A stretch of DNA of 64,000 bases, from assembly GCA_019044685.2 (NCBI GenBank), contig JAGTXX020000008.1, positions 248,001 to 312,000 on the forward strand, written 5' to 3'. The notes under the pieces are model-generated. The model saw only the letters and a list, made by a program, of their open reading frames with translations. It ran no database searches and was not told where the DNA came from. A program made the translations under genes and the position numbers. Shown piece by piece: positions 1-64,000 of this stretch (the stretch's first letter is position 1; every line of letters starts with the position of its first letter). The stretch comes from Nannochloris sp. 'desiccata'. Its lineage: Eukaryota; Chlorophyta; Trebouxiophyceae; Chlorellales; Chlorellaceae.

Positions 1-2
1 TT

Positions 3-2270
3 GCCATCATCGCCGACGACAGTGGTTCTGTTCAGCACGAGAAGGATGACGAGCAGCAACACAGATTGAAGAATATATACGGGAAGAAACCAAAGGAGAA
101 ATTTAATAAGAAGCAAAAGCAAAGCCTCCACAGCAACACTAATGATAAAGAACAGCAGCAGCCTGACGCCGCTTCTTCCCCTTCTGATCAAGAGCAAGAT
201 AATGAAGATGACGACGATGCGCTTGAACAACAACACAAGAATCACAAAGCTATCAAAAAGCAGTCAAAATCTTCGTTCTTCAATGCTGCTCCGGAAGGCA
301 CTACCTTTGCTGCAGCTTCATTTGCCGACCTCAATCTCTCTCGTCCTCTTGTTCGTGCTTGTGCTGCACTGGGGTACTTGAAACCTACGCCAATTCAAGC
401 AGCGTGTATTCCATTAGCTTTGACTGGACGTGACATTTGTGGTAGTGCTATCACAGGTTCTGGAAAAACAGCTGCATTTTCTTTGCCTCTTTTAGAACGT
501 TTGATGCATCGTAGTCGACGTGTCGCTGCTACTTATGTGCTGGTGCTCACTCCTACAAGAGAGCTGGCAGTGCAAGTGCATTCTATGATACAGAAATTAG
601 CTCAATTTACGGATGTTCAAGCTGCACTTGTTGTTGGTGGTCTCTCTCTCCAAGCTCAAGCTGCTGCCTTGCGTGCTGGCCCTGAAATTGTTGTTGCAAC
701 ACCAGTGAGTTTTTAAGATGTTAAGAAGTATTTACTTAGTACTGGCATCTCTACATCATAATACAGTGCATCGTCTAACGTCCTCTGTTCTATTCTATCT
801 CCATTCCAGGGTCGATTAATTGATCATGTACATAATTCTCAAGGATTTGGTCTTGAAGATTTAGCTGCATTGGTATTAGATGAAGCAGATCGGTTATTAG
901 AAATGGGATTTGCCGAAGAAATAAAGGAAATTGTGCGTATGTCTCCAACAAAGCGTCAAACACTGCTCTTTTCTGCAACAATGACTGAAGAAGTCAATGC
1001 CCTTGTTGCTTTGTCGCTGCGGCACCCAGTCCGCCTTGCAGCTGATGCAGCAGCAGCATCCCCTGCCAACCTCCACCAAGAAGTCGTTCGTTTAAAAGGT
1101 TCTGGTGCTGCAATGAAGAAAGAAGCAACCCTTCTTGCTTTAGTTTCGCGTTCATTTGCCTCTTCTGGTCGCTGCATCATTTTCTTTTCAACAAAACAGC
1201 GAGCTCACAGAGCCAAAATTTTATTTGGTCTTGCTGGTCTCCCCACTGCAGCTGAACTGCACGGAGACATGACTCAAGCTGCTCGATTAGAAAGTTTAGA
1301 GCGCTTCCGTAAAGGAGAGGTTGCTTTCTTACTTGCAACTGATGTCGCTGCTCGTGGTTTGGACATTTTGGGTGTTGAAGTTGTTATAAATTATGATTGC
1401 CCAAAGACTCTGGCATCGTATTTGCATCGTGTTGGTCGTACAGCCCGTGCCGGATCTAATGGATTAGCGGTAACCGTCGCAGAAGATGGTGATAGAAATT
1501 TGTTAAAAGAGGTTGTTAAAAAAGGCGGTGTTGATCTGCAGCAGCGTGTTGTGCCTGTTCCTGCAGTTGCCAGTTGGTACGAAAAGATATCTGGCATGGA
1601 GAGCCAAGTAGGTGATGTATTAGGTGAAGAACGTGAAGAAAAAGAACTCCGTCGTGCAGAAATGGAAGCTCAAAAGGCTGCAAATATGATTGAACATGAA
1701 ACTGAAATTTATTCACGGCCAGCTCGGACGTGGTTTCAATCTGAAAAGGAAAAGAGAGATGTAGCAGCACAGGCAAAGGATGCTTCTTCTTTAGATTCTT
1801 CGATTCGAAAGAAGATTGATAAAAATACAGCAAAATCAGCACGTAGAATGGAACGGAAAATTGCAGCAAGTAAAGAAAAAGAAGCAGGATCAGAAAAGCA
1901 GCAAACGGGCATCAAAGTCAACGCTGGAATGGTGAGAGCGCTAAAGGCAAGAGAAGCTGCGCTACGAGAAGAAGGCATTCCTGCAAGCAGAGCTGGCCGG
2001 ATTGCAGCATCGATGGTAGCTGGTCCGAAGAAGAATAAAACAGGAAAGAAAAAGCAAGCTGTTGATACAAGCAAAGATGGCCATGGGTTGTTTGGTGGAG
2101 ATGGTGTTAAAGAGAGCAGTGGTAGTGGTGTTGGAACGAGGGTGTATGCTGGAGGTGCACGGAGTGGTAAAGCACGACTACCCAAGGAAATGGCAAAAGC
2201 AGCACAGAAAAAGGGTAGGAAAGGCAAAGGTGGAGGGTTTAAATCTAAATCTCGTCACAAGAGGCGCTGA
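3..2270 (+). CDS. DRS1: DEAD-box ATP-dependent RNA helicase, DRS1/DDX27 type (5' partial)
   Basis: Two exons are visible, 3-704 and 810-2270; the reading frame is open at the left edge, so the true start lies outside. At least 720 residues remain. After a charged N-terminal region come the Q-motif region (YLKPTPIQ), motif I (TGSGKT), motif Ia (PTRELA), motif Ib (ATPGR, split by the intron), motif II (DEAD), motif III (SAT), then ARGLD and HRVGRTAR of the second RecA domain. The C-terminal 250 residues are lysine-rich and low in complexity. DRS1/DDX27 proteins act in the nucleolus on pre-60S ribosomal RNA; the assignment rests on overall motif spacing and the basic tail. The DEAD helicase call is secure, the subfamily likely. 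The gene ends about 60 bp before a transposon. Confidence 0.9.
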
Positions 2271-2328
2271 GTTTAAATTTTGGTTACAAAGTGTTTAAGA
2301 TGGATTCTTTCACGGGATTTAACTCAAT

Positions 2329-2333
2329 TGTAA
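2329..2333 (+). terminator. TGTAA poly(A) signal of the DRS1 gene
   Basis: TGTAA lies 59 nt after the helicase stop codon. The cleavage site expected about 10-20 nt further on falls inside the terminal repeat of the adjacent transposon that starts at 2337. Confidence 0.5.
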
Positions 2334-2334
2334 A

Positions 2335-2352
2335 TACTGTACTGCTCCAAAA
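2335..2352 (+). repeat. Left TIR and TA duplication of the pogo-like element
   Basis: TA (2335-2336) is followed by the 16-bp TIR (2337-2352), matched exactly in inverse orientation at 3772-3787. Confidence 0.85.
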
Positions 2353-3787
2353 TGCTTCGAGCAGGAAGCAAAACCAAGAATATTTTTTGATGATTAAATT
2401 CTTCGAGCGCAGCGAGAGAATTTTTTTACAAAATACATATTTCTTCGAAAAAATTTCAAAAAACTCTATTCAGAAAACGCAAAACAGCTAATGTAAAAGC
2501 TTTTTCGGTACCTGTGATGTTCTTTTACCTTCTCCTCTAGCTTTAGGGGCATATCTAGGGAGGCAAACGTCGTCCTCATGGGCAGAATCACAATCCCCAT
2601 CGTCGTCGCCGCCACTATCACCACGGCACAAATCTTCCATCATTGCAATCAGATCCTCCTCCTCCTCATCATCATCATCAATAATTTCAAAGTCAGCATC
2701 ATTATCCTCCGCGCCATAATCATCCTCGTAGACAATCTCATCATCATTGCTAGCACCGAGGGCGGCATCAGTGCCGGTGGGTACCGCCGTCATCTCAAAA
2801 CCTCTTCCTTCCTTCTTAGCAGGAAAAAGCAGACCCTCTTCAAAGAGTTTTGATGCTTCATCTTGTGCTTCCACATTGAAAGCCTCCAGCAAACCAGCTT
2901 CTAGCCAGCCACGAATGACAGTGTCGGTGTCGCTCCACCCTTGGTGCACCCAATCAAATAACTGCTCTTTGGAATCTTTATTCGTTCTCATAAGCAAAGA
3001 GTTGAGATCCTGGCTATCAGTACCACTGTTAATGTGGGCATTTGTCACCCATTGCGAAAACACAATTTTCACTTTGCCCTTCAACACGCTATTAACAGAA
3101 ACATCCAACGGCTGAAACTTGCCAGTCAAGTTTGGGGGCACATGGAGGAGCAATACATCCTCAAACAGCTGCTGCACCTTCTGAATAAATACTGGAGATA
3201 TCTGCACGGGCCAGCAGTCCAAAATAATGACAATCTTACTTGGAACATTTTGCTCACCGTCGGCCTTCCTTTTTTCCTTCTTCTGCAATGATTTCAGCTC
3301 CTACAGCAGCGCGCTGTGCGACGATCTCCCGCTTTCTCTTAGCCTGGGATGGAGCATCTGCCTCCGCTGGTGATGGCCGAGGATCATATGATGCATCATT
3401 TTTGCGAGGGCGGCCAACAGGCCTTTTCTCACGCTCAGAAGGTTCAACGTTGATATCAATGGTTGTAGTTGGTCGGGGTGCAGTGGTGGCCCGCTGCAAG
3501 GCCTCAATGATGCTCATCTGGTTACTCATCTTTGGTGATCACGATGATCTGATCAGTGCCAGCAGAAATGTTGGAAATGGTCCTAAAGCGTTTCAGTAGT
3601 TTCAGGAAATGTATATATATTGTTAAATTACAATTAGAAGGCCAGGAAATGGCTTAAAACGGGGTTTTAGTCCCCGGTCTGTAAATTCTTCGAGCGAAGC
3701 GAGGAAAAAATTTGCTTAAATGGCTAATTTCTTCGTGAATTTTGCAAAATAATTATTAAAAAACGAAGATCTTTTGGAGCAGTACAG
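2337..3787. mobile_element. pogo/Tc1-mariner-type DNA transposon, internally deleted, with TA duplication
   Basis: The ends are perfect 16-bp inverted repeats, CTGTACTGCTCCAAAA at 2337-2352 and its complement at 3772-3787. They are flanked by TA at 2335-2336 and 3788-3789, the target duplication of the Tc1/mariner/pogo superfamily. Inside each end is a second motif of about 27 bp starting TTCTTCGAGCG (near 2398 and 3686), itself an imperfect palindrome. The interior carries minus-strand remnants of a DDE_1-type transposase. At 1451 bp and without an intact transposase it is probably non-autonomous. Confidence 0.85.
2488..3529 (-). pseudogene. Disrupted DDE_1-family (pogo/Tigger-like) transposase
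   Basis: Two overlapping minus-strand open frames lie inside the TIR element. The first (3529-3254) has an AT-hook-like stretch, KRPVGRPRKND, and a basic tail. The second (3288-2488) starts with KIVIILDCWPVQIS and continues with VPPNLTGKFQPLDVSVN, the pattern around the second catalytic Asp of DDE_1 transposases, then a long acidic C-terminus. The two frames differ by one base, and the usual 200-300 residues with the first catalytic Asp between them are missing. An internal deletion plus frameshift explains this better than an intron, since no good splice pair restores the reading. Confidence 0.65.
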
Positions 3788-3789
3788 TA
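3772..3789 (-). repeat. Right TIR and TA duplication of the pogo-like element
   Basis: This is the exact inverted copy of the left TIR (3772-3787), followed by TA (3788-3789). Confidence 0.85.
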
Positions 3790-4013
3790 AGGATATTGTA
3801 GGTATTATATATATTTAACGACATTTATTATGCGCGGCAGATAAGCGGTGGATACGTGTCGGTTCTTTAGAAATTCAATTACGGAGAGCCCGGTATCTTT
3901 GCGATACAATTAAGCATTACATTACTGCCAGCGCCTGGTTTTAGGCAGCACTCTGTTCTCTAATTCTTCTGACAAAGTTCCATTGCTGTAATCTGTGGTC
4001 GTGATCTTTGCGG

Positions 4014-4273
4014 CTAAAAACGACTAAGAGGCTGGCAAGCACTGTTAGGACTGATGACTTGCGGAACAGTGCCAGCTAAGGAGGTGGGGAGACCAGCGAT
4101 TGGGTTAACACTACACAACTTGCCAATGTATTCGGGGGCACCATTAATGACCCAACCAGGAGCAGCGACGGTAATAGCTGGGTTGCCAAGGTAACCAGAA
4201 CCACCTGAGGTGACAATGATGCCGGTCACGGCACCTCTGAGATGGTTGCTGTTTACAAGCCAAGTGAGAGACA
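4014..4273 (-). pseudogene. Gene fragment with GGSGY-type repeat motif
   Basis: An open frame of about 86 codons has no ATG near its upstream end. Its product contains AVTGIIVTSGGSGYLGNP, a motif found in repeated glycine/serine-rich extracellular or fibre-like proteins, followed by ITVAAPGW. Codon choice looks gene-like. No upstream exons are recognisable, so it is probably the 3' remnant of a longer gene. The function is unknown. Confidence 0.3.
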
Positions 4274-4377
4274 CTCGATGATGTTTTTAGACAAGTTCAT
4301 CAGTCGTTTTTATCCTCTAGATCACTGCTGGCATTAAGTGCATCTTTCTTTAAGAGAAGGGTGGATGGGTCTATTTT

Positions 4378-4835
4378 TTGAACGCCCTCCTTTTTAAGGC
4401 ATATGAAGAAATACGTCGCTATAGACCAGAAATGATGGAGACACTGACATCGGCACCAGCCAATGCCGCGCGCGCCCGCCTCGCCCAACAAGATCAGCTA
4501 CAAAGTGGAATAAAACGTTCCGAAGATGAGAATCTACACGTGCCTGTAGGTTCGTTAAAAGAAGCATGTGTTTGGGAAGGTTCTCCGAGCAACAAAAGAA
4601 CTTCGAAGGATCTTGCTGGGCGGCTGCCGCTGGTAGAGCATGAGATTGCTCTTTGCTCCCTTAAGAACTTGCAATTTAATTCAGTCTTTCCTTAAGAAAA
4701 AGCGCTGGTAAAGGCATCAAAGTTAGAGCAATAACGGATCAAATGGTTGAAGAACAAGGTGCTTTATTGAAATTTTATGAACAGCGCAACTTAGCGGAGC
4801 AGAGAGCTGAAACGAAACAACCGGAGCTGACGTAA
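4378..4835 (+). pseudogene. Unassigned coding-like region, possibly a spliced or broken gene
   Basis: An open frame at 4378-4695 gives a 105-residue peptide (EEIRRYRPEMMETL near its start). A second frame ending at 4835 contains MVEEQGALLKFYEQRNL, helix-like and gene-like. A possible acceptor (TTTAATTCAG) ends at 4684, but no donor gives a matching phase. It is either a small spliced gene of unknown function or a remnant; I recognise no family. Confidence 0.25.
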
Positions 4836-4917
4836 TACTACAGGATTCCCTCCCTCTTAAATTATAGAATCAAACATAAAAAACAATGGGAAAATAATAT
4901 TTTGCTTCGATTATGAC

Positions 4918-6876
4918 CTATTGTAAAAATAATTTGAAAACTTCATGTTCCCGCCCAGCGACTTCTGTAATTGTAAACTCTCCATCCGCTTGAAGTCCTG
5001 CTACGGCCGCTGTAAACTCATCAGCATCTTCCATAGGTACATCTAATCCTAGTAACACTCCTGAAGATCTATTTCCTGTCCTTCTATAATGGAACAACGT
5101 CACATGCCATCGTGGTGACACACCAGGTAAAAACCTTCGTAACGCTCCAGGTCGTTCTGGAAATTCCACCTGGAAGATACGCTCATTTACCAAACTACTA
5201 TCGGCATTGCTATTACTTTCAGGATGTCCACCAATTAGGTGACGTAAATGTACTTGTGCCAATTCAAGATCACTAATATCTACAGCAGGGTAACCACCCT
5301 TACCCAACCGTGCTATTAAATCGTTGCACTCTTTTGACCCTGGTGCTAGACTCACTCCAAATAAGACAGCAGCTTCTCTCCCAGCAGAATATCTGTATTT
5401 AAATTCAGTCACATCAATCTCTGCTGTAGCTAAAGCAGTATTGACAAATTCTAAAAATGTACCTGGACGCTCTGGTAAGGTGACTGCAAGCATAGCTTCA
5501 GTCTCACCAGCATCTGCCAAATCAGCTACTAACCTCAGACGATCAAAATTCATATTTGCACCTGAAGTCACAGCTACCACAGTTTGGCCTTTGAGACTAT
5601 AATGTTTTAAATACGCCTTGGCGCCAGCCACTGCCACCGCTCCAGAAGGCTCTAAAATTGATCTAGTTTCATTGAAAACATCTTTAATAGCTCTGGAGAT
5701 TGATGCATTATCCACTAATACTATACCATCTAACAATTCTTGGCAAATTCTAAAAGTTTCTGCTCCTACTTGCTTTACCGCAACACCATCGGCAAAGGCG
5801 TCGACACGAGACAGCACTACTCGCTCACCCAGGGCAAGTGATTGTGCCATGGCATTTGCACCTGTAGGTTCTACTCCAATAACATTAATTTCTGGTTTTA
5901 AAGCCTTCACATAGGCAGCAATACCTGCTACCAAACCACCACCACCAATCGCTACAAAAATTGCATCTAGAGTATCCATGTTGCATTGACGAAGAATCTC
6001 AGCAGCAATAGTGCCTTGGCCTGCAATAGTATACGGGTCATCATACGGAGCGATGAAAACACGGCCTTCATTTGCAGCGCGAGCTTGGGCATGGGCTTGT
6101 GTCTCTTGATAGGAATCTCCAGCCAGCTCGACATTACCACCAAGTGCACGAACAGCAGCAACTTTGATGTCGGGAGTAGTAGTCGGCATGCAAATGACTG
6201 CTGAGCAATTTAAGCGTGAAGCTGAGAGGGCGACCCCTTGAGCATGGTTGCCAGCAGAAGAACAAATCACGCCTTGCTCTAACTGCTGCTGGGGGAGTTG
6301 TGACATCTTATTGTAAGCACCACGTAGCTTGAAGCTTTTTACAGGCTGTAGGTCTTCACGCTTGAGTAAAATATCACTTCCAAGCTGCGTGCTCAGCTTT
6401 TCAGCACGTTCCAGAGGCGTCTCTGTTGCAACGTCGTAAACCTTGGCCGTTAAAACTTCTCGGAGATACCCTCCTGGTTGGAGTCTCCAAGCCATCCCCA
6501 TGCACCCTGAAGGACCCTGACATGCTGCATCAACGCAACCTGGGCACCGAAAGATATCCAGAGAAGAGGGAGAAGCAGAGCGGTTGATTGGACCAAGACG
6601 GCCAGAGGGCAGTGTGAAATCTTCAGGAGCAACGATGGATGGCCTTTGCGGAGATTCCTGGGATTGAATACTGGTCGATTTGGAACCATTTAACGCAGCT
6701 ATGCTTTGCTGTCTGTCTCCTGTCAACATGGCCTGCCAGGATGCCGCTGAAGTGCGACCCCTAGCCCGCAGGTTTGGGTGCGCTGCTTTGGGTGTGTATA
6801 TGTCTTGACGGCCGTAGCCTGGTTTGCTAGCGTTAAAGTTATAAAACATATTTTTTCCTTGGACCAAGTCTGCCAT
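4918..6876 (-). CDS. ILVA: Threonine deaminase (threonine ammonia-lyase), biosynthetic, plastid
   Basis: Single-exon gene of 652 codons with an ATG at 6876. The enzyme converts threonine to 2-oxobutanoate, the first committed step of isoleucine synthesis, in the plastid of algae and plants. Residues 1-110 precede the enzyme and would hold the transit peptide. The PLP lysine lies in KSFKLRGAYN (about residue 184), with SAGNHAQG substrate-loop and GGGGL phosphate-binding motifs after it. The C-terminal third holds two ACT-like regulatory domains (starting near AMLAVTLPERPGTF and FQVEFPERPGALRRF), as in isoleucine-inhibited enzymes. Length and order fit the family. Lack of introns is unusual beside the other genes here. 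No clear TGTAA follows the stop. Confidence 0.93.
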   Translation of the reverse strand: MADLVQGKNMFYNFNASKPGYGRQDIYTPKAAHPNLRARGRTSAASWQAMLTGDRQQSIAALNGSKSTSIQSQESPQRPSIVAPEDFTLPSGRLGPINRSASPSSLDIFRCPGCVDAACQGPSGCMGMAWRLQPGGYLREVLTAKVYDVATETPLERAEKLSTQLGSDILLKREDLQPVKSFKLRGAYNKMSQLPQQQLEQGVICSSAGNHAQGVALSASRLNCSAVICMPTTTPDIKVAAVRALGGNVELAGDSYQETQAHAQARAANEGRVFIAPYDDPYTIAGQGTIAAEILRQCNMDTLDAIFVAIGGGGLVAGIAAYVKALKPEINVIGVEPTGANAMAQSLALGERVVLSRVDAFADGVAVKQVGAETFRICQELLDGIVLVDNASISRAIKDVFNETRSILEPSGAVAVAGAKAYLKHYSLKGQTVVAVTSGANMNFDRLRLVADLADAGETEAMLAVTLPERPGTFLEFVNTALATAEIDVTEFKYRYSAGREAAVLFGVSLAPGSKECNDLIARLGKGGYPAVDISDLELAQVHLRHLIGGHPESNSNADSSLVNERIFQVEFPERPGALRRFLPGVSPRWHVTLFHYRRTGNRSSGVLLGLDVPMEDADEFTAAVAGLQADGEFTITEVAGREHEVFKLFLQ

Positions 6877-7102
6877 TAATTATCATACAACATGCTTGTT
6901 CATTTTCTGCTTGTCGACATTATACTAGGCAACTTCAAACAAAAAAATCAATGATGTTATTGCCATTCAGAGGCAAGATGACTTTTCACTCCCAACAGAG
7001 ATATGAGAGAAGGCAGGTCGGGCTAGCGGCGGAGCGCCATAACAGGAGGGACCCACTTTGAGCCATACTAAGAGTTCCCTAGTGCAGAATTTCTTGGTGC
7101 TC

Positions 7103-7161
7103 TCTTATTTTCTTATCTTATTTTCTTATCTTATTTTCTTATCTTATTTTCTTATCTTATT
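7103..7161. repeat. 13-bp tandem repeat (CTTATCTTATTTT)n
   Basis: About four head-to-tail copies of a pyrimidine-rich 13-mer lie between the threonine deaminase start and the 3' end of the zinc-binding protein gene. The rest of 6877-7216 shows nothing I can identify. Confidence 0.9.
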
Positions 7162-7216
7162 AGATCAATATTAACAAAACCAACAAACAAATCTATTTCA
7201 AAGCTCTCATATCAAT

Positions 7217-7642
7217 CTATTTCTTCCTTTTCCCGCCTTGCACAGCAACACCAGCAACAGTGACGCCACCGGTTTCTACATGGACATTTGAGCATTTTTC
7301 TGGCTCCCAAGGAAGCTTAGAATGTTTGCTCTCGTGATGAAGCTGCATTGATTTAAGATCTGGAGCTTGCAGAGCACATATATGGCACCTACAGAAGGGA
7401 AGCCAGGAAATGACGAGTGAGGAAACAAACAGTGACTTGGAAATTTACTAGCTGTTAATCCTGCCCAATGAAACTTTAGAGTAAATAGAATATTTTGCTT
7501 ACTTGAACTTTGCATGACCAACTTTTCCGCCTTTCCGGTCAGCAAGCCCCTGTGCTCCGCCGCCTCGGTTGACAGTTGCAGCAAAGGCTTTTGCCTTGAT
7601 CTCAGCAGCAGTGTGCTTGGTAGGTTTTGCTTTCCCCCCCAT
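7217..7642 (-). CDS. Small zinc-binding protein, At2g23090/SERF-related family
   Basis: Two exons, 7642-7503 and 7388-7217, joined by a GT-AG intron (7502-7389), give a 103-residue protein. It starts MGGKAKPTK and has a basic, alanine-rich N-terminus resembling the SERF/4F5-like region. A C2H2 finger follows (CHICALQAP...HHESKH, about residues 48-67), and the end is very basic (GGKRKK). Plants have short proteins with this order (At2g23090-like); their role is not well defined and RNA or nucleic-acid binding is only presumed. The join restores a Lys codon exactly at the finger. Confidence 0.8.
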
Positions 7643-8275
7643 TAATAGCTAAGAATAGTTTAGCTGCAAGATCGTAAGAAAAAAGAAAGTAAATTGGGGT
7701 ACAAAGAAATTAAGGCTTTGTGGGTCTCATGACGGCTCGCGGCCGCCCAGCTTTGTTGTTTCAAATTTCGGCCTTTACAGAGAGAAAGGACTTCCACAGG
7801 TGCCTCTTTAGGTGTTGCAATACTCACTCGTGAACTAGATTGTTTGGTGTGTTTGTGAATATACAGTATTATTGGTAAATGAAGATTTGAGCATGTAGCG
7901 TTTTCCCCCAAAAAGTTTGCCTGTCAAATTGAAAAACTGATTTGGTAGTCCTCCGTAGGTGAAACCCTGTAAATGTGTAATGTGCAGTGCGAAAGAAAAT
8001 AATGAAATATGTTGCCTATCTTACGCAGGAGCTTTGAAAGTTTCTCTTCACCGAGCTGCGCACTTCGTGATGTCGTCTTTGTTTTACAAAGAAATGAGAT
8101 CTTCGCTTTCAATAAGTATCTATAAAATATCTATGATGGGTAATGTAGCTATGATCTTGCTCTCTTGATATAAATCTGCACAGATTTCACTTTGGTAATC
8201 CTCAAAAAATTAAAATTTCCACTTCGGAGCGATAAAGAAAATTAGCAGAAGACCCAGTGCATTATTTATCACTTC
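7643..8275. other. Intergenic, no gene seen
   Basis: This holds the upstream region of the zinc-binding protein gene. Only short, low-quality open frames occur on both strands. Confidence 0.5.
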
Positions 8276-9968
8276 ATGGGATTTGCTACGCCGCGATCCA
8301 TGTACCATGCTGAGAGAGCTCGCAATTTTATTGTCGGTGTCATTGCCGTCGCTTTTTTTCTATTTTCCCAAACCTGGAAGTCCATCCCAAACACAAAGCA
8401 ACCTGGTGGCCCGCTAATGACACCCATTAATTATCATAGCGTCTCTAGCTTGGAGATTGACATAAAAGAATCCCATGCCTCTCGTGGCAGCGGAATCGTT
8501 GGGCTGCAAGTGGTTGGGCAGAAACCTGGGAAGGCTGCAAACAAGAACATTGCTGCAGTAACTTCAGCAGAAGCAGCCGGAACCTTTCATTGCGCTTCTG
8601 TTTTATCATCAACTGTTGCCAAATTCGCAGCAGAGGGTTCTCGAAATGGCAAACAAGTGATGGTGACTATGTTGAGCAACAATCATCTTGATCTTTTCCA
8701 CAGCTGGCTTGCATCTGCTTGAGAAGCAGGCATTAAATATATTTTAGTGGGTGCGATGGACAGTGAGTCTGCATTACAAAGGAATGTGTGCCATACTTTA
8801 TGCATCCACCTCCAGAGAATATTGAAACCCTTGGCCTAGCATGGGGCCAGGAAAGGTGGCGTAGAATGACATGGAGACAAGTTTTCGTAATTATAGATCT
8901 AGTTGATGGGGGATTTGACGGAGCGGTTACAGATATTGACGTTGCTTGGATCCGTCACCCCTGACCACTATTTGATCGGCAACCCCAAGCTGATATACTA
9001 TTTAGCCATGATGGCATCACCAATCGGAATCAACATCCAAAAGAAGAAGATTTAGAGTTAGCACGTTCTGCTCATTACAATCTCAATACTGGTATCTATA
9101 TTGTTCGATCTAAAGATGCAACACGTGCAACTATGTCTGCATGGGCATCCAGTTTTATATCTTCAGATCAACATGATCAAGCCGCCATGTATTCTTTGCT
9201 TCGAAATGGAATTGATCAACCTACTGGAAGAAACGACCTTGGATTAAAACCAGCATTTAATAATCAATTGCTCGTTGGTATAATAGCTGCATATTTATTT
9301 GGAAATGCTCATACCTACTCTGTATCTCGTTTTGCAATTTCCATTAGTTCCCTGCCCGGCAGATTATTACTTTCATATGGATCACTTTGACTATGGTGAA
9401 GATGAATAAAGAAGGCAGCAGCAGTAGTGATGTCGAGACGCTGCGTCCATATTCTGTCAAGAAGTATAGTTTTAAGAGAATCCGCGGACTGACGTTGCAA
9501 TTAAGGTAAGGAGAGAAAGAAGGTGTTTTTCCTAAAATTATTACTGGTCCTATCTTTCAAAAGTATCTAAAAGCACTTGATTTATTACAGGGTTTCCAAG
9601 CCACGCTTTCTTTTGTTCAAAAAAGTGGCAAGAGCGCCATATTCGACCATGGCAGCAGCAAGGCTGTTATTTAGGTAGCAGCAGGATTAAGAGAGAAAGA
9701 GCTTCAGACTAGATTTTTAGAAATAGAATCAGCGAGAGTGTGGAATTTAGATTTCAGTCGATTAAAAACGCCTTGGAATGCTTTTGGTGGATTTAACTGC
9801 AAAAGTAAAGCACTGCAGTTTCAAGAATGGGCAAGCGGACTTTTGCAGGATTGGTGCTGTCGTTTCAAAGAAGAAGCAAAGAACTACAATACTACAGAGA
9901 AAGTGGAACTGCACTTGATGCCTTTTGGACGTGAATTTTCTGTACAATTAGGGACTGAGAATTCCTGA
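8276..9968 (+). pseudogene. Nucleotide-diphospho-sugar transferase pseudogene (RRA/XEG113-like)
   Basis: The start reads like a type II membrane protein: a short cytosolic end, then a hydrophobic segment (FIVGVIAVAFFLF). The frame stops at a TGA (8720-8722) inside a conserved region that continues as IKYILVGAMDSESAL. A frameshift follows near 8780. The next frame gives PYFMHPPPENIETLG and GAVTDIDVAWIRHP, containing the DxD motif of this family, then another TGA at 8960. Later pieces match the C-terminal part (YNLNTGIYIV, HTYSVSR) with more shifts and stops up to 9968. At least two nonsense codons and two frameshifts make an active gene unlikely. In plants such enzymes are Golgi arabinosyltransferases; the exact substrate here is unknown. 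Confidence 0.7.
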
Positions 9969-10036
9969 GTGTAAAATATAAAACAGAGAGCGTGGCAAAA
10001 TTGCCGTCAAAATTTTCTTGTTCAAAAAAAATGTTA

Positions 10037-10987
10037 TATCGTAGAGTGCCCTGATAGGGACCACGCCCTGATGGTGTCCAGTGCTTAGTTCTCTTTCTAT
10101 AATGTTTTTTTTTATGTGGCCAACCACATGGGTAGTTACCTTGGCCATAAGGCTAACCTATGGCGAAGGCCCAGGAAGAAAGTCATTCTCCCTGGGTGGG
10201 TCAAAATCGTACAATAAATACCCTGAGGACCTGTTTATGGCTACCTTCAAAGTGCTCGATATTTTTTCTCTTGACGATTTACTTTTCAATTTCAAGTTAA
10301 CAAGCCCATTTTTTCATTTGGATGGATAGGGCTGCTCTTGTGGAGTACAGCCGCACTTTCTTCCGCTTAATTACTCTAGTACGGGAATGACCTACTGTAC
10401 GTACAAAGCACCAAATCTACCTGCATCTTCTGCCCTAATTATAGCTATCTTTGCAGTTCTCTAAATTAGAAAGTACTTGCATTTTGACTTGGTGCTCCCT
10501 ACCAACGTTTTGTCCGTTTCTTCCTCAACAGATTGCACCCTTTCTTTATTGTCTTTCTTTCTTCCCGTACTTGACAGTACCATATGGCAGATTTATGGTC
10601 AATTTGAGCCTGGAATTGGGTCTTATTTACAATATACGGTATCTAGATGCCTTACTCGATTTTTTTTCACCGCCCACTTTTGGCATTTATTTTGGACATT
10701 ATTTACTAGCATAATGGTGCCTAGTTTGGTACTATAATCTCATTAATTGGTTTACTAGCTCACTGGTCACTATCAGGGCACTGGGGAAGAAAGTTGGCAC
10801 TTTCTAGAATGAGCTTTCTAGCCTTATCTACCGCCCGGTAGTAAACCATTTTTTCTGAAAGTTATATTTTCTAAAAGCTATCGACTTTTTCTATCGCATG
10901 ATGCCTTTAGTTGTCTTTTTCTGCTCAAAACTGCATTTATACAATCATTTTACACCTAGGGTGGTCCCTCCAGGGCACTCTACGATA
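10037..10987. mobile_element. Non-autonomous TIR element (MITE-like), TA duplication
   Basis: The ends match as inverted repeats of 27-28 bp (10037-10064 and 10961-10987; outer end TATCGTAGAGTGCCCTG), differing by a short indel. They are flanked by TA at 10035-10036 and 10988-10989, though the AT-rich flank leaves the exact border open. A degenerate inverted copy of the TIR core sits inside at 10765-10782. The roughly 950-bp body has only short open frames and no transposase, so it would need an enzyme from elsewhere. Confidence 0.75.
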
Positions 10988-11019
10988 TATAAAGATATAA
11001 AATACTTCGTTTATGTATT

Positions 11020-11024
11020 TTACA
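11020..11024 (-). terminator. TGTAA poly(A) signal of the AT-hook protein gene
   Basis: Minus-strand TGTAA lies 33 nt past the stop codon and just outside the TIR element. Confidence 0.45.
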
Positions 11025-11056
11025 CGTTAAAAGCATTAGATTTGACTGTGAGCTTG

Positions 11057-13516
11057 CTAACAAAACAAAGGAACAACAGGTTTCCGACCACCACCACCAC
11101 CTTCGTCACCAGTATCAGGTGATCCAGAGCCATCATCACTGCTATTTAAGGGCAATGCTGCCTTTAACAGCTCAGCATTCACATTAATAATAGCAGGCAT
11201 GTGGCTAAATGAAGTCCATGTATCGCTAGAAAATTTCATATCCAATTCATTATACGTTTTTCTGGGTGTGGTATTGACAGCAGTGGGGGTATTGGTGGTT
11301 CCACCGAAGCGACAGGAAATTGCACCGAGCAATTGACCAAACATTTGTTCAGCCATAGCAATGCTTGTTATACCAGATACACCACCACTACCACTACCGT
11401 GATAATCTTCAAATTTACGGTGTTGTCGTTGCATTAACTTAGTAGGTTCAGGCGGCACATAAGAACTTCTTCGTCCACCACCATCTCGTCCATTACTTTC
11501 CCCATAACGATGTTGCTGGTGTTGAGTCTGATGGTATTGATGTCGGTGCTGGGGTGGGTGTGAAGAGGGCAGCACAGAGGGACCAATATCTACTTCTTCT
11601 TCTTCATCATCATAATAAGTATCTTCCATTGGAGAAGGCATACTTGCTAATGCAGCAAGGGCCTGGTACTCCTCAGGGCCTACGTCCAATGGACTCACAT
11701 CTGTAGGTGCAGGGGAAGATACTAGAGGTTTTCTACGCTTCCGCTGCTGCTGTAGACGTGCTGTTTCTGCTGCTGCTTCAGCTGCCGCTGCAGCCGCCTC
11801 AGCTACAGTCAAACCACCACGACCACTAGCAACACCGTGAAAATGATCACTAGGATTTTCATCTTCACCTCCGATTTCTATATCTATATCGTCATGTAGA
11901 GCAAATTCATCGTCGTTGTAGATAGGTGCACGACGAGCAGAACGACGAGGACGTCGAGGGAGAGGCTGTTCTTCTTCATCTTCATCTTGTTGATCAGGAG
12001 ATGATGTGGTAGTATTCATTCCATAGCCAGATTTATTCTCTGCTAAAGAACGTGTATGAACACTTCCAGGAGGACGACCACGGCGACGACGACCGTCACT
12101 GCCACCAACAGTGGTGCCATTCCCTTCGCCAAGCTGCTTAACTACTGCTGCAGGTTTTCTTGGTAATTTCTTTGAGGCTACAACTAGAGCAAGAGCTTCA
12201 TCTTCATCGTCTTTCTGGTGAGATCTAGGTTGCTGCTGTTCATTGCCGTCATTGTCTAGATCAATGCCATGACGACCAGAATCAACTCTAGTATCAATAT
12301 CTGAACCACGATGCGATACCTTTCTAGGTTTCTTGTTCGCTGGTAACTTACTGGATTTGTCTCTAGAACCACCATAGTCACCAGCAGGCCGTTTCTCTCG
12401 CTGTTGTTGTTGGTGGTGTCTACTTCTGTCGGGTCGAGTAACAATCGGTTCATCTACTACAATGAACTCATCTTCAGGATCTTCTAATGGAGCAGCAGGA
12501 GGCTGTTGCTGTTGTTTTGATTCGTTTTTGGGGATATCCTTTGATGTCTTCTTTGTTTCAGCACGATGGGGTCTCTCCTCCTCTTCTTCTTCTTCTTCTG
12601 AACGTGCACCATTAAAAATACGATTATGAACTCCATTTTTAGGTTCCCATGCACCTTCGCCTAAATATCTCCAATCTTTGCCTTTATAAGAACCAAACCA
12701 GATACGATGAGAGTCTTTAGGGAGCCATACTGTTGGAAGAACAGCCTCAAAACCAGCGAATTCTGCAAAGACAAAAAAGGGGGAGAAATGCGGGGGAGAA
12801 AAAATTGCTTAATTAATCAATTTGGCAAGGGGAAGGGAAGTAACTTTAAACAATTTGTCAAAAGGCTTACCAATCAGTGCTTTTTCATCAGTCTCTTTCA
12901 TTAGTCTGGCTCGATACCAACGCTTGCCTTGACGCACCATGGGCAGCTTTGGAATTTTGGGTGGTTTAGCAGGCGGTTTTGTTTTTGAAGAGCCTGCTAC
13001 ACGCTGTTCCCCAGCCGTAGCAGCAGGCTCAGGTCGTCCTTTACGAGACCGGTGCTTATTGGGGCCTGGAATTGGGTTGGGTGCAGTGCTTTCCTCCACT
13101 GGTTGTTGTTTTCTATCCTTTTTCTTTGATTGAGCAGCGGCCCTGTCTTCGTCTTGAGGCAGTTTCCGTTTCTCAACAACAGCAGAGGCTGGTTTCTCAG
13201 TGCGTGTGCGAACTTCGCGCTTAAACTGTTCCACAGCTACATTAGCCTTCTCTTTCTTTGCAGGTGGCTGTTCAGCACTGGCCTTTTTAGGGCTCTCTGC
13301 CGCTGCCGTACTTGGCTGCGGCGTTGGGTCTTCACCGTCGGTCGTCTGCTCGTCTTTAGCGGTTTCAGCGTCGGAAGCTTTGGTTGAAGTTGCTGCTTTT
13401 CTAGCACGTGTCCGCAGCATGGGTGAGATGGCGTTGAGCTCCTGATGTAAACGCCAAGCGATTTCAGCATCTGTAGCAGTGCCTTCTGGGGAAGAGCGCG
13501 GTTTTGCGCCCTTCAT
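11057..13516 (-). CDS. AT-hook, Tudor-like chromatin-associated protein
   Basis: Exon 1 is 13516-12871 and exon 2 is 12762-11057 (GT-AG intron 12870-12763), giving 783 residues. The start is the ATG at 13516. Near residues 10-45 is a plant-like EIAWRLHQELN...RTRARK motif. Around residues 200-260 a compact region (KRWYRARLMKETDEKALIEFAGFE, then LPKDSHRIWFGSYKGKDWRYLG) looks like a Tudor/chromo-barrel type module, and the intron falls inside it. An AT-hook (RRRRGRPPGS) follows near residue 430. The rest is acidic, glutamine-rich and basic low-complexity sequence, with a conserved-looking C-terminal patch (AMAEQMFGQLLGAI). This suggests a DNA- or chromatin-binding nuclear protein; I know no characterised homologue. 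Confidence 0.75.
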
Positions 13517-14423
13517 GATTAATTTTACCACTTAAAAACCACGGTAGAATGTCGATTAATTGTTCGTTTGAAGCCCTGCATGAGAACCCTGCGAGTAATT
13601 AGATGCCTTCTACGCGACATGAGAAAGAAAAGGCAGGATCAGGAGCTAAAAATCGGCAGCAAATCGAGCAAAGAACCAACAAGTTGTAAATAATATTATC
13701 AATACAAACCTGTGATTTGTTAGTTATCAATTTCAACGCTGAACATAAATGTGGCTTAATTTTGCAGCACAGAAGACAATGCGTTATAAGACCTGCTCCA
13801 AAAGCCGCAATCTGCTGGTTAAGCAAGCTAACTGATTTATTGATGTAAAAAACTACAGAGCAAGCTCAGTTTCATCTCCTCTAAAACAAAACAAGGGTCC
13901 TTATTGGAGCTGGCGACGTTCTTTCCAACAAAAAGAGCTTGCCAAAAATTAAGCCCATATAAGACACGGACCCCCTGAAATACGTGACTTTGATACTATA
14001 CGTAACTCAAGGTGGTGCGTGGCTTTTATATTCTAGTTATGCGACAAGCAAGCATTTCGAAAGGAACCAAGAAACAAGCGGTCTGTATATGGCCCGCTTG
14101 ACGAGCCACCAATAACCTATTTTAACCTTTGATTTCAAATTGAACAGTAGAATTTTACGATAAATCGTGTGTTGGTCTTTACGATTTGGTTATAATCTGG
14201 CCGCTGAATCTTATTGAGCTGTGCTGGAACCACGACCCCTGTGTTAGCTAGCATCCTCTTATTAGAAAAGTCTTTTGCTGTGTTTTTAGAATGATACATC
14301 TCTCTTCTCTTTCCTTTGAATTATCCCATGGAGTGTTTACAAAACTGCTGCATCAAGTTGAAGAAACAAAAGGCCACAGATTGATAGCAGCCCACCTGTG
14401 TTTCAAGACTCTTGCAATACTCT
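13517..14423. other. Intergenic, no gene seen
   Basis: Upstream region of the AT-hook gene and 3' flank of eS12. Only a short minus-strand frame without family resemblance is present. Confidence 0.5.
14337..14341 (-). terminator. TGTAA poly(A) signal of the eS12 gene
   Basis: Minus-strand TGTAA lies about 83 nt beyond the eS12 stop codon. Confidence 0.5.
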
Positions 14424-14964
14424 TCAGCGGGACTTGAGGTATTCCTGTAACACGGCAAGGCCTTCAGTCTCCTCACCGTAGTCGGTAACCACGGCGCAAG
14501 AGCATCCAACAACCTTGCGGGCCTCACCCTCGGCATCGATCTTGCAAAGACCAGCCCACTGTCCCAGCTGCTTGGCCTCAGGAACAGCAATAAGGTTGAC
14601 ACCCTGCTCGGCGCATAAAGCCTCAATGAGCTTCTTGTAGTCAGGCTGGTTGCAGTCATCAGCGAGAATGCAAAGCTGGGCTTGTCCACGCTCAATAGAG
14701 CGGCATGCCTCGTGCAGACCACGAGAGAGGCCATCGTGAGCAAGTGCCTTCTTCATCACCACCTGGATGGCAGTGTTGACATCCATGGGCTCACCAGGGG
14801 CAGCCACAGCGACCTCCTCCTGTACAATTTCAATACTTTCCCCTCTGTAAATAAGATAAAAGGATTGAGCGAGTGAGAATATTTAAAGGAAAAGAAGATG
14901 TGGCACGAACAATCAACGGATGGTGCACATAGGAGCCAAAGGCAACCCCTTACCCGTCAGACAT
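14424..14964 (-). CDS. RPS12: 40S ribosomal protein eS12
   Basis: Exon 1 (14964-14954) has only 11 nt (MSDG start) and is joined by an intron (14953-14845) to exon 2 (14844-14424), for 143 residues. It belongs to the L7Ae/L30e/S12e fold family and is part of the small cytosolic ribosomal subunit beak. Diagnostic stretches are [35 protein letters not shown] and [12 protein letters not shown], then the [15 protein letters not shown] end. The tiny first exon is typical of ribosomal protein genes. Length matches the family. Confidence 0.95.
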
Positions 14965-16310
14965 GATGGTCCTTGACAGTAGTTCTGTCTCCCGTTGTCT
15001 TCTGTCTTCGAGGAAGCCTGCAATAGAGAAGAAAGTATGCATTAAAGTGAGCTGAGCAAATTCCTCTAATTTTCATAAGAGACAAAAACAGTCTTAAATA
15101 AGAGTGCACCAAGATATTCAATTCAATACTTTACCTCCTTGTGCTTCAAATAAAGTAGCTATTGATCTTGATTTGTTACACGTCTTTAATAGGGCGACGA
15201 TTGAGCCAGAGCCGCCTCCTGCCTTCGACCCTGTACCTCAACTTGAGGTACAATTTGGCAAATTGTGGCTCTGAGAGGGTCCTCGATTTTCCACACTTCA
15301 CAATTTTAGTGGTGATTTTTGTGTGGGGAACTTGCATTTGTTTTCCCTTGAGCTTTTTCTGGCGTAAGCTATCCATTCTTTTTCGAACATATCATTTGTA
15401 ACATATCAAAGGTTGATAAAAAGAAAGGATTAGAAAAACAGTGGATTTTTGACGTCTTTAACCTAACTTGTTTACTGAAAGGTTAAGGAACTAATCAAAC
15501 AGGTAAACATGACAATGTTTAGAACATGATAAACAGCTTATACAAAACGGCTATGTCTTTTTAGCGAGGTTAAAACCCAATAGTAGTGCACTTTAAGCAA
15601 AATAGCCGCCACCGCCACAGGGCCTGTCTCTGATGTGCTGGCTTCCCTGCGTCGATCCCCACAGATCCACTGAATCACTAAAGATTTCTTCTGTTATTAC
15701 GGCAGCTCCAGCTACGTTCTTGATGGGTTTTTCGCGTAAAGCATCGCCCTTGATATTCCTTGCCCGCAATGGCACTGCCTCGGCTATCCCAAGGGGGGCG
15801 GGAGGGCGAGTGATAAAAGGACGGTGCTTATGCCTTCGTTTGGAAGCCCCAATGGGCCATTTTAGCCTTGGATGAGCTCTTCGGCAAGCTTGAGCTGCAC
15901 GCTACGCCCCTGCCTGATTAGAATTAGGGTGGGAGAGTCAGCCCGGGCAGGAGGGCAGGAAGGCTGAAAAAGGCTTCTAAAGAAATGCCGTTCCTGTAGA
16001 AGCTAGGATACACCGTCCTCGGCTTCTTTCCAAATGCCCATAAGACAACTGCCTTATTAAGGGGATATAAGTAGCAGAAAATATCGTCCTGATCACTCAT
16101 CGATCTCGAACTCATTTGAATCAGCTTCGATAAAGCTCGCAAAAATATGTCTCTCCAACCAGATTTAGTACGCCTGATTTGCAGGAGAGGCTAGCAGGGG
16201 CTCAAAATTGGATTTATTCATTAGTTTGTCTCCCAAGCTCGTAAGAAGGAAATGTCAAAGGCAGAATATATTCTGGAACCCATCGCACCTTTTTTTATAA
16301 AAGAATAATC
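14965..16310. other. Intergenic region between eS12 and mtHsp70, with palindromes
   Basis: This is the divergent upstream region of the two genes. It contains clustered short palindromes (15206-15290, listed separately). A purine-rich stretch around 15590-15960 has no convincing coding signal. Confidence 0.4.
15206..15290. other. Cluster of nested inverted repeats, possible structured RNA
   Basis: A 19-nt palindrome at 15233-15251 (GTACCTCAACTTGAGGTAC) is directly followed by a hairpin at 15251-15265 (CAATTTGGCAAATTG). Both are enclosed by AGAGCC/GGCTCT complementary arms. The folding potential is clear; that it is an RNA gene is only a guess. Confidence 0.3.
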
Positions 16311-18622
16311 ATGTTGCGAAACGCAGGGCGGCATTTGTGCTCCCGTCTCCTGCGAACGCCTCAAGAATGGTCCACCAGGGTGAGTTGTTTTTCAATCACC
16401 CATTCTACAATCTTCTAATTTTGCACTTGCATTCCATTATTAAGAACAATGGCAATGATGATCTTCTTCATATATGCAGGCTATTGAAGGCGTGCACGAA
16501 GGGCTGCCAAGTCTACGCTTCTTCAGGTAAGGGGCCCAGATGACATGTGAAAATCTACTCTGGACAAGATTTGCTGTTTATTTGCTGTGCAAGGGGTTTC
16601 TCTGAACCTTTTGGCTTTGTATGTCTGCAGTGGAAGCACATCTAGGTTTGCCGCTGGCAACGAGGTGATTGGCATTGATTTGGGAACCACCAACTCGTGC
16701 GTGGCTGTGATGGAGGGCAAGGTGAGCAGCTTTTCTTTCTCCTGATCAGAATGTTGTTATTGCCTTGTATTTGTCTTGAAATCCATGATTATGAACCTTC
16801 TCATAAAATATGATTTATTCTGCAGACTGCCAAGGTAATTGAAAATGCTGAAGGCCAGCGCACCACTCCGTCCGTGGTGGCGTTTACCGACAAAGGCGAG
16901 CGACTTATTGGTCTGCCAGCGAAACGGCAGGCAGTGACCAACCCCACTAACACTGTCTATGCTACGAAGCGTTTGATCGGTAGAATGTACGATGATGCTG
17001 AAGTTCAGAAAGAGATTAAAATGGTGCCTTACAAGATCGTCCGTGCTGACAATGGAGATGCTTGGGTTGAGGCCGGTGCCCAACGCTACAGTCCTAGCCA
17101 AATGGGTGCATTTGTACTTATGAAGATGAAAGAGACTGCAGAGAGGTACTTAGGCCGCTCTGTGTCTCAAGCTGTGGTCACAGTCCCTGCTTATTTCAAC
17201 GACCACCAGCGTCAGGCAACGAAAGATGCTGGTCGTATTGCTGGATTGGAGGTGTTGCGTATCATTAACGAACCTACAGCAGCTGCATTGTGCTATGGTG
17301 CTGATAAGAAAGAAGGTATGGTCGCAGTGTACGATCTGGGTGGTGGTACCTTTGATATTTCCATTTTAGAAATTTCCGGAGGTGTGTTTGAGGTCAAAGC
17401 TACAAATGGAGATACATTCCTTGGTGGTGAAGACTTTGACAATGCTCTTTTGCAGTATTTTGTTGAAGAATTCAAGAAATCTGAAGGTATCGATCTCACC
17501 AAGGATAAATTGGCTGTCCAGCGTTTGCGTGAAGCTGCTGAAAAGGCCAAATGTGAACTCTCTTCTGCTACTCAGACTGATATCAATTTGCCTTTTATTA
17601 CTGCTGATGCATCTGGAGCTAAACATTTGCAAATGAACCTTACACGTGCAAAGCTTGAGTTCCTTGTCAAGCCTTTACTTGATCGTACTATGCAACCTTG
17701 TTTGAGCTGCATGAAGGATGCCGGAGTGCAGCCAGCTGACATTGCCGAGGTTTTGTTGGTTGGTGGTATGAGTCGCATGCCCAAGGTTCATGAAATTGTG
17801 CGTGATATCTTCAAGAAAGAGCCTAATCGTTCTATGAACCCTGATGAGGTTGTCGCTATGGGTGCTGCTATTCAAGGTGGTGTCTTGCGTGGTGATGTCA
17901 AGGATATTTTATTACTTGATGTGACTCCACTCAGTTTAGGTATTGAAACTTTGGGTGGAGTGATGACTAAGCTCATTCCTCGTAATACTACTATTCCCAC
18001 AAAGAAATCTCAAGTGTTCTCTACTGCTGCTGACAACCAGACTCAGGTTGGTATTAAGGTCTTCCAGGGTGAGCGTGAGATGGCTGGTGACAACAACATG
18101 TTGGGTCAATTTGATTTGATGGGTATCCCTCCTTCCCCTCGTGGTGTGCCTCAGATTGAAGTCACGTTTGATATCGATGCAAATGGTATTGTTCATGTCT
18201 TTGCCAAGGATAAAGCCACTGGTAAAGAACAGAGCATTACCATTCAATCATCTGGTGGACTGTCTGAACAGCAAATTCAATCAATGGTGAATGATGCTGA
18301 GAAATACTCTGCTGCTGATAAAGACCGTAAGGCTGCTATAGATGCACGTAATGAAGCTGATGCTTTGATCTACTCTACAGAGAAATCTGTCTCCGAGTAC
18401 AAGGATCGCTTACCTCAAAATGTTGTTGATGATATCAATAATGGAATTGCTGAGCTGCGTACTACCATGGAGGGTGAAAGTGCTGAGGATATCAAGGCAA
18501 AACTTACTGCATTGCAGCAAGCAGCGATGAAAATTGGTGAGCACCTTGCTGGTAAGACTGAAGGTGGCAGTGAAGGTAGTGGTAACGAGAATGTTGAAGA
18601 TGCTGAAGTGAAAGACAAGTAG
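16311..18622 (+). CDS. HSP70: Mitochondrial heat-shock protein 70 (DnaK type)
   Basis: Four exons: 16311-16379, 16480-16526, 16631-16721 and 16826-18622, giving 667 residues. It is the ATP-driven chaperone that pulls precursors into the matrix and folds them. The N-terminus ([15 protein letters not shown]) is a basic, Arg-rich mitochondrial presequence. The ATPase domain starts [19 protein letters not shown], with [14 protein letters not shown] and [12 protein letters not shown] further on. The substrate-binding domain begins at [14 protein letters not shown]. The signature [11 protein letters not shown] and the DnaK-like end place it with mitochondrial rather than cytosolic Hsp70. Exons 2 and 3 are very short (47 and 91 nt); the last exon holds 90 % of the protein. 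Confidence 0.95.
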
Positions 18623-18685
18623 ATGGTGTTTCATTTGAACGGTTCTTTTCCGTTCTAAAAATAGAAAAGAATTCTCAATACGTGC

Positions 18686-18690
18686 TGTAA
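18686..18690 (+). terminator. TGTAA poly(A) signal of mtHsp70
   Basis: TGTAA lies 64 nt after the stop codon. Confidence 0.6.
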
Positions 18691-18952
18691 ATATATAAAC
18701 ATCAATACCAAGCGGTCAGTGTACTACTAGAGAGTGCATTAGCTCGCCGTTCTCCCTTCTAGCTTGTCTGGAGGCCATAAATAAGGGAAAAAGATTGCTG
18801 CATGCTCGTTTATAAGATGAATTGTTTTCATTTCTAACAAATTAAAAGCTTTCAAGAATTATTTATAATATAGATCAGACTTTGGAGGAAGAACAGTGAA
18901 TGCAATTTCTTCTCTCAAGTTTACTTGCACTTGTGTATTTTCCCCTCTACTC

Positions 18953-20445
18953 TCAAGGCAGCGGTTCTTGCACATTTCCTAGTCTATTCAAGTGCAAATA
19001 CGCATCTGTTCCGTACCCTTCCATGGAAATAATAGCTAGATCACCTCCAAAATATCTCGCATACAATCTAGAAATAGGTAGACCATACCCATACCCTGCC
19101 AGCACTGATGGACCATCTGCTGCCCCTTCAGTATCGTTATTGTCCATATCATCTAAAGGAGATTTTGCTGTAGTATACAAATACGTCCATATTTTAGGGA
19201 GACCAGATCGGGGAATACCACCTCCTTCATCACTAACTTTAATTGTGATATCTTCTTCACCTTCAGCTACTACGAGACGTATTGGAGGAGGCTCATCATC
19301 TTCATCTTCGTATCGATCGTAGACAGCTCGAAGAGAATTTTTTACTAATTCAAACACCATGTGATGTAAATGGGAAGGAACGTACGGGAACGTAAAGGTA
19401 GGATCTCCATAAATCATGACTTCTGGTGCACCACCTTTTTCTCTCATACAAATTACTCTAGCATCTTCAATTGCATCACGGCAGACGTGGCCGGGGGAAC
19501 ATTTTGTGTCAATTAAACCAATGTGATTCTCTTTTTGAGGCTCTTTTAAGGCAATGTGCTGACCAATAAGCATACGAATACCAATGCGAGATAAGTAGAA
19601 ACCGTCGAGAAATTGATGGATGTCAGGAAGGTCGTTGAGACCGATGCTGCTGGCTAGTTCTCGCTTCAATTCTGCAAAAGAACAGGAGGAAAGAGGGGGA
19701 GAGGGAAAGATAAGAAACGAATATTAGAGATGTATAAATTAGTATACAGAAAATAATATAAAAAGCATAGAACTGTGTAAGACGAGTAATACAGAGAAGA
19801 AAACAACAATCGGACCTGCAACGCCCATGGCCATGACGGGCACCACATTTCTATGCCTAGTATAAATGTGTTTGAGTAATCCTGTGAACTGCTGTTCATC
19901 TGATACATCCCTAATCTTAGTAAAACTGCGTAGTTCTTTGAAAGATTCAACATACCAGTCCCGAACTTTAAGGACGTGTGGTTTACCCGACAAGCCGTAG
20001 GGTAAATTTTCTAATTCAGCCACACGATGTGCCAGTCTTACTGGGAGCTCATTTTGTAGAAACTGAGCTGAAAGGATCAACTGTCGCTCTATAGGCTTTG
20101 AGCCAAAATCTAGCCTGCAACAGCGTTGGAAAATATAAAAAATATGAGAAAAACGATGGCACAAGGGTTTGAGAACCTGAGCAGTTTAACAGAGTCGCAT
20201 CTTTTTGAACAAAGATTGTAAGACTGGATGGTATGTCCAGCTATGTGAGGATTTGATACTACTCACATGTATTTTAAGCTGACGCCAGTTTGCTTTTTCA
20301 AGGCATTTGCAAAAATATCGTCGACAACCTCTTTCGGATAATGATCGCCGAGCCTGACGCCAGCCTGTTTGGCAACAGAAGCATTTCTCAAGGCAGAATT
20401 GAATATCCTACTGGCTGTCGACATCGCTGGGAGGGGCGAGGTCAT
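18953..20445 (-). CDS. PDK: Mitochondrial protein kinase, pyruvate dehydrogenase kinase (PDK/BCKDK) family
   Basis: Three exons, 20445-20267, 20114-19816 and 19671-18953, encode 398 residues. This family phosphorylates E1-alpha of the pyruvate or branched-chain 2-oxoacid dehydrogenase complex in the matrix. The first 60 residues include LKYMLDFGSKP. The histidine-kinase-like ATP-binding fold is present: N-box HHMVFELVKNSLRAV, G1 box SDEGGGIPRS, G2 box GYGYGLPISRLYARYFGGDL. The C-terminus ends in TDAYLHLNRLG, typical of PDK. Gene order is convergent with mtHsp70. PDK is preferred over BCKDK because of the C-terminal motif. A second in-frame ATG lies at 20424. Confidence 0.92.
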
Positions 20446-22069
20446 AGGCCAATGCTTTACTTTAAAATTAATCTCGGGGCAAATACCTCAGAACAAACAA
20501 CAGTGAATAGAATGCTTCGTAGTTAATTCAGGATTGTTTAAGCTTTTATTTAAATGTAGCCTGTACTTTCATTGAAAGTCTTTCAAGCTCATAAAACTCT
20601 CAACTCTCTTTCACCGGGGCACGGGCCTATTTTTTTTTTTTCGAAATCCAGGATAATCCAAGTTTAGGGCGCCTCATCCGGAGAGGGCCAGCTCCGGTAT
20701 AATAGGAGGTTGCGCCGAAGCGCAATCTACGGGGTAGAGGGGCATAAGTGTACATTCGGAGGTGGGAGGGGAGAGCAAACAATTCGGGCCTGATCTTGGG
20801 ATTGCAAGATCGGGTGATCTTATCATTTTTCAAGGTAAATGCTTTCCTAAAGCACTGCCTGCTATCTAAACAACTTAAAAACTGTAATTAACGTTCTGAT
20901 CTGAAGAAACAAAATAAAAGTTGAAAAAGAAAGTAGCTCCTCGCCGCCACCCCCAACCAGACCTGTAGCTGCCACCTCGCTTTCTTTCACCACTCTACTC
21001 TTGCAATGGCAGGCTTCTTCGTCTTTATTTGCCCCTTTTTAATGGCTTTCCACACTTGCTGCAATTCTTGGGCTTCCCAGGAGCCTTTTCCACCACCCAC
21101 CTCCTCCTACCGGTGGTTGCTGCTGATGCTGCATGCTTTGCTGCTCAGGGGGAAAGCTACCGTGTGCCAAAATAAAGATTTTTTGATTCAACGTGTTTAA
21201 CAGAATTTAGGCTGCAGAATACACTGCTGCATGGGGAGTGTCGCTTCTCCTTCAAGGTTGGAAGCTGAGGCAGTATCGGCTGACAATGGTGCAGGATACT
21301 GCTTGCCTTGCAGAAACTAGTATATAGAGACAACGTAGTTAGTATAAGTATGCCTTTCTTACATAATGGAGATTTCAGTAGTACGTGAAGAAAAATTAGG
21401 GCTGATTGCGGTGGATTTTCTAGACCTGCTGCTCTATTAATACGCTTGGCGGTGGCTGGCTGGCTGGCGGCAGAGAAAAAAGCCTGTCTCATTAAAACTG
21501 GGTTATAAAGCCAGTGTAGCTACGTATTAGACGCGCGGCTCGTTGCGTGGGATTCTCTAACAGCAGATGAAAGAGTGGTGCTGATTGCCGGAGGTTTCTA
21601 CATCAGCTGTTGCTATTACCCAGCTTGCAGCCACTGGAGGGCGGCGGCAATGGCGGCGAGAAACAGGCTGATTTTCTGAATGCAGGACCGACTAGCCAAG
21701 AGGATGACAAGCGCAGCTGAAGATCCAAAGATCTGATTTTGATAATTTCATACGATCGGAGCTGCCGATTAGGGGTGCAGACGCAGCAGATGATCAAGAT
21801 TCGCCTGAGCGATAATCTGCATTGTGATCATACCGCACTGGTGGCGAGCAGGCAGCTGCAGCACCTCGCAGCCATTTGTTCTACATCTCCATTTCGCAGG
21901 AATTGCTCAAAATGACGTTTAAATGCCATTTCTCTGGCAGCAGCCTCGCAGACTTTGTAAATTCTGCCCAGCGGCAACTTTGTCTGCGCGTTTAAAATCT
22001 CTTAGGAACCCTTACAGGAGGCATTGTTTAAAATAAAAAGCTACATTTAACCCATCAAAGTGCTGCTCC
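20446..22069. other. 1.6-kb intergenic region, no gene recognised
   Basis: Only short open frames without family resemblance occur (for example 21157-21492 minus). It contains a run of 12 T at 20630-20641 bordering a GC-richer patch, described in the findings. Confidence 0.4.
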
Positions 22070-24686
22070 ATGGCGCTGTCGGAGCTTGCCACCGCTTTTA
22101 GTAGCGATGGTTTAGTAAATTTCATTATCATCTCGTCAGCAATTGCTGGCGTTATCTTTGCCCTCTTCCTTTGGCATCGTGTCTCTAAGATTCGTGTTGG
22201 AGGTGGAGGTGCTCTTCGCGCCGAAAACGGGCGAGAATACTTGCTTGAAGAAGAGCAACGTGGCGAGAATGAGGTGAGGAAGAATTGCGTTACAGCGTTT
22301 GCTGAACATATGCGAATAGATTTTGCCCTGTTACTTAAGAATCCGCCCATTTTGTTTGCAGATTGAAGAAAAGGTTGCCGATCTCCAGGCTGCCATCAGA
22401 GAGGGAGCCAATAGTTTCCTGTTTACTGAGTACAAGTATGTGAGCGTCTTCATGGCTATGTTCTCTGTGATCATCTTTGTTATGCTCAGCTCTGAAGATG
22501 GCTTCCAGACCAAGTGGCACCTCGATGATCTTGGCATCTTGAGGGCTCCTGCTGTGATCAACGGTGCCTTCTCTACCATTGCCTTCCTTGTCGGTGGAGC
22601 TACTTCCATCGTTTCTGGCTATCTTGGAATGTCTATTGCCACTTATGCCAACGCTCGCACTGCTCTTGAAGCTAGACGTGGAGTTGCTCCTGCTTTCATG
22701 GCTGCCTTCCGCTCTGGTGCTGTCATGGGTTTCCTTTTGGCTGGTAATGCCCTTTTCGTCCTCATGGTTCTCATTCTCGCCTATCGCAAAGTATATGGCG
22801 ATGACTGGGAGGGTTTGTATGAGGCTATTACTGGCTATGGTCTTGGTGGTTCTTCCATCGCCTTGTTTGGCCGTGTTGGGGGCGGTATTTACACCAAGGC
22901 TGCTGATGTGGGTGCTGATTTAGTTGGCAAAATCGAGAAGGATATTCCTGAAGATGATCCCCGTAACCCTGCTGTCATTGCTGACAATGTTGGTGATAAC
23001 GTTGGTGATATTGCTGGTATGGGTGCTGACTTGTTTGGTTCTTTTGCCGAATCTACCTGTGCTGCGTTGGTTGTATCTTCTGTCTCTGCTCTTGGTGCTC
23101 AGCATATTTGGTCTGCCATGTGCTACCCTATGTTGATCACTGCTACTGGAATCTTGGTATGCATGGGAACTACTCTTATTGCTACTGATTTTAAGCCTGC
23201 TCGTGTTATTTCTGAAATTGAGTCTACGTTGAAATATCAATTGATTATTTCTACTTCGCTAATGACTCCTGTGGCCTACATTGTCTCAGTGACTGCCTTA
23301 CCTGCAGAGTTTGCTGGATTATTCACTGCTGATCCTACCCGTTTAGTCAAGAACTGGCACATATTCTTCTGTGTTGCTGCTGGTCTTTGGGGTGGTCTTG
23401 TCATTGGATTGGTGACTGAGTATTTCACTTCCAACAAATATACACCCGTTCAGGATGTTGCTGATTCTTGCCGTACTGGTGCTGCAACCAACATTATCTT
23501 TGGTTTGGCATTAGGATACAAATCAACAATCATTCCTTGCTTTGTGATTGCTATTTGCGTGTTTACTGGATTCACGCTCGGCCACATGTATGGCATTGCT
23601 TGTGCTGCTTTGGGTATGCTTTCTACACTCGCAACGTGCTTGGCTATTGACGCCTATGGACCTGTTTCGGTAAGATTATTAGTTTCTAGATATTTATTAA
23701 GTATATATATATATATCGGTCAGGTTGCATTGCTAAGAAGGAACGATTTTAAATACTAATATTTTTTCCATCACCACAAATGCAGGATAATGCTGGTGGT
23801 ATTGCTGAGATGGCTGCCATGGGTGAGGATATCAGAGAACGTACTGATGCTTTAGATGCTGCTGGTAACACTACTGCCGCTATTGGTAAGGGTTTCGCTA
23901 TTGGCTCTGCTGCTCTAGTATCTCTGGCTCTCTTTGGTGCCTATGTCACCCGTGCTGGCATCACTGTTGCTGATTCTTCTATTTTGGATCCTCGTGTGTT
24001 CTCTGGTTTATTGGTCGGTGCTATGCTTCCCTACTGGTTCTCTGCTATGACAATGAAGAGTGTGGGCAAGGCTGCTCTTGCTATGGTTGAAGAAGTCCGT
24101 CAACAATTCAACACTATTCCTGGTTTGATGGAAGGCACTGCTCGTCCGGATTACCGTCGCTGTGTTGAGATTTCAACTTCTGCCTCTCTTTCCGAGATGA
24201 TTGCCCCTGGTGCCTTGGTTATGCTTACTCCCTTGGTAACTGGAATCTTCTTTGGTGTTCAGGCTTTGGCTGGTTTACTTGCAGGTGCTCTTGTATCTGG
24301 TGTTCAAATGGCGATTTCCATGTCCAATACTGGAGGTGCTTGGGATAATGCAAAGAAGTTTGTAGAGGGTGGAGCACTTGGTGGTAAAGGATCTGATGCG
24401 CACAAGGCTGCTGTCATTGGTGATACCGTCGGAGATCCTCTCAAGGATACCAGCGTAAGTGTTGTTGGTTTTATTTTTTATTTTTATTGGATATTAAAAG
24501 TGTTTGAAAATTTGAATGCCGAATGCTCGCATGCAAACTTTTTACTAATAAACCAACTAATTGCTTGTTCCTACTGTTTGTGTGCAGGGTCCTTCTTTGA
24601 ACATTTTAATCAAACTGATGGCCGTGGAGGCTCTCGTTTTTGCACCAGCATTTGGAAGTGGTATTTTCTGGAAACTTTTTGAGTAA
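22070..24686 (+). CDS. AVP1: Vacuolar-type H+-translocating pyrophosphatase, K+-dependent (type I)
   Basis: Four exons, 22070-22273, 22362-23669, 23786-24454 and 24588-24686, give 759 residues, the usual length. The enzyme couples pyrophosphate hydrolysis to proton transport into vacuole or acidocalcisome. It is highly hydrophobic with about 16 expected membrane helices. Catalytic motifs seen are [38 protein letters not shown] and [20 protein letters not shown], the last split by intron 3. In [16 protein letters not shown] the Ala and Gly at the positions that are Lys/Thr in K+-independent enzymes mark it as the K+-stimulated type. The last exon encodes only 32 residues. It is convergent with LHCA3. 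Confidence 0.96.
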
Positions 24687-24946
24687 AAGAGAGCGATGGG
24701 GCGGAGACACCACTGAGAGGCATTACAAACAAAAAATGATGTCTATTTCTTTAGTTTCAAGAATCTTTTCCCACCATTTTATGATTGGAGCCATCCTCTC
24801 AGTGTTTTAATTCGAATAGATTAGTCGAAAAAAGTCCTTTTTAACCGAAAGAATATCAAAGCATCAGTGGATTTCTAAAAATAATTAATATCACCCACCG
24901 CTTTTGCATGAAGAAATCCTTCTGTTTTAAACTCTGATCCATCGAG

Positions 24947-24951
24947 TGTAA
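24947..24951 (+). terminator. TGTAA poly(A) signal of H+-PPase
   Basis: TGTAA in GAGTGTAAATAAAC, 260 nt after the stop codon. Confidence 0.55.
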
Positions 24952-25004
24952 ATAAACAAGAATAGAGATAACTAACTATTTGACTCATGATGCATAAACT
25001 TTTA

Positions 25005-25009
25005 TTACA
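25005..25009 (-). terminator. TGTAA poly(A) signal of LHCA3
   Basis: Minus-strand TGTAA lies 135 nt beyond the LHCA3 stop, 54 bp from the opposing signal of H+-PPase. Confidence 0.55.
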
Positions 25010-25143
25010 AATCAAAACGCAAGCAAACAAGATCAGTTTTTTTTTTCTCGCTGCGTGCTTGACGCTCTCTTAGTATATTATCTACTACAGATCATAATCT
25101 ATAAAAGTATAAGACGGAACAAAGGTGCTGGATTAGTGTGCAT

Positions 25144-26292
25144 TTAGTGTCCACCCATGATGGAGAAGTTGGTAAGAATGTTGTTCTGGACAGGGTCTGC
25201 CAAGTGCTCTACCAAGTTCTGGAAGGGACCCTTGTGTGTAGCCACAGCCTGAGCGCCATAACCAAACATGGCAAGCATAGCCAAACGGCCATTCTTGATT
25301 TCCTTGAGCTTGAGTTCGTTCATAGCTGATTCAGTCTTTCCCAAATTGAACATGTTGAAGAACTGGCCACCAGGGTATGTGGGGTTGCCGCTACCATTGA
25401 ATGCAGCTTCCATGCCAAGGAAGTACTGCTTGCCCTGAGATCCAGGGTTGCGGTAATCCTGCCAGCGCTTGAGCTCAGCAAACTGCATCATCACCACTTC
25501 AATAAAGAAGAGGGTATAGGGGTCAACCCAGTACTGATTGGCAACACCAGCAGGGGGAATTACACCAGAGTGGAACCAAACAGCGGCGTCCCCAGTCTGG
25601 GGGATGGCACCCATGGCAGACAAGACCTCAGGAGCAATGCATCCTGCAGCTCCGAGCATAGCCCAGCGTCCGTGGATGACCTCAGAGTAGGAGAGCCATG
25701 CAGGGTCGACAAAACCACCAGCACCCTCAGGGTCAGAAAGACCCAAGGGATCGAAACCATAGTCTGTTACACAAGATTATAAATAGTACAAGGAAAATAA
25801 TGAGGGAGGAAATATATAATATTGCAACGATGTACAGTGGAAAGTTGTCTTTTAGTGCTGAAGTGAGATGAATGCGCTTAATTCTTACCTCCAGGGAGAG
25901 AGCCGTTGAGGTAGCTCAGAGATTGGTCGGAAGCAAAGTTGGCATAGAGGCCACCAGCCTTCTGGACGCGCTCCACCTGCAGATTGACAAGATCAGTGCT
26001 AATATATTAGTTGGCACTTCAAGCGTTTAAACACGGCGCTTTGTTTGGCTTAAATGTTAATAATTCGGCTCGTTTTCATCCTCACCTTGGCGAGCTGACC
26101 TCCATCAGCGCGAACAACAAAGCGAGCAGCGCTCCTGCTCTCTGATCCGCGAACAGAGACCTTACGGCCAGAGAAAGTAGCGTTTGCGCCCTGCAAATCG
26201 TAACAGCTGGTCAGATTTTGACAAGTAATTCTTCGATTATGATGGCAAGAGAAAGGCAGTCTGAAACCTACTGCGCAGAGATTAATAGCCAT
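25144..26292 (-). CDS. LHCA3: LHCI chlorophyll a/b-binding protein LHCA3
   Basis: Four exons, 26292-26272, 26190-26086, 25976-25889 and 25763-25144, give 277 residues. It is a photosystem I antenna protein of the thylakoid membrane. After a basic transit peptide ([21 protein letters not shown]) the mature part begins near [25 protein letters not shown], nearly the plant Lhca3 signature. Helix B/A chlorophyll motifs are [15 protein letters not shown] and [23 protein letters not shown]; helix C is around [18 protein letters not shown]. The Asn in KNGRLAM is the chlorophyll ligand. The 7-codon first exon is notable. Assignment to LHCA3 is by the [12 protein letters not shown] and YPGGQFFN motifs. 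Confidence 0.93.
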
Positions 26293-26751
26293 TTTGCCCG
26301 ACTATAAAGATTGTCAGACTCTATTTTTATTATATTAAAACGGAATTTCTAATCTAAAATCCCTGTTTGAGTTGAATTTGGGTTGGATTTTTTGCATTAT
26401 CCTCTGCTTTCCAAGAACGATCTCGCGAACTTCGGAAGACGCCGCGTCGGGCCCCCCTTACCAAACCACCTGCCGTTTAGGTCGATGTGTTTTCTTTCAT
26501 TACTTGAGTTTAAATTCATTTAGCAGCCAGCTAAACAAATGTGGTGATAATCAAATCAATGCAAGACTTTGATCTCTACAGATGGAAGCCTGGAAAGCAT
26601 CGAGTAGCACCACCGCACCGACTTGTTGGCGGCACCCCCATATTTCTTTCTTCTGCTTTCTTGCATGTTGCGCTTTACTTAATTACATATTGAATGAAAA
26701 TCTATTGCTTACTACATGTACATTTTGAAAATGAAATCAATTTGTACCTAG
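26293..26751. other. LHCA3 upstream region and UROD 3' flank
   Basis: Contains a minus-strand TGTAA at 26683-26687, probably the UROD poly(A) signal. No gene is seen. Confidence 0.5.
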
Positions 26752-28563
26752 TTACTGTCTGAGATGCACACTCTTGGCGACTTCAAAAAAGTGAGCTACA
26801 TTTTCTTCGGGAGTTCCTTGTTGAATACCATGGCCAAGATTCATAATGTGTCTGACTCCTGCTGCTTTAGCAGATGCTGTTGTCTCCAAAATTCGACGTT
26901 CAATTGATTCTTTGCTGCCAAACAACACACCAGCATCCATATTACCCTGGTACGCAAACTGTTTACCCGCACGTTGAATGCCTTCAGTCAAGTCTACAGT
27001 GTGACATAAAGAGATGATATCGGGGTTGCAAGCTGCCATACGCTCTATCAAAGCTCCACTGTTGGAGATGTATAAGATAATGGGGAGATCAGGGCATTGC
27101 TGCAAAAAGAAATAAAGGTGTAAAGAAACACAAGGCGGTGAATTTCATTTTGTTTAATAATTGGTCATTATTATTGTTTACCTACAGAGAAGAAGCAAGG
27201 ATGAATAAAGGCCTAAATTAAACTATTATTTACTTCCTTACCTTCTTTGCTTCCTGAATGATATAATTAATATAAGGACCAGCGAAAATATCGAAATCTT
27301 GTGGACTCAACTGAGCTGCCCAAGAATCGAAAATTTGAACAGTCTGTGCACCAGCATCAGCTTGGTACTTGATATAAGTGACTACAGCATCAGCCAGCTT
27401 CTGAAGGAGACCATGAAGAACAGCAGGTTCAGTATACATCAGCTGCTTGATATGAGTGTAGTTCTTGGACATACCACCTTCACAAAATAAAAGAAAACAT
27501 GGATTTTAAAGCTTTAAATTGCCAAAGTTTATTGAGGTCACCTCTTCTCCAAGAGCCCCTTCAAAGCATCTAATAATTATAGCAAGTAATTTAAATTGAT
27601 TTACCTTCAACGATGTAAGTGGCAAGAGTGAACGGTGCTCCAACGAAGCCAAGTACAGTTGATTGGTTGCCCACTTCTGCCCTCAAGCGGCGAAGAGCCT
27701 CGCCCACAAAGGGAACACTCTCCTCAGGAATAAGGGGAGTGATAGCATCCACTTGCTGTAAAAGAGTAAAGAAAACACATAAAACTGAGTTGAAGTAAAT
27801 TTATTTCAAAATACAGCTTTAAAACCAAGTAGGCTGGGTTTCTTTTCTCCCTTCTCGTCGGGATCATATTCCCCTTTTATTAATTCTTTTTTCATTACCT
27901 TCATTGTACGAATCGGATCGAAGATAATGGGTCCCTTTCCTGCAGTGATGTCGAAAGGAATGTTCATTCCAGCAATTGGAGTCAAAATATCTGAGAAGAG
28001 AATGACACCATCAGGCTGGAAGGCCCTCCAGGGCTGAAGAGAGACCTCAACTGCCACGTCAACATTTTCAGAACGTTCTCTAAATGTGGTGTGCTTTTTG
28101 CAGAGATCTTGGTAGACCTTCATGTAACGACCAGCTTGGCGCATCATCCAAACGGGGGGGCGTTCAACGGCATCACCACGGAGAGCACGGAGCATTAAAG
28201 GAAGATCGTCAACCTGCAGCACCAAAGAGCGGAAAAGCAAAATATTAGAATATCTTAGACTGTTCTTGGTTTAATTTATACATCTCACTTGGCAAAGAAA
28301 TGTACAGTTACAATACTGCGTAATATAATTTTAGTTTACCTTTGATGCTGCGCTTCCTGAAGCTTCTACAGAAGCAACTGCTCTGACATTGACGCTGCTG
28401 CTACGGCCACGTTGCCCAGTCTGCAATATAGAGGTAAGACTGAGAATTCATTTGTGATAGGAGAATAGTTGTATTACGAATGACAAATGTACTACATCCG
28501 CACCATGTTTGCCTTGGCAAAGGACCCAGAGCGGGCGGACTTTTGTAAGCTGATCACCACCAT
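26752..28563 (-). CDS. UROD: Uroporphyrinogen decarboxylase, plastid
   Basis: Six exons, 28563-28504, 28420-28340, 28213-27899, 27755-27605, 27477-27242 and 27099-26752, give 396 residues. The enzyme turns uroporphyrinogen III into coproporphyrinogen III in the plastid haem/chlorophyll pathway. Residues 1-47 form a Ser/Arg-rich transit peptide. The mature enzyme starts at [19 protein letters not shown] with the signature [13 protein letters not shown] and the catalytic Asp in FSDILTP. The second signature is [17 protein letters not shown] (split by an intron), then [12 protein letters not shown] and the C-terminal [13 protein letters not shown]. All exon joins keep the frame. It is divergent from uL4c. 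Confidence 0.95.
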
Positions 28564-28897
28564 TTTTTTGTCAGTGTGAATTTACTTAAAAAATAAGTCA
28601 ATATAATGCTAATGATAAAATCAGAGTAATCTGCTACTGGAAATAGGGCAATATTGACTAATATTTGGATAGGAACGGCAATTAATTTATATATATCTCC
28701 TTTTTATCCATTCTTTTGAGGCTCGGGGTCAAACCATTTCGGCCAACACCAATTCGTTCACAAAACCTCGGGTGCTCTGTATGATGGAATGATATGCGCT
28801 GGTCTACAAATAAAGCACATTTTGATAGCTTTTCAAATCAAATAAGCCATCGGCATCGTTGTGGGCAAAGGAATTAATTGAAAGGCATTACAGCGCC
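28564..28897. promoter_or_regulatory. Divergent promoter region, UROD (minus) / uL4c (plus)
   Basis: Only 334 bp separate the two start codons, so both plastid-protein genes must use this interval. No specific box is claimed. Confidence 0.5.
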
Positions 28898-29848
28898 ATG
28901 CAGACCACCATGCCCATTTTTGTTGGGCTAAAAGCCGCAAGCTCAACAATTGCCACACGAAAAGTTTCTGTACCGTTACCTCGCAGCAGCCGTCACCAGT
29001 TGGCCGCAAGAGCCAGCGTCATGGCAGAGCCTGCCACAATTGATGTCAAGAACTTAGATGGCTCCTCCGCGGGCAGCGCTGCACTGTCTTTGCGGATTGC
29101 AGATAATGAAACCTCCAAAGGTTTGGTACATCGTTATTTAGTGATGGTCCGCCAGAACGCTCGCAGGGTGAGTAGACTCCTTTTTTTATTTTTAACGAGC
29201 AGCGGTAAAGTTGTTGTAGTTGTTTAGGAGAGAAAATAGAGAGCTCATGCTTATTATACCTGTAAGAATCCCTCGCCAATTCAGGTAAACGCGTATCTCA
29301 CAATTAAACTCACTTTACTTCGCCTTTTTAAATACTTTCAGGGTACTGCTAGTACTTTAACTCGTTCTGAAGTTCGTGGTGGTGGCAGGAAGCCTTACAA
29401 GCAAAAGGGAACCGGTAATGCTCGTATTGGTACTATTCGTACTCCCCTTCGCCCAGGTGGTGGTGTGGCATTTGGTCCCAAGCCTCGCGATTGGAGCATC
29501 GACATGAACAAAAAAGAAAAGAGGTTGGCATTTGCCACCGCTTTGCAGAGCGCAGCTGGTGATATGGTTGTTGTTGAGGACTTTGCTGGCAAGTTTGAAG
29601 AGATAAAGACCAAGTCTCTCGTAGGAAAGTTGGCTGCTATGGGTGTGGATGTTGAAACAGAGAAGGCTCTCCTCATTCTGAGCGAGGCCAATGAGTACGT
29701 CTACCTTTCTGGCAGGAACATTGAAGGTCTTGCTATTAATACTGCTAATGCTGTACAGGTTTATGATGTTTTGGCTGCCGATCGTATTGTGGTTGAGAAA
29801 TCTGCTTTGGCATACCTTAACGAGTACTATGGAAGCAGCAGCGAGTAA
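28898..29848 (+). CDS. RPL4: Plastid 50S ribosomal protein uL4c (L4)
   Basis: Two exons, 28898-29167 and 29342-29848, give 258 residues. It is a large-subunit component lining the peptide exit tunnel of the plastid ribosome. The start chosen is the ATG at 28898; the upstream in-frame codons lack an ATG. The first 55 residues (rich in Ser, Ala, Arg) are a transit peptide. Family motifs are [18 protein letters not shown], the tunnel loop [22 protein letters not shown], and [20 protein letters not shown]. The end is [30 protein letters not shown], as in bacterial L4. The intron falls between the first helix and the loop. Confidence 0.95.
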
Positions 29849-29974
29849 TTAGACTCTTTAATCTATGTATATTCAGAATTCCCGCATGCATATATGCACC
29901 CACCCACCTTGGTTCCCAGACATAAACGTAGCAATTAGTAAGATAGAAGTAATTCTTTCCACGAAATTTTGATA

Positions 29975-29979
29975 TGTAA
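29975..29979 (+). terminator. TGTAA poly(A) signal of uL4c
   Basis: TGTAA lies 127 nt after the stop codon, in the 380-bp convergent gap before the next LHCA gene. Confidence 0.45.
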
Positions 29980-30107
29980 TGCATATATACAATAGGTATA
30001 GCACACATATATAGAATTGATGCGTTGCTGCAAGTCTAGCTCAGCTGCAATATCTGAATTATCCACACCCATTCTCGACGTATTTTTTTATTTCATTGAA
30101 AACAAAG

Positions 30108-30112
30108 TTACA
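30108..30112 (-). terminator. TGTAA poly(A) signal of the second LHCA gene
   Basis: Minus-strand TGTAA lies 117 nt past the stop codon. A short CT microsatellite (30202-30222) precedes the stop. Confidence 0.5.
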
Positions 30113-30228
30113 TTGCTTATTTCATACAAATCTCTCTAAGCAGCAGGATGACAGCCCGAAATGGCGCTGATTCTTTGATTTTATGAGCAGCAGATAATAC
30201 CCAACTTTCTCTCTCTCTCTCTCTAATA

Positions 30229-31119
30229 CTACTTGGCAATAACAACGTTGGGCATGTTGGCGATGCTTCCAATAATGTTGTTGGAAAAGGGGTTGCTGAG
30301 GTGGGAGGAAAGAGCTTCAATAGGGCCCTGGCGAGTAACCAGAGCAGCCACAGCGAAACCAACGAATGCCACCATAGCGAGGCGCCCATTCTTAACTTCC
30401 TTGAGTGCCATTTCGGTAGAATTCATGCCTGCGGGGTCAAAGGGGAAGGCATTGAGCACACCGCTGCACTTGGCAGTCTTCCAGCCCTGGTAGCGCTTGA
30501 GCTCAAAGAAGCCCATGATAAGAGCCTCAAGGGCAATCAGGGCATTGTTAGGGAGCCAATATTCACCAGCACCGGCCTCAAACCACTTGTCCTTGCCCAA
30601 AATCTCAGTGAAAAGAATACCTGCGCAAGCAGCCATTGCCCATCTTCCATTGGTCTTCTCAGCTTCCTGGTACCAAGCAAGACGCTCGGGATCTGTGCCA
30701 AGACCCAGAGGATCGAAGCCAAAATCACCAGCCATCTTTCCGTCAAGATGTTTGGGAGCGGCAGCACCTGCAGTAATCAATGGAAAAAAAAACAAATTTA
30801 GTCGACTACTCATCTTTTCTTCATTAATGATAAGGCATGTATCGAAAAGTTCACTCACCAGGCAGCCACAAAGTGCGGTCAGCAGCCTGCACCTTGAAGG
30901 CGGAACTGCGCTTCTGCACTTTGGCAGGGGCCTGGAAGGCCTTGGCAGAGCCCAGGAAAGTTGATGCGCAAACCTAGAAAATAAATAAAAGTAATTTGCG
31001 TGAGTCGCAAGCTTTGATGAGCGCTGGGTGGTTCTGCCTTACGGCAAAAACAGATGAAGATCTTCAAAAGAGGACAACGGAAATCGTCCAAAACCATCAT
31101 GTTCTCTACCTACCTGCAT
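30229..31119 (-). CDS. LHCA: LHCI chlorophyll a/b-binding protein, LHCA4/5-like
   Basis: Three exons, 31119-31114, 30973-30859 and 30767-30229, give 219 residues; the first exon encodes only Met-Gln. It is a photosystem I antenna protein. A short transit peptide (STFLGSAKAFQAPAKVQKRSS) is followed by DRTLWLPG and KMAGDFGFDPLGLGTDPERL. The helix B motif is EAEKTNGRWAMAACAG, helix C ALIMGFFELKRYQGWK, and helix A EMALKEVKNGRLAMVAFVGF. The FDPAGMNS motif between helices C and A and the ELKRYQGWKTAK stretch resemble green-algal LHCA4, 5 or 6; I cannot tell these apart by eye. It is divergent from PETN. Confidence 0.9.
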
Positions 31120-31343
31120 GATTCCCGTTTTTAAATGTTCTGACAAGAAAGGATTGATGTTCATAAGGATGATCCTGACTCTTTCAAGCCTCGAATTTAC
31201 AGAAAAATCAAAGAAATCGATTCCATCAGCCTACTGGGTCAAAGGATTGGGGTAACTTAATCCATAGTTAGGGGTAATTTATTTATTTAGCCATCAATCA
31301 AGAGCATTCTTTCTTGTACATTGATTTAGATCTCAAGTTCACA
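31120..31343. promoter_or_regulatory. Divergent promoter region, LHCA (minus) / PETN (plus)
   Basis: 224 bp separate the start codons of two thylakoid-protein genes, suggesting a shared, probably light-regulated, promoter. This is inferred from spacing only. Confidence 0.5.
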
Positions 31344-31948
31344 ATGGCTGCTATCTCCGCTGCCCTTCAAATGCCCTGCGTGGCTAAGATCGATGCCAAG
31401 AAGGCATCATCCTCCAGCCGCTCAGCACCCCGTTCTGTAGTGCGCGTGGTCGCTCAGAAGCAAGAACAAAAGGTCAGTTAGTTTAATTCACTATGGATGG
31501 TAATTCCCTGGTGAAATGGAGGTTTCTAGTCCATAAAGAACGAATTATGAATTTAGAAATTCACAGTAGCTAGCTAGTTTTGCTCTCTGGCATATAAACT
31601 CTGGACAATAAATTTATATTTGGGCATTTGAGTAAAAAATATTTTCATCCACTTAAATTTTGCAGGCTGTTGCTGCCACTGCTCTCACTGCCGCTATTTT
31701 GGCCGTTGCTCCCGCCGCACAAGCTGCTCAAGAGGCTATGATGCTTGCTGAGGTACAGCAAATTGGATAATTTTCTACTTGTAGCACTTGCATATTTTTA
31801 CCGTCTTTTGCCACCAAAATAAAAATTGGTTTGTCTCTTATTTCTTTTGCAGGGTGAGCCAGCTATTGTTCAAATTGGCTGGGCGGCTACCGCAGTTATG
31901 TTTACTTTCTCCCTGTCTCTCGTGGTCTGGGGTCGTAGTGGATTGTAG
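31344..31948 (+). CDS. PETN: Cytochrome b6f complex subunit PetN, nucleus-encoded
   Basis: Three exons, 31344-31472, 31666-31752 and 31853-31948, give a 103-residue precursor. The last 28 residues ([18 protein letters not shown], then LVVWGRSGL) match the plastid-encoded PetN peptide of plants and cyanobacteria, a single-helix subunit needed for b6f assembly. The N-terminal 43 residues are a Ser/Arg-rich stroma-targeting peptide ([15 protein letters not shown]). A hydrophobic Ala-rich stretch ending AAQAAQEA looks like a thylakoid signal for lumenal placement of the N-terminus. In Chlamydomonas PetN is also nuclear, so this supports a green-algal source. Exons correspond neatly to targeting parts and mature helix. 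Confidence 0.92.
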
Positions 31949-32014
31949 ACTCCTATTATGTGCTGCATTTTTCAATAGCTTTCGAGGATGGCATTTAGTC
32001 AAAAAAAAGAATGA

Positions 32015-32019
32015 TGTAA
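32015..32019 (+). terminator. TGTAA poly(A) signal of PETN
   Basis: TGTAA lies 67 nt after the stop codon. Confidence 0.55.
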
Positions 32020-32530
32020 ACAGTATTTTTTACTTTTGGGCTGCACAACTTTGCAGCACCAAAATGATTCCGGCCACCCTGCCCTGATCACTAGCTAGAC
32101 ATATATATATAGCCGTCAATAAGAGAACCTATATGTTTGCTTTACAAATGCAGCTTTTTCAAAAGATTTCTGTGCCCTCCATGGCACCTAGTAAGTTTCT
32201 ATAAAGCGACTGTCGCACATCATCATGGATCAGCCAAAAGACCAACTGAAGCAATCACAAAGACATCAGTTATTCAAGCTCTTGCTAATATGACAGCATC
32301 TATTTACTACTATAACTAAGACTATTATTCTCCATAAAAGCAAAGGAGAAAACTAAGCTTTGGAAAAAGAAAGATGGAAAAGCGCTGAAAACAAACAAAC
32401 GCAATTTGCAAGAATATCCATCCCCTCATTGATGATTTAGACTAGAGATTGTGAGGGGAATCAACAAATATTGTAGACTAAGCTATTTTCACCGCCAATC
32501 CTACTCTTTCTTCTTCTTTCCCTTCACTAC
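32020..32530. other. Intergenic, no gene seen
   Basis: 3' flanks of PETN and of the CCCH/WW gene. Only short open frames. Confidence 0.5.
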
Positions 32531-33284
32531 CTAAATGGCACCTTTCCATTCAGCAGGAGCCTCCCACTGCGTCACATTGCTCACACTATTGTGGTAATAT
32601 TTCTCACCATCCTCTGCAGTGTATTGAGTCCAACCCTGAGGTCCACGAATAGGACATCCTGATGCTACCCAGGCACTGTGTTCCTTGCCATTTGCAGGCC
32701 TAGAGGTGGCAGCTGGCCTTTCAGACCCCGAACGAACAACGCCCTGCTGGAGAGTAAAATAAAAGAAGCAGTAAATTTAATAGTTCCTATCATATGAAAA
32801 AGGACAAAGGAATCTATCTCTAAAGAAGGTATGCGCAGTTCTCACCTGGCTTCTATTTGCTGAACGCTCAACATCGCTCTCTCCTTGACGGTGGCCAGCG
32901 CTACGAACACTTCCGCTATCTTCTCTAGGTGGCAGCTGCCGCAGCTCATCATCGCCATGTGCAAAATTGCAGCGATCACCAAATCGACATTCTCCATTCT
33001 GCCATCTGCAGTTGTTTGGAATTTGAACAGGAAAAAGATATTAAAAATTTGATGTAAATGATTTGAAACAAAACGCCTTGCAAAGCACCGATAGAAAAAT
33101 AACAGACGCAGCTAAGCGTTACCGTCCAATTACTTTTAGTCCTCCCTTCTCAAGTGCCGTTCTCTTCGCCTATCTAAACCTACCTCATACAAATCTTTGT
33201 CTTTGAATTTTCTACTGTTCCACGGAACCCTCGCCTCTGAGGGCGATCTTTGGGCGCAGTGGCCACTCTTCTATTTCTATCCAT
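32531..33284 (-). CDS. CCCH zinc-finger and WW-domain protein
   Basis: Three exons, 33284-33184, 33005-32846 and 32746-32531, give 158 residues starting MDRNRRVATAPKDRP. A single CCCH finger spans the first intron (ICMRWQNGECRFGDRCNFAH: C-x7-C-x5-C-x3-H), the type that binds RNA. A WW domain closes the protein (GWTQYTAEDGEKYYHNSVSNVTQWEAP), which would bind proline-rich partners. CCCH plus WW pairs occur in splicing and RNA-processing factors; the exact role is unknown. The acceptor of exon 3 has two possible positions three bases apart, both in phase. Confidence 0.8.
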
Positions 33285-34931
33285 TACTGCAATACTAAAC
33301 TATGATCAAATTCTCGCCTAAAAAGCAGAGAAAAAGTTTTCCTATGGATTGTTTTTAGAATCAGTTTTGACAAGCGCTGTGAGAAGAATACACTTCGCCC
33401 AAGCCCCTGGAATATTTGTTAATTTATTAAGAAGGAAATAGATGCTTTTGTTGGAGGATCCTCAGCCCAAACTTGCAAAAAGTTCATACAAATTTCAATT
33501 GTAAGGCGGACCAGCCGGGGTCGAAGGCCTGGCAAAGCCTTCAAGGGGGAGGAGGAGCAGCAAAAGTTGTCCACAGTAAAAATTTGTTTTTTACCGGTAA
33601 TAAGCAATTGGGTCACCTTTGCAATGCATATTTCCTTTGACGATATCTGAATTTGTGAAGGACACCTCTCTATGATAAACAAACGTGGAGTAGAGTCTCC
33701 CTTGTTGGCTGCTTTAGTTGCGGACGAGTATCTTTTAAAGACGCCTCCCCACTGCTGCTTGGTCCACTGCACTCCCTCTAAACCTTTCGGCGAGGCACAA
33801 GAACCAATCCTTCCTTTATAAGGGAAGCTCGTGCTGCAGATCGTAAAGCATTGTGAAACTGATTGGCGCTACTTGAACTTAAAGATAGGTAGTAATTTAA
33901 CTAACCGAGTTCCGCCGTCTCGGCTTTTTATACATAGAGAATATAGAATAGCAGAGGACTCTCCGAGCGAGCGGTGGATATTAATTTATAGAGGGTGAAA
34001 GCTAGCCTTTTCTTCCATTGTTATTTGCCAGCATATAGCACGATTGATGCTACAGCGACGTAACTAGAATCACTGGTGCTGAAATTTGCAGCTTGTGGGG
34101 CAGTTTATTTATTTTTATTTATCTAGGGTTTATTGCGTTAATTCATCCTTTTTATCATGTAGACGGAGTACCAAGCAACTAATATGCATATTATTTATCT
34201 TATAATCTGACTACAGGAGCTAAGTCTGCATGCGCGCAATGTCTAGCACTGGTACTCGTCCGAATACAAACGCTCAGACGCCTTTGCCTTAAAGTACCTG
34301 CCCTCATCTATTTCGTCGTACTTCAACAATGAAACGCTACTGTTGAATACAAAATTAACACAGATTTTTACATTTTGTGAGTACGCAGCTTATATCTCTT
34401 GATCTATCTATAAATCGAAGTTCAAATGGGAACCTGCAGGACACGACGTTGACAAAGAGCTTTAAGGTTGGAAGATTGTTTTGAAGGAAAAAAAGTACTT
34501 AAAGGAGCACTCGGTGATCCATGAAAGGAAAGAATCCAACGTTTCCAATGCTCATTATAGAGTATTTTGCTATCATTTTTGTCAAGACGGCTAGCTAATC
34601 TAAAGTTGCTGAGACGCCTCTCATGTTGCAGCCGCCCCAATATTCTTGAATTTGTTATCTTTCGAATATCAATGTTAAACTTCGATCCTTACGTAGAAGA
34701 CGACGGGGCGCAGAAAATACACGGATATACATGGCAAGAGGCCAGTAAAAAAGAAATCAAGCTGAACTATGCAAGAGTACTCTCACTAGTGCAGGCTGTC
34801 ATGGGGGTTGTCGGTCGTTTCTGCTTGCCCGTCAATTATGGTCTCAAACCTTTGAAATTATCAAAACATGACCAAATTCAAAAACAAAATGCATTGAATG
34901 CAGTATCTTTGTTGAAAGCCTTTCCAGAATC
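33285..34931. other. 1.6-kb region without a recognised gene
   Basis: Two modest open frames exist: 33419-33772 (minus; EGVQWTKQQWGGVFKRYSS near its start, no ATG) and 34672-34935 (plus; starts MLNFDPYVEDDGAQKIHG, overlapping the APC1 3' end). Neither resembles a family I know. They could be remnants. Confidence 0.35.
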
Positions 34932-37900
34932 TTAGAGCAAAATATCTGCCGCTCCGGCAATGGCTGGATTGCATAGCAAAGCCTGGAAATAATAAAAATT
35001 CGGCGAGGCCGAAAAGCAGTATAAAATCCGTGAGGTGTTCGCGTCTAGAAGATTATGGACATTGAATTTTGCTTACCTTGTATTGTAGCCAGTGCCAATC
35101 ATGGCGAGACTTGCAAACTGACTGCTCCTTTTTTGTGGCCAAAACATAAAAATGCCTCAGTGCCTGCAAACAGATAATGTATTTTATTCTTCTGGAATAA
35201 TATATTTCTAACAGTTATATAACGGCAAAGACCGACTTCTAAGCTATACTTCAATAAGTACAGCTCTGAGTCACGAACTCACCTGAAGGTAATACCTGTT
35301 GTCCCAAGTGGCCGTCGGCAAGTGAGGGAATAAAGCGATCACAAGGAAAGCAGCTGCATCAATTCGTCTCAAATTTAGTTAATCGAAGAAAAAGTAATTA
35401 GTAAATTGGGTTATTTCGCATAAATATAATTAATTACCTGCATCTTGGGTCGTATCAAAGGTTTGCTCTCCTCCTGATAAGAAAAGAAAACCCAGCGCTA
35501 AACTGAGAGCACTGTAAGATCCATATCCAACGAAAGGTGGACTCGCTACCACCTCATCAGGCGTTGTCGATGGTTGCGAAATTGGCACACGCTTTAAAAG
35601 ACCTGTTCAAAACAAACCAAAAGTAAGCTTCGAGAATAGAACATTGGAATAATATAAGTGGATAACCATGTCGAAGCATTGAAGCCGAACTCACTTCGTA
35701 AAAGTTTGAAAGTTTTGAGGTCTCCCGAACCTGCAAGAACTACGGACAGCGAAAGAGCACATGCTGCCATGCAGTTCTCGACAATTTCATCATCGTTTCC
35801 GGTGGAAACGATTTTGCATTTCTCTTTCAAGAAATAATGCACGAAGCGCACCAAAGTTTGAGCAGCCACTGTATCTTTCGTTCCGGCGAACTTGATACCA
35901 AGAGCTAAGCAAGCCCCGGCAACACTAAAGCAATGAGCCTGCAAAACAATGATGATGATAAAAGCGAGTTCTTGCAGTGATGAATACAACCAACAATTCT
36001 TACTTGAATAGCAATGCTATGATTTTCTTTTGCCATTGCGATCTGCGATAGAGAAAACTGCAAGAAAACGACGAATGTTTAGGAAAGCTTGTTACACACT
36101 GGCGACGCATACATAAACTAACATCTTTCTTACCGCTAGACTTCTCGGTATACAATTCCAAACCCAATCTTCGGTGGGCGCGATGTCATCCCATAAAATT
36201 AGTGCCCGCATCATAATCTTGAGGGTTAAATGTCGAGGAGGACAGATTTCATCATCGATGCCTGTATATTCATACAAGGATATTGTTAGCGGTTGCATCA
36301 ATTTACTTTTGCACAGCGGAACATTTTATTATTTTTACCTTGTTGAAATGCAGCTGCAGCATCGAAATCGTTCGTCTTTAGGTACATGAGCCCAAGCGCG
36401 ACGGTTGCAGCTGGTACAATGCTATTAGAATTTTCAATATCACTGGCGGGTTGCAGACCCAACTTATTTAGAACGGAGGTTGAATCAGATACAGGAATAT
36501 CGATATGTTGTCCTCGGCCTGCGTCAGAAAAGACAAAGCAAAATAGATATAAAAAGACGAAACCTGGATTGCTTACAGATCATTATGATTTACCGTATGG
36601 TCCATACCTTGTCGGTCGCAAATGCCAGAAAAGCTCCCTTCGATAAAATGCCTGTCGAAAAAGGAGAAAATTATTAGTACTGTACCCTGCGTCGCAAACA
36701 AACTAAATAAATCAATCCCACTGCCATTTACCTGAGCTGGATCTGTAATGCCGTATAACGAGAATCATGGCCACCATTACCGAGAACAACAAGTCCAACA
36801 GCTATCCCAGCAGCCAGAACAGCCATTTCGCAATCGAGATCGACCTGAATAAAGCGAAAACAGAATCTCAATCAGAACGCAAGAACGCACGGTCAAATCA
36901 AAAGCTCTATAAGATACTTACATTTTCCTCCTCTTCGGCGGACTTGCCATTCTTCCCTCTTGTTTGCAGCTGCTTATCTAACTGCTTCACATTCTTAAAT
37001 TGTTCTAACAGAGCGGCAATTATTGACCTGCGCAACGGGAGATCAAGGATTTACTTTTAATACTCAGCTCATGAAACTCGCGGCGACATTATACAGCATC
37101 ATTATATAGCATCATTACCAGTGGTTGCTCCCTTGATAAAGGAGGCCGATTCCCAACGTCGCAGCTATTCGGCACAACGAACCCATGCCCACTTCTGAAC
37201 ATTCTGCGCGATGGTGCAGCCTCATAATTTTGTACGTTGACGCATCCATTGAGCACCTGCAGGCAGTAAATTCATGTTCAAGTTCAATACAAGAGGAACA
37301 TATGAGCAAAAACTTTTTGGTTCTTTGCCAATATACACTGCGCACCTCTTCGCCGCCGCAATACCTAGCAAGAAGCCCATGAGCGTCGGCTCATGTTCCA
37401 GACTCAGGTATCTGAACATGTCAGTTCCTGACAGTGATCCTAAATGACCTGCATATAATTGAAAATGATTATTATCCTGTTTCGGATTCCTGTTCCAGAC
37501 AACACCTGTCACTAAAGAAATCTCCGTTCTTACCAGCTAAGCCTAAACCAAGGAGCACCCCACCATAAGAGTAGGAGGGCGCTCCTGGCTTGCTGTAAAC
37601 GACCCAAGTTCGAGTAAGCGGTCCTGAAGAGGCCAACAACAGCCCTTCGGCAACTCCAGCATGAAATTCAGGCCAAGCTGAGAGTTCCGATAATCCTTCG
37701 CCCGGAGGGGCTGAAGATAAGTCCAGGTTTATGACGGCATGGTTACGTTCGGTCACTTCAGCTGCTAAAGAAATGGCTGGCTGACGAAGCTGTTCAGTAG
37801 GAAGAACCCTATGGGTTTGTAGACCCAGAGCTCCACGACCTGACGAAGAAGTCAAAATAGTCAATTTTGAGGCGTGATATAGATTTCTAGGAAACGACAA

Positions 37901-40900
37901 AAAAAAATACTTAAAATAAGATAAATAGTCTGGTAAATAGTCTTGCACCTACCAAGTGGTAATGCTAATTGGCGGCTTGCTAATATAGCTAAAGTCTTTT
38001 GCAGAGAAATTATACCCTGACGGCCTGCTTTGCCCCTAAGCGCGGCCGGAATACTGCTATCCAATATACAAGTCGCTTCCAAAATAGCAGGAACAGTATC
38101 AGTTGCACCATCAAGGTTATCAATTGACGAATCGGCCGGAAGACGAAGTAGCCTGAAATCGTAAGGCATCGTATTACTTTTGACTTCAGGGTCTTCTTCC
38201 CTAACGACGTCCAAATTCTCAAAACCGGGCATTATTGAGGTTTCAGATTCGGAATGAAAAAAATCGTTTGAAAGCTGCGATGAAATTTTGCTGTATGGAG
38301 TCCACGGGCTTCGTGCTAAATACTGGACCGCTGAAACCACCTTTGCTGGCAAAGTATCTACAGCTATCCGCGAATTACAAGGACTAAACTTGGTGGCCAC
38401 AGGATCAATGCCCTTCGCCTCCTGCACAGGATGGAACAAATGCTTTATCAACGAGGCGTGTGTGGGGATCGAATTTAACTGAGCAAAAGTAACACAGTGA
38501 TACGTACGTGGAAAATGTTGTCAACAATCCCCCTCACGATGCTCTGAGCGGTGTTGGCAGCGGAGCTTCCATCACTATTTCCTTGCCATGCAAGCAAATT
38601 TTCGAAGTGCAGGAGCTTATCTTGTAATTCAGGGCCTGCAAAAAGGAAGCGGTTGGTCGCAAAGGAACTTAATAACAACAGAATAATTTAATTGAAGATA
38701 ACTCACCATCAGTACTTGGCGAACCGCTTGCTGTCTCCTCACAATCATTGGACCGCATACAACGAAGTAAGAGAGGGACAATGTGTCTGCGAGCGAGAAT
38801 ATTTAGCTTGGCGTTCTGGACCACTGCAAAATTACATGAATAAATTTAGTAGCTCTAGTCAAACAGGCGCAATAAGTTAGAGAGAGAAGGATTATTCCGC
38901 TTACATTTCGAAATAACCGAGTTTTCCCTCTGAAAATCGAAAGCCGACTTGGATCCGAGCAATTCTACGTTTTCTTGCCCTATCCACGAAAATCGCTCGC
39001 CCAATCTGCAGTTAAGGGGGGAAAAGTTAGAAGCATGTAAATTAACTATATAATACTATAGACGCACCCTCGTAATGTGCTAACTCACTTGGAATGACAT
39101 AAGGAACGGAGCGAAGATTTCTGAACTGAAAAATCTGGAGAAGCAAAAAGAGTTAGGAAAAATGATATCTTATTTAGGGTCAGAGCATTAATCAACATCG
39201 CAACTGCAAGCTATCCTACCCTTTTGTGGGATTCCAGCAAGTAGACGGAGAAGTGCGTCCATCTCCAGCTCGGCGTCTCCTGTTGCAGCAGGGCCTTGCA
39301 AAGAAGACCAGGGCAAAAGCTTCTGATGTTCTTCTATTGACAAAGATTCTGTAAAGTTACTGCCCAACTCCCTGCTAACAAGTGGGACAGCATCCAACGA
39401 GACACGGGCCTTTGGTTGCTGAGGACCCTGATATGATAAAGTCACTCGTCGGTTGCTTCCCAGCTGCATTCCCACTGGAACCATAGCTAAATCACTCATC
39501 ATTACCTCTTTAATGACCTCATCTGATCCATCATCTAATAGGTTCAAGTATGGTAACCCATTCTGAGCCAAGATGGCTCTAAAAGATAGTTGATGTGAAT
39601 GCGAAGGTGAGCCGAATATGAGCAGCCCGTCTTGGTGCAGCTCTAAAATGCCCTTGGAGTCAGCAGCTAGCCCAGGCCCAAAATTCGGCGAAACTACAGC
39701 AGAAGATACAATTCCATATTTCATACTTCTAAATTGAGGAGGCCAGTCGCCACCTAGACTAATGATAACCTGACAACCAGATGCAGCATTAGTAAAGCAA
39801 AGCGAGTGCTGCTGAGATTCCTGCTTGCCAGTATTTTCTAGAAAATTCGCCTCGCACGCACCTTCACGAAAAGGTACGTTCAGTTCTAGTAACAATTTTA
39901 CAGTCCAATTCTGAGGCCTCTCTTTATGTGGAATATTGGGCGTTGCTGGCGGTGGCCGGAAGGCCAGCGGAGACCATCCTCCATTTGGATGCCTCAATGA
40001 CCTGCATCAGACCAAGGAACAGTACACTGTGTAAGTAATGGCATAGATGAAACACATTCTATCAAAATCTTTACAAACAAAATGACTTACGCTCTCTTTT
40101 GCGTGGGGGTTGCTTCTTCAACCCTGGGGGCGTCACTATCCTGTTGTGCCATAGAAGATAGTTCTACTTCCCACAAGCTAATCGTCGATTTCTGTTAGTA
40201 GTAAGATAAGATATAATTAGTTACTAATTTATACGGACTGAAAACTACCCATCGAATGCAAACAATATACAACTTACTATGGGATTATAAGAGGCCAGTA
40301 GGGACGATGGTATGGAGTTGTTACTTGACCAAATTATGTCCAAAGGAGATAATTCACTAGGAAAGTTGACTAAGTGTAGATTCAAAGGGGGATCAAATGA
40401 GCTGAGAAGAACAGGCTGTGTAACATCGACTTTGCTCTGAAATATAGAAAAGAAAAAGAAGGGTAGGTACGAAGTTCGGAGAGTTTCGGACAAAGCGAGG
40501 GCCAGCCAACTCAAGCAGCTCACTCACCGTTAAAAGGAGCCCACACGGCAGAGACCAGAATGATGTGTAATCATGTGAAAGCATCACGGTCTTGCATGTT
40601 CTTTTGTGGGATACTAGATGCAACGTTCGTCCTCGAAGAATGCCCAAGTTTTTAGCATTCTCATGGACGGTTTTCACCTTTGCAGCATCAGAAGTGGGTG
40701 TGGTGACCCAATTAGCCTGCAAAATAATTCAGTTCTTAGAAATTGCAATTCACTATATTAATATACTAAATCTATCTGCATCTCGCTTACCTGAAGAACA
40801 GGGGAGCGACAGTGATTGTCATCCAGATTAATTTGCTGGGCAAGGCGGCCGCCGATGCTCAGGAAAACCCTTCAAAAGAGAAAAGGAGGAGATGATTCGT

Positions 40901-41140
40901 TTGTTATTCGTTGTAAATTATTTGAATAGGTACAAGTAGGGTTGCACTTGCTTACTTATTATCAGAGAAAGCTAGAACTTGGTCAAAAGCATCACCGTCC
41001 CCCAGGATAGCAGAACATGCCGAGTAATTTTTAGCATCGGTGTGCAAAGGATCACCCCTGGCAACTTCAGGTCGAAAACAATTTAGTTTAGATTGCAGAG
41101 GCAGAATGATTGCTGCCAATTTTTCAATTTCTTTCTCCAT
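34932..41140 (-). CDS. APC1: Anaphase-promoting complex subunit 1 (APC1), about 25 exons
   Basis: The first exon is 41140-40956 (MEKEIEKLAAIILP), the second 40869-40791, the last 34982-34932; about 25 exons keep one frame through GT-AG joins. APC1 is the large scaffold of the cell-cycle ubiquitin ligase. The N-terminal half is the beta-propeller-like part (HKRTCKTVMLSHDYTSFW, then FGSPSHSHQLSFRAIL). From 37.8 kb down it carries the proteasome/cyclosome repeats: GRGALGLQTHRVLPTEQL, LSLEHEPTLMGFLLGIAAAK, GLGLAGHLGSLSGTDMF, VPAATVALGLMYLKTNDFDA, ALILWDDIAPTEDWV, HCFSVAGACLALGIKFAGT, LSVVLAGSGDLKTFKLLR and DNRYYLQALRHFYVLAT. It then ends within about 40 residues, so the C-terminal domain of animal APC1 is missing. 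Individual exon borders are less certain than the call. Confidence 0.9.
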
Positions 41141-42057
41141 CAGCTATTCTCTGTAGGAAATAAAATGTGATCTACAAACTCTTTAAGCTGAACAGGCGAA
41201 TACTCGCAGCAAACAAGACAAGACTTTGCCAATGAATTGATTCTGTGTTGAGTTAGGAATTAAAAATGGCTGGAAGGCTAAGAACCCCAGCTGGTTTTGA
41301 ATTTTTATAGTCTTTTCACTTGGAAGTAAACTAGTGCTCCTCCAAAATTAATATCCAAGCGTCTTCAGGCTATTCAGAGTACAATTCATTCAGATCTAAC
41401 TCCTTTCCTCTCTGAGACCGGAGAACGCGCGAGCACGAATGAATAATAATAAACTTCAATGCTCTTGACATTCGCACTGCGCCAATGAGATTTTTTCTTC
41501 TATATTCGCAAAGATACCATTCTTTTTTATGCTAATAAAGTCGTTGACAGCATCATTTCGGACTATGTCGCTTGAGATCCGTAAAGTGCTCTGCCGATCA
41601 GTTCAAACTTCGAGCAGGCTTAAAAGGGACACCGAGCTTCCATTCCGTCGCAAGATGGATTGATACCTCCAATATCTTATAAAATCTCGAGAGGAAGCAG
41701 TTGAAATGGATGGTGGTCGTCCAGTAGGAAAGGCGTTGGCATTGAAAGGAATGCCATCCCTAAAATCCAGGCTGAAGATGCAAACTTGGAATTCTGGGCC
41801 CAGTCCGAGGCTTTATTATCTACTAACACACATACAATGGCCTGATTACTATTGTAAGGGGTTGATAGATGTCTCAAAATGCAAAATTTCCGGGCATTGA
41901 TTTTGATTGAGGATCTTACATGTGGCCCAGTCCCACCGCCCTGGTGAGAGAGTCAAGTGACTCGCAGGCTTCCCTATAACATGGGAATGTATAAAAAGTA
42001 GAAAAAAAACAAGAGTCTAGAATTGAGGTTAGCCAACCCAAAAACATAAGCATGGGG

Positions 42058-42086
42058 CGGTGAATATGCAAAACGCCACCAACCAC
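42058..42086 (+). repeat. 29-bp direct repeat, copy 1
   Basis: Identical to 42429-42457; both start CGGTGAATATGCAAAACGCC. Flanks differ. Confidence 0.9.
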
Positions 42087-42428
42087 CATACCTGGCGGTA
42101 ATGAGCAAAAGGCAAAAACCCTACATTTTAACTCAAGGAAGGTGATAGATAACCAGAGATACTTTGATTACCCATCAATACAACATAAAAAATGTTGAGC
42201 AAAGAATGAATTCTTCACTGGAAAGGATCCAGATCCATTTTTCAGGGTCTGAATGAAAAGAGCGGCGTTTCAGAAACGCCACTCGGAGGTATGATAAGAA
42301 GCACCATACAAAAAGAGGGGTTTTATTGGTGATAAATCAGTCAAGTAAAACCAGGTCGTGCAGAAATCTCTGCGCGAGTATTGAAAGAGTAGAGAAAAAA
42401 CTGCCCACCACCAATCCACGGCATATGA

Positions 42429-42457
42429 CGGTGAATATGCAAAACGCCACCAACCAC
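42429..42457 (+). repeat. 29-bp direct repeat, copy 2
   Basis: Identical to 42058-42086, 371 bp downstream in the same orientation. Confidence 0.9.
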
Positions 42458-42973
42458 ATGCAAGGGAATGATGTTGGACCTCTCATCACTACTCAGTTGA
42501 GGAACGAGGTTTCCCTGCGTTGTTTTGCTGAGATAGCTTAATCAATAAAAGATTATTGATGGTAGAAATCCTGCCTCCCAGTGGGTGGCAGCGTCGGGGC
42601 TCGATGGCGAGCACCCGAATATGGGGGTTAAAAAGTCAGCGTGATGGAGTCCAGCGGACCCGGGGGCTGAAGAAGCTCGAATATAGAGGTGAGTTATGAG
42701 GCTCTCCATCTATCTTCGATCTGTGAAACAACGTGCAGAGGTTGATTTCTGAAGTGTTGTTAAATTGTCGGTTAGTTGAGAAAATAAATCCTCAAATACC
42801 GCGTTATTAGAGACCGCGCGGCCTCAAATAGCTCCAAAATAATTAGAGCTACAATATACATCCCCCGCTGTCGGCGAAGGCACGCACGGGAGAGTTTTAG
42901 TTTGTCGATCAAAGAATGCTAACGAAAAAAATATTTTTTTCGCTGAACACCTTTGATATATAACCCCAGCACT

Positions 42974-43020
42974 TTGAGAGGGAGCCAATTAACAAAAGAA
43001 GTTAATTGGTTCCCTCTCAA
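42974..43020. repeat. Long hairpin, 20-bp stem and 7-nt loop
   Basis: Arms 42974-42993 and 43001-43020 are complementary over 20 bp with one G-U pair; the loop is AAAAGAA. It could be a foldback element remnant, a small-RNA hairpin or a transcription stop. It lies 153 bp upstream of the permuted tRNA-Ser. Confidence 0.6.
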
Positions 43021-43172
43021 AATAGCTAGAATTCCATTTTTGATGGGTAGACATAAACTTCCAAGTTTTATATGATACAGTCTGTTCAGAAAATGGCTAT
43101 TGGGCATATTTGTTGAATTCCCAACGCTGGTTGTAAACAAGCACCAGCATTCATTCGAAGTTATATCGTGTG

Positions 43173-43278
43173 AGGCGTTGTGGAAACACGCGCAGGTTCG
43201 AATCCTGCCAGCAACGAATAGACTGCATATTCGTACACTGCGTTGCTGTGACCGAGTGGTTAAGGTGGCGCCCTGCTA
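43173..43278 (+). tRNA. Circularly permuted tRNA-Ser(GCU)
   Basis: The 3' half (43173-43216) comes first, then a 25-nt linker (43217-43241), then the 5' half (43242-43278). 5' acceptor GTTGCTG (43242-43248) pairs 7/7 with CAGCAAC (43209-43215); discriminator G is 43216 and no CCA is encoded. The D-arm is ACC/GGT with GG in the loop. The anticodon stem GCGCC (43268-43272) pairs with GGCGT (43174-43178), one G-U. The joined loop reads CTGCTA + A, anticodon GCU, broken between positions 37 and 38. The variable arm is long (43179-43191, stem-loop with GAAA), as in Ser tRNAs. T-arm GCAGG-TTCGAAT-CCTGC is perfect. Box B therefore precedes box A. A circular RNA intermediate, cut later by RNase P and RNase Z, is expected from known permuted tRNAs. 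C32 can pair with G at -3 of the 3' junction (A-I pair). Confidence 0.85.
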
Positions 43279-43281
43279 GCA

Positions 43282-43285
43282 TTTT
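43282..43285 (+). terminator. Pol III T-run after permuted tRNA-Ser
   Basis: Four T start 4 nt after the 5' half; a run of six T follows at 43342-43347. Confidence 0.45.
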
Positions 43286-44077
43286 GCTATTTTGTGATCG
43301 TTCACTAGTGCATTGCGCTAGCTGGCTCGATTTCGAGACGATTTTTTCTTTTAATCAACCTATGCCCTAGTCAACGCCAGTCTCATTGTACTGACCCTCC
43401 AGACAACTGTTGAGGTTTCTTCGAATCCAATACGTCCAAATGCACGAAAGAAATAAGATATGGGAAGCCGCAGGTGAAGAGAGGTCAAACTTTTAAATGC
43501 TGCCGCCTTGCTATCACGGCCATCTGTTGCACCACAGTCGCTGTGACAGTGGGGTTATATGGGCGTTACGATACATAAAAAGATGTATCCTCAATCAATT
43601 AGGTCTCGGCAATGCCGTCATCTGTAGCCTAGATATTTGCATTTCAGGTAAAAATTGACCCCGCCCAGCTGGCGGCAGAGGGGGGTCACTTATGCGGTCC
43701 GTGCTGTTTAGCATTCCATATTGCGCAGCGTCTTCGAGATGAAAAATTCAACGGCAGTGCCTTTATGGTCGCTTTCTCTTATTTATGAACCCGTTGTTCT
43801 GAAAAGAGGCAGCCAGGCAGGACAATAGAAAGATTCTGAAAGAGGGCGCCACTGCACTCCGTTGAATTCTTAAACACATTGTATTTGCAACCTCCAGCGT
43901 CGGCTTCACTTTATTAAAAGCATCCATCGGAGAGTGTAAATCTTTTACAATAAATGTCGTGTCCTCCAGCTGCTTCTCCAATAGCTAAATAAATAAATTA
44001 TCAAAATTGGCCTGCAAATTCGTGTTAATTCCGTGAAAAGTTTTGTATATCGACTACAAGGGAATTATTATATAGAA
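43286..44077. other. Intergenic, no gene recognised
   Basis: Upstream region of ferrochelatase. A minus frame at 43763-43981 has no family resemblance. Confidence 0.45.
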
Positions 44078-45763
44078 ATGAGTAGTATATCAAGTAATCT
44101 ATCGCAACATGTGGTTGTCCCAGTGCATTTTGTCGGCCCTGGTGCTAAGCATTCCAGCCACATGTTCAGAGCTGCACCACCGGTGCCGTCTTTCCGGCTA
44201 GCTAGGATGTCAAGACAACCGGTTGTTCTTCATTCGTCCTTTGTCGAGAACCCAGCAAGCAACGAATCACCTCCCCAGTCACTGCCTGCAAAACTTGCAC
44301 CAAACGACTGTGTTGGTGTTTTGCTTCTCAACTTGGGAGGACCTGAAACATTAGAAGACGTGCAGCCATTCCTGTACAATCTATTTGCTGACCCAGATAT
44401 TATTAGGTTGCCGCCCTCCGCGCAATTCCTCCAGCCAGCTATTGCACAGCTTGTAAGCACGTTGCGGGCTCCAAAGTCGAGGGAAGGTTATGAAGCTATT
44501 GGAGGAGGTTCACCACTGCGTAAGATAACACAAGAGCAGGCAGTAGCTTTACAGGATGCACTTGCTCGCAAAGGGGCTCCAGCACGTACTTATGTAGCAA
44601 TGCGGTATTGGAAACCGTTTACAGGTAGGTCCCTTCTATTGAATGACCTTGGCACGATGAATACCGAAAACAGTCTCTTCTCTATTGATTGCACTAGTTT
44701 TTGTCCTCTTACTCTATTTTCTTTATTAAATTCCTGCAGAGGAGGCAATAGCTCAACTTAAAAGTGATGGCATTACTCGCCTGGTTGTCTTACCCCTGTA
44801 CCCTCAATTTTCAGTTTCTACAAGCGGTTCAAGCCTCCGGTTGCTAGAACGTTTACTTAGAGAAGACCCTAGCTTACAAAATGTACGACATGTTGTCATT
44901 CCATCCTGGTATCAGCGTCCTGGCTACGTATGCTCTATGGCAGACCTTATTGAAGCAGAGCTCAAGAAATTTCCCGATCCTAGAACTGTAGAAATCTTTT
45001 TTTCAGCCCACGGTGTCCCTCAAAGCTATGTAGATGAGGGAGACCCATACAAAGAAGAGATGGAACACTGTGTGCAGCTTATTTTAGAAGAACTTCGTCG
45101 TCGTAATGTGACTAATTCTCACACTCTAGCTTATCAAAGTAGAGTAGGTCCTGTAGAATGGTTGCGTCCTTACACAGACGACTCTATCAGATATCTAGGG
45201 CAACGAGGTACAAGGAGTCTTCTTGCAGTGCCAATCAGTTTTGTTTCAGAGCATATTGAGACCTTGGAAGAGATTGATGTCGAGTATCGGTAAGAGACAA
45301 TATTATTTTCATTTATGAAAATTCAACTCGACAGATTTCCAAAAGAAAATGCTGACTTGTATTGATTGTACTTTTAATTTTCTCAACTTGTTCTTGCAGT
45401 GAGCTAGCTGAAGAAAGTGGAATCAAAGAATGGGGTCGAGTTCCTGCTTTGAACACAAACTCCATGTTTATTGATGATTTAGCTGATGCCGTCATTGAAG
45501 CGTTGCCATATGTTGGTTCAGTTGCTGGCAGTGGTATTCCGGCATCAGAATCCTTAGTACCTTTGGGAGAAGTAGATGCTTTATTGGAAACGTATGATAA
45601 AGATAGGAAAGTGTTACCACCACCTGTGCTTGTATGGCAATGGGGTTGGACTAAATCAGCAGAAACATGGAACGGCCGCATTGCAATGTTGTCCATAATA
45701 ATCATTTTGTTGCTTGAAGTGACAACTGGAAGAGGTGTTCTCTCAAGCTTGCTTTCACTATAG
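44078..45763 (+). CDS. FECH: Ferrochelatase with C-terminal LHC-like (CAB) helix
   Basis: Three exons, 44078-44624, 44740-45289 and 45400-45763, give 486 residues. The enzyme inserts Fe2+ into protoporphyrin IX, the last step of plastid haem synthesis. The ATG at 44078 is the first ATG in frame; about 80 transit-peptide residues follow. Core motifs are [29 protein letters not shown] (split by intron 1), the catalytic His in [26 protein letters not shown], and [19 protein letters not shown] with the conserved Glu. After a linker ([11 protein letters not shown]) the protein ends in [17 protein letters not shown], a chlorophyll-binding-like helix. This extension is known in cyanobacterial and plant type II ferrochelatases, where it links haem synthesis to chlorophyll proteins and thylakoids. 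Confidence 0.95.
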
Positions 45764-45775
45764 ATTTAAGGCTCT

Positions 45776-45780
45776 TGTAA
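45776..45780 (+). terminator. TGTAA poly(A) signal of ferrochelatase
   Basis: TGTAA lies 13 nt after the stop, in the 206-bp gap to the convergent kinase gene. Confidence 0.5.
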
Positions 45781-45969
45781 ATACTATGGTATTATAATTT
45801 TATATAAGGGAAATTTTCAAACATTTTGAATTATATATATCCACAACAGAGAGAAAAAAGAGGAGAAGAAGCAGGACGGTAAATTTTCAAAACAAAATTG
45901 AATTCAAACCACCAAGGGTCCCTGCCTAGTACTCTTGGAACGAGTACAACCAGATGATTTTAATCCACT

Positions 45970-47478
45970 TTATCTAGAAAGACTTTCCAATTTGCCTTCC
46001 ATTGCTAATAAGCTGCCTTCTGGCATTGCGCCTGGTTTATTACTACCTTTGAGCAACCGCCGATAATCGCTAATGAGGTGCTTGAGGGAATCAATTTGAT
46101 CGATGGTCAAGTTGTCGCTGCGAGAATTTTGTTTTGTAGCTGACATCAAGGTCAACTGTTGACGGGCAGAGCCTGCCTGAAGAGACCCAACATAATTAGA
46201 GAAATCTTTAACTTTTTTAGCATAATCCCTTCGAGCGTCTAAATCAAATAAAATGTCATCTTGCTCGTGATCTAATATTAGTGCTGGTACCCCAGACAGA
46301 ACATTCAAAACCTTCCCCTCTCCAAAATTGTTGACAGAATTAGGTCCTAAGAAAACAACATTATCTCTAATAGAGGAAGGTGCACTGCGAAGAAGATCAG
46401 CGTGGAGCTCACCAAGACGCACTGTCCGACCATTGCATGAACCAGCGTGCTGTAACGACGCTTTGGTCTGCACGTCATTTCCAACATGCCGAGCACCAAA
46501 TTGCAACCAAGATTCGTGCTTATCATGTAAATTTTCCAAATAAGCACGGTCTACTCCAGCTTCTTCACTACGATTTCGACTGCGCAGGCGTTTTATGCAC
46601 GTCTCTGGCCGGGCTTTTAAATAAATAAACCCATCAGGGGTAAGCTCTTGATCTTGACCGATTTCCATAGAAAACCAGGAATCGTACAGTCGTAGTTCTA
46701 AATCTCCCATGAACCCAGCCTCATGCATGGCACGTACAAAGACCAATCTGTCAGAAAATATTGAGCGCTCAAGAACACGGAGGGGCTTCAAAGAGGCTCG
46801 GGCTTTACGGTCTTTTTCCATCCTCGTCAAGAGTACATAATGCTGAAACGTATATGCATAGCGTTCAGGTTCCTTGTAAAATCGGTCCAGAAGATTAATC
46901 GGCTCTCCTGTGCCATTATGTACCTTTTGCCACTCCTCTACAGGTTCAGGTACGACCTCAATAAGGTCTTGTAATTCAAGACTGCTGTCTTGAAGAATAT
47001 CTAAGAATGTGCTTTTACCAGCACCAATATTACCTTCTACAGCCAGTTTGATGGATGCTGGCGAAGAACTCCTAAGGTTGAGGTTTTCTAAATGGTCGGC
47101 CACACTGCGGCAATGGGCTGGGTTACGAAATCCCACAATTTCTGAAAGGAACCGCAGCAACTCTTCTTTATCTTGCTTGAAATCTTTGCAATAGATTTCA
47201 TGTAGTTTTTCCACTGAAGTAATCTCCTGAGCTAACAAGAGTCCAGCATTGACGGGTCCCACTCCTCTGAGCTCCAGCAAGTTGTTGTTTCGAGGTGACC
47301 AAGAAGTGGAAGAAGAAGTAGAGGAAGAGGAAAATGTTCTCTGATTGCTTTGTTGAGGCAGACCAGAGCAGCGAGGCGAAGTAGAGCAGCCAAATTGGGA
47401 CAGTGTGCGACAGCAAGAAGAGGAGAAAGCGGCCGAGGAAGGACCCCCAGAGGAAGGAGACTGTAAAATTAACCGCAT
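45970..47478 (-). CDS. DNK: Deoxynucleoside kinase with N-terminal helix-hairpin-helix region
   Basis: Single exon of 502 codons; the ATG at 47478 (MRLILQSPSSGG) is chosen since upstream in-frame codons have no ATG. It phosphorylates deoxynucleosides in the salvage pathway. A Ser-rich organelle-targeting-like N-terminus is followed by LELRGVGPVNAGLLLAQEI, a helix-hairpin-helix-like module also present in plant dNKs. The kinase domain follows: P-loop EGNIGAGKST, YAYTFQHYVLLTRM, the ERS motif (LERSIFSDRLVF), and the lid KRLRSRNRSEE. The C-terminal 100 residues form a variable, probably helical, tail. Absence of introns contrasts with its neighbours. Confidence 0.93.
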   Translation of the reverse strand: MRLILQSPSSGGPSSAAFSSSCCRTLSQFGCSTSPRCSGLPQQSNQRTFSSSSTSSSTSWSPRNNNLLELRGVGPVNAGLLLAQEITSVEKLHEIYCKDFKQDKEELLRFLSEIVGFRNPAHCRSVADHLENLNLRSSSPASIKLAVEGNIGAGKSTFLDILQDSSLELQDLIEVVPEPVEEWQKVHNGTGEPINLLDRFYKEPERYAYTFQHYVLLTRMEKDRKARASLKPLRVLERSIFSDRLVFVRAMHEAGFMGDLELRLYDSWFSMEIGQDQELTPDGFIYLKARPETCIKRLRSRNRSEEAGVDRAYLENLHDKHESWLQFGARHVGNDVQTKASLQHAGSCNGRTVRLGELHADLLRSAPSSIRDNVVFLGPNSVNNFGEGKVLNVLSGVPALILDHEQDDILFDLDARRDYAKKVKDFSNYVGSLQAGSARQQLTLMSATKQNSRSDNLTIDQIDSLKHLISDYRRLLKGSNKPGAMPEGSLLAMEGKLESLSR

Positions 47479-47880
47479 GGCAGCAAATAAACTCTTTGGC
47501 TCTTTTTTTAATGCAAATAAAACACTGCAAAATGGCCACAAGGGACGACGACGGTTTATAAAGCCGAGATTATTCGAGGGATTTATTTACTTTTCAGCAA
47601 GTCCTAAGTCTCAATTTACCTGAGCATGGTTTGTCTAGCAACTCTGTGGCTGAAGCCCCATTTCGGGTTTAATTACAATTTAGCTTTAAATTCTAGAGTG
47701 TAATAAGAGGGAGAAAAACAAATAGAAAATTCCCAGGATCAAAGACAGTCAAGTGAAATTGAGAATGCTTTCAAAGGTAGAGTCTCGCTTGCTATATCGG
47801 GCATTAGTTAAAACCCCTTCCGATAATTTTTATTTGGGTATGTGCCACTAGTGGGGAAGGGGCAGAGGCCAGGCAACAAA
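47479..47880. promoter_or_regulatory. Divergent upstream region of DNK and the HABP4-like gene
   Basis: 402 bp lie between the two start codons. No specific promoter motif is claimed. Confidence 0.4.
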
Positions 47881-49106
47881 ATGAGCGTTGCCAACGCAAA
47901 TGCATTTGCTTTATTGGACGATGAGGGCACTGTTGACGCCGGAATGTTGGCAGCAAAGATCGTAGTACCCAAGAAAGATGCTATTTCTAAATCGGAGGAC
48001 GCTTCAAAGCCTGGTAAGCACTGGGTCCTGCATCGAGCTATTGGTGATGGGATGCATTCTATGCAAAATTTCTTTATGTGGGGACTTTAACTCATGTCAA
48101 TTCATTTAGATTATATAACTAAACACCATTACGTGCACGGTTTCTATGCAGGCGACCGTAACAGTGCCAAAGGAGGCCGTGGTGGCAGCGGTAGTGCTTC
48201 TGCCACCAGGGGGCGCAGTGGTGTGCGCAGTGCACCTCGTGATTCTGGAGAACAGGGCACATTTGATGTCGATTCTTCTGGAGGTAGGTTCTTTGTTAGA
48301 TTATGAATTCACTATATTATTTAGATTTAATATTTTGGTATTTGGTTGTTTTGAGCGGTGATCAGGTTTCAGAAAATTAATTCTTTTTCGGTGCTAATAT
48401 AAATAATATTTTTATTGCAGACAAGAGTCGTTCTAGCAAGGGTGGAGGCCGTGCACGCGGCAAGGCTCGCGGTGGCGGTGGTGATCGCACTGGCAAGCGT
48501 GAATTCGACCGCCATGATGCCAGTGGAAGAGGCCATGAGACCGAGAAGCGCCACGGCGGTGGCCGCGGAAATTGGGGCGCTGAAGGCGACGAATCCAAGG
48601 AAATGGCCGAGAAGCTGACTTTGGGTGCCGAAGGCGAAGAGGCTGATGGCAGCGAGGCTGAAGCAGCCGCTCCAGAAGAGAAGCAGCTGAGCCTTGAAGA
48701 GTACGAGGCTCTCATGGAAGAGAAGCGTACTGGACTTAACGTTCAACGTGACGCTTCCTTCAAAGTTGACAAGGCCCAGTTCCAGGGCATGAAGACCTTT
48801 GAAAAGCAGGAGGAAGATGTCGGTTTGTCTTTGAACAAGAATTCCAAGTCAAGTGGATCCAACAAAGCTGGTCGCGAGCGCGAGCGCAAAGAACGCGATG
48901 TCGTCGTTGATGTTGGTTTCCGTGTGCAATCTGCTGAAGAAGGTCCAGCTCGTGGCGATCGCAGTGGTCGTGGCCGGGGAGGTGATCGCCGAGGGGGAGG
49001 TCGTGGCCGCTCTTCTGGAGGTCGTGGTCGCAGCTCTTCTGGACGTGGTCGCGGCAGCGGTGCGTCCATTAATGTGGGCGACACAAATGCTTTCCCGTCC
49101 TTGTGA
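47881..49106 (+). CDS. HABP4/PAI-RBP1 (SERBP1, Stm1-like) RNA-binding protein
   Basis: Three exons, 47881-48013, 48152-48283 and 48421-49106, give 316 residues. The N-terminus (MSVANANAFALLDDEG) matches the Stm1-like start of this family, whose members bind ribosomes and mRNA. The core KREFDRHDASGRGHETEKRH followed by GGGRGNWG is the family hallmark. A helical segment (LSLEEYEALMEEKR) follows. The C-terminus is RGG-rich (from GRGRGGDRRGGG to SSGRGRGSG) and ends in DTNAFPSL. Plant counterparts are the RGGA proteins. Codons are GC-richer in the RGG part, as its amino acids demand. Confidence 0.93.
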
Positions 49107-49653
49107 TGAAGCAAACATGTTTTTAAGTAGTTGTTTTTCTTATGCATTACAACGGACCAATATTAATCATAGCAAGCGAGTAATTTTCATACCACATTAA
49201 TGGGGTAGATAGATTCTGTTTTCATCATCTTCAATATCATGAACAGCAAATAACCCCTTTGCTCTTTCTTCCTCTACATTAATGAACCTAGTTGTAAGAG
49301 TTTTTTTCATTTTTAGTATTAGGAGGAAAACAGGGGAGAAAAGGGCGGACCCGTCAAAAGCCTGGAAATGGGGAGGTAGGTAGGTAGGTAGGTAGGTAGG
49401 TAGGTAGGTAGGTAATCTACATCTATATAGAGTCAATAAATAATGTCGCTTGCAATTTTTACCGGTCTTAAAAACGTGATGGGGTATGCAAGAACTAGTT
49501 TTCCGCTCTTGAAAACAACGGTGGGTGCGGAACTGGGTGCAGCTCATGGGCTATCACTCCCTCAGGAAGATGGACCAAAACAACATTTCCAATATGATAG
49601 CTCATCCTGACGGATAGTAGTAGTAAACTGCTGTGATTATTAAATAAAAGGCG
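49107..49653. other. 3' flank with AGGT microsatellite
   Basis: Holds the tandem repeat at 49374-49416; otherwise nothing recognised. Confidence 0.5.
49374..49416. repeat. (AGGT)n microsatellite, about 10 units
   Basis: An uninterrupted 4-bp repeat, GGTA/AGGT, about 43 bp long. Confidence 0.95.
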
Positions 49654-50229
49654 ATGGATTATCAAGAACTGTCTCTGCAGTGGAATGAGATGGTGGAGAA
49701 GGACAGAATTGACGATCCTGAAACATATCTCTTTCCAACTAATTCAAGGATGATTGGAGAATACCATAGAGAACATTGGAGAGCTCCTATCGCTCGTACA
49801 ATGGCCTTCAATCCTCGGCCAGCGCCTGCAGCTCCACCGTCAACAGATGGAGCTGGACCCTCTTCTGCACCTTCACCTGATATTGTAAGTCAATTAATTC
49901 TTTCCAGTGTTTTTTAAACTTCGATTGCTGATAGCCCATCGCTCGCTAAGATAAGCAATGCAGCTACATCTGCAACTAAAAATGTAGCTAAAAAGGTCAC
50001 GGAGGGCACTCAAAGATCTATCTTATCCTCCTTTTGGGGTAAAACGTCCAGCTGGAGTCACCGCTGCGCCTGTGAATTCGGAGCCAGTAAGAAAACAGGG
50101 TGGCGTAGGAAAAAAGAAGCATTGCAGGGGGTGTGCGTGGAAGAACCGGCAGCTTGTGGAACTGACTACCAACCACAGAAAATTCTGCCCTCATACAAAA
50201 GAATTAAAAAAAACAGGATTTCAGTGAGG
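49654..50229 (+). pseudogene. Broken or spliced gene with C-terminal zinc-knuckle-like motif
   Basis: An ATG frame (49654-49917) encodes MDYQELSLQWNEMVEKDRID and a Pro/Ala-rich stretch. A GT (GTAAGT) at 49885 could start an intron. Beyond it, two further frames read like one protein with a one-base shift near 50040: SPSLAKISNAATSATKNVAKK, then KHCRGCAWKNRQLVELTT, a C-x2-C with a following H and C-x2-H, ending at a TGA (50227-50229). The cysteine pattern suggests zinc binding. The shift suggests decay. It may be a transposon-derived gene, but I recognise no family. Confidence 0.4.
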
Positions 50230-51563
50230 AAAAGATGACGAGCTTTGTTAAAATTTTGTTGGCAAGGCGAGCAAATGAAGATAAAATGGAGTAGCGTAGA
50301 GAAACACCACCAAATGAAGGCCGCAGTTCATTGTGCTACATACGTATTACTTGGATTTTGACTTCTAGATCTGCAAATTTATCTTTCTGCATTTTCTCCT
50401 GCCTGTTGACGGCGGTGCATTTTTTTTGGTTCTTCACTCTGCCTCCTTTCTTACTCTTTATAATCTTACCCCTTATCCGCTAGTATATCCTTCACCACTG
50501 ATTTAACGATTTAACTCCAAAAATACCCCCCTGGGAGTAAAATCGGCCCACAGCGGCCGATGTGATGTTTTCACTGTCCACGGCAACTTTTTAAGTCACC
50601 CTGTTAGGGTTAATTTGTTTTGTTTTGTTCCTGTTTTGTGAATAGTAATCATTATACCGCTCTTGCGGACTAGATAGTAGCGCAATATATTGTTAATGAA
50701 CCTGCTGTAGCTAACTGCCTTAATTAGAAACTAGAAAAGCTTGGAGGGAACTAAAAATAAGCGGCATTTAATTGCGAGGCAATGTCGCCGGCCAATGTCG
50801 GCATGGCGGGGTTTACGTAAAGTAGATCAAATCGCAAGTTATTGTTTTACCTTTTTGCTTGCATAGCTTCATGTAAGGTATAGCAGGATTTTTAAAGTAC
50901 CAAACAATGAGAATAGAGCCATTTTTGTTGGTTGCAAATTCTCAGAATAGCTCCCTCCCCCGAGGCTCTCTCTCTCTCTCTCTTTACAGCCTTTAATATA
51001 TGAATATATTCTGCTGCCAGAAAACTGATTCAGATAATAATAGAGAAAATATTTGTAAAACAGTTCTTTTAAGATAGGAATATGGAAAAACACAGCCAAA
51101 AACGCCGTCGACGCCACAAAATATTCACCCTCCCCCGAGGCACCAACCTCATGAGCCGCCGCCAGCGAATAGAGGAATATTTTGAAAGATTGAAAGAATT
51201 AGAATAATGCTATTTCTCTAGTGGATTGAATAATGCACACTAGATTGATTACAGGTATCGTACAATAATGCTGCTGTAAAGATCTTTGAAAAGAATAAGC
51301 GATTGGGGCGGCGACAAAGCCATTCCCAAGCTCTACCAATTAAGCCCAGTTGCACACCTTCCAGGGCATTTATTCACTCATAGCAACCATTTGATTCTGC
51401 AAATTTAAAAGAATTATCACCGTACATCCACATAGAACAACTAGCGTCGGGACTTTTGAAAAGTGGTCAATGTCAAATTCAGATCTGAGACCGCCGTTCG
51501 ACGTGTTTGGTGCAGAGTAAATGATCACAAATGATATGGTCACAAAGGACCAAAAAGTAAGTG
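50230..51563. other. 1.3-kb region without a gene
   Basis: AT-rich, with a CT microsatellite near 50967-50984. At 51333-51348 (minus) is a lone tRNA D-arm-like sequence without partner arms. Confidence 0.4.
51552..51556 (-). terminator. Pol III T-run after permuted tRNA-Arg
   Basis: TTTTT on the minus strand starts 8 nt after the 5' half of the permuted tRNA-Arg. Confidence 0.6.
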
Positions 51564-51643
51564 CCGTAGACTAACGCGTTATCCAATTACGCTACGCGGC
51601 CAGTGCATGACCACGATAGGACTCGAACCTACAATCTTCAGTT
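51564..51643 (-). tRNA. Circularly permuted tRNA-Arg(ACG)
   Basis: Reading the minus strand, the 3' half (51643-51608) comes first, then a 6-nt linker TGCACT (51607-51602), then the 5' half (51601-51564). Acceptor GGCCGCG (51601-51595) pairs 7/7 with CGTGGTC (51615-51609), two G-U; the discriminator is A (51608). D-arm GCG/CGC has GG and the A20 typical of Arg. The anticodon stem TTAGT (51574-51570) pairs 5/5 with ACTGA (51642-51638), one G-U. The loop is CTACGG + A, anticodon ACG, broken between 37 and 38. Variable loop AGATT and T-arm GTAGG-TTCGAGT-CCTAT match eukaryotic Arg tRNAs. A T5 Pol III stop follows the 5' half. C32 can pair with G at -3 of the 3' junction. No second 5' or 3' half is nearby, so it is not a tandem of normal genes. 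Confidence 0.88.
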
Positions 51644-51782
51644 GACATCTTTGATGATGCCCAAATATTGACACTAGATAACCTACCCCAAAATTTGTAT
51701 TTTTTTGCCTCTTGAAAAAAAAGCAAGTAAAAGTACAAGTAAGCAAGAACGCACCCATCTAGTGGGGCCCTCCTTTCCTGAG

Positions 51783-53480
51783 ATGGCCCCTCCCAGGAGC
51801 AGCAGCCTTGCTTGGCAGGCATTGTCAGATGTTTCGTCGAAAATTTTGACAACGGTTATTTTCAGCCATCGAGTCCTCCAGGGACTTGACGAGGCTGAGA
51901 ATTGTAGTAGAATAGAGAAATTGGTGGGAGAAACGCTTCAGGCGGCCGCCACCAATATTTTAGAAAATGCGGTTACAGATCAAGATCTGCGCGTGAAAAG
52001 CACTTTTGTTGCTAAAAGCAAAGATAGCCAGCCGATTGCGGTTAGATTGACTGTTAACCTTCTCACAGAGGCGGCGGTTAAACTCTTAGATGCTATTCCC
52101 AAGGTTGGAAATCAAATAGCAACCCCCGACGGTGACATGCTTCACCTGAAATGGCCGGATCGCCCGATTACTGAGGCTTTCCTCATTACCAACGTGCCTT
52201 CTGGCATTAAGGTAGATAGTATTCAAGAGCATATGAAAGAAAAATGGGACCTGGAGACTCTGTCCCTGGGATACGCTCCCACTCGCGGATCCCCCGGCCT
52301 CTTCCACGCTCATACGCTCCTTGGTGTATTTAAAGGCACCAAGTTTCCTGCCCAAATCGTAATATCTGGTATGCCTGGTGCCCCTGGTACTCGTAAGATG
52401 TCTTTCCGTCGTATTACGCTGCCTCCACCACCACCACCATCACCGCCACCTCGACCTGAGGCTGGTGATACCACTCATCTTAATACTGCAACCCTTGCTC
52501 CAACTCTGGCTGCTGTCGTTGCACAAGGAAAATTTAGGAAACTGTCTACAGCGGAGAAGGCAGTACTGAATTACCTTGTAAATTCTGATACTGCGTCTAG
52601 GTATCATGCGGCTGATACCGAAGCAGCAGCTGCAACAGCAACAGCTACAGCTACAGTAGCAGCAGCACAGGGTGGCACCGCCGCTGTTTTGACCGAGGAG
52701 GCAGGAAAGGCTGGAAACCAAGCCAATACTGGTCAAGCTCGAATTGATGCGAATGAAGATGACATTCAAAGCATGGGGGAAGGCAGACAACCGCCGGGGG
52801 CGACTGAGGAACAAATGGCGGCTGAAAGAAATCAAGGAGAGTCTGGCGATGGCGGTCAAGAAAATAACCCAAACGGTCAAGTAAATGATCAAAGGGATGA
52901 AAGTGAACGCGAATCTGGAGTTACAACAGAGCCAGAAGACTCTGAAACTGCTGATGAGATCGTGACAGGCGATAAAGAAGGTCAGAGGGAAGCTCTATCC
53001 CCTACTGCGCGAGGCGCTGCCGATGTTGCTGGTGTATCGGCTGCCGTTGCCGGTAATGTTGCATATGGTGAACAAGAGGAGGTAGATATAGTGGAAGACT
53101 TCCAAGTAGTGCAAAAACAAAAGCAGCGCCATATTGAAGCTAGTGATCGCCGTTTACAGCTACTCACCCGGGTCCAAAGCAAAGAAAAAGTCTCTCCTAG
53201 TACCAAGAGGGCGAGGATGGCTGCTCGGTGCCGGGACTCGCCGCCTACCAAAAAATATGGCACGAGATCCCAGCCTCAAGCCACAGTGGGGGTGACATAT
53301 CCAACCCACACTCTATCTAGCTTACCTGGCAGTATCACTGTTCAAAATACTCCTACTAATAATAGCTTTGCTCTGTTAGAAGAGGAAATGGAAATTGATC
53401 CAACGATTCCCGAGTTGGATTATGAGGCCTCACCTGCTCCAGAGGGAGCTGATGGGCCCAGTGACAAACAACAGGAATAG
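51783..53480 (+). CDS. LINE copy A ORF1 protein
   Basis: 565 residues from the ATG at 51783 (MAPPRSSSLAWQALSD); upstream in-frame codons lack ATG. The N-terminal 230 residues form a folded-looking region (TNVPSGIKVDSIQEHMKEKW, RRM-like in feel), as in ORF1 RNA-binding proteins of plant LINEs. A proline run (PPPPPPSPPPRP) and a long Ala/Gly/Glu-rich low-complexity part follow. Several basic stretches near the C-terminus (SPSTKRARMAARCRD) could bind nucleic acid. ORF2 overlaps its end. It has no recognisable cysteine knuckles. Confidence 0.75.
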   Translation: MAPPRSSSLAWQALSDVSSKILTTVIFSHRVLQGLDEAENCSRIEKLVGETLQAAATNILENAVTDQDLRVKSTFVAKSKDSQPIAVRLTVNLLTEAAVKLLDAIPKVGNQIATPDGDMLHLKWPDRPITEAFLITNVPSGIKVDSIQEHMKEKWDLETLSLGYAPTRGSPGLFHAHTLLGVFKGTKFPAQIVISGMPGAPGTRKMSFRRITLPPPPPPSPPPRPEAGDTTHLNTATLAPTLAAVVAQGKFRKLSTAEKAVLNYLVNSDTASRYHAADTEAAAATATATATVAAAQGGTAAVLTEEAGKAGNQANTGQARIDANEDDIQSMGEGRQPPGATEEQMAAERNQGESGDGGQENNPNGQVNDQRDESERESGVTTEPEDSETADEIVTGDKEGQREALSPTARGAADVAGVSAAVAGNVAYGEQEEVDIVEDFQVVQKQKQRHIEASDRRLQLLTRVQSKEKVSPSTKRARMAARCRDSPPTKKYGTRSQPQATVGVTYPTHTLSSLPGSITVQNTPTNNSFALLEEEMEIDPTIPELDYEASPAPEGADGPSDKQQE

Positions 53481-56400
53481 GCATCACGCTAGACGTGGTG
53501 CCGCTACACTGAAGGTTGGTACCCATAACATTAATGGCCTACGAAAGAAACTCACACTGGCCATGAAGGAGTGGGCCAGACTTCAGTTAGACGTGGTGTT
53601 TATTCAAGAACATCATATTAGTGGACTAGTGCATGAGATGGAATTAGGACTTTCAAGGCGAGGTTGGAAAGCGTTTTGGGCTTTTAACAACGTGGGTGGA
53701 GGTTCTTCTTCTGGCTCATCCACTAGTGGAGTATTAATAGTAGTAAAGCGCAATTTGGTTACTTCTGGCGCTTTAAAAATAGCAGAGAATAGTTTGAAGA
53801 TTTGGGGCCCTGACGACGGCCGCTGCCTCAGTATAAATGCTGATTGGCGTGGCCATAAACTTCAACTAGCCTCTATTTATATGCCAAATGATGCGGCATC
53901 ACAAAAAATATTTATTGAATCACGTTTGGCCCCGATGAAAACAGCTGCTGGTCAACGCTTAACGCTGTGGGGTGGTGATTTTAATTTTGTTCATAATCCT
54001 AATCTGGACAGGCTGAGTAAACGGGCTGCCGTTCCTGGAGAGGTCCCTGGTATGTACCGTCCTCCTGAAACAGAACACACAGTTGGAAAATTTTGGTGTG
54101 ACCAACTACCTTCGGTCTCTGATATCTGGCGGCACCGCCATCCGACGGGTAGAATGATGACTCACTTTGGGGGTCGCTCTGCTGCCAGGCTGGATAGATT
54201 TTATATAGGGGATGATGGCACAGCTTATGCTGGTGTTAATTCACGAATCCAGCGTCCCAGAAGAGAAAATGGAAGCTTCCTCTCTGACCACTGCCCTGTC
54301 GTGATGGAGTTGGCCCAGAAAATTATAGAGGGAGATCGTGGAGCTTCCTTTGCCCCTAGATTAAGGATGTATTTTGCTTCTGAAAACGACCTGGTCACTG
54401 AATTCATTACTTGGCTGGCCAGTAAGAAAGCACACATGCCTATTAATTACAAAGCCCGCTTAAAATGGTGGCGGCGCCTCAAGCGTGATATCAGCCGAAA
54501 AGTGTTTCGCCTTAATGGTATCCAACGAGCCCGGCAACGAGCTCCAGTGGCAGTATTACGTGAAGAGTTAGAAGAGTTATATACTTTTATAGAAGGATCT
54601 GACCCGCTTGCTGCTGCAACATCGCTGGCAGCGCTGCCGGAAGCCCGACAAGCAGTAGCTGCTGCTGAAGAGGCGTTAGAGGATGTTTTTCAACTTAAGC
54701 AAAAGCGAGATTGGATCCACAACCATGAAAGACCCACACGTGCTCTCACTGGGCAACTCAATCCCAAGAAGCACCAGGGGGTCTCTGCATTGCGTGCTGC
54801 CAATGGTGAAATTGTCGGCACCTCTATCGGTTGTGCTCGGGTGGTCACTACCCATTGCGCTGCAGTCTCAGCCAAGCCTACAACAACTAATGCAGCTCAA
54901 AATTTAGTATTAGATGCAATGGAGCGCCAAGATAGCCCTGTACTGGACAGTGGTCGTGCTGAAGTGTTGGGTTCTGTAGTGGTAACAGAACAGGAGGTCC
55001 TCGTGGCGCTACGTCGCAGCAAACCTGGCAAGGCACCCGGCAGAGACGGAATCCCTGTCGAACTCTATAAAAAGTTTAAAACACAGTTTGTACCTATATT
55101 AGCAGGTGTGTTTACTGCTATAGGAGTCCTGAAGAATCTACCTTGTGGATTCCTGGATGGTGTTATAACTGTGCTGTATAAAAAAGGTGATCGTGTCGAT
55201 GCTGGAAACTATCGTCCAATTTCTCTCACCAATACTGACTATCGAGTGCTTGCTAGGGTACTGGCTGGACGACTTGGCGAGGTCCTACCTGACCTGGTGG
55301 ATCCAGCTCAGACTGCTTTCATAAAGGGTCGATGTATAGGAGATAATGCAATGTTACTACAATTTGTCGCAGCTCTACTGAAAGAGGAAGGTAGATCTGC
55401 TGTGCTGGCATTGTGTGATTTTCGTAAAGCGTACGACACTGTAGATAGATACTTTTTGCTAGCCGTGGCAACAAAAATGGGCTTAGGGCATGGGTTCGTC
55501 CAGTGGGTTCGCCTACTACTCGAAGGCACACGCTCTGCAGCTATTATTAATGGTTATTTAGCAGAACCAAAGCTTCTCTTAGCTGGTGTGAGGCAGGGCT
55601 GCCCCCTCGCTCCCTTGCTGTATCTACTCATTGGACAGGCACTGCTGTGTTGGATCAAAGACCAAGGCATTGGAATTCAGATAGCAGGCTCTCTACTCAG
55701 TGGCAGCCAGTTTGCTGATGATCTGAAGGCTCTCTTGGATGGTCCACAACAGATCCCTGCTTTCAAAGCAGCAATGGCTACCTTTGCTACAGCGTCTGGC
55801 CAGCACTTATTGCCAGCCAAAACGCAGCTACTTTTTATTGGAGTTCCCCCAACCCAACCTTTGCCTGCTGAAATTGAGGGGATGCCTGTAGTGCATAGGG
55901 CAAAGGCTCTTGGTCTCTGGTTTGAAGAATTTACTGGAGAAGTCAGTGTTGACTGGCAAGAGATGAAAAACCGTGTTGCTGGCAAGCTGGCGAAAATATC
56001 TCGATTAAACCTCTCTTGCTTCGGCCGTGCTTTTTCGGTAAATTCGTACGCTCTCGGTACGTTTCTGTATCATGCTGAATTTGCTGGCTTACAACAAGAC
56101 AATGAGTTAGAAAAATGGATAGCAGCGGTCGTTGACCGCTCTCAAGGACCACCTCCTGGAAGAGGGTTTGCTGGAGTAGCAGCTGTCAATCTAGTGGGAC
56201 ACCCTAAAGAGGGTGCTTTTGGTTTAATGCCGTTGGCAGAACATGTGAAAGCACGTGCTGCTCGATGGCCGTTGAGGCTCGTAACGGAAGATCTTGCTTG
56301 TCCCACACCATGGGTGCGAGTAGCTCGCGCCCTAGTGCAGAGAGCTCTTGCTGGTACTCAAACAAAGTACGACAAGCGTCTCTTCATGCTTTCACCACCC

Positions 56401-57681
56401 AGAGGTGAAGCAGCGGGCTACCCTCACAATTACCCAAAACTGGTGAGAAAAATATTGCAAGTGGTAGCGACACTCCCGGTTGCTACAGTGCTTGATGAAA
56501 GTGAATGGCAACCTGGCCCTTGGTGCCATGTGATGCCACTATGGGGAAATCCAATGTTACAAAGTGATACTGGTAAGGGTGGTTATGAATTTTCTGAAGC
56601 AGGCTGCTATTTCAGAGAATGCCCTTGGCAGACGCTCGGTGAGTTGTTGAAGGCGAGGACCCAGATCCAGCAATGGAGCCAACAGGAGTGGCAACAACAC
56701 GGTAGTACTTTTGCCACGTATATTGGTTACTATGGTCTCGGAACCCAGCGTGGAGATGCTCTTGAGAAAATTGAGGAATTCCTCAACTATTTAAATAAGC
56801 CTGCCTGGATATTGGCAGCGGAAGCGGCTGAATCAGCTTTGGTACTTGCAGGCCAGCCGCTACCAGACCAGGCAGCTGTCGTAGACAAACTATGCAAGAG
56901 CATTGGATGGAAGGTTGGAAACCGTTCCTATACTCCTGAAAATCTCACTGTGAAGATTGCTACGACCCTAGTCACTCAACCCCCTTACCCGAAAGCACCG
57001 CTCCATCCTAACTGGCTTCACCCACGGTCAAGAAAATTTCGAGATTTTGCTCTCCAAATTGGAGGCGGGCTTAGTAAGGATAAGGTAGTAGCGACATTAG
57101 GCAGATTGTGGATACTGCCTATAGATAATTCCCATAAGGAGATAGTATGGAGATTAGCTCTAGATGGGCTGCCCACTATTCAGCGTTTACACCGTCCTAC
57201 TCAAGTGTGTGGCTGTGGTGGAGCAGTAGGCGATGCCGCTGGACGGCAACATGTTTATTTTAACTGTGCAGCTATACGCCCTATTATAGATTCCATTGAA
57301 CAACAACTTCAGGATGAGTGGGCGTTACCACCCCAAGCACCGTCCCTTCAGTGCCATCACCTATGGATGGCGGTACGCCCTACAGAAGCGATACACCAAG
57401 GAATCTGGGATGTGGTTTGTATTTCTGCCTTGAAAGCGATGGACAGCACTAGAGCGGGTTTGTTCAAAAGGCAATTCGCTGGTGCTCAGCCTAGAACAGC
57501 TCTAGCAGCCTCGGTGGGTGTTCGAGCTTGTGCTCAGTTTTGGGCAAACATTGCTAGTTTTTGTGGCCATAATTTAGCTCCTAGAGCATGGCGTGGCCAA
57601 GTGTCCACGACACACCCCTTTATATCTTTTAATACAGACTCAGAAAAGTGGACTTTAAACCGCAGCTCTGGGTCTGGATAA
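53452..57681 (+). CDS. LINE copy A ORF2: APE endonuclease, reverse transcriptase
   Basis: 1409 residues if started at the ATG at 53452, overlapping ORF1 by 29 nt in another frame; an earlier ATG is at 53422. The endonuclease domain (about residues 15-290) shows GTHNINGL, IQEHH, GGDFNFVHNPNLDRL, RLDRFYIGD and SDHCPVVME. The reverse transcriptase (about 515-800) shows GKAPGRDGIPVELYKKF, NYRPISLTNTDYRVLARVLA, FRKAYDTVDR, GVRQGCPLAPLLYLL and the catalytic FADD (55711-55722). The C-terminal part has CGCGGAVG...HVYFNC, the zf-RVT type motif of plant L1 elements. The frame is open throughout, suggesting recent insertion. Confidence 0.93.
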   Translation: MGPVTNNRNRHHARRGAATLKVGTHNINGLRKKLTLAMKEWARLQLDVVFIQEHHISGLVHEMELGLSRRGWKAFWAFNNVGGGSSSGSSTSGVLIVVKRNLVTSGALKIAENSLKIWGPDDGRCLSINADWRGHKLQLASIYMPNDAASQKIFIESRLAPMKTAAGQRLTLWGGDFNFVHNPNLDRLSKRAAVPGEVPGMYRPPETEHTVGKFWCDQLPSVSDIWRHRHPTGRMMTHFGGRSAARLDRFYIGDDGTAYAGVNSRIQRPRRENGSFLSDHCPVVMELAQKIIEGDRGASFAPRLRMYFASENDLVTEFITWLASKKAHMPINYKARLKWWRRLKRDISRKVFRLNGIQRARQRAPVAVLREELEELYTFIEGSDPLAAATSLAALPEARQAVAAAEEALEDVFQLKQKRDWIHNHERPTRALTGQLNPKKHQGVSALRAANGEIVGTSIGCARVVTTHCAAVSAKPTTTNAAQNLVLDAMERQDSPVLDSGRAEVLGSVVVTEQEVLVALRRSKPGKAPGRDGIPVELYKKFKTQFVPILAGVFTAIGVLKNLPCGFLDGVITVLYKKGDRVDAGNYRPISLTNTDYRVLARVLAGRLGEVLPDLVDPAQTAFIKGRCIGDNAMLLQFVAALLKEEGRSAVLALCDFRKAYDTVDRYFLLAVATKMGLGHGFVQWVRLLLEGTRSAAIINGYLAEPKLLLAGVRQGCPLAPLLYLLIGQALLCWIKDQGIGIQIAGSLLSGSQFADDLKALLDGPQQIPAFKAAMATFATASGQHLLPAKTQLLFIGVPPTQPLPAEIEGMPVVHRAKALGLWFEEFTGEVSVDWQEMKNRVAGKLAKISRLNLSCFGRAFSVNSYALGTFLYHAEFAGLQQDNELEKWIAAVVDRSQGPPPGRGFAGVAAVNLVGHPKEGAFGLMPLAEHVKARAARWPLRLVTEDLACPTPWVRVARALVQRALAGTQTKYDKRLFMLSPPRGEAAGYPHNYPKLVRKILQVVATLPVATVLDESEWQPGPWCHVMPLWGNPMLQSDTGKGGYEFSEAGCYFRECPWQTLGELLKARTQIQQWSQQEWQQHGSTFATYIGYYGLGTQRGDALEKIEEFLNYLNKPAWILAAEAAESALVLAGQPLPDQAAVVDKLCKSIGWKVGNRSYTPENLTVKIATTLVTQPPYPKAPLHPNWLHPRSRKFRDFALQIGGGLSKDKVVATLGRLWILPIDNSHKEIVWRLALDGLPTIQRLHRPTQVCGCGGAVGDAAGRQHVYFNCAAIRPIIDSIEQQLQDEWALPPQAPSLQCHHLWMAVRPTEAIHQGIWDVVCISALKAMDSTRAGLFKRQFAGAQPRTALAASVGVRACAQFWANIASFCGHNLAPRAWRGQVSTTHPFISFNTDSEKWTLNRSSGSG

Positions 57682-58171
57682 CTCTGTAGCTATTTATAAT
57701 GGCAAATTTTAATTCTTCATCTTCGCCACCGCCGCCACCGCTCCTTCTCCTCCCCCTCCTTTACCCTTGGGGGCGGTCTCGGCATGGTTCCTCTGGGCTG
57801 AGGTGTGGTTTAGGTGTGTGATGCTATAGCTATTGCTGAAAGCTAGGTGGCAGTATTGCGTCTCACCAGCCTGAGGCAGTGCAGCTGGGGCAGAGCACTC
57901 TATTCCCTGCCGCCCCTCTCCCAAAATTTATTTTTTTCTAAAATATTCAAATACACTTTTTTCTGTTACTGGACTTTCAGTCCTGGCCTGTGCTTCTGCA
58001 TTCTGAAATTTCTTTTACAAAGCCTTGGTTTCGTGTATGTATGTCATTTATCTTGCATTTGTGTTCTGCAGCACCAAGCTGGGGACTTATAAGAGTTTTA
58101 TAGACGCCGCCAGCTGGCGGTGCATGGCTATGTAACCCACAGTAAAGTAAAAGTAAAAAAAGCAGAAGTAA
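57682..58171 (+). other. 3' region and tail of LINE copy A
   Basis: Non-coding, T-rich then GTAAA-rich at the end. The border with copy B is marked by a GGAAGCC/GGCTTCC inverted repeat (58175-58181 and 58198-58204). Confidence 0.5.
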
Positions 58172-58195
58172 ATAGGAAGCCTTCAACGAGGTTGG

Positions 58196-59821
58196 ATGGC
58201 TTCCTCTCCAGCTATCCAGAATGTGCCAGAAGGTACTCAAGGACAAAAAAAAAATTCTTCTGATCAATTGTTTGATCGAAAACCAAAAGCGCGATTTCAC
58301 GTGTTTTCTCCTGCACCGTCCACTGAAAGCTTTAGTACTAATTGTATTAAAGTTGAAAGTGCTATCGCGGATGCAATTAACGCGGTTAACAGTGAGTTAT
58401 TTTCCCAACTAACTGCTGACATCAATGGGTCTGAACTCAAATCCAGCACTCATTTGAACAAATCAAAGGATGGTGGTGAGCATCGGATGTTCACTAAGTT
58501 TGAACTCTATTCTGCGCGGGCAGTGGACCTCTTTCAAAAAACCTTCCCCCTCAACCGCCGGGTATCGAACCCCGAAATTGCCTCTAGGCAATTCTCCTAC
58601 TCTTGGCCAGACCAGCCAAGACGTCTACCACGCGTACGTGTTCCTGAACAGGATTACATGGCGTTGTCAATTCGTGGAGGTCAGAAGATTCCTCGTGATG
58701 TACTGGCATCAGCACTCTCCTCAGCACAGGCTCGCCTTTGCTTTACCTTACCGCTGCGAGGTCATGGCCTTCAAACGGTTTCTATGAATGATAGCTTGGC
58801 TATTATCAAATGCCTCAGGCCCCCAAAAACCATTACAATAGGTGATAAACCTGTTCTCTTCTACGTAATTACTCCAGTAAATCCGGAAGTCCCATCTGCC
58901 AACCCCCCTAGGGGTTCCTATGCTGCGGCCGCTGCTGGTGCTCCCCGCCCTCCAGCAGCTTTTCAGATCCAAGCATGGAATGCTATCCAAGAAGCTCGCT
59001 TACAGAAACTCGGAGACGATTTCACTGGTACTACTACTGCCACTGGTCATGTTAACTCAGCTCCCTCTGCTGCTGCTGCTGCTGCTGCTAAGACTGCTGT
59101 TGCTACTGGAACAGCTGCCGCAGGCGACACCGCTGCTGGAAAAGATGTTCACCGTACTCTCACTGTAGAGAAGTCTAAGGAGAATGGCGATTCTGGAAAC
59201 CAGATTGACGAAGATGAAACCTCCTTAAGAGATGAAGTTGGGATGGAAACTGTTGTCAATCGTACTGCTGAAGCCGATGTCGCTCCGGCTATGCCAGATG
59301 GCGCCAATGTTACTGCCGCCGCCGGCGGCGGTAACATTGGCGCTGATAAGGAAGAAGGAGAACTGGTCGTCGAGGTCAACAAGCCTAACGACGACATGGA
59401 CCTCACTAACCCTAGATCTGCCGTTGAAGATGAAGAAGAAGTAGATGAAGCTGGTGCTGTAGCAACAGATGTTGCCTTCATTGTTGCTAAGGAAAAAACA
59501 GGGGTCTCTCGAGTCAGAGTTCGTCGTGCTACGACAAGATCTATCACTGCTAATACTCCTCGTGCTACTGGTAGTCCTTCTAAAAGGAGAGTAAGACCTC
59601 CTGAATCCAGCCCACCCTCTTCAGAACCCGTGAGGAAGTCTCCCAGGAAAACTCCCCGGAAGACCCTTGCGGCTTTGGAAAACCCAAACAGGGGTCGATC
59701 ATCGCCCGCTCCTGCCCATAATAGGTCTTTGCAGCCTTATTTCGCTGCTGTTGTCACTGGTTTAACGTCACCCGAATCGAAGAAGCCACAGGGGTCTCCT
59801 AGTAAACCCCTCCTACAGTGA
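58196..59821 (+). CDS. LINE copy B ORF1 protein
   Basis: 541 residues from the ATG at 58196 (MASSPAIQNVPEGTQGQKKN). The N-terminal 250 residues look folded (LYSARAVDLFQKTFPLNRR, PLRGHGLQTVSMNDSLAIIK), followed by Ala/Thr-rich and acidic low-complexity sequence. The C-terminus is basic and serine-proline rich (RKSPRKTPRKTLAALE), probably nucleic-acid binding. It shares layout but little sequence with ORF1 of copy A. The stop is one base before the ORF2 start. Confidence 0.75.
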   Translation: MASSPAIQNVPEGTQGQKKNSSDQLFDRKPKARFHVFSPAPSTESFSTNCIKVESAIADAINAVNSELFSQLTADINGSELKSSTHLNKSKDGGEHRMFTKFELYSARAVDLFQKTFPLNRRVSNPEIASRQFSYSWPDQPRRLPRVRVPEQDYMALSIRGGQKIPRDVLASALSSAQARLCFTLPLRGHGLQTVSMNDSLAIIKCLRPPKTITIGDKPVLFYVITPVNPEVPSANPPRGSYAAAAAGAPRPPAAFQIQAWNAIQEARLQKLGDDFTGTTTATGHVNSAPSAAAAAAAKTAVATGTAAAGDTAAGKDVHRTLTVEKSKENGDSGNQIDEDETSLRDEVGMETVVNRTAEADVAPAMPDGANVTAAAGGGNIGADKEEGELVVEVNKPNDDMDLTNPRSAVEDEEEVDEAGAVATDVAFIVAKEKTGVSRVRVRRATTRSITANTPRATGSPSKRRVRPPESSPPSSEPVRKSPRKTPRKTLAALENPNRGRSSPAPAHNRSLQPYFAAVVTGLTSPESKKPQGSPSKPLLQ

Positions 59822-59822
59822 A

Positions 59823-62800
59823 ATGCCTCTCTTCCCTACTCTCCCAAGAGTAGGGCTTCGCCGTCGGGCCAGCAACACTGCTGCTGCTGCTCCCGACAGC
59901 TATAAGCCTGTCAGAGGCTTATCTCTTGTATCTCATAATGTTAGAGGTCTCTCAGTGTCTAAGCTCGCTGATTTACTTCCATTATGGGATAAGTTACATG
60001 CTGATGTGGTGTGCATTCAAGAACATCATATTCGTAATATTTTGGAGACCCCTCCACTTAATAACCTTCTAGGCAGCCGCCCAAGTGGTACTGGCTGGAA
60101 ACCTCTCTGGCGTTTTAATGAAAGCGGTGCAAGCTCTTCTAATCGTGGCAGCGCAGGCGTGGCTTTTCTTATACGTTCCCACCTCCTCAGGGATGAATTA
60201 ATTAAAATTGATGGCGGCGGTGGCGGCAATAACTTTGAATCAGCTGTGCGATCTTGGTCTCCAGCAAATCAAGAAGATGGTCGTAGTATTTCCGTTGATA
60301 TCTCATGGGCAGGGCATAAATTAACATTGGCTTGTGTCTACCTTCCAAATCACTCTGTTGATAGAACTGAATTTATCAACACTCGTATCGTTCCGTTAAA
60401 AAAATATGCATCGTCTAAAGGTCGCCAACTCGTAATGGCAGGCGACTTTAACTTCGTCCACGACCCCTATTTGGATCGTCTTACTGTTCACCAAGGTGTT
60501 GTGGGAAACCCAACATCCCAGTCGGTGCCAACTGCTAATGAGTGGAGCCGGCACCATGAACTTGATGCTTTGGTAGATGTTTGGAGGGCACAACATCCGT
60601 CTGGAAGATACCTATCGTGGATGCAAAATGGCGCTGCTGCTCGTCTGGATAGGTTTTATATGGATAGAGAAGTAAGTGCCTACGCCCAATGTCCATCAAA
60701 ACTTCCAAAAGATGCTTTGGGTAGAGCTCTCTACAAATCTGATCACGCCCCGGTGGTGTGCTGCTTGTTTGGCCGCTCAAGCCAAGCTGAGACGTCTGGT
60801 CCTACTGGATCTAAACGTCAACCACGCCTAAATATCTCTTTCATGAAAGATCAAGCCCTGGCTGGAGAATTTGCTGATTGGTTGGAGTCCAAGCTGGAAA
60901 CTATGCCGTCATCGGACAGGGAGCGTATCTCGTGGTGGACAAAATTCAAAAGCAAAGTCTTGCGTTGGGAAGTCTTTAAACTGAATGGAAAATATTTTCA
61001 GTCTTGTCTTCAAAAGCACTCTTACGATAAGTTATTGTCCGAAGCAGGTGACGTGTTGACAGCGCTGAACGGATCAGACCCAGCAGCACGCTCGGAGGCG
61101 ATGTCGAGATTTCCAGCCCTCAAGTCCGAAATAGCTACAGCTGAAGCTGAACTCGAAGCATTTAAGCAAACTAGAGAACGTAGGGCCTGGATCCACCACA
61201 AGGAAAGGCCCTCTCGTGCTCTCTCTTATGCTCTCCTCCAACGCAAGCAAGAGGACATAGCTGCACTGCAAGATGACAGTGGTGTAGTTCATACTGCTAG
61301 AAGCAAATGTGCTGACATGGCTATGAAATTTTGGGCTGGTATTTCCTCCCAACCTGAAACTAATGCTGAAGCGCGTGCTCAAGTTCTGGCTGCACTGGCA
61401 GCTGACTCCCTTCCCCAGATTGACGTTGCAGCGGCTCAACAACTTGGATCTCAAACGATTACAGTTGACGAGTTGTTGCAAACGCTGAAGAAAAGCTCTC
61501 CCCACACTGCCTCTGGCCCTGATGGCATTCCTATGAAGCTCTACAAAAGGTTCAAAGATCAGTTTGCTCCGATGTTAGCTGCTGTTTTTAGTGCATTTGG
61601 TAAATTGCAGCGGGTTCCACGGCGATTCTTGGACAGTATTATTACTCATATTTTCAAAGCTGGTAGCAGACTGAAAATTGGTGATCACAGGCCTATCTCC
61701 CTAACAAACACAGAGTACCGTTTATTAACTCGAGCTCTGGCAGGACGATTAGGTGGAGTTCTACAAGATGTCATCGATCCAGCTCAAACAGCCTTCCTCC
61801 GGGGAAGAAACATTGGAGACAACGCAATGCTGCTCCAGATTCTTCCTGCGTGGTTAAATCAACAAAATCGATCTGGTTTAATTGCTTTTTGTGATATCAG
61901 GAAAGCTTACGATACTGTGGATCGCCAATTCCTCTTTGAAGCTGCCAAAACCATAGGGCTAGGCAATGGTTTCGTTAACTGGATGAAGTTATTGCTTACA
62001 GATACCCGGTCGGCGGCGCTGGTGGATGGGTACCTGTCCGATTACCACAAAATGGAAGCAGGAGTGCGCCAAGGATGTCCCTTGGCTCCCTTACTATATC
62101 TGCTTATCGCTCAAGCCGTGCTTTCATGGCTTAAATCAAAAGGTATAGGCATCACAGTGCTCTCTGAGCTCTTGACTGCTGGTCAGCACGCCGATGACTT
62201 GAAAGCCTTGCTCGAGGGACCTGAAGAAGTCCCTACATTTATTGTTGCAATGAAGATCTTTGCCATGGCTACTGGTCAACATATGCTGCCAGCTAAAACA
62301 AAGCTTCTCCCCATTGGGAAGGTTCCTGAAGTCCCCTTGCCTGAACAAATTGAGGGTCTCCCTGTAGTATCCTCAGCAAAAGCATTGGGTCTCACTTTCT
62401 CAGCCTATACTGGAGAGGTCTCGGTGGACTGGTCTGAAATGATAAAGAAAGTTCATGAACGAGTTAGCCGTATAGTTAAATGCAAGCTCTCTCCTTTTGG
62501 CAGAGCCTTTGCAATGAATGGATATGCCCTTAGTCGCATTCTATTTGCAGCCCAGTTTGTGGGACTGCCGGCGGGCACCCAGCTGAATTATTTGCAAAGC
62601 ATGATTGCAGCAGCGGTTGATAGTGGCACGTGCCTGCGACTTCCTGGTGAAACTGGACCTTCTCAACGACACTTTACCCACGTCAGTAAAGAATTATTGG
62701 TTGGTCATCCCAAACATGGTGGAATGGGCCTTATGGACCTACCAACACATATTACTTCCATGCATCAAAAATGGGCTTGCCGCCTCCTCACAGGCAATGC

Positions 62801-64000
62801 TAATTGCCCCTGGATCAAGCTGGCTAGAGCCGTTTTATCTAATATTATTGATAGATCTGAAACCTCTAATCGTACTCCCTACACAGCCCCGAGGCTTCAT
62901 TTTCTCTGTGCTATTTTGGAAGGATTAGATACCTATTTCTCTCCCAGAAATGGCCATATCCCCCTCTGCTTAAGACAGATGGCTGATGCGCTCGCAGCAT
63001 TACCTCCTCTTAAGATAGTAGCAAGCCTGGTCCCTGGCCCTTGGTGTTCTAATACTCCCATCTGGAGTAATCCTATATTATTGGATTCCACAAATCAGCC
63101 TTTGGAAAGAGGCACTTCTGCTTTGAATCCTCTTAATGGTCGCGGCATCGCCTCCCTTGGCGATTTGTTGAAAGCACGGATGGAGCTGGAGGCAATCAGC
63201 CCGGAACAATTCTTTAGAACCTGGAAGGACTTAACATACCCTGGGAGACCGAATGACTGCCCTCTGGATTCTCTCCCCCATAAAATTTTCTTCCAACATA
63301 GAACTATTCCAGCGGTGGCGGCTATTCTTGATGCTGCCATAGTGGAGATGGATCAGAAGCTTCCTGTTGGTTGGTTAGATGCAGCTCAATATCCTGGTAC
63401 AGCTCTGGTCTCGGATACTGAAGATCTTATCCTTTCAAGCATGGGCTGGACCTTTAAGAATCGTAAAATTTTGTTGAAGGGATTCTCGGTGAAGATGGGC
63501 ACTATACTGCAGGTTACTCAGCGAGAACCCCCTCAAAAGGCTAAGATGGAAGAATTTGCCAAATTAGTATCAGAAGATACACCATTGCAGGCTGTTCAGC
63601 GGATGTTTGCGCGCATTTGGCAATTGCCCTGTGATGGCAATGACCTCGCCCCGCTGTGGTACTTGGTTTTAAATGGATGTGCTACTGCTGAACGCATGAA
63701 TTCATTAGCTAATCTCCCTTGTGGATGCCAAACATGCAATGGACCTACGCGTTTGCATGCTTTCTTTGACTGTCCTATAGTGCAGCCTCTGCTGCAATCA
63801 ATTCTAAAACAGCTTCAAGGAGATGGAACCTCCCCGCTCTTATCTCTCCAGCGCAACCATATTTGGTTGGCTGCTAAACCAATCACCAGCTTGCATCAAG
63901 GGATTTGGGATATAGTAGTTGTATTCACTGTCAAATCAATGGAGGCTGCGAGAAGAAACTGGACTGATCGTGCTCTTAAAGCACAACAACGCAAGCGTCA
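59823..64000 (+). CDS. LINE copy B ORF2: APE endonuclease, reverse transcriptase (3' partial)
   Basis: The frame is open from the ATG at 59823 to the window end (1392 codons), starting one base after the ORF1 TGA. Endonuclease motifs are SHNVRGLS, CIQEHHI, AGDFNFVHDPYLDRL, ARLDRFYMDR and SDHAPVV. RT motifs are TASGPDGIPMKLYKRF, DHRPISLTNTEYRLLTRALA, DIRKAYDTVDR and GVRQGCPLAPLLYLL. The catalytic box reads HADD (62187-62198) where copy A has FADD; the two Asp are kept. A CGCQTCNG...HAFFDC motif near 63724-63773 matches the C-terminal zinc motif. The end of the protein lies outside. Confidence 0.9.
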   Translation, partial: MPLFPTLPRVGLRRRASNTAAAAPDSYKPVRGLSLVSHNVRGLSVSKLADLLPLWDKLHADVVCIQEHHIRNILETPPLNNLLGSRPSGTGWKPLWRFNESGASSSNRGSAGVAFLIRSHLLRDELIKIDGGGGGNNFESAVRSWSPANQEDGRSISVDISWAGHKLTLACVYLPNHSVDRTEFINTRIVPLKKYASSKGRQLVMAGDFNFVHDPYLDRLTVHQGVVGNPTSQSVPTANEWSRHHELDALVDVWRAQHPSGRYLSWMQNGAAARLDRFYMDREVSAYAQCPSKLPKDALGRALYKSDHAPVVCCLFGRSSQAETSGPTGSKRQPRLNISFMKDQALAGEFADWLESKLETMPSSDRERISWWTKFKSKVLRWEVFKLNGKYFQSCLQKHSYDKLLSEAGDVLTALNGSDPAARSEAMSRFPALKSEIATAEAELEAFKQTRERRAWIHHKERPSRALSYALLQRKQEDIAALQDDSGVVHTARSKCADMAMKFWAGISSQPETNAEARAQVLAALAADSLPQIDVAAAQQLGSQTITVDELLQTLKKSSPHTASGPDGIPMKLYKRFKDQFAPMLAAVFSAFGKLQRVPRRFLDSIITHIFKAGSRLKIGDHRPISLTNTEYRLLTRALAGRLGGVLQDVIDPAQTAFLRGRNIGDNAMLLQILPAWLNQQNRSGLIAFCDIRKAYDTVDRQFLFEAAKTIGLGNGFVNWMKLLLTDTRSAALVDGYLSDYHKMEAGVRQGCPLAPLLYLLIAQAVLSWLKSKGIGITVLSELLTAGQHADDLKALLEGPEEVPTFIVAMKIFAMATGQHMLPAKTKLLPIGKVPEVPLPEQIEGLPVVSSAKALGLTFSAYTGEVSVDWSEMIKKVHERVSRIVKCKLSPFGRAFAMNGYALSRILFAAQFVGLPAGTQLNYLQSMIAAAVDSGTCLRLPGETGPSQRHFTHVSKELLVGHPKHGGMGLMDLPTHITSMHQKWACRLLTGNANCPWIKLARAVLSNIIDRSETSNRTPYTAPRLHFLCAILEGLDTYFSPRNGHIPLCLRQMADALAALPPLKIVASLVPGPWCSNTPIWSNPILLDSTNQPLERGTSALNPLNGRGIASLGDLLKARMELEAISPEQFFRTWKDLTYPGRPNDCPLDSLPHKIFFQHRTIPAVAAILDAAIVEMDQKLPVGWLDAAQYPGTALVSDTEDLILSSMGWTFKNRKILLKGFSVKMGTILQVTQREPPQKAKMEEFAKLVSEDTPLQAVQRMFARIWQLPCDGNDLAPLWYLVLNGCATAERMNSLANLPCGCQTCNGPTRLHAFFDCPIVQPLLQSILKQLQGDGTSPLLSLQRNHIWLAAKPITSLHQGIWDIVVVFTVKSMEAARRNWTDRALKAQQRKR

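What the first reader, a model, noticed from the sequence alone, without database searches (positions are those of the whole stretch)
51564..51643. Second permuted tRNA gene: tRNA-Arg(ACG) with a 6-nt linker
On the minus strand the 3' half, a 6-nt linker and the 5' half of a tRNA-Arg follow each other, ending in a T5 Pol III stop. Acceptor 7/7, anticodon stem 5/5, Arg-typical A20 and AGATT variable loop are all present. The compact unit (about 80 nt plus terminator) argues for a functional transcription unit rather than debris.
Basis: partly seen in the sequence, partly recalled or inferred. Interest (0 to 1): 0.9.

Follow-up and report, generated by a model that had tools for sequence, protein, structure and literature searches.

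The report
Arginine tRNA gene with swapped halves
A tiny green alga encodes its arginine tRNA with the two halves in reverse order, so the RNA must probably be joined into a circle and reopened to work; most of the tRNA genes we could resolve in this genome are built the same way.

Summary
Confirmed. At 51564-51643 (minus strand) lies a complete circularly permuted tRNA-Arg(ACG) gene: 3' half (positions 38-73), 6-nt linker, 5' half (1-37), then T5. The junction is 37/38 and the eukaryotic splice-signal pair 32:i-3 is present. No other Arg(ACG) gene was found, while CGT/CGC are 70 of 126 Arg codons in four window ORFs, so the gene is probably essential.

The locus is not alone. A partial census resolved 24 permuted genes, all split at 37/38, against 9 nuclear genes in normal order; simulations give 0.5 permuted-like hits per genome. 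All five Arg isoacceptors found are permuted. The largest count I saw in print is 11 (C. merolae).

Retroelement 5' ends lie head-to-head 71-131 bp upstream of the first-transcribed base at five of the 24 permuted genes, at two extra Trp copies, one normal tRNA gene and a 5S gene. This resembles Dictyostelium TRE5 and suggests that Pol III factors occupy permuted genes. RNA evidence could not be tested. The locus is a new member of a known kind.

The parts
51608..51643 (-). 3' half of tRNA-Arg(ACG), positions 38-73 (A38 to A73), lying upstream of the 5' half
   Evidence: ARAGORN on rejoined halves
51602..51607 (-). 6-nt intervening linker (TGCACT); [quoted passage not shown]
   Evidence: removal is inference from the published pathway
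51564..51601 (-). 5' half, positions 1-37 (acceptor, D arm, anticodon stem, anticodon ACG)
51552..51563 (-). 7-nt trailer plus T5 Pol III stop
   Evidence: a T4+ run within 25 nt of the junction in 22 of 23 permuted genes against 227 of 1284 control places
51644..51649 (-). end of leader with G at i-3 (51646) that can pair with C32 (51569): anticodon-intron pair
   Evidence: Watson-Crick at i-3 in 16 of 23 permuted genes; the other 13 offsets 0-10 of 23
43173..43278 (+). the other permuted gene of the window: tRNA-Ser(GCT), linker 25 nt, junction 37/38
51730..58131 (+). LINE-A (ORF1, then ORF2 with endonuclease and reverse transcriptase domains), 5' end 87 bp from A38, head-to-head with the tRNA gene
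   Evidence: 5' end set by the stretch shared with L034, 3' end by the start of the stretch shared between LINE-B and L184
58132..64000 (+). LINE-B, second LINE directly behind LINE-A, reaching the window end; its ORF2 is 38.5% identical to that of LINE-A; copies of its 5' end lie next to tRNA-Val (C15) and a 5S rRNA gene (C4)

Best explanation
It is a functional, probably essential, circularly permuted (type II, junction 37/38) nuclear tRNA-Arg(ACG) gene of Nannochloris sp. 'desiccata' or a very close strain. Shown from sequence: order 3' half - linker - 5' half, an intact cloverleaf after rejoining, a splice-signal pair at the junction, a T5 stop, and no second Arg(ACG) gene found. Inferred: RNA polymerase III starts upstream of the 3' half and stops at T5; the tRNA-splicing endonuclease cuts at 37/38 and a ligase joins the ends into a circle; RNase P and tRNase Z remove the 6-nt linker; CCA is added; A34 becomes inosine; the tRNA reads CGU, CGC (and CGA).
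For: Stems 7/7, 5/5 and 5/5 and a normal loop. ARAGORN: rejoined halves 23 of 23 called with the expected anticodon, genomic order 0 of 23, mismatched halves 72 of 506. Covariation over 11 of the permuted genes: 95.5% of cells paired, all 7 acceptor pairs change on both sides, 0 of 500 shuffles as high. Chance rate 0.5 per genome against 23 hits under the same rules. Pair 32:i-3 Watson-Crick in 16 of 23. T4+ run within 25 nt in 22 of 23, no TTTT inside any of the 23 units. Single copy; CGT+CGC are 70 of 126 Arg codons in four window ORFs. Two loci of the tRNA-splicing endonuclease family (PF01974). Retroelement 5' ends 81-131 bp head-to-head upstream of the 3' half at five of the 24 permuted genes and at two extra Trp copies, as at normal Val (113) and 5S (71).
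Against: No RNA data. No clear TATA peak upstream of the 23 permuted genes: A+T 0.53-0.56 at -40 to -11, 0.62-0.68 at -100 to -41, 0.66 at -10 to -1. The single-sequence fold is not better than shuffles (z -0.44). Pair 32:i-3 is missing in 6 of 23 genes and in Cys, the 24th, though present here. TFIIIC, ligase, RNase P and tRNase Z genes were not searched for; endonuclease subunits were not assigned. The assembly may lack sequence, so 'only copy' holds for this assembly and these two searches.
Confidence: 0.93

Rival explanations
1. A decayed or silent remnant of a tandem tRNA duplication: the two inner halves remain and make no tRNA.
For: A probably decayed permuted Leu-like copy exists elsewhere (L070), so permuted relics occur. 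Tandem duplication with loss of the outer halves is a published origin model (PMC3978253).
Against: All stems are intact, the splice pair and stop are kept, and no normal copy was found. Within 400 bp on either side the best other matches to the halves are 19/38 and 17/36, so no outer halves are recognisable. Compensated stems across 11 genes.
Confidence: 0.05
2. A tRNA-like non-coding RNA of the Y RNA-like (YrlA) kind, which also carries a T arm before a D arm and is not made into a tRNA.
For: Rfam YrlA matches 51655-51546 (minus) with E 0.035.
Against: 29.1 bits against a gathering score of 69. Both halves rejoin into a full tRNA with anticodon ACG, and 22 other genes with other anticodons behave alike. 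That YrlA is bacterial is recalled, from no call.
Confidence: 0.01
3. Chance juxtaposition or an assembly artefact.
For: One inverted duplication at the end of contig C8 (extra Trp copies, L034) looks like an assembly fold-back.
Against: 0.5 permuted-like hits per simulated genome against 23; 24 resolved genes on 13 of 18 contigs (places).
Confidence: 0.01

Closest known systems
Circularly permuted tRNA genes of green algae, type II (Ostreococcus, Micromonas; Maruyama et al. 2010, seen only as tabulated in Soma 2014, PMC3978253, Table 1)
   Same: 3' half before 5' half, junction 37/38 (one O. tauri entry is 15/16), hBH-type signal, short linker
   Different: Arg(ACG) is not in that table; the green algae there have 3-6 permuted genes each, here 24 were resolved
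Permuted tRNA genes of Cyanidioschyzon merolae (Soma et al. 2007, through the same review)
   Same: Same order; circular intermediate shown there; 11 of 43 genes permuted; linkers 7-74 nt
   Different: C. merolae junctions lie at four positions and a TATA-like sequence is reported for most; here all 24 lie at 37/38 and no clear TATA peak is seen
Permuted tRNA genes of Auxenochlorella UTEX 250-A (PMC12633428 / PMC12636532; passages)
   Same: Another trebouxiophyte; tRNAscan-SE gave an incomplete set and permuted genes were then found
   Different: Number and anticodons are in a supplementary figure that I could not read, so that genome could hold many too
TRE5 non-LTR retrotransposons of Dictyostelium (PMC5911963, passages; PMC5006619, abstract and outline)
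   Same: LINE with two ORFs that lands upstream of tRNA and 5S genes in the opposite orientation
   Different: About 40-54 bp (tRNA) and 37-41 bp (5S) there, 71-131 bp here; here the neighbours include permuted genes

Membership tests
circularly permuted tRNA gene (type II) | 3' half precedes 5' half on one strand, joined by a short intervening sequence | tested here: met
   36 nt + 6 nt + 38 nt
circularly permuted tRNA gene (type II) | rejoined halves make a complete standard tRNA | tested here: met
   ARAGORN tRNA-Arg(acg)
circularly permuted tRNA gene (type II) | junction at 37/38 with a signal for the splicing endonuclease | tested here: met
   C32 pairs with G at i-3; a full 4-bp BHB helix (32-35 with i-3 to i-6) is not formed by eye, only the eukaryotic anticodon-intron pair
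circularly permuted tRNA gene (type II) | T-run stop after the 5' half and none within the unit | tested here: met
   T5 starts 7 nt after the junction; no TTTT inside
circularly permuted tRNA gene (type II) | upstream TATA-like or AT-rich promoter | tested here: inconclusive
   AT-rich region over 23 genes but no peak at a fixed distance
circularly permuted tRNA gene (type II) | CCA not encoded (eukaryotic nuclear) | tested here: met
   A73 is followed by TGCACT
circularly permuted tRNA gene (type II) | circular RNA intermediate and charged mature tRNA | not testable with these tools
   needs RNA from the strain
YrlA (Y RNA-like) | match at or above the Rfam gathering score | tested here: not met
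   29.1 bits against 69
TRE5 tRNA-targeting LINE (for LINE-A and LINE-B) | 5' end upstream of Pol III genes in opposite orientation | tested here: met
TRE5 tRNA-targeting LINE (for LINE-A and LINE-B) | insertion about 40-54 bp from the tRNA gene | tested here: not met
   71-131 bp here; it may work like TRE5 but is not filed as TRE5

The most novel reading that the evidence does not exclude
In this alga permutation is the default form of the tRNA gene, and it is kept up by the retroelements that dock on Pol III genes: LINE enzymes, brought by Pol III factors to sites upstream of tRNA genes, reverse-transcribe circular pre-tRNA intermediates and write them back as permuted genes. The permuted state would then spread through the tRNA set by copying an RNA circle rather than by tandem duplication.
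Probability: 0.12. Interest if true: 0.88.

Novelty: new member of a known kind. Interest (0 to 1): 0.64.

Why it matters
In the 2014 review permuted tRNA genes were a minority: 34 in seven organisms, at most 11 in one genome. Here they are 24 of the 33 nuclear tRNA genes resolved and include all five arginine isoacceptors found. If they are the working genes, protein synthesis in this cell depends on RNA circles, and 30 of those 33 genes (24 permuted, 6 with introns) need the splicing endonuclease. ARAGORN sees 0 of 23 of the permuted genes in their genomic order, so annotation can miss them. The head-to-head retroelements next to permuted, normal and 5S genes offer a possible natural footprint of Pol III factors and make two open questions testable: how genes with A and B boxes in reversed order are transcribed, and how permuted genes arise.

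Tried and rejected
Rejected readings: YrlA-like RNA (score far below the cut-off); remnant of a tandem array (no recognisable outer halves); chance. The single-sequence fold and the look for a TATA peak gave nothing decisive. A second possible Arg 5' half (C3:425763, 3 mismatches) was fetched and shows no tRNA.

Rows dropped from the count of 24 permuted genes: L070 (Leu-like; a hit under the rules, but no anticodon arm can be rejoined by eye; treated as a relic), L174 (T stem with 2 mismatches), L090 (Pro-like T arm, 5' half not resolved), L019 (broken, looks organellar by eye), L056/L075 (repeat with a T-arm-like stretch), and two extra Trp copies in an inverted repeat at the end of C8 (L034/L035). 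Rows added by hand: L025, Arg(CCG), fails the script's A-box rule; L052, Thr(TGT), has one acceptor mismatch and fell below the threshold (one search counts it with a threshold of 7.79, where the simulation used 7.8); Cys in L010 was found by model R1, its B box being outside my patterns. L043 failed a narrower A-box rule and passes the wider one used later.

Normal order: the rules give 13 hits; L063, L159 and a second reading of L099 are false, and L004 with its copy L005 (Ser(GCT), organelle-like by eye) was set aside, which leaves 9. The same rules give 19 normal-like hits in 10 simulated genomes; the 9 kept are also called by ARAGORN, except that L011 is Ser(CGA) by my reading and Pro(cgg) by ARAGORN.

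Census limits: B-box patterns only. Sites in hand: all 43, all 23, all 75 (the last one, C9:1062374, fetched), all 15 (one of them inside LINE-B in the window), all 14, but only part of the 90 (those shared with earlier lists plus 14 more). About a dozen expected isoacceptors remain unseen (for example Asn, Tyr, Lys(TTT), Glu(TTC)), so 24 and 9 are lower bounds.

Retroelement targeting is a preference at most. Of six SINE copies brought in by their own B-box-like motif (L006/L041, L010, L015, L020, L039, L051), two (L010 Cys, L015 Phe) have a Pol III gene within 150 bp, one lies 762 bp upstream of tRNA-His, and three show none by Rfam or model R1. The diverged LINE-B relative on C12 (L185) shows none. 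The Trp gene at C8:321685 (L033) has no element in its 3-kb locus; only its copies at the contig end do. The SINE pieces at Phe and next to Arg(TCT) are short and 80-83% identical. Of the 32 loci (L099, L114, L161, L162, L172) hold less than 150 bp upstream, so elements there could be missed.

Full report
What is there. On the minus strand the window reads, from 51643 down: 3' half of a tRNA (A38 to A73, 36 nt), linker TGCACT, 5' half (G1 to G37, 38 nt), trailer CACTTAC, TTTTT. The acceptor stem pairs 7/7 (two G-U), the T stem 5/5 (one G-U), the anticodon stem 5/5 (one G-U); the rejoined loop is CTACGGA, anticodon ACG; the variable loop is AGATT. ARAGORN sees nothing in the genomic order and tRNA-Arg(acg) after rejoining. 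The stated coordinates are exact.

Host. The genome searched (G000) has 21.55 Mb in 18 contigs; the window is C8:248001-312000. The HSP70 of the window is 100% identical to proteins of Nannochloris sp. 'desiccata', one of them on a 553,710-base contig (C8 here has 553,629). A table in PMC12636532 gives N. desiccata UTEX 2526 as 21.6 Mb and 45.0% G+C (passage); the 2-kb blocks of the window are 40-49% G+C. The genome paper (Sanders et al. 2022, J Phycol) I know only from a reference list, so I cannot say what it reports on tRNAs.

More than chance. I scanned the genome for B-box motifs without regard to the order of halves, fetched the sites, and asked for each whether a 5' acceptor strand with an A-box-like stretch follows or precedes the T arm (184 B-box-like sites). 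Twenty-three permuted genes could be decoded: Leu(CAA), Ala(TGC), Gly(TCC), Phe(GAA), Ile(TAT), Ser(GCT), Arg(ACG), Trp(CCA), Ser(AGA), Ala(CGC), Thr(TGT), Lys(CTT), Arg(TCT), Arg(TCG), Met(CAT), Leu(AAG), Leu(TAA), Arg(CCT), Ile(AAT), Glu(CTC), Ala(AGC), Gly(GCC) and Arg(CCG). A twenty-fourth, Cys(GCA), came from a covariance model built on 11 of them. All are split at 37/38; linkers of the 23 are 5-73 nt. Under one set of rules, ten simulated genomes of equal size gave 5 permuted-like hits in all, and the 150 distinct sites held from the real genome gave 23, that is 22 of the decoded genes and the relic L070. Nine nuclear tRNA genes have the normal order: Val(TAC), Gln(CTG) and Met(CAT) without intron, and His(GTG), Pro(TGG), Ser(TGA), Asp(GTC), Pro(AGG) and L011 with introns (L011 is Ser(CGA) by my reading, Pro(cgg) by ARAGORN). 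So 24 of 33 resolved nuclear genes are permuted; both numbers are lower bounds. The rows added and dropped by hand are listed under Tried and rejected.

Signs of selection. Rejoined halves are called as tRNAs with the expected anticodon in 23 of 23 cases, in genomic order in 0 of 23, and halves of different genes in 72 of 506. Over 11 genes the acceptor, T and D stems keep pairing while changing (95.5% of cells paired; 0 of 500 shuffles as high; sliding the partner drops pairing to 39-48%). Position 32 forms a Watson-Crick pair with the third leader base before the junction in 16 of 23 genes (17 with G-U), against 0 to 10 of 23 at the other 13 offsets tested; offset 2 never pairs. This is the anticodon-intron pair of eukaryotic tRNA introns (the exact positions are general knowledge; A-I pairs are described in PMC3978253). 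Six of the 23, and Cys, lack it. A T4+ run lies within 25 nt of the junction in 22 of 23 against 227 of 1284 control places, and no unit holds TTTT inside.

Need. A search with the 141-nt stretch around the unit finds only itself; a 21-nt stretch of D and anticodon arm with up to 3 mismatches finds itself and one other site, which was fetched and is not a tRNA by eye, ARAGORN, Rfam or model R1. CGT and CGC are 70 of 126 arginine codons in four window ORFs. All five arginine isoacceptors found (ACG, TCG, CCG, TCT, CCT) are permuted. If the assembly is complete here, the cell makes its CGY-reading arginine tRNA only from this locus.

How it most likely works. Shown: gene order, intact parts, splice pair, stop, single copy in these searches, and two loci of the tRNA-splicing endonuclease family (PF01974; subunits not assigned). 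Inferred from the pathway described for C. merolae and green algae (PMC3978253: abstract, sections 5, 6 and 8, and the first part of sections 4 and 10): Pol III transcript, cut and ligation at 37/38 to a circle, removal of the linker by RNase P and tRNase Z, CCA addition. The step least explained is transcription, because A and B boxes are in the reversed order and no sharp TATA peak is seen.

An unexpected witness. A LINE (LINE-A) starts at 51730, 87 bp upstream of A38 and pointing away from the tRNA gene. The same arrangement recurs: a SINE at Phe (88), Arg(CCG) (101), Arg(TCT) (85) and Cys (81), LINE-A at the two extra Trp copies at the end of C8 (125 and 131), LINE-B at normal tRNA-Val (113, slightly 5'-truncated) and at a 5S rRNA gene (71). 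All are head-to-head. In one search, which looked at 32 loci (23 permuted, 9 normal), 5 have such an element within 150 bp upstream; further element hits lie farther upstream (L006, L059, L072), and one 32-nt match lies downstream (L066) and looks like chance. The Cys gene was found because its SINE was examined, and the Phe locus was first brought in by the motif of its SINE. In Dictyostelium, TRE5 elements insert upstream of tRNA and 5S genes in opposite orientation, with Pol III factors involved (PMC5911963, passages). By analogy, the elements here mark places where Pol III factors sat, and at permuted genes that place is upstream of the 3' half, the half transcribed first. It is a preference at most: of six SINE copies brought in by their own motif, two have a detected Pol III gene within 150 bp, one lies 762 bp from tRNA-His, and three show none.

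What is known and what is new. Soma 2014 counts 34 permuted genes in six algae and one archaeon, at most 11 in one genome; Arg(ACG) is not in the table. Auxenochlorella, another trebouxiophyte, is reported to have permuted genes (passages), with the list in a supplement I could not read. My searches for 'permuted tRNA' (45 papers hold the term, 40 listed, titles and abstract starts seen), with Trebouxiophyceae, with Nannochloris (only the Auxenochlorella paper), with retrotransposon (8 listed, none of which by title or abstract start reports it), and for retrotransposons upstream of tRNA genes in green algae (none) showed no report of permuted genes in Nannochloris or of retroelements aimed at permuted genes; the library lacks most subscription journals. 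The locus is a new member of a known kind. The share of permuted genes, the permuted arginine set and the retroelement docking are the parts that a specialist would find surprising.

Noticed in passing
window 51730-58131 and 58132-64000 (+): Two LINEs stand one behind the other upstream of the permuted Arg gene, LINE-A between the gene and the 5' end of LINE-B, as if both had used the same landing zone.
   Followed up: partly
L010, L020, L025, L039, L051, L006, L059 (SINE copies): A SINE-like repeat of about 420 bp with its own B-box-like motif shares a 35-nt stretch with the end of LINE-A (window 58103-58137), as in SINE/LINE partnerships; copies or pieces lie 81-101 bp upstream of four permuted tRNA genes (Phe, Arg(CCG), Arg(TCT), Cys).
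   Followed up: partly
L184 108-226 (-): A 5S rRNA gene (no second copy in the 351 bp held) with a LINE-B 5' end 71 bp upstream.
   Followed up: partly
L034 1380-2640: The end of contig C8 holds an inverted duplication of the permuted Trp gene with LINE-A 5' ends; it may be an assembly fold-back.
   Followed up: partly
L070 1499-1564 (+): A permuted Leu-like unit with intact T arm and acceptor but no anticodon arm that can be rejoined: probably a decayed permuted copy.
   Followed up: partly
L090 142-158 (+): Pro-like T arm and acceptor strand whose 5' half was not resolved; perhaps another gene layout.
   Followed up: no
L004 and L005: Two copies of an organelle-like tRNA-Ser(GCT) on contigs C6 and C13.
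   Followed up: no
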